From NCBI GenBank assembly GCA_947169455.1, contig CAMVPV010000033.1, positions 1 to 8,732 of the forward strand: a DNA stretch of 8,732 nucleotides. The letters run 5' to 3'. The notes below the pieces were generated by a model. The model had not been told where the DNA came from, did no database searches, and saw nothing but the letters and a program-made list of their open reading frames with translations. Below, piece by piece: positions 1 to 8,732 of this stretch. The position numbers were made by a program, and so were the translations under genes. Source of the stretch: an uncultured Clostridia bacterium (lineage in GTDB: Bacteria; Bacillota_A; Clostridia; Oscillospirales; Ruminococcaceae). The first letter of the stretch is position 1. Each line of letters opens with the position of its first letter.

Positions 1-3000
1 ATACTTGACACGGATATAATATTCGCCGAAGGTGAATTTGTAAGCGTGCCATCAATGGGCGGTGTGTTCGACGGGAACGGTCACAGCATAATAGGGGTGA
101 CCATAAAGGACACTGTCTCATATACAGGCGTTTTCAGATATATTGAAAAAACCGGTACGGTAAAGGATCTGAACGTCAAGGCGCGCATAGACATAGGCGG
201 AGGCGGGACAGACATCGGAGGCATCACGGGCGTGAACCGCGGCACCATACTGAACTGTTCATTCAACGGGACAGTACGCGGCAATGAGAACACCGGCGGC
301 ATCGCCGGTACGAACGAGGGGTATATCTCCGCCTGCGTGACCGAAGGAAATATCGAGGGTGAGCACACCGCAGGCGGCATAGCGGGTACGAATTCCGGTA
401 TAATAGTCGGGTGCGAGAACCGCGCAAAGATAAATACCGAAGCTGAGGATATCTCTATCGGGCTCGATAATCTCTCGGATTTCAGCGTTACGAACATAAT
501 ATCTCCCGAAAAGCTCACTGCATCCACTGATATCGGCGGCATTGCGGGCTTTTCGGACAAGACGATACTGCAATGCAGCAACTACGGCACGGTGGGCTAC
601 CCTCATTCGGGATACAACATCGGCGGCATCGCCGGTCGGCAGTCCGGCTACATAAGCGGCTGCGCGAACTTCGGCACCATTTATGGCAGAAAGGACATCG
701 GCGGCATAGCGGGTCAGTCCGAGCCGTTCTTCTCGCTTTTCGTATCGGTGAAGAACGCGGACGCTCTCAGGAGCGAGCTGCACGATCTGAACGGGAAGCT
801 CGACAGTACGCTTGAAGATATCGGCAGGAACAAGGACGTACTCGGCAGCGAGAGCGACGAGATCATCGCGTCGCTGAATGCACTGAAGGATATGAGCCAT
901 GAGTATATCAACGATATCGATACGATAGTAAATGACAATGTCGCTACCGTAAATGAACTTTCAGCGAGGGTCTCCGACCTCATTTCGATGACCGAACCCG
1001 TGACAGAGAAGCTCTCCGCGGCGGCGGAGAGCTATAAGAAAGCCATAGACGAACTGAATGAGGCAGCGCAGATACTTGGCGAATGTCTCGGTGAGTCCGA
1101 TGAGGCGATAGCGATGATAAAGCCGGTGCTTGACGATCTCGATGAGATCTCCGCACGGCTGAAGATCACCTCGGACGATCTTTCTGCATCGATAGGCAGC
1201 CTGAACAGATTCATGGGAGAACCGGAAGATCTGCGGGCAAAGATGGACGAGATCGACAAGCTGCTGAACGATGCCATAACCGAGTTCAACGATCTTTCGG
1301 TACGTGCCTTCAAGCTTTCGGAGGAGCTGGACAAGAAGCTTCAGCGTGCAAAGAACAGCGTAGATACGAGTGCGCAGTCTGCAATAATGGTAAGGGACAC
1401 ATATCTTGAATCACTTGCGCATAACCTTTCCGGTCTTGCGGATAATTCGCGCCAATACGCGGAAGCGCTCCGGCAGAAGAAGCTCAGCCTGCGCAGTCTT
1501 TCCGAAAGGATAAGGAACGGGGAGGTCAGCGAAGCCGACTGGGAAAGCTTGCGTGAGCTGATAACCGAGATAGTCGATTTTGACCCGGGCAGCAAGCTTT
1601 CCGATACGCTGGACAGATTTGCCGACGTACTTAGCAATATATCAGCCATCATCACCGAAGAAGCTCTCCCGGCGCTCTCCGGTCTTGAGCAGAGCATATC
1701 CGATGCGCTCAATTCCCTTGAGATACCGCATCCGTCCGACCCGGTGATCATACAAGGCAGACGTCAGCTCTCCGAGACGGTGTTCTATCAGAACATGGAT
1801 CTTCTGTATGATATGGTGGATTATCTCGACAGCGCGCTGAACGAAGCCGGCGAACTGAACACACCCGCAAACGACATCCTCAGCAGGATACGTTCGGCGT
1901 GGGATTTCCTCGATGAGGGCGAAGCCAAGCTCGTCGATGCGATATATATGTCTGTAAAGGCTTCCGACAGCGGCAGCATCGGCACATCGGCACTGAAAGA
2001 AGCACTAAGCATCTCTCATGATATAAACAGTTATTTCAAGCAGAAGGCGGAGCTCGTGTTCACGGGCGCGGGCGATGAGATAATCAGCAAGCGCGACAAT
2101 ATCAAGGTGCTCGCGGGAGAGTTCCTGAAAGCAGCGGACAGCTTCGGCAATGCGGGCGGAACTGCGGTAGATATCCTGTCAGCCGATTTTGCGGATATAA
2201 ATACAAGGCTCAGCAGTATATCGGACATCGTGCTCGATATGGTGGATGATATCCAATCGACCTCTACCGATATAGCTGACTACACGGAGGATATCTCCGC
2301 AGAGGACAGCGCAGGGCAGTCGATGGGCAAAATGATCTCATGCTGCAACTATGGCAAGGTCGAGGGCGATGTGAACATCGGAGGTATCACCGGAACCATG
2401 GGCGTTGACAACCGTCTTGACCCCGAGGGTGATCTCCAGCTGCCGCAGAACCTCACCACAAACTTCCTCTACACAGAAAAGACCGTTGTCCGCGACTGCA
2501 TCAACAAGGGAATGATAACCTCGAAGCGCAGCGGAGCCGGCGGTATCGTCGGGAATATGGAGACCGGCGCCGTATTCGGCTGTTCCGCATTCGGCAGCGT
2601 CACTTCCACCGACGGCAGCTATGTCGGCGGCATAGCGGGGAAATCTGCTGCGACGGTGATGAACAGCCGCGCATACTGCAGACTGAGCGGAGCAAGCTAC
2701 ATCGGCGGAATAGCAGGCAGCGGCCATGACATACAGGGCTGCCGCTCGTTCGTGAGCATAGACGGCGGCAGCGGCTTCACCGGAATGACAGCGGGTTTTG
2801 CCGACGGTGAGCAGGCAGACAATTACTTCGTTGAAAATGACAGCGGCATCGGAGGCATAGACGGCATCAGCTACAAGGGAAAAGCTGCACCTATGCCATA
2901 CGAGGAGTTTGTGCTTTCCTGCGATGTACCCTCTGATTTCAGCGAGATAGAGCTTCTGTTCGCAGTCACCGACGAGGACGGCAGCATAACCGAAAGCGTG

Positions 3001-3549
3001 CTTTCCTACAAGCTGAGCTACGGCGGGAGCATCGCGGACAGAGATATACCGGAGGTGCCCGCAAAGGAGGGGTATTTCGGAAAATGGGAGGATTTCGAGC
3101 AGAGCGATATCCGTTTTTCGAGGATAATATCCGCGGTGTATGAAAAGCTTGTGCTGACCATCGCTTCACCCGCTCCGCCCGACGGGATGCCTGTATTCCT
3201 TGCGGAGGGTCAGTTTGACGACACAGCGGAGCTTTCAGCAGAACAGAACGGCTCCGAATGGACAGTGACCCTTCCGGACGACGGCGCACACATCATACGA
3301 TATCTGAAAAAAACCAGACGTCCGCAGCTCATTGTGAACGGTGAGATCATCACATTTGAGAGCGACGGAAAGTATGTCGTATTTGAACAGAACGGCGGAA
3401 GCTTTACGCTGACCGAGACAGAGCTCCCGGATACACGCTTGTATATCTTTGCAGGCGCGGGAGCGGCAGCGGCACTGTTCATATCCGTCATCGCGGCAGT
3501 CAGGGCAGGAAAAAAGCACAGGGCGAAGAAAAACAGATCTCAGGCGTGA
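1..3549 (+). CDS. GLUG-repeat surface protein with long helical insert and C-terminal membrane anchor (5' partial)
   Basis: The frame is open from base 1 to the TGA at 3547-3549, so the true start lies left of the window; the in-frame GTG at 46 and ATG at 55 sit inside a conserved FDGNGH-type opening and are poor starts. Residues are counted from base 1. Order of parts: opening strand region 1-72; six GLUG repeats 73-240; mostly helical, coiled-coil-like insert 241-777; four GLUG repeats 778-932; InlB-like repeat about 998-1049; beta-rich segment about 1050-1140; transmembrane helix 1147-1167 (LYIFAGAGAAAALFISV core); basic tail ending KKHRAKKNRSQA. There is no LPXTG motif, so anchoring is probably by the helix with the bulk outside the cell. 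GLUG repeats are known from surface and secreted bacterial proteins; a role in adhesion or envelope binding is inference. The missing N-terminus should hold a signal peptide. The gene converges on the minus-strand operon to its right. Confidence 0.93.
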   Translation: MLDTDIIFAEGEFVSVPSMGGVFDGNGHSIIGVTIKDTVSYTGVFRYIEKTGTVKDLNVKARIDIGGGGTDIGGITGVNRGTILNCSFNGTVRGNENTGGIAGTNEGYISACVTEGNIEGEHTAGGIAGTNSGIIVGCENRAKINTEAEDISIGLDNLSDFSVTNIISPEKLTASTDIGGIAGFSDKTILQCSNYGTVGYPHSGYNIGGIAGRQSGYISGCANFGTIYGRKDIGGIAGQSEPFFSLFVSVKNADALRSELHDLNGKLDSTLEDIGRNKDVLGSESDEIIASLNALKDMSHEYINDIDTIVNDNVATVNELSARVSDLISMTEPVTEKLSAAAESYKKAIDELNEAAQILGECLGESDEAIAMIKPVLDDLDEISARLKITSDDLSASIGSLNRFMGEPEDLRAKMDEIDKLLNDAITEFNDLSVRAFKLSEELDKKLQRAKNSVDTSAQSAIMVRDTYLESLAHNLSGLADNSRQYAEALRQKKLSLRSLSERIRNGEVSEADWESLRELITEIVDFDPGSKLSDTLDRFADVLSNISAIITEEALPALSGLEQSISDALNSLEIPHPSDPVIIQGRRQLSETVFYQNMDLLYDMVDYLDSALNEAGELNTPANDILSRIRSAWDFLDEGEAKLVDAIYMSVKASDSGSIGTSALKEALSISHDINSYFKQKAELVFTGAGDEIISKRDNIKVLAGEFLKAADSFGNAGGTAVDILSADFADINTRLSSISDIVLDMVDDIQSTSTDIADYTEDISAEDSAGQSMGKMISCCNYGKVEGDVNIGGITGTMGVDNRLDPEGDLQLPQNLTTNFLYTEKTVVRDCINKGMITSKRSGAGGIVGNMETGAVFGCSAFGSVTSTDGSYVGGIAGKSAATVMNSRAYCRLSGASYIGGIAGSGHDIQGCRSFVSIDGGSGFTGMTAGFADGEQADNYFVENDSGIGGIDGISYKGKAAPMPYEEFVLSCDVPSDFSEIELLFAVTDEDGSITESVLSYKLSYGGSIADRDIPEVPAKEGYFGKWEDFEQSDIRFSRIISAVYEKLVLTIASPAPPDGMPVFLAEGQFDDTAELSAEQNGSEWTVTLPDDGAHIIRYLKKTRRPQLIVNGEIITFESDGKYVVFEQNGGSFTLTETELPDTRLYIFAGAGAAAALFISVIAAVRAGKKHRAKKNRSQA
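217..720 (+). repeat. GLUG repeat block 1 (six rungs)
   Basis: Six copies of a GGI(A/T)G core with the pattern GGIxGxxxGxIxxCxxxGxVxG: GGITGVNRG, GGIAGTNEG, GGIAGTNSG, GGIAGFSDK, GGIAGRQSG and GGIAGQSEP. The spacing is mostly about 27 residues, with a longer gap before the fourth. A cysteine recurs at the same point of most units (NCSFNG, ACVTEG, GCENRA, QCSNYG, GCANFG), as expected for a stacked inner ladder of a beta-solenoid. The 14-base string ggcggcatagcggg occurs exactly at 373-386 and 700-713 here and again at 2626-2639 in block 2, supporting growth by internal duplication. Confidence 0.88.
721..2331 (+). other. Helical coiled-coil domain inserted in the GLUG solenoid (about 537 residues)
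   Basis: Between GGIAGQS and MISCCNYG the sequence changes sharply from Gly/Cys-rich beta repeats to Leu/Ile/Asp/Glu/Ser/Lys-rich sequence with spaced hydrophobic residues, typical of long amphipathic helices. It has a single cysteine (in LGECLG) and few prolines. A proline-rich break at about 1723-1745 (IPHPSDPVI) may be a turn between two helical arms. The general style resembles extracellular helical regions of YhgE/Pip-type envelope proteins, but no specific homology is claimed. There is no transmembrane segment in it, so it should project from the solenoid on the outside. Confidence 0.75.
2332..2796 (+). repeat. GLUG repeat block 2 (four rungs plus a degenerate one)
   Basis: The repeat pattern resumes with ISCCNYGKVEG and continues through GGITGTMG, GGIVGNME, GGIAGKSA and GGIAGSGH, then a degenerate FTGMTAGFAD. 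The recurring cysteine is kept in CCNYG, DCINKG, GCSAFG and GCRSF. The first part completes the rung begun by GGIAGQS at the end of block 1, which shows that the helical domain is nested inside one repeat rather than linking two independent repeat domains. Confidence 0.85.
2992..3147 (+). other. InlB / Listeria-Bacteroides-type repeat
   Basis: The translation contains the spaced signature YGGSI..RDIPEVPAKEGYFGKW......I......ISAVYEK. This matches the usual layout of these small beta-grasp-like repeats: a glycine pair, a 'PxVPxKEGYxGxW' stretch about 12 residues later, and a terminal AVY. Such units commonly lie between a surface domain and the cell-wall-proximal part of Firmicute surface proteins. 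Only one copy is seen. Confidence 0.7.
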
Positions 3550-3585
3550 CACAGAACAACGAGCCTCCATAATTGTTGGTATGCA

Positions 3586-3628
3586 AACAGCACGGACAGC
3601 CCCCTAAAGGGCTGCTGTCCGTGCTGTT
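3586..3628. terminator. Hairpin between convergent genes, probable bidirectional terminator
   Basis: The arms AACAGCACGGACAGC (3586-3600) and GCTGTCCGTGCTGTT (3614-3628) are perfect 15-bp inverted complements around a 13-base loop. The loop can form a further CCC/GGG pairing. It lies 36 bases after the stop of the plus-strand gene and 30 bases after the stop of the minus-strand operon. Neither side has a strong T-run: the plus side continues acactt and the minus side TTTGCATACC, with the arm itself ending in TT. Termination is inferred from position and stem strength. Confidence 0.72.
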
Positions 3629-3658
3629 ACACTTAAACTCGTTGTAAAGCGGTTTTGG

Positions 3659-6600
3659 TCATTCAATGCCTTTGATAATAAACTCTTCCTCTTTTCTGAT
3701 ATAATTCTTCGGGTCGGGAGGTATTTTTCCGAGTTTCTTTGCAAGCTCCTCCCTGTTTTCGTAGGGCATATCATCGGGAAGTACCCCGCTGTAGTCGAAA
3801 TGCACGCTGTTAAGTCCGAGCTTCTCAAACTGATCATGAACGTACAGACAGAATGCGGCAAGATACGGAACTTCCATCCTCTCTCCGTCAACATCCAAAG
3901 TTGTTGTTCCGAAAGAACTTACAAAATTGATCGTATTCCCGACTGTCAGATCATATCCGTTGCTTGCGGTAAAATCAACTGCCGTACCCGAAAAAGCTTC
4001 GGTTGCGTAGGTCATAAAATTTGTGTAGTGTCTTTCGGGATTAGTTGTTTCAAACAGCCACATGACCGAACGCTGCATCCATGTCTGTTCGTTTACCGCA
4101 ATATTCGCCGCAAGCGTATATGCCCTCATTTTACGGGCGGTTTCTTTCATCAGTTTGCCGAATACTTTCCTCAGTTCGGTATTAAGACGGGTGTCACTGT
4201 AGATATTCTTGCGTATTATCCTTGCGGTTACTCCGACCGCAAGAGCCTTTATCGTATCTACAGTAATATCCTTTAATGTTCCTTGCAGTATTTTCCATAT
4301 ATCAAACTGACCAGTCTGAGAATTATAATTCTTATGGAAATTCTTTGCAATAATGAATACTATTAGACCTCCCGCAATAATTCCGATTTTTTTCGGTGTC
4401 GGCTTGATCGTCACCGCCGTGAGAAGTTCGGATTCGATTATCGTATAGGCAGTATCGAAGAAACGATCCTTTGTCCAGAAATCAACATAATCCCCGCTGC
4501 CGATCGCCCATTGCGTTGTAGTTCCGATCCATTCAAGGAAAGTATCTTTCAGTGCGCTTGCGATAGGTTCGGTGTAAACAGCCTTGTCTTTCAGCAGCAG
4601 ATACCAGCATATCGTAAACGCCATATCGACCATCCAGCGAACCGAACGTACCATAATGATATTGCATTCCATTATGTCGCAGTATTCACGATCAATTCCC
4701 GCTCTTTCCCGCCAGTATTTGTTTGCGTCCTCAAGCAGCGCACGTCGCATGAACCGCAGATGAACTGTACTGTATTTTTCGGGAGTGCGCAGCATTCTGC
4801 TGAGTTCAAGCGAATCGGATCTCAGCTTGCTGCCGAGTTGATTCACCTTGTCGAAATAAATCAACCTGCCCATTATCTGATCTGCGGGCATGAACACCTG
4901 ATTTGAATGATCCCGTACCTCTTCGATCGTGTCAAGCTGCAATAAACGTATTGTCCGCAGGATTTTCTTTACTTCGATATCACGGCTCTGTGCATACAGA
5001 TCAATACGTTCGCCCGTTATCCCGCACATAAGCTTGCAATTGAGATCCTGACCGTTTTTACGGAACGCAAATTCAACAAAACACATAAATTTTTCGCCGG
5101 AATTTTGTGTAACAACGGTATTCAGCGGACGGAACAGAAATTCGCCTTTTCCGTTATTCACGGGAGTTGAAGCGCTGCTGCCCGAAGCGATTATCTGATT
5201 CTGCGTCGGAACGGTCATATTTGTTTTGTAGATCAGTTCATACGCAAATTTTCTGTTCTGAGTGTCAAGGATCTCTCTGCACTTTTCGTCTGCCGGATAC
5301 GGATACTTAACTATTTCGGGCGGCTCGAATATTGCGTCCTTGTCGGTATCCTTTATCTTGGAGGGGTTCATATAAACCGCATAAGCCGCATATTCTATTG
5401 CTTTGAGGTCTGCGCTCGTACCATTTTCGGCGACGAACTCATTTGTCGGCAGACAGATATGATCTTTTTTAATATTGCTGCTGCTGTAAGGATCGGCAGG
5501 AATAAAGAAAATGCCTTTCGGAAAGAAATTGATCGTATACTTTCCGTCCGCCCGTTCACCCTTGCCGTTTGCAAACTCAAAAGACAGTGAATCTTTAAAA
5601 GGAAAATCACCTACAGGAAAATCACACGGTTTAGTTATATTTTCAAGTTTCATTTTATAAACATACGGATATTTCTCATTCCCGACAAATTCAAACGACG
5701 CATTTACATTTCCGTCGCTGAAAGATGAAGTCGGGACGTAAGGCTTTTCGGTGAAGAAAATAAGCCGCATATATATATCCCTTGTTCGGAAATAAGTATC
5801 GTCCTCGCCGAGCAGCATAACGCCGTCGCTTTCTCTTACGCCGTAAACGTTTCCGAAATCATTTTTGCTCACGAAAGTAACTATCGGATCACCCTGCACC
5901 TTGAACTTCACGTTGTTCGTGACAGTTCCGCCGGCACCCGTAAATCTGAAAGACAAAACGACTGTTTCAGCAATATTGTCATTTTCAATACGAATGAGGA
6001 ATTTCTTTCTTCCGTCGGGCATAACACCCGCATCATACAGTGTTATTGTATGAACGTCCGAAGATGCGGTGATACTGCCCGAAAGCTGACCGTTTATTCT
6101 TGCAGTGCCGTGTTTGTCGGTTTCGGTAATATAGGCGTAGATCTCGGGCGGAGGGTCTCTGATAAACGGAATCGTGTCGCCGAAATCTTTGTAGATGTAC
6201 ATATTATATGTTTTATCGTCGCTGTCGGGATCGTTAGAGTTTCCTGATGTTCCGCCTGCTGCTGCGCCTGCTGCGGCTGCCGCCGCTCCGCCTGCGCCGA
6301 GTGCGGTAATTGCAATGATACCGAGCTTTCCGCCATTTACGATCCTGTTCGGTATCGAAGTTCCCGAATCGACACCGGGAGACGGTTTTGCATCATTATT
6401 ATAGACGATATTCTCCTTGAAGCCGAACAGGTCATACATCCAGCCTATACCCATCGAACCCGCCTGAATACCCTCAACATCATACATCATATGAATATAG
6501 ATATTCTCGTCGGTCAGGTCGGTCATGCCTGCGTTGCGGCTGTATCTGCGGGTAATGCCGCCTTTGATGTCCACAAGCAGCCATCCGCCTTTCATATCCC

Positions 6601-7216
6601 AGCGCATGATGCTGTCAATATCATCAATGGATTTTATTTCCTTGAAATCATCTGTTCCGGGAAGATTTACGCTGAAATCCTCAACTTCACGAGCGGCATA
6701 GATGTTCACGGATTTTATTGCGATTTTTTCGGTATATGATTCTGTTTCATCCTTACCGTCCTTTTTTACTTGTTCAATATGCAGACCCGTATCAAGGACA
6801 GTCGGAGAAAAAGTTTCGCCGTAATAAAAAAGCGAATCCTCAAAGCGATTTTTCCCTGAGATATTTATATAATTTCCTGTGACTGTATATGCGGGAAGCT
6901 GAATTTCTCCGTCATCTTTGCTTAGAGGAGAAATAAATTCAAATGTATTGTCGCTGTAGAAATTCAGCGTTGCGGGTTCAAGACTGTGACCGCCGACAAT
7001 GGCGTTCTGTTTTGCCCAGCCCTCAAGGTCACCTGCATTCTTGAAATTGAGTGTAATACCGAGCCATCCGTCAGCGTTCAGGTTACAGGTGTAAGTGCTG
7101 ATAAGCTGTCTGTTCGCAGCTGAAACATTATAGGACATCATCGCTGCGGGAGAACCAATAAACAGTGAGACCGCAAGCAGAAAGTAACATATTCTCGTAA
7201 AGATATTCTTTTCCAT
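3659..7216 (-). CDS. Large exported protein of unknown function with Gly/Ala-rich segment (1185 aa)
   Basis: I do not recognise a named family. The ATG at 7216 overlaps the upstream stop codon (TAATG) and is preceded by GGGAGGG, so the start is well supported; the stop is TGA. Visible parts: signal peptide 1-34 (basic start, hydrophobic ICYFLLAVSLFIG core, plausible cleavage after NVSA); a beta-rich domain about 38-280; a hydrophobic Gly/Ala run about 295-322 (GAGGAAAAAAGAAAGG); an acidic linker NDPDSDD; a beta-rich, Ig-like-looking region about 335-570; a mixed domain to about 740; then a helix-rich C-terminal region 745-1185 with two hydrophobic stretches, about 862-877 (WMVDMAFTICWYLLL) and 943-958 (KIGIIAGGLIVFIIA). 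No catalytic motif was recognised. It is co-transcribed with the zinc-ribbon membrane protein, which suggests the two act together at the membrane. It could be a surface-exposed or membrane-tethered structural component; that is inference. Confidence 0.93.
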   Translation of the reverse strand: MEKNIFTRICYFLLAVSLFIGSPAAMMSYNVSAANRQLISTYTCNLNADGWLGITLNFKNAGDLEGWAKQNAIVGGHSLEPATLNFYSDNTFEFISPLSKDDGEIQLPAYTVTGNYINISGKNRFEDSLFYYGETFSPTVLDTGLHIEQVKKDGKDETESYTEKIAIKSVNIYAAREVEDFSVNLPGTDDFKEIKSIDDIDSIMRWDMKGGWLLVDIKGGITRRYSRNAGMTDLTDENIYIHMMYDVEGIQAGSMGIGWMYDLFGFKENIVYNNDAKPSPGVDSGTSIPNRIVNGGKLGIIAITALGAGGAAAAAAGAAAGGTSGNSNDPDSDDKTYNMYIYKDFGDTIPFIRDPPPEIYAYITETDKHGTARINGQLSGSITASSDVHTITLYDAGVMPDGRKKFLIRIENDNIAETVVLSFRFTGAGGTVTNNVKFKVQGDPIVTFVSKNDFGNVYGVRESDGVMLLGEDDTYFRTRDIYMRLIFFTEKPYVPTSSFSDGNVNASFEFVGNEKYPYVYKMKLENITKPCDFPVGDFPFKDSLSFEFANGKGERADGKYTINFFPKGIFFIPADPYSSSNIKKDHICLPTNEFVAENGTSADLKAIEYAAYAVYMNPSKIKDTDKDAIFEPPEIVKYPYPADEKCREILDTQNRKFAYELIYKTNMTVPTQNQIIASGSSASTPVNNGKGEFLFRPLNTVVTQNSGEKFMCFVEFAFRKNGQDLNCKLMCGITGERIDLYAQSRDIEVKKILRTIRLLQLDTIEEVRDHSNQVFMPADQIMGRLIYFDKVNQLGSKLRSDSLELSRMLRTPEKYSTVHLRFMRRALLEDANKYWRERAGIDREYCDIMECNIIMVRSVRWMVDMAFTICWYLLLKDKAVYTEPIASALKDTFLEWIGTTTQWAIGSGDYVDFWTKDRFFDTAYTIIESELLTAVTIKPTPKKIGIIAGGLIVFIIAKNFHKNYNSQTGQFDIWKILQGTLKDITVDTIKALAVGVTARIIRKNIYSDTRLNTELRKVFGKLMKETARKMRAYTLAANIAVNEQTWMQRSVMWLFETTNPERHYTNFMTYATEAFSGTAVDFTASNGYDLTVGNTINFVSSFGTTTLDVDGERMEVPYLAAFCLYVHDQFEKLGLNSVHFDYSGVLPDDMPYENREELAKKLGKIPPDPKNYIRKEEEFIIKGIE

Positions 7217-8322
7217 TATGCCCTCCCGTCTGCAATACGCGGCTTGAATATCCCGTTTATTATCGTGCCAAGCAGAATAAGACCGATCGGGATCAGGTAC
7301 GAATACTCAAACCTGTAAGACAGAATGCCTGCTGCGACCGCACCCGCCGCCATTCCGGCAAGATAAGAGCCGTATCTTGAAGCGATGATAATATCCTGAC
7401 CGCTGACGGGAGAGCGCATTTTTGAATGCGATGCGGAGATATTGAAAAGGAAACCTCCCGAATTTGTCACCGCCTGCAAAGCCATAAACGCTATGCTTAC
7501 GGCGACTGCCGTTCCGTCACTGCTGCCGCCCGTCAGGAGTTTATAGCATATCGCCGAAAAACCCGTGCCCATAAGCAGACTGCCGAAACTGAACCCGCCC
7601 GAAAACATTTTTCCGATACCTCTGAAAGCCGAAATAAATCCTCCGTGAAAGACTGACGAAAATGCGGCCGCTACGGCTCCCATTCCGAAAATTGAACAGA
7701 AGCCGCCGAAACCGTGACGGTCAAGACCGCCTTTATAGACTATCTTTGAAAGAATGTCGGTAAATTCAGTTGACTGTCCCGTATTGTCGATATGTCTGAG
7801 CCACATCCAGACCGCAAACATTACTACAGATGACAGGAGTGCTTTCGGGTGTCTGAAACTGTTTTTAATGCCGCTTAGCAGAAAATCAATGCCGCCGAGG
7901 ATTGCACCGAGTTTTCCGGGTATTCTTGCGGGGATATTCTGTTGAAATTGTCCGGATCGTTGAGATGTATTGCTGTCGGAAATTCTGTTGCCGAATCCGC
8001 CAAGATCTATCCATCCCGCAGACGGAAGAGCGTTTATGATCTGAACTGCCGCAGTATTGTTTCCTGCAGAAAAATTTCCGCAGTTCGGGTCATAATGACC
8101 CGATGTATTCGGGGAGATCATCTGCGGGAGAGAAGAATGATTCTGCGGCTGTGACGAGTTACCGTAAGTATTACCCGCGAAATTCCCTTGCAGGGAGTAA
8201 ACAGGTGGTGTATTCTGCGGCTGCTGTGTTTGCTGTACTGTTATAACGGCAGTCCCGCAACTCTTACAAAAATTATCATCATCTTCAAGAAGTGCGCCGC
8301 ATATCCTGCAATATTTTGCCAT
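7216..8322 (-). CDS. Zinc-ribbon polytopic membrane protein (368 aa)
   Basis: The ATG at 8322 has GGAGGG six bases upstream; the stop is TAA. An N-terminal zinc ribbon is formed by Cys5, Cys8, Cys19 and Cys22 (CRIC-x10-CKSC), a typical zinc-binding pattern of short Firmicute zinc-ribbon domains. Residues 28-130 are a Gln/Asn/Ser/Pro/Gly-rich, probably disordered linker. From about 160 on there are about six hydrophobic segments: 160-175 (VVMFAVWMWL), 205-225, 244-262, 270-287, 319-335 (Gly/Ala-rich LAGMAAGAVAAGIL) and 341-358 (IPIGLILLGTIINGIF). The ribbon, lacking a signal peptide ahead of it, should be cytoplasmic. The glycine-rich helices suggest close packing, but no transporter motif is visible. 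It is first in a two-gene operon and probably helps insert, anchor or regulate the large exported protein; this is inference from the coupling. Confidence 0.93.
   Translation of the reverse strand: MAKYCRICGALLEDDDNFCKSCGTAVITVQQTQQPQNTPPVYSLQGNFAGNTYGNSSQPQNHSSLPQMISPNTSGHYDPNCGNFSAGNNTAAVQIINALPSAGWIDLGGFGNRISDSNTSQRSGQFQQNIPARIPGKLGAILGGIDFLLSGIKNSFRHPKALLSSVVMFAVWMWLRHIDNTGQSTEFTDILSKIVYKGGLDRHGFGGFCSIFGMGAVAAAFSSVFHGGFISAFRGIGKMFSGGFSFGSLLMGTGFSAICYKLLTGGSSDGTAVAVSIAFMALQAVTNSGGFLFNISASHSKMRSPVSGQDIIIASRYGSYLAGMAAGAVAAGILSYRFEYSYLIPIGLILLGTIINGIFKPRIADGRA
7221..7227 (-). promoter_or_regulatory. Ribosome binding site of the large exported protein, inside the upstream gene
   Basis: On the minus strand GGGAGGG is followed by CATA and then the ATG at 7216. 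It lies within the last codons of the zinc-ribbon gene, whose TAA shares its final A with this ATG. A strong site plus a one-base overlap points to translational coupling with independent re-initiation. Confidence 0.85.
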
Positions 8323-8328
8323 TTTACA

Positions 8329-8334
8329 CCCTCC
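8329..8334 (-). promoter_or_regulatory. Ribosome binding site of the zinc-ribbon gene
   Basis: GGAGGG on the minus strand, six bases (TGTAAA) before the ATG at 8322. It fixes the start of the zinc-ribbon protein so that MAKYCRIC is the true N-terminus. Confidence 0.85.
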
Positions 8335-8424
8335 GTTCTTACAGTCATTTTATTATTATGAACCCCTCAGATCCCGGGTTGATATATCTTCTCATACTTC
8401 CGCAATTTCGTACTTACTGCTTCT

Positions 8425-8453
8425 ATTATACATCTTTCCATTCGGAAAATCAA
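8425..8453 (-). promoter_or_regulatory. Candidate sigma-A-type promoter of the zinc-ribbon operon
   Basis: Reading leftward, TTGATT (8453-8448) is followed by a 17-base spacer and a perfect TATAAT (8430-8425). The expected transcription start is near 8418, giving a leader of about 95 bases before the ATG. It lies downstream of the terminator at 8575-8617, so it would start a fresh transcript for the two-gene operon. Confidence 0.65.
8435..8448. promoter_or_regulatory. Inverted repeat in the promoter spacer, possible operator
   Basis: TTTCC (8435-8439) and GGAAA (8444-8448) are perfect inverted complements around four bases. They lie between the -10 and -35 elements, where a bound repressor would block polymerase. 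The arms are short and could be chance; no matching second copy was found. Confidence 0.3.
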
Positions 8454-8574
8454 TACTGTTTTCATAGATCATACTTTTTGGGGTGGATCAAGCAAATTCA
8501 TTAACTATGAATACAGACGGAGTTCCGTAATTTATTGCCGATATAAATCACCGGATACTCTGCAAATATACTGC

Positions 8575-8617
8575 AAAAAAATATGCGGTCAGTCTGTTAT
8601 CCTACAGACTGACCGCA
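8575..8617 (-). terminator. Strong leftward intrinsic terminator
   Basis: The arms TGCGGTCAGTCTGT (8584-8597) and ACAGACTGACCGCA (8604-8617) form a perfect 14-bp stem with a six-base loop. On the minus strand the stem is followed directly by TATTTTTTT (8583-8575), the classic T-run. The plus strand has no T-run after the stem. It therefore ends a minus-strand transcript arriving from the right, 19 bases after the stop codon at 8637-8639. Confidence 0.88.
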
Positions 8618-8636
8618 AATATGTTGACTATGTCCC

Positions 8637-8732
8637 TCATCCCTCTTGAAACAGTCCACTCGGACTATAACGTTCCTTCGGACTATAACGTTCCTTCGGA
8701 CTATAACGTTCCTTCGGAACGTTTATCAATTC
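8637..8732 (-). CDS. Probable C-terminal end of a gene entering from the right (partial)
   Basis: Only one minus-strand frame is open from the window edge: 31 codons ending in TGA at 8639-8637, translating as ELINVP, then three KERYSP units, then SGLFQEG. The other two frames stop close to the edge. The stop is followed 19 bases later by a strong terminator of the same orientation, which is the layout of a gene end. The tail is charged and repetitive and looks like a disordered extension; nothing can be said of the protein's function. The alternative is a non-coding intergenic repeat that happens to be open in this frame. Confidence 0.5.
   Translation of the reverse strand, partial: ELINVPKERYSPKERYSPKERYSPSGLFQEG
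8661..8714. repeat. Three tandem 18-bp direct repeats
   Basis: The unit CGGACTATAACGTTCCTT occurs three times head to tail without a mismatch (8661-8678, 8679-8696, 8697-8714), and a fourth begins as CGGA. The period is a multiple of three, so it adds six residues per copy in any frame. At the right end the last unit forms a hairpin with the following bases: AACGTTCC (8705-8712), loop TTC, GGAACGTT (8716-8723). Identity of all copies suggests recent slippage. Confidence 0.9.

What the first reader, a model, noticed from the sequence alone, without database searches (positions are those of the whole stretch)
3659..8322. Uncharacterised two-gene envelope operon: zinc-ribbon membrane protein coupled to a giant exported protein
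The two genes share a TAATG junction, a strong internal ribosome binding site, a single upstream promoter and a downstream hairpin, so they form a closed unit. One partner is an internal zinc ribbon on about six glycine-rich helices; the other is 1185 residues with a signal peptide and no recognised family. Such tight coupling usually reflects a physical complex. This is the best candidate here for an undescribed system, possibly an envelope machine linking a cytoplasmic zinc sensor or scaffold to an outer component.
Basis: partly seen in the sequence, partly recalled or inferred. Interest (0 to 1): 0.7.

Follow-up and report, generated by a model that had tools for sequence, protein, structure and literature searches.

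The report
Zinc-ribbon partnered giant membrane receptor-like protein
Two overlapping genes encode a small zinc-binding membrane protein and a giant membrane protein whose outer part is swapped between some otherwise similar copies; relatives of this undescribed pair, some fused into one protein, occur in three bacterial phyla.

Summary
The two-gene unit is real, and beyond the zinc ribbon neither protein matches a described family. A signature domain in the large protein (residues 337-473, 'M..YKDFGDT') led to relatives in Bacillota, Bacteroidota and Actinomycetota. Of 65 such genes counted (window included), 4 carry a zinc ribbon in the same ORF and 49 have a zinc-ribbon gene close by; of the other 12, 5 touch contig ends, 1 has the partner hidden by my ORF caller, and 6 are true exceptions, all in genomes that also hold a paired copy. 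In 345 genomes of one order, all 8 with the large protein carry the six-helix partner domain (11 do). That domain is fused to the large protein in three ORFs of two genomes. Charge bias and ribbon fusions suggest that ribbon, Ig-like array and C-terminus are cytosolic, with about 260 residues outside: 'giant exported protein' is probably wrong, 'undescribed coupled system' is supported. In four pairs of copies the last 350 residues are 73-95% identical, the ectodomain core 16-24%; other pairs vary evenly. Best reading: an outside-in receptor with exchangeable ectodomains. Function is inferred, not shown.

The parts
7216..8322 (-). P0003, 368 aa: N-terminal zinc ribbon + linker + glycine-rich membrane domain (first gene of the operon)
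8251..8316 (-). zinc ribbon (residues 3-24; CxxC-x10-CxxC), presumed cytosolic
   Evidence: Pfam Zn_ribbon_3, 28.7 bits; side presumed from general knowledge
7219..7917 (-). glycine-rich, about six-helix membrane domain (residues 136-368), family A7
7214..7218 (-). TAATG stop/start overlap of the two genes
3659..7216 (-). P0001, 1185 aa giant membrane protein (second gene)
7148..7204 (-). signal-like first hydrophobic helix (residues 5-23); an internal helix in fused relatives
6326..7114 (-). ectodomain (residues 35-297), the part exchanged in some relatives
   Evidence: family; placement outside inferred
6269..6325 (-). second, Ala/Gly-rich hydrophobic helix (residues 298-316)
5798..6208 (-). 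YKDFGDT signature domain, Ig-like beta sandwich (residues 337-473)
5498..5782 (-). second Ig-like beta domain (residues 479-573)
4997..5497 (-). rest of the region shared by both C-terminal types (to about residue 740)
   Evidence: HHalign, 349 columns
3659..4996 (-). type-B, mostly helical C-terminal module (residues 741-1185), no known family; D864, A866 and K990 identical in 12 of 12 type-B proteins
3581..3632 (.). strong hairpin between the convergent genes (possible two-way terminator)
8584..8617 (-). hairpin with T tail upstream of the operon

Best explanation
A two-part membrane complex that works as an outside-in recognition receptor. The 368-aa partner holds its zinc ribbon in the cytosol and sits in the membrane by about six glycine-rich helices, packed against the giant protein. 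The giant protein crosses the membrane twice: helix 1, a ~260-residue exchangeable ectodomain outside, helix 2, then two to three Ig-like domains as a cytosolic rod ending in one of at least two output modules (type B here, type A elsewhere). Binding of a ligand, neighbouring cell or envelope state by the ectodomain is passed through the helices to the zinc-ribbon unit and the cytosolic module. SHOWN here: conserved pairing, fusions, two C-terminal types, ectodomain exchange with a jump at helix 2 in some pairs, Ig-like fold. INFERRED: topology (charge bias, ribbon fusions), physical complex (from fusions). CONJECTURE: that the output is signalling, and what is recognised.
For: Pairing: of 65 genes with the domain, 4 fused to a zinc ribbon, 49 with one on the same strand with at most two other genes between, 12 without (5 touching contig ends; L141 has the partner by HMM; 6 true exceptions, all in genomes G007, G014, G019, G085 that also hold a paired copy); background 2 of 179 ORFs. 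Co-occurrence: 8 of 345 genomes have the domain, 11 of 345 the six-helix domain, all 8 among them, hypergeometric 3.6e-14 ignoring kinship. Fusions: L181_4 and L182_0 (zinc ribbon + six helices + giant protein, one genome), L132_5 (six helices + giant protein; ribbon separate), L188_0 and L133_7 (zinc ribbon + giant protein). Topology: Lys/Arg in the 20 residues after helix 2 mean 6.3, before 1.5; more after in 58 of 64; L188_0 and L133_7 have two clear helices between ribbon and Ig array. Exchange: four pairs with 16-24% in the ectodomain core, 55-80% in helix 2, 73-95% in the last 350 residues. C-terminal exchange: P0001 aligns with L129_0 over 48-452 at 33% (E about 4e-54), whose C-terminus is type A. 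Ig-like fold.
Against: No ligand, output or enzymatic activity is known. Ig-like arrays usually lie outside cells, and the structural neighbours are adhesins, cadherins and S-layer proteins. Six of 64 proteins fail the charge test: P0001 itself (1 after, 2 before), L138_4, L157_7, L161_2 and the fusions L181_4 and L182_0. In the three six-helix fusions seven hydrophobic peaks are strong but helix 2 is weak (17-residue means 1.36-1.45, below my 1.5 cut), so their helix count, and with it the side of the Ig array, is open; helix 2 is under 1.3 in 5 of 64 proteins. P0001 residues 944-960 are as hydrophobic as helix 2 and could be a third crossing. Exchange is not general: L150_6/L154_3, L148_5/L149_7, L143_2/L145_2 and L164_6/7 vary about evenly, and L134_3/L134_4 differ at both ends (C-terminal 350: 33%). 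The C-terminal model of P0001 is of low confidence (mean pLDDT 52). Among the relatives fetched P0001 has no close one (best 33% over 405 residues).
Confidence: 0.4

Rival explanations
1. Surface scaffold or adhesin: the Ig array lies outside and the protein is a rod-like envelope component, with the zinc-ribbon protein as its membrane anchor or assembly factor.
Against: Helix 2 is followed by more positive charge than precedes it in 58 of 64 proteins, and the ribbon-only fusions L188_0 and L133_7 have two clear helices between ribbon and array. The Ig fold is common and shows no side.
Confidence: 0.22
2. Antagonism system: a polymorphic-toxin-like protein exported through or with the zinc-ribbon membrane protein.
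For: Tandem copies, patchy spread over three phyla in gut and rumen genomes, modular ends, a hydrophobic T-G-containing stretch before the type-A end that recalls pre-toxin domains (recalled; no such family).
Against: In most pairs compared the C-terminus is the better conserved end (L134_3/L134_4 is the exception); no variable immunity-like gene was noticed next to it; no toxin family at cut-off in Pfam for the relatives scanned.
Confidence: 0.15
3. Phage-defence receptor: the ectodomain or the membrane unit senses infection and the cytosolic module acts.
For: Patchy distribution, duplicated copies, helix-turn-helix genes of ~590 aa near two Lachnospiraceae loci (for one of them a weak RmrA match, E 1e-4).
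Against: No PADLOC match for either window protein; the neighbours shown did not look like defence genes to me, but were not searched as a set.
Confidence: 0.12
4. Coincidental neighbours with unrelated roles.
For: The six-helix domain occurs in G167, G206 and G004 without the giant protein detected beside it.
Against: Fusions, and 53 of 65 fused or adjacent.
Confidence: 0.02

Closest known systems
N-terminal zinc-ribbon membrane proteins (TcaA/YvbJ type)
   Same: Cys4 ribbon at the N-terminus followed by membrane helix; the Bacteroidota partners (ribbon + one helix + outer domain) look alike in layout (layout of TcaA and YvbJ recalled)
   Different: P0003-type partners have about six helices; NCBIfam TcaA only at E 0.076 for relatives L134_7 and L128_4 and not listed for P0003; pairing with a giant protein
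Bacterial Ig-like adhesins and S-layer assembly domains (Sap, SbsC, invasin)
   Same: tandem beta sandwiches
   Different: no sequence match at cut-off (Big_3_2 in 3 of 25 type-A relatives, best E 0.0064); predicted cytosolic here; near-invariant YKDFGDT motif
Clustered protocadherins (analogy of logic only)
   Same: variable outer part on a constant inner part among tandem copies
   Different: the Ig-like array is predicted on the other side of the membrane here; no homology claimed
Polymorphic toxin systems
   Same: modular exchange, patchy spread
   Different: exchange is mainly at the N-terminal ectodomain; C-terminus conserved in most pairs; no immunity gene noticed

Membership tests
Pfam zinc ribbon (Zn_ribbon_3, PF13248) | score above the gathering cut-off and four Cys ligands | tested here: met
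   28.7 against 27 bits, residues 3-24 of P0003
TcaA family (NCBIfam NF053815) | match above cut-off (550 bits) | tested here: not met
   P0003 not listed; relatives L134_7 and L128_4 at 11.8 bits
Bacterial Ig-like domain proteins | Ig-like beta-sandwich fold | tested here: met
Bacterial Ig-like domain proteins | profile match above Pfam cut-off | tested here: not met
   no match for P0001; weak Big_3_2 in 3 of 25 relatives
Polymorphic toxin systems | conserved N-terminus, variable C-terminal toxin | tested here: not met
   mostly the opposite pattern; L134_3/L134_4 vary at both ends
Polymorphic toxin systems | adjacent immunity gene | tested here: inconclusive
   neighbours read by eye (listing cut for about five loci); no recurrent variable small gene noticed
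Known anti-phage systems (PADLOC-DB 2.0) | profile match | tested here: not met
   0 families for both window proteins
Pol-beta-type nucleotidyltransferase (type-A C-terminus only, not the window's) | h[GS][GS]x(n)DhDh signature and fold | tested here: inconclusive
   invariant D750 and D752 with a mostly [ST][GS][NS] stretch some 12-20 residues before; signature recalled; domain not folded or searched alone (one search covers 6-375 only)

The most novel reading that the evidence does not exclude
A new class of bacterial membrane receptor: exchangeable ectodomains are joined, at a boundary at a second transmembrane helix, to a cytosolic Ig-like rod that carries alternative output modules, and the whole works with a dedicated zinc-ribbon membrane subunit. 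It spans Bacillota, Bacteroidota and Actinomycetota and evolves by swapping both its outer and its inner end, a bacterial counterpart in logic to receptor families with variable outer and constant inner parts.
Probability: 0.33. Interest if true: 0.85.

Novelty: categorically new. Interest (0 to 1): 0.68.

Why it matters
If true, gut and rumen bacteria carry an unrecognised receptor system whose main parts lie outside the family libraries searched here, with a record in the sequences of what is swapped (the ectodomain) and what is kept (the inner rod). It gives a defined two-gene target, fused in some species, that can be cloned and tested directly; Butyrivibrio sp. NC2007 has three tandem copies with differing ectodomains.

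Tried and rejected
Searches for relatives: the protein search gave one remote relative of P0001 (P0002, 30% over 129 aa) and one of P0003 (P0004, 43%) (only about 8000 word-sharing candidates were scored in each); a second one with the domain alone gave only itself; genome and viral scans by peptide pattern gave no relatives; plasmids had no match to P0001 or P0002 and phages none to P0002 (P0001 was not searched there). The break came from a degenerate DNA pattern for the motif. Of its 82 genome stretches my rule kept 45 genes; an HMM found nine more in the same loci (L048, L050, L053, L061, L064, L066, L073, L086, L093) that the rule had dropped. The other stretches, and the 12 viral ones, looked like chance matches when I read their translations. 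Alignment A3 holds 38 of the 45 plus the window; seven (near-copies or fragments) were left out.

Rows lost before the count: L187 (one search lists a domain match there, but overlapping ORFs hid the gene) and L131 (contig end, no gene). Genes with the same last 60 residues were counted once. The 2-of-179 background is per ORF of 100 aa or more lying more than three ORFs from a counted gene; since up to three other genes per side were looked at, chance alone would give a partner to several percent of the genes.

Structure searches: the hits are to the Ig-like part; no C-terminal module was tested alone, so nothing is said about its fold. PDB by sequence: nothing credible with A3, A4, A6. A tree of the signature domain groups rows mostly by phylum, but the window's branch is very long (2.21) and its place unsure; I draw no transfer history from it. 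A pattern for the third recurrent gene failed and was corrected.

For this I lowered the receptor reading from 0.42 to 0.40, the novel case from 0.35 to 0.33 and the topology from 0.75 to 0.65, and raised the surface-rod rival from 0.20 to 0.22.

Papers: five searches for a described zinc-ribbon/giant-protein pair listed no paper on it by title; one on TcaA gave nothing useful. Only passages of PMC12419801 were read: they mention a two-gene zinc-ribbon/Lipocone pair, a different system. Subscription journals and preprints were not searched.
Full report
WHAT IS IN THE WINDOW. The window (no genome is held for it) carries two overlapping genes on the minus strand, a 368-aa zinc-ribbon membrane protein (P0003, 7216-8322) followed by a 1185-aa protein (P0001, 3659-7216), and a convergent 1182-aa GLUG/coiled-coil frame at 1-3549. 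Stop and start overlap as TAATG behind GGGAGGGC. A very stable hairpin separates the convergent genes (z -6.7) and another with a T tail lies upstream. Promoter-like sites are no more frequent than in shuffles. Apart from the ribbon there is no family: Pfam, NCBIfam, PHROGs and PADLOC list nothing for P0001.

FINDING THE FAMILY. Direct searches gave only remote relatives. P0001 and P0002 share 'M..YKDFGDT'. A degenerate DNA pattern for it was scanned over genome contigs (82 stretches); 45 genes passed a first rule and an alignment of 38 of them plus the window (A3) defines the domain: M, Y, K, F, G, D, T and a later F are identical in all 39 rows. The pattern itself demanded much of this motif; outside it, G21, A29, I31, L46, T47, V89 and F91 are near-invariant. 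Record titles name Prevotellaceae and other Bacteroidales, Butyrivibrio and other Lachnospiraceae, Saccharofermentans, Ruminococcus and an Eggerthellaceae genome, many from rumen or gut. The domain is rare and patchy: 8 of 345, 1 of 247, 2 of 246 and 2 of 120 genomes drawn from four orders, each count including the centre genome.

PAIRING. I fetched 54 loci around these genes, chosen by the large protein except L131, and called ORFs by script; in 52 of them, and in the window, the gene was called. Counted once per distinct C-terminus, 65 genes carry the domain: 4 are fused to an N-terminal zinc ribbon, 49 have a same-strand zinc-ribbon gene with at most two other genes between, 12 do not. Of these 12, five touch contig ends (L129, L138_8, L147, L155, L183), L141 has the partner's membrane domain overlapping its called start by HMM, and six are exceptions (L136, L158_11, L178, L184, L185, L186). 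The six lie in genomes G007, G019, G085 and G014, each of which also holds a paired copy. Of 179 other ORFs of 100 aa or more in these loci, 2 have such a ribbon. The reverse test used the six-helix domain without its ribbon (A7, 11 rows): 11 of 345 genomes match, and all 8 genomes with the large protein are among them (3.6e-14 if genomes were independent). Of its 15 matches, 9 lie beside a large-protein gene, 3 are cut by contig ends, 3 (one in G167, two in G206, one of them weak) have none detected on the fetched stretch.

FUSIONS. In genome G017 two ORFs, L181_4 (1730 aa) and L182_0 (954 aa, open at the end), contain zinc ribbon, six-helix domain, a further helix, an intervening segment and the YKDFGDT domain in one frame. 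In G029, L132_5 (1628 aa) joins the six-helix domain to the large protein, with a ribbon in a separate gene. L188_0 (G024, open at the end) and L133_7 (G026), 63% identical, join ribbon and large protein without the six helices. These are the strongest evidence for one complex.

THE PARTNER VARIES. A7 was sought in 23 genomes that carry the large protein and found in 18: all 17 Clostridia, and G004 (Prevotellaceae), where it lies elsewhere. It was not found in G015 and G875 (Actinomycetota order) or G025, G027, G014 (Bacteroidota); the other Bacteroidota genomes were not searched. There the ribbon commonly sits on one helix, sometimes with an outer domain that resembles a lipoprotein of the Butyrivibrio locus (L128_4 and L134_8, compared by eye). 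Even in Clostridia some copies have another kind of ribbon protein next to them (L134_6, L138_3). A third gene, ~210 aa with a 'KYRWxYE' motif and membrane helices, is in 11 of 53 loci (window included).

TOPOLOGY. Lys/Arg are more frequent after the second helix than before it in 58 of 64 proteins (mean 6.3 against 1.5), and the ribbon-only fusions L188_0 and L133_7 have exactly two clear helices between ribbon and Ig array. If the ribbon is cytosolic, as is usual for such ribbons (general knowledge), the Ig array and C-terminus are cytosolic and only the ~260 residues between the helices are outside. Against this, the six proteins that fail the charge test include P0001 and both G017 fusions, and in the three six-helix fusions the second helix is weak (17-residue means 1.36-1.45, after seven stronger peaks), so their helix count does not decide the side. 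P0001 944-960 could be another crossing. I put the topology at about 0.65.

MODULARITY. Some copies with nearly the same inner part have unrelated outer parts: L151_1/L157_10 (two genomes), L153_5/L153_6, L153_5/L153_4 and L133_5/L133_7 (same loci) show 16-24% in the ectodomain core, 55-80% in helix 2 and 73-95% in the last 350 residues. L134_3/L134_4 of Butyrivibrio sp. NC2007 share 92% of the signal-like helix, 15% of the ectodomain core, 77-85% of the Ig-like part, but only 33% of the last 350 residues. Other pairs vary about evenly (L164_6/7, L150_6/L154_3, L148_5/L149_7, L143_2/L145_2), and L127_6/7, L128_5/6 and L134_3/L134_5 are intermediate. The inner end is modular as well: a profile comparison of the window's type (12 rows) with the other type (39 rows), assigned by eye, aligns 349 columns (P0001 about 337-740) and then nothing. 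P0001's ectodomain and signature domain align with L129_0 (33%, 48-452), whose end is of the other type.

MECHANISM. A swapped outer domain on a conserved inner part, with a dedicated ribbon-bearing membrane subunit, fits a recognition receptor better than a secreted toxin (whose variable end would be the C-terminus) or a surface rod (which would need the Ig array outside). I give the receptor reading 0.40 and the existence of a complex about 0.85.

VERDICT. No description was found in five paper searches of an open-access library.

Noticed in passing
window 1-3549 (+): Convergent 1182-aa frame (5' end cut off): GLUG-type repeats on both sides of a long coiled-coil-like stretch, with a C-terminal hydrophobic helix.
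   Followed up: no
window 8660-8718: Perfect 18-bp tandem repeat (3.3 copies, TCGGACTATAACGTTCCT) near the window end.
   Followed up: no
L128_7, L134_1, L138_6, L181_8 and seven other loci: Recurrent ~210-aa membrane protein with a KYRWxYE motif near the large-protein genes, sometimes with its own zinc ribbon; the one scanned (L134_1) has no Pfam or NCBIfam family at cut-off.
   Followed up: partly
L134_2, L138_7: ~590-aa helix-turn-helix proteins in two Lachnospiraceae loci; L134_2 has only weak HTH and RmrA matches.
   Followed up: partly
L209 54-3430 (G004:C79): A six-helix protein without ribbon followed by an 859-aa signal-helix-helix protein without a detected YKDFGDT domain: perhaps a sister system.
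   Followed up: partly
L204 (G167), L205 (G206): P0003-like ribbon/six-helix genes without a detected large-protein gene, in L204 near another ribbon protein of 840 aa.
   Followed up: partly
L138_5: Zinc ribbon fused to what looks like a PrsW-type membrane protease, next to a large-protein gene (resemblance recalled, not tested).
   Followed up: no
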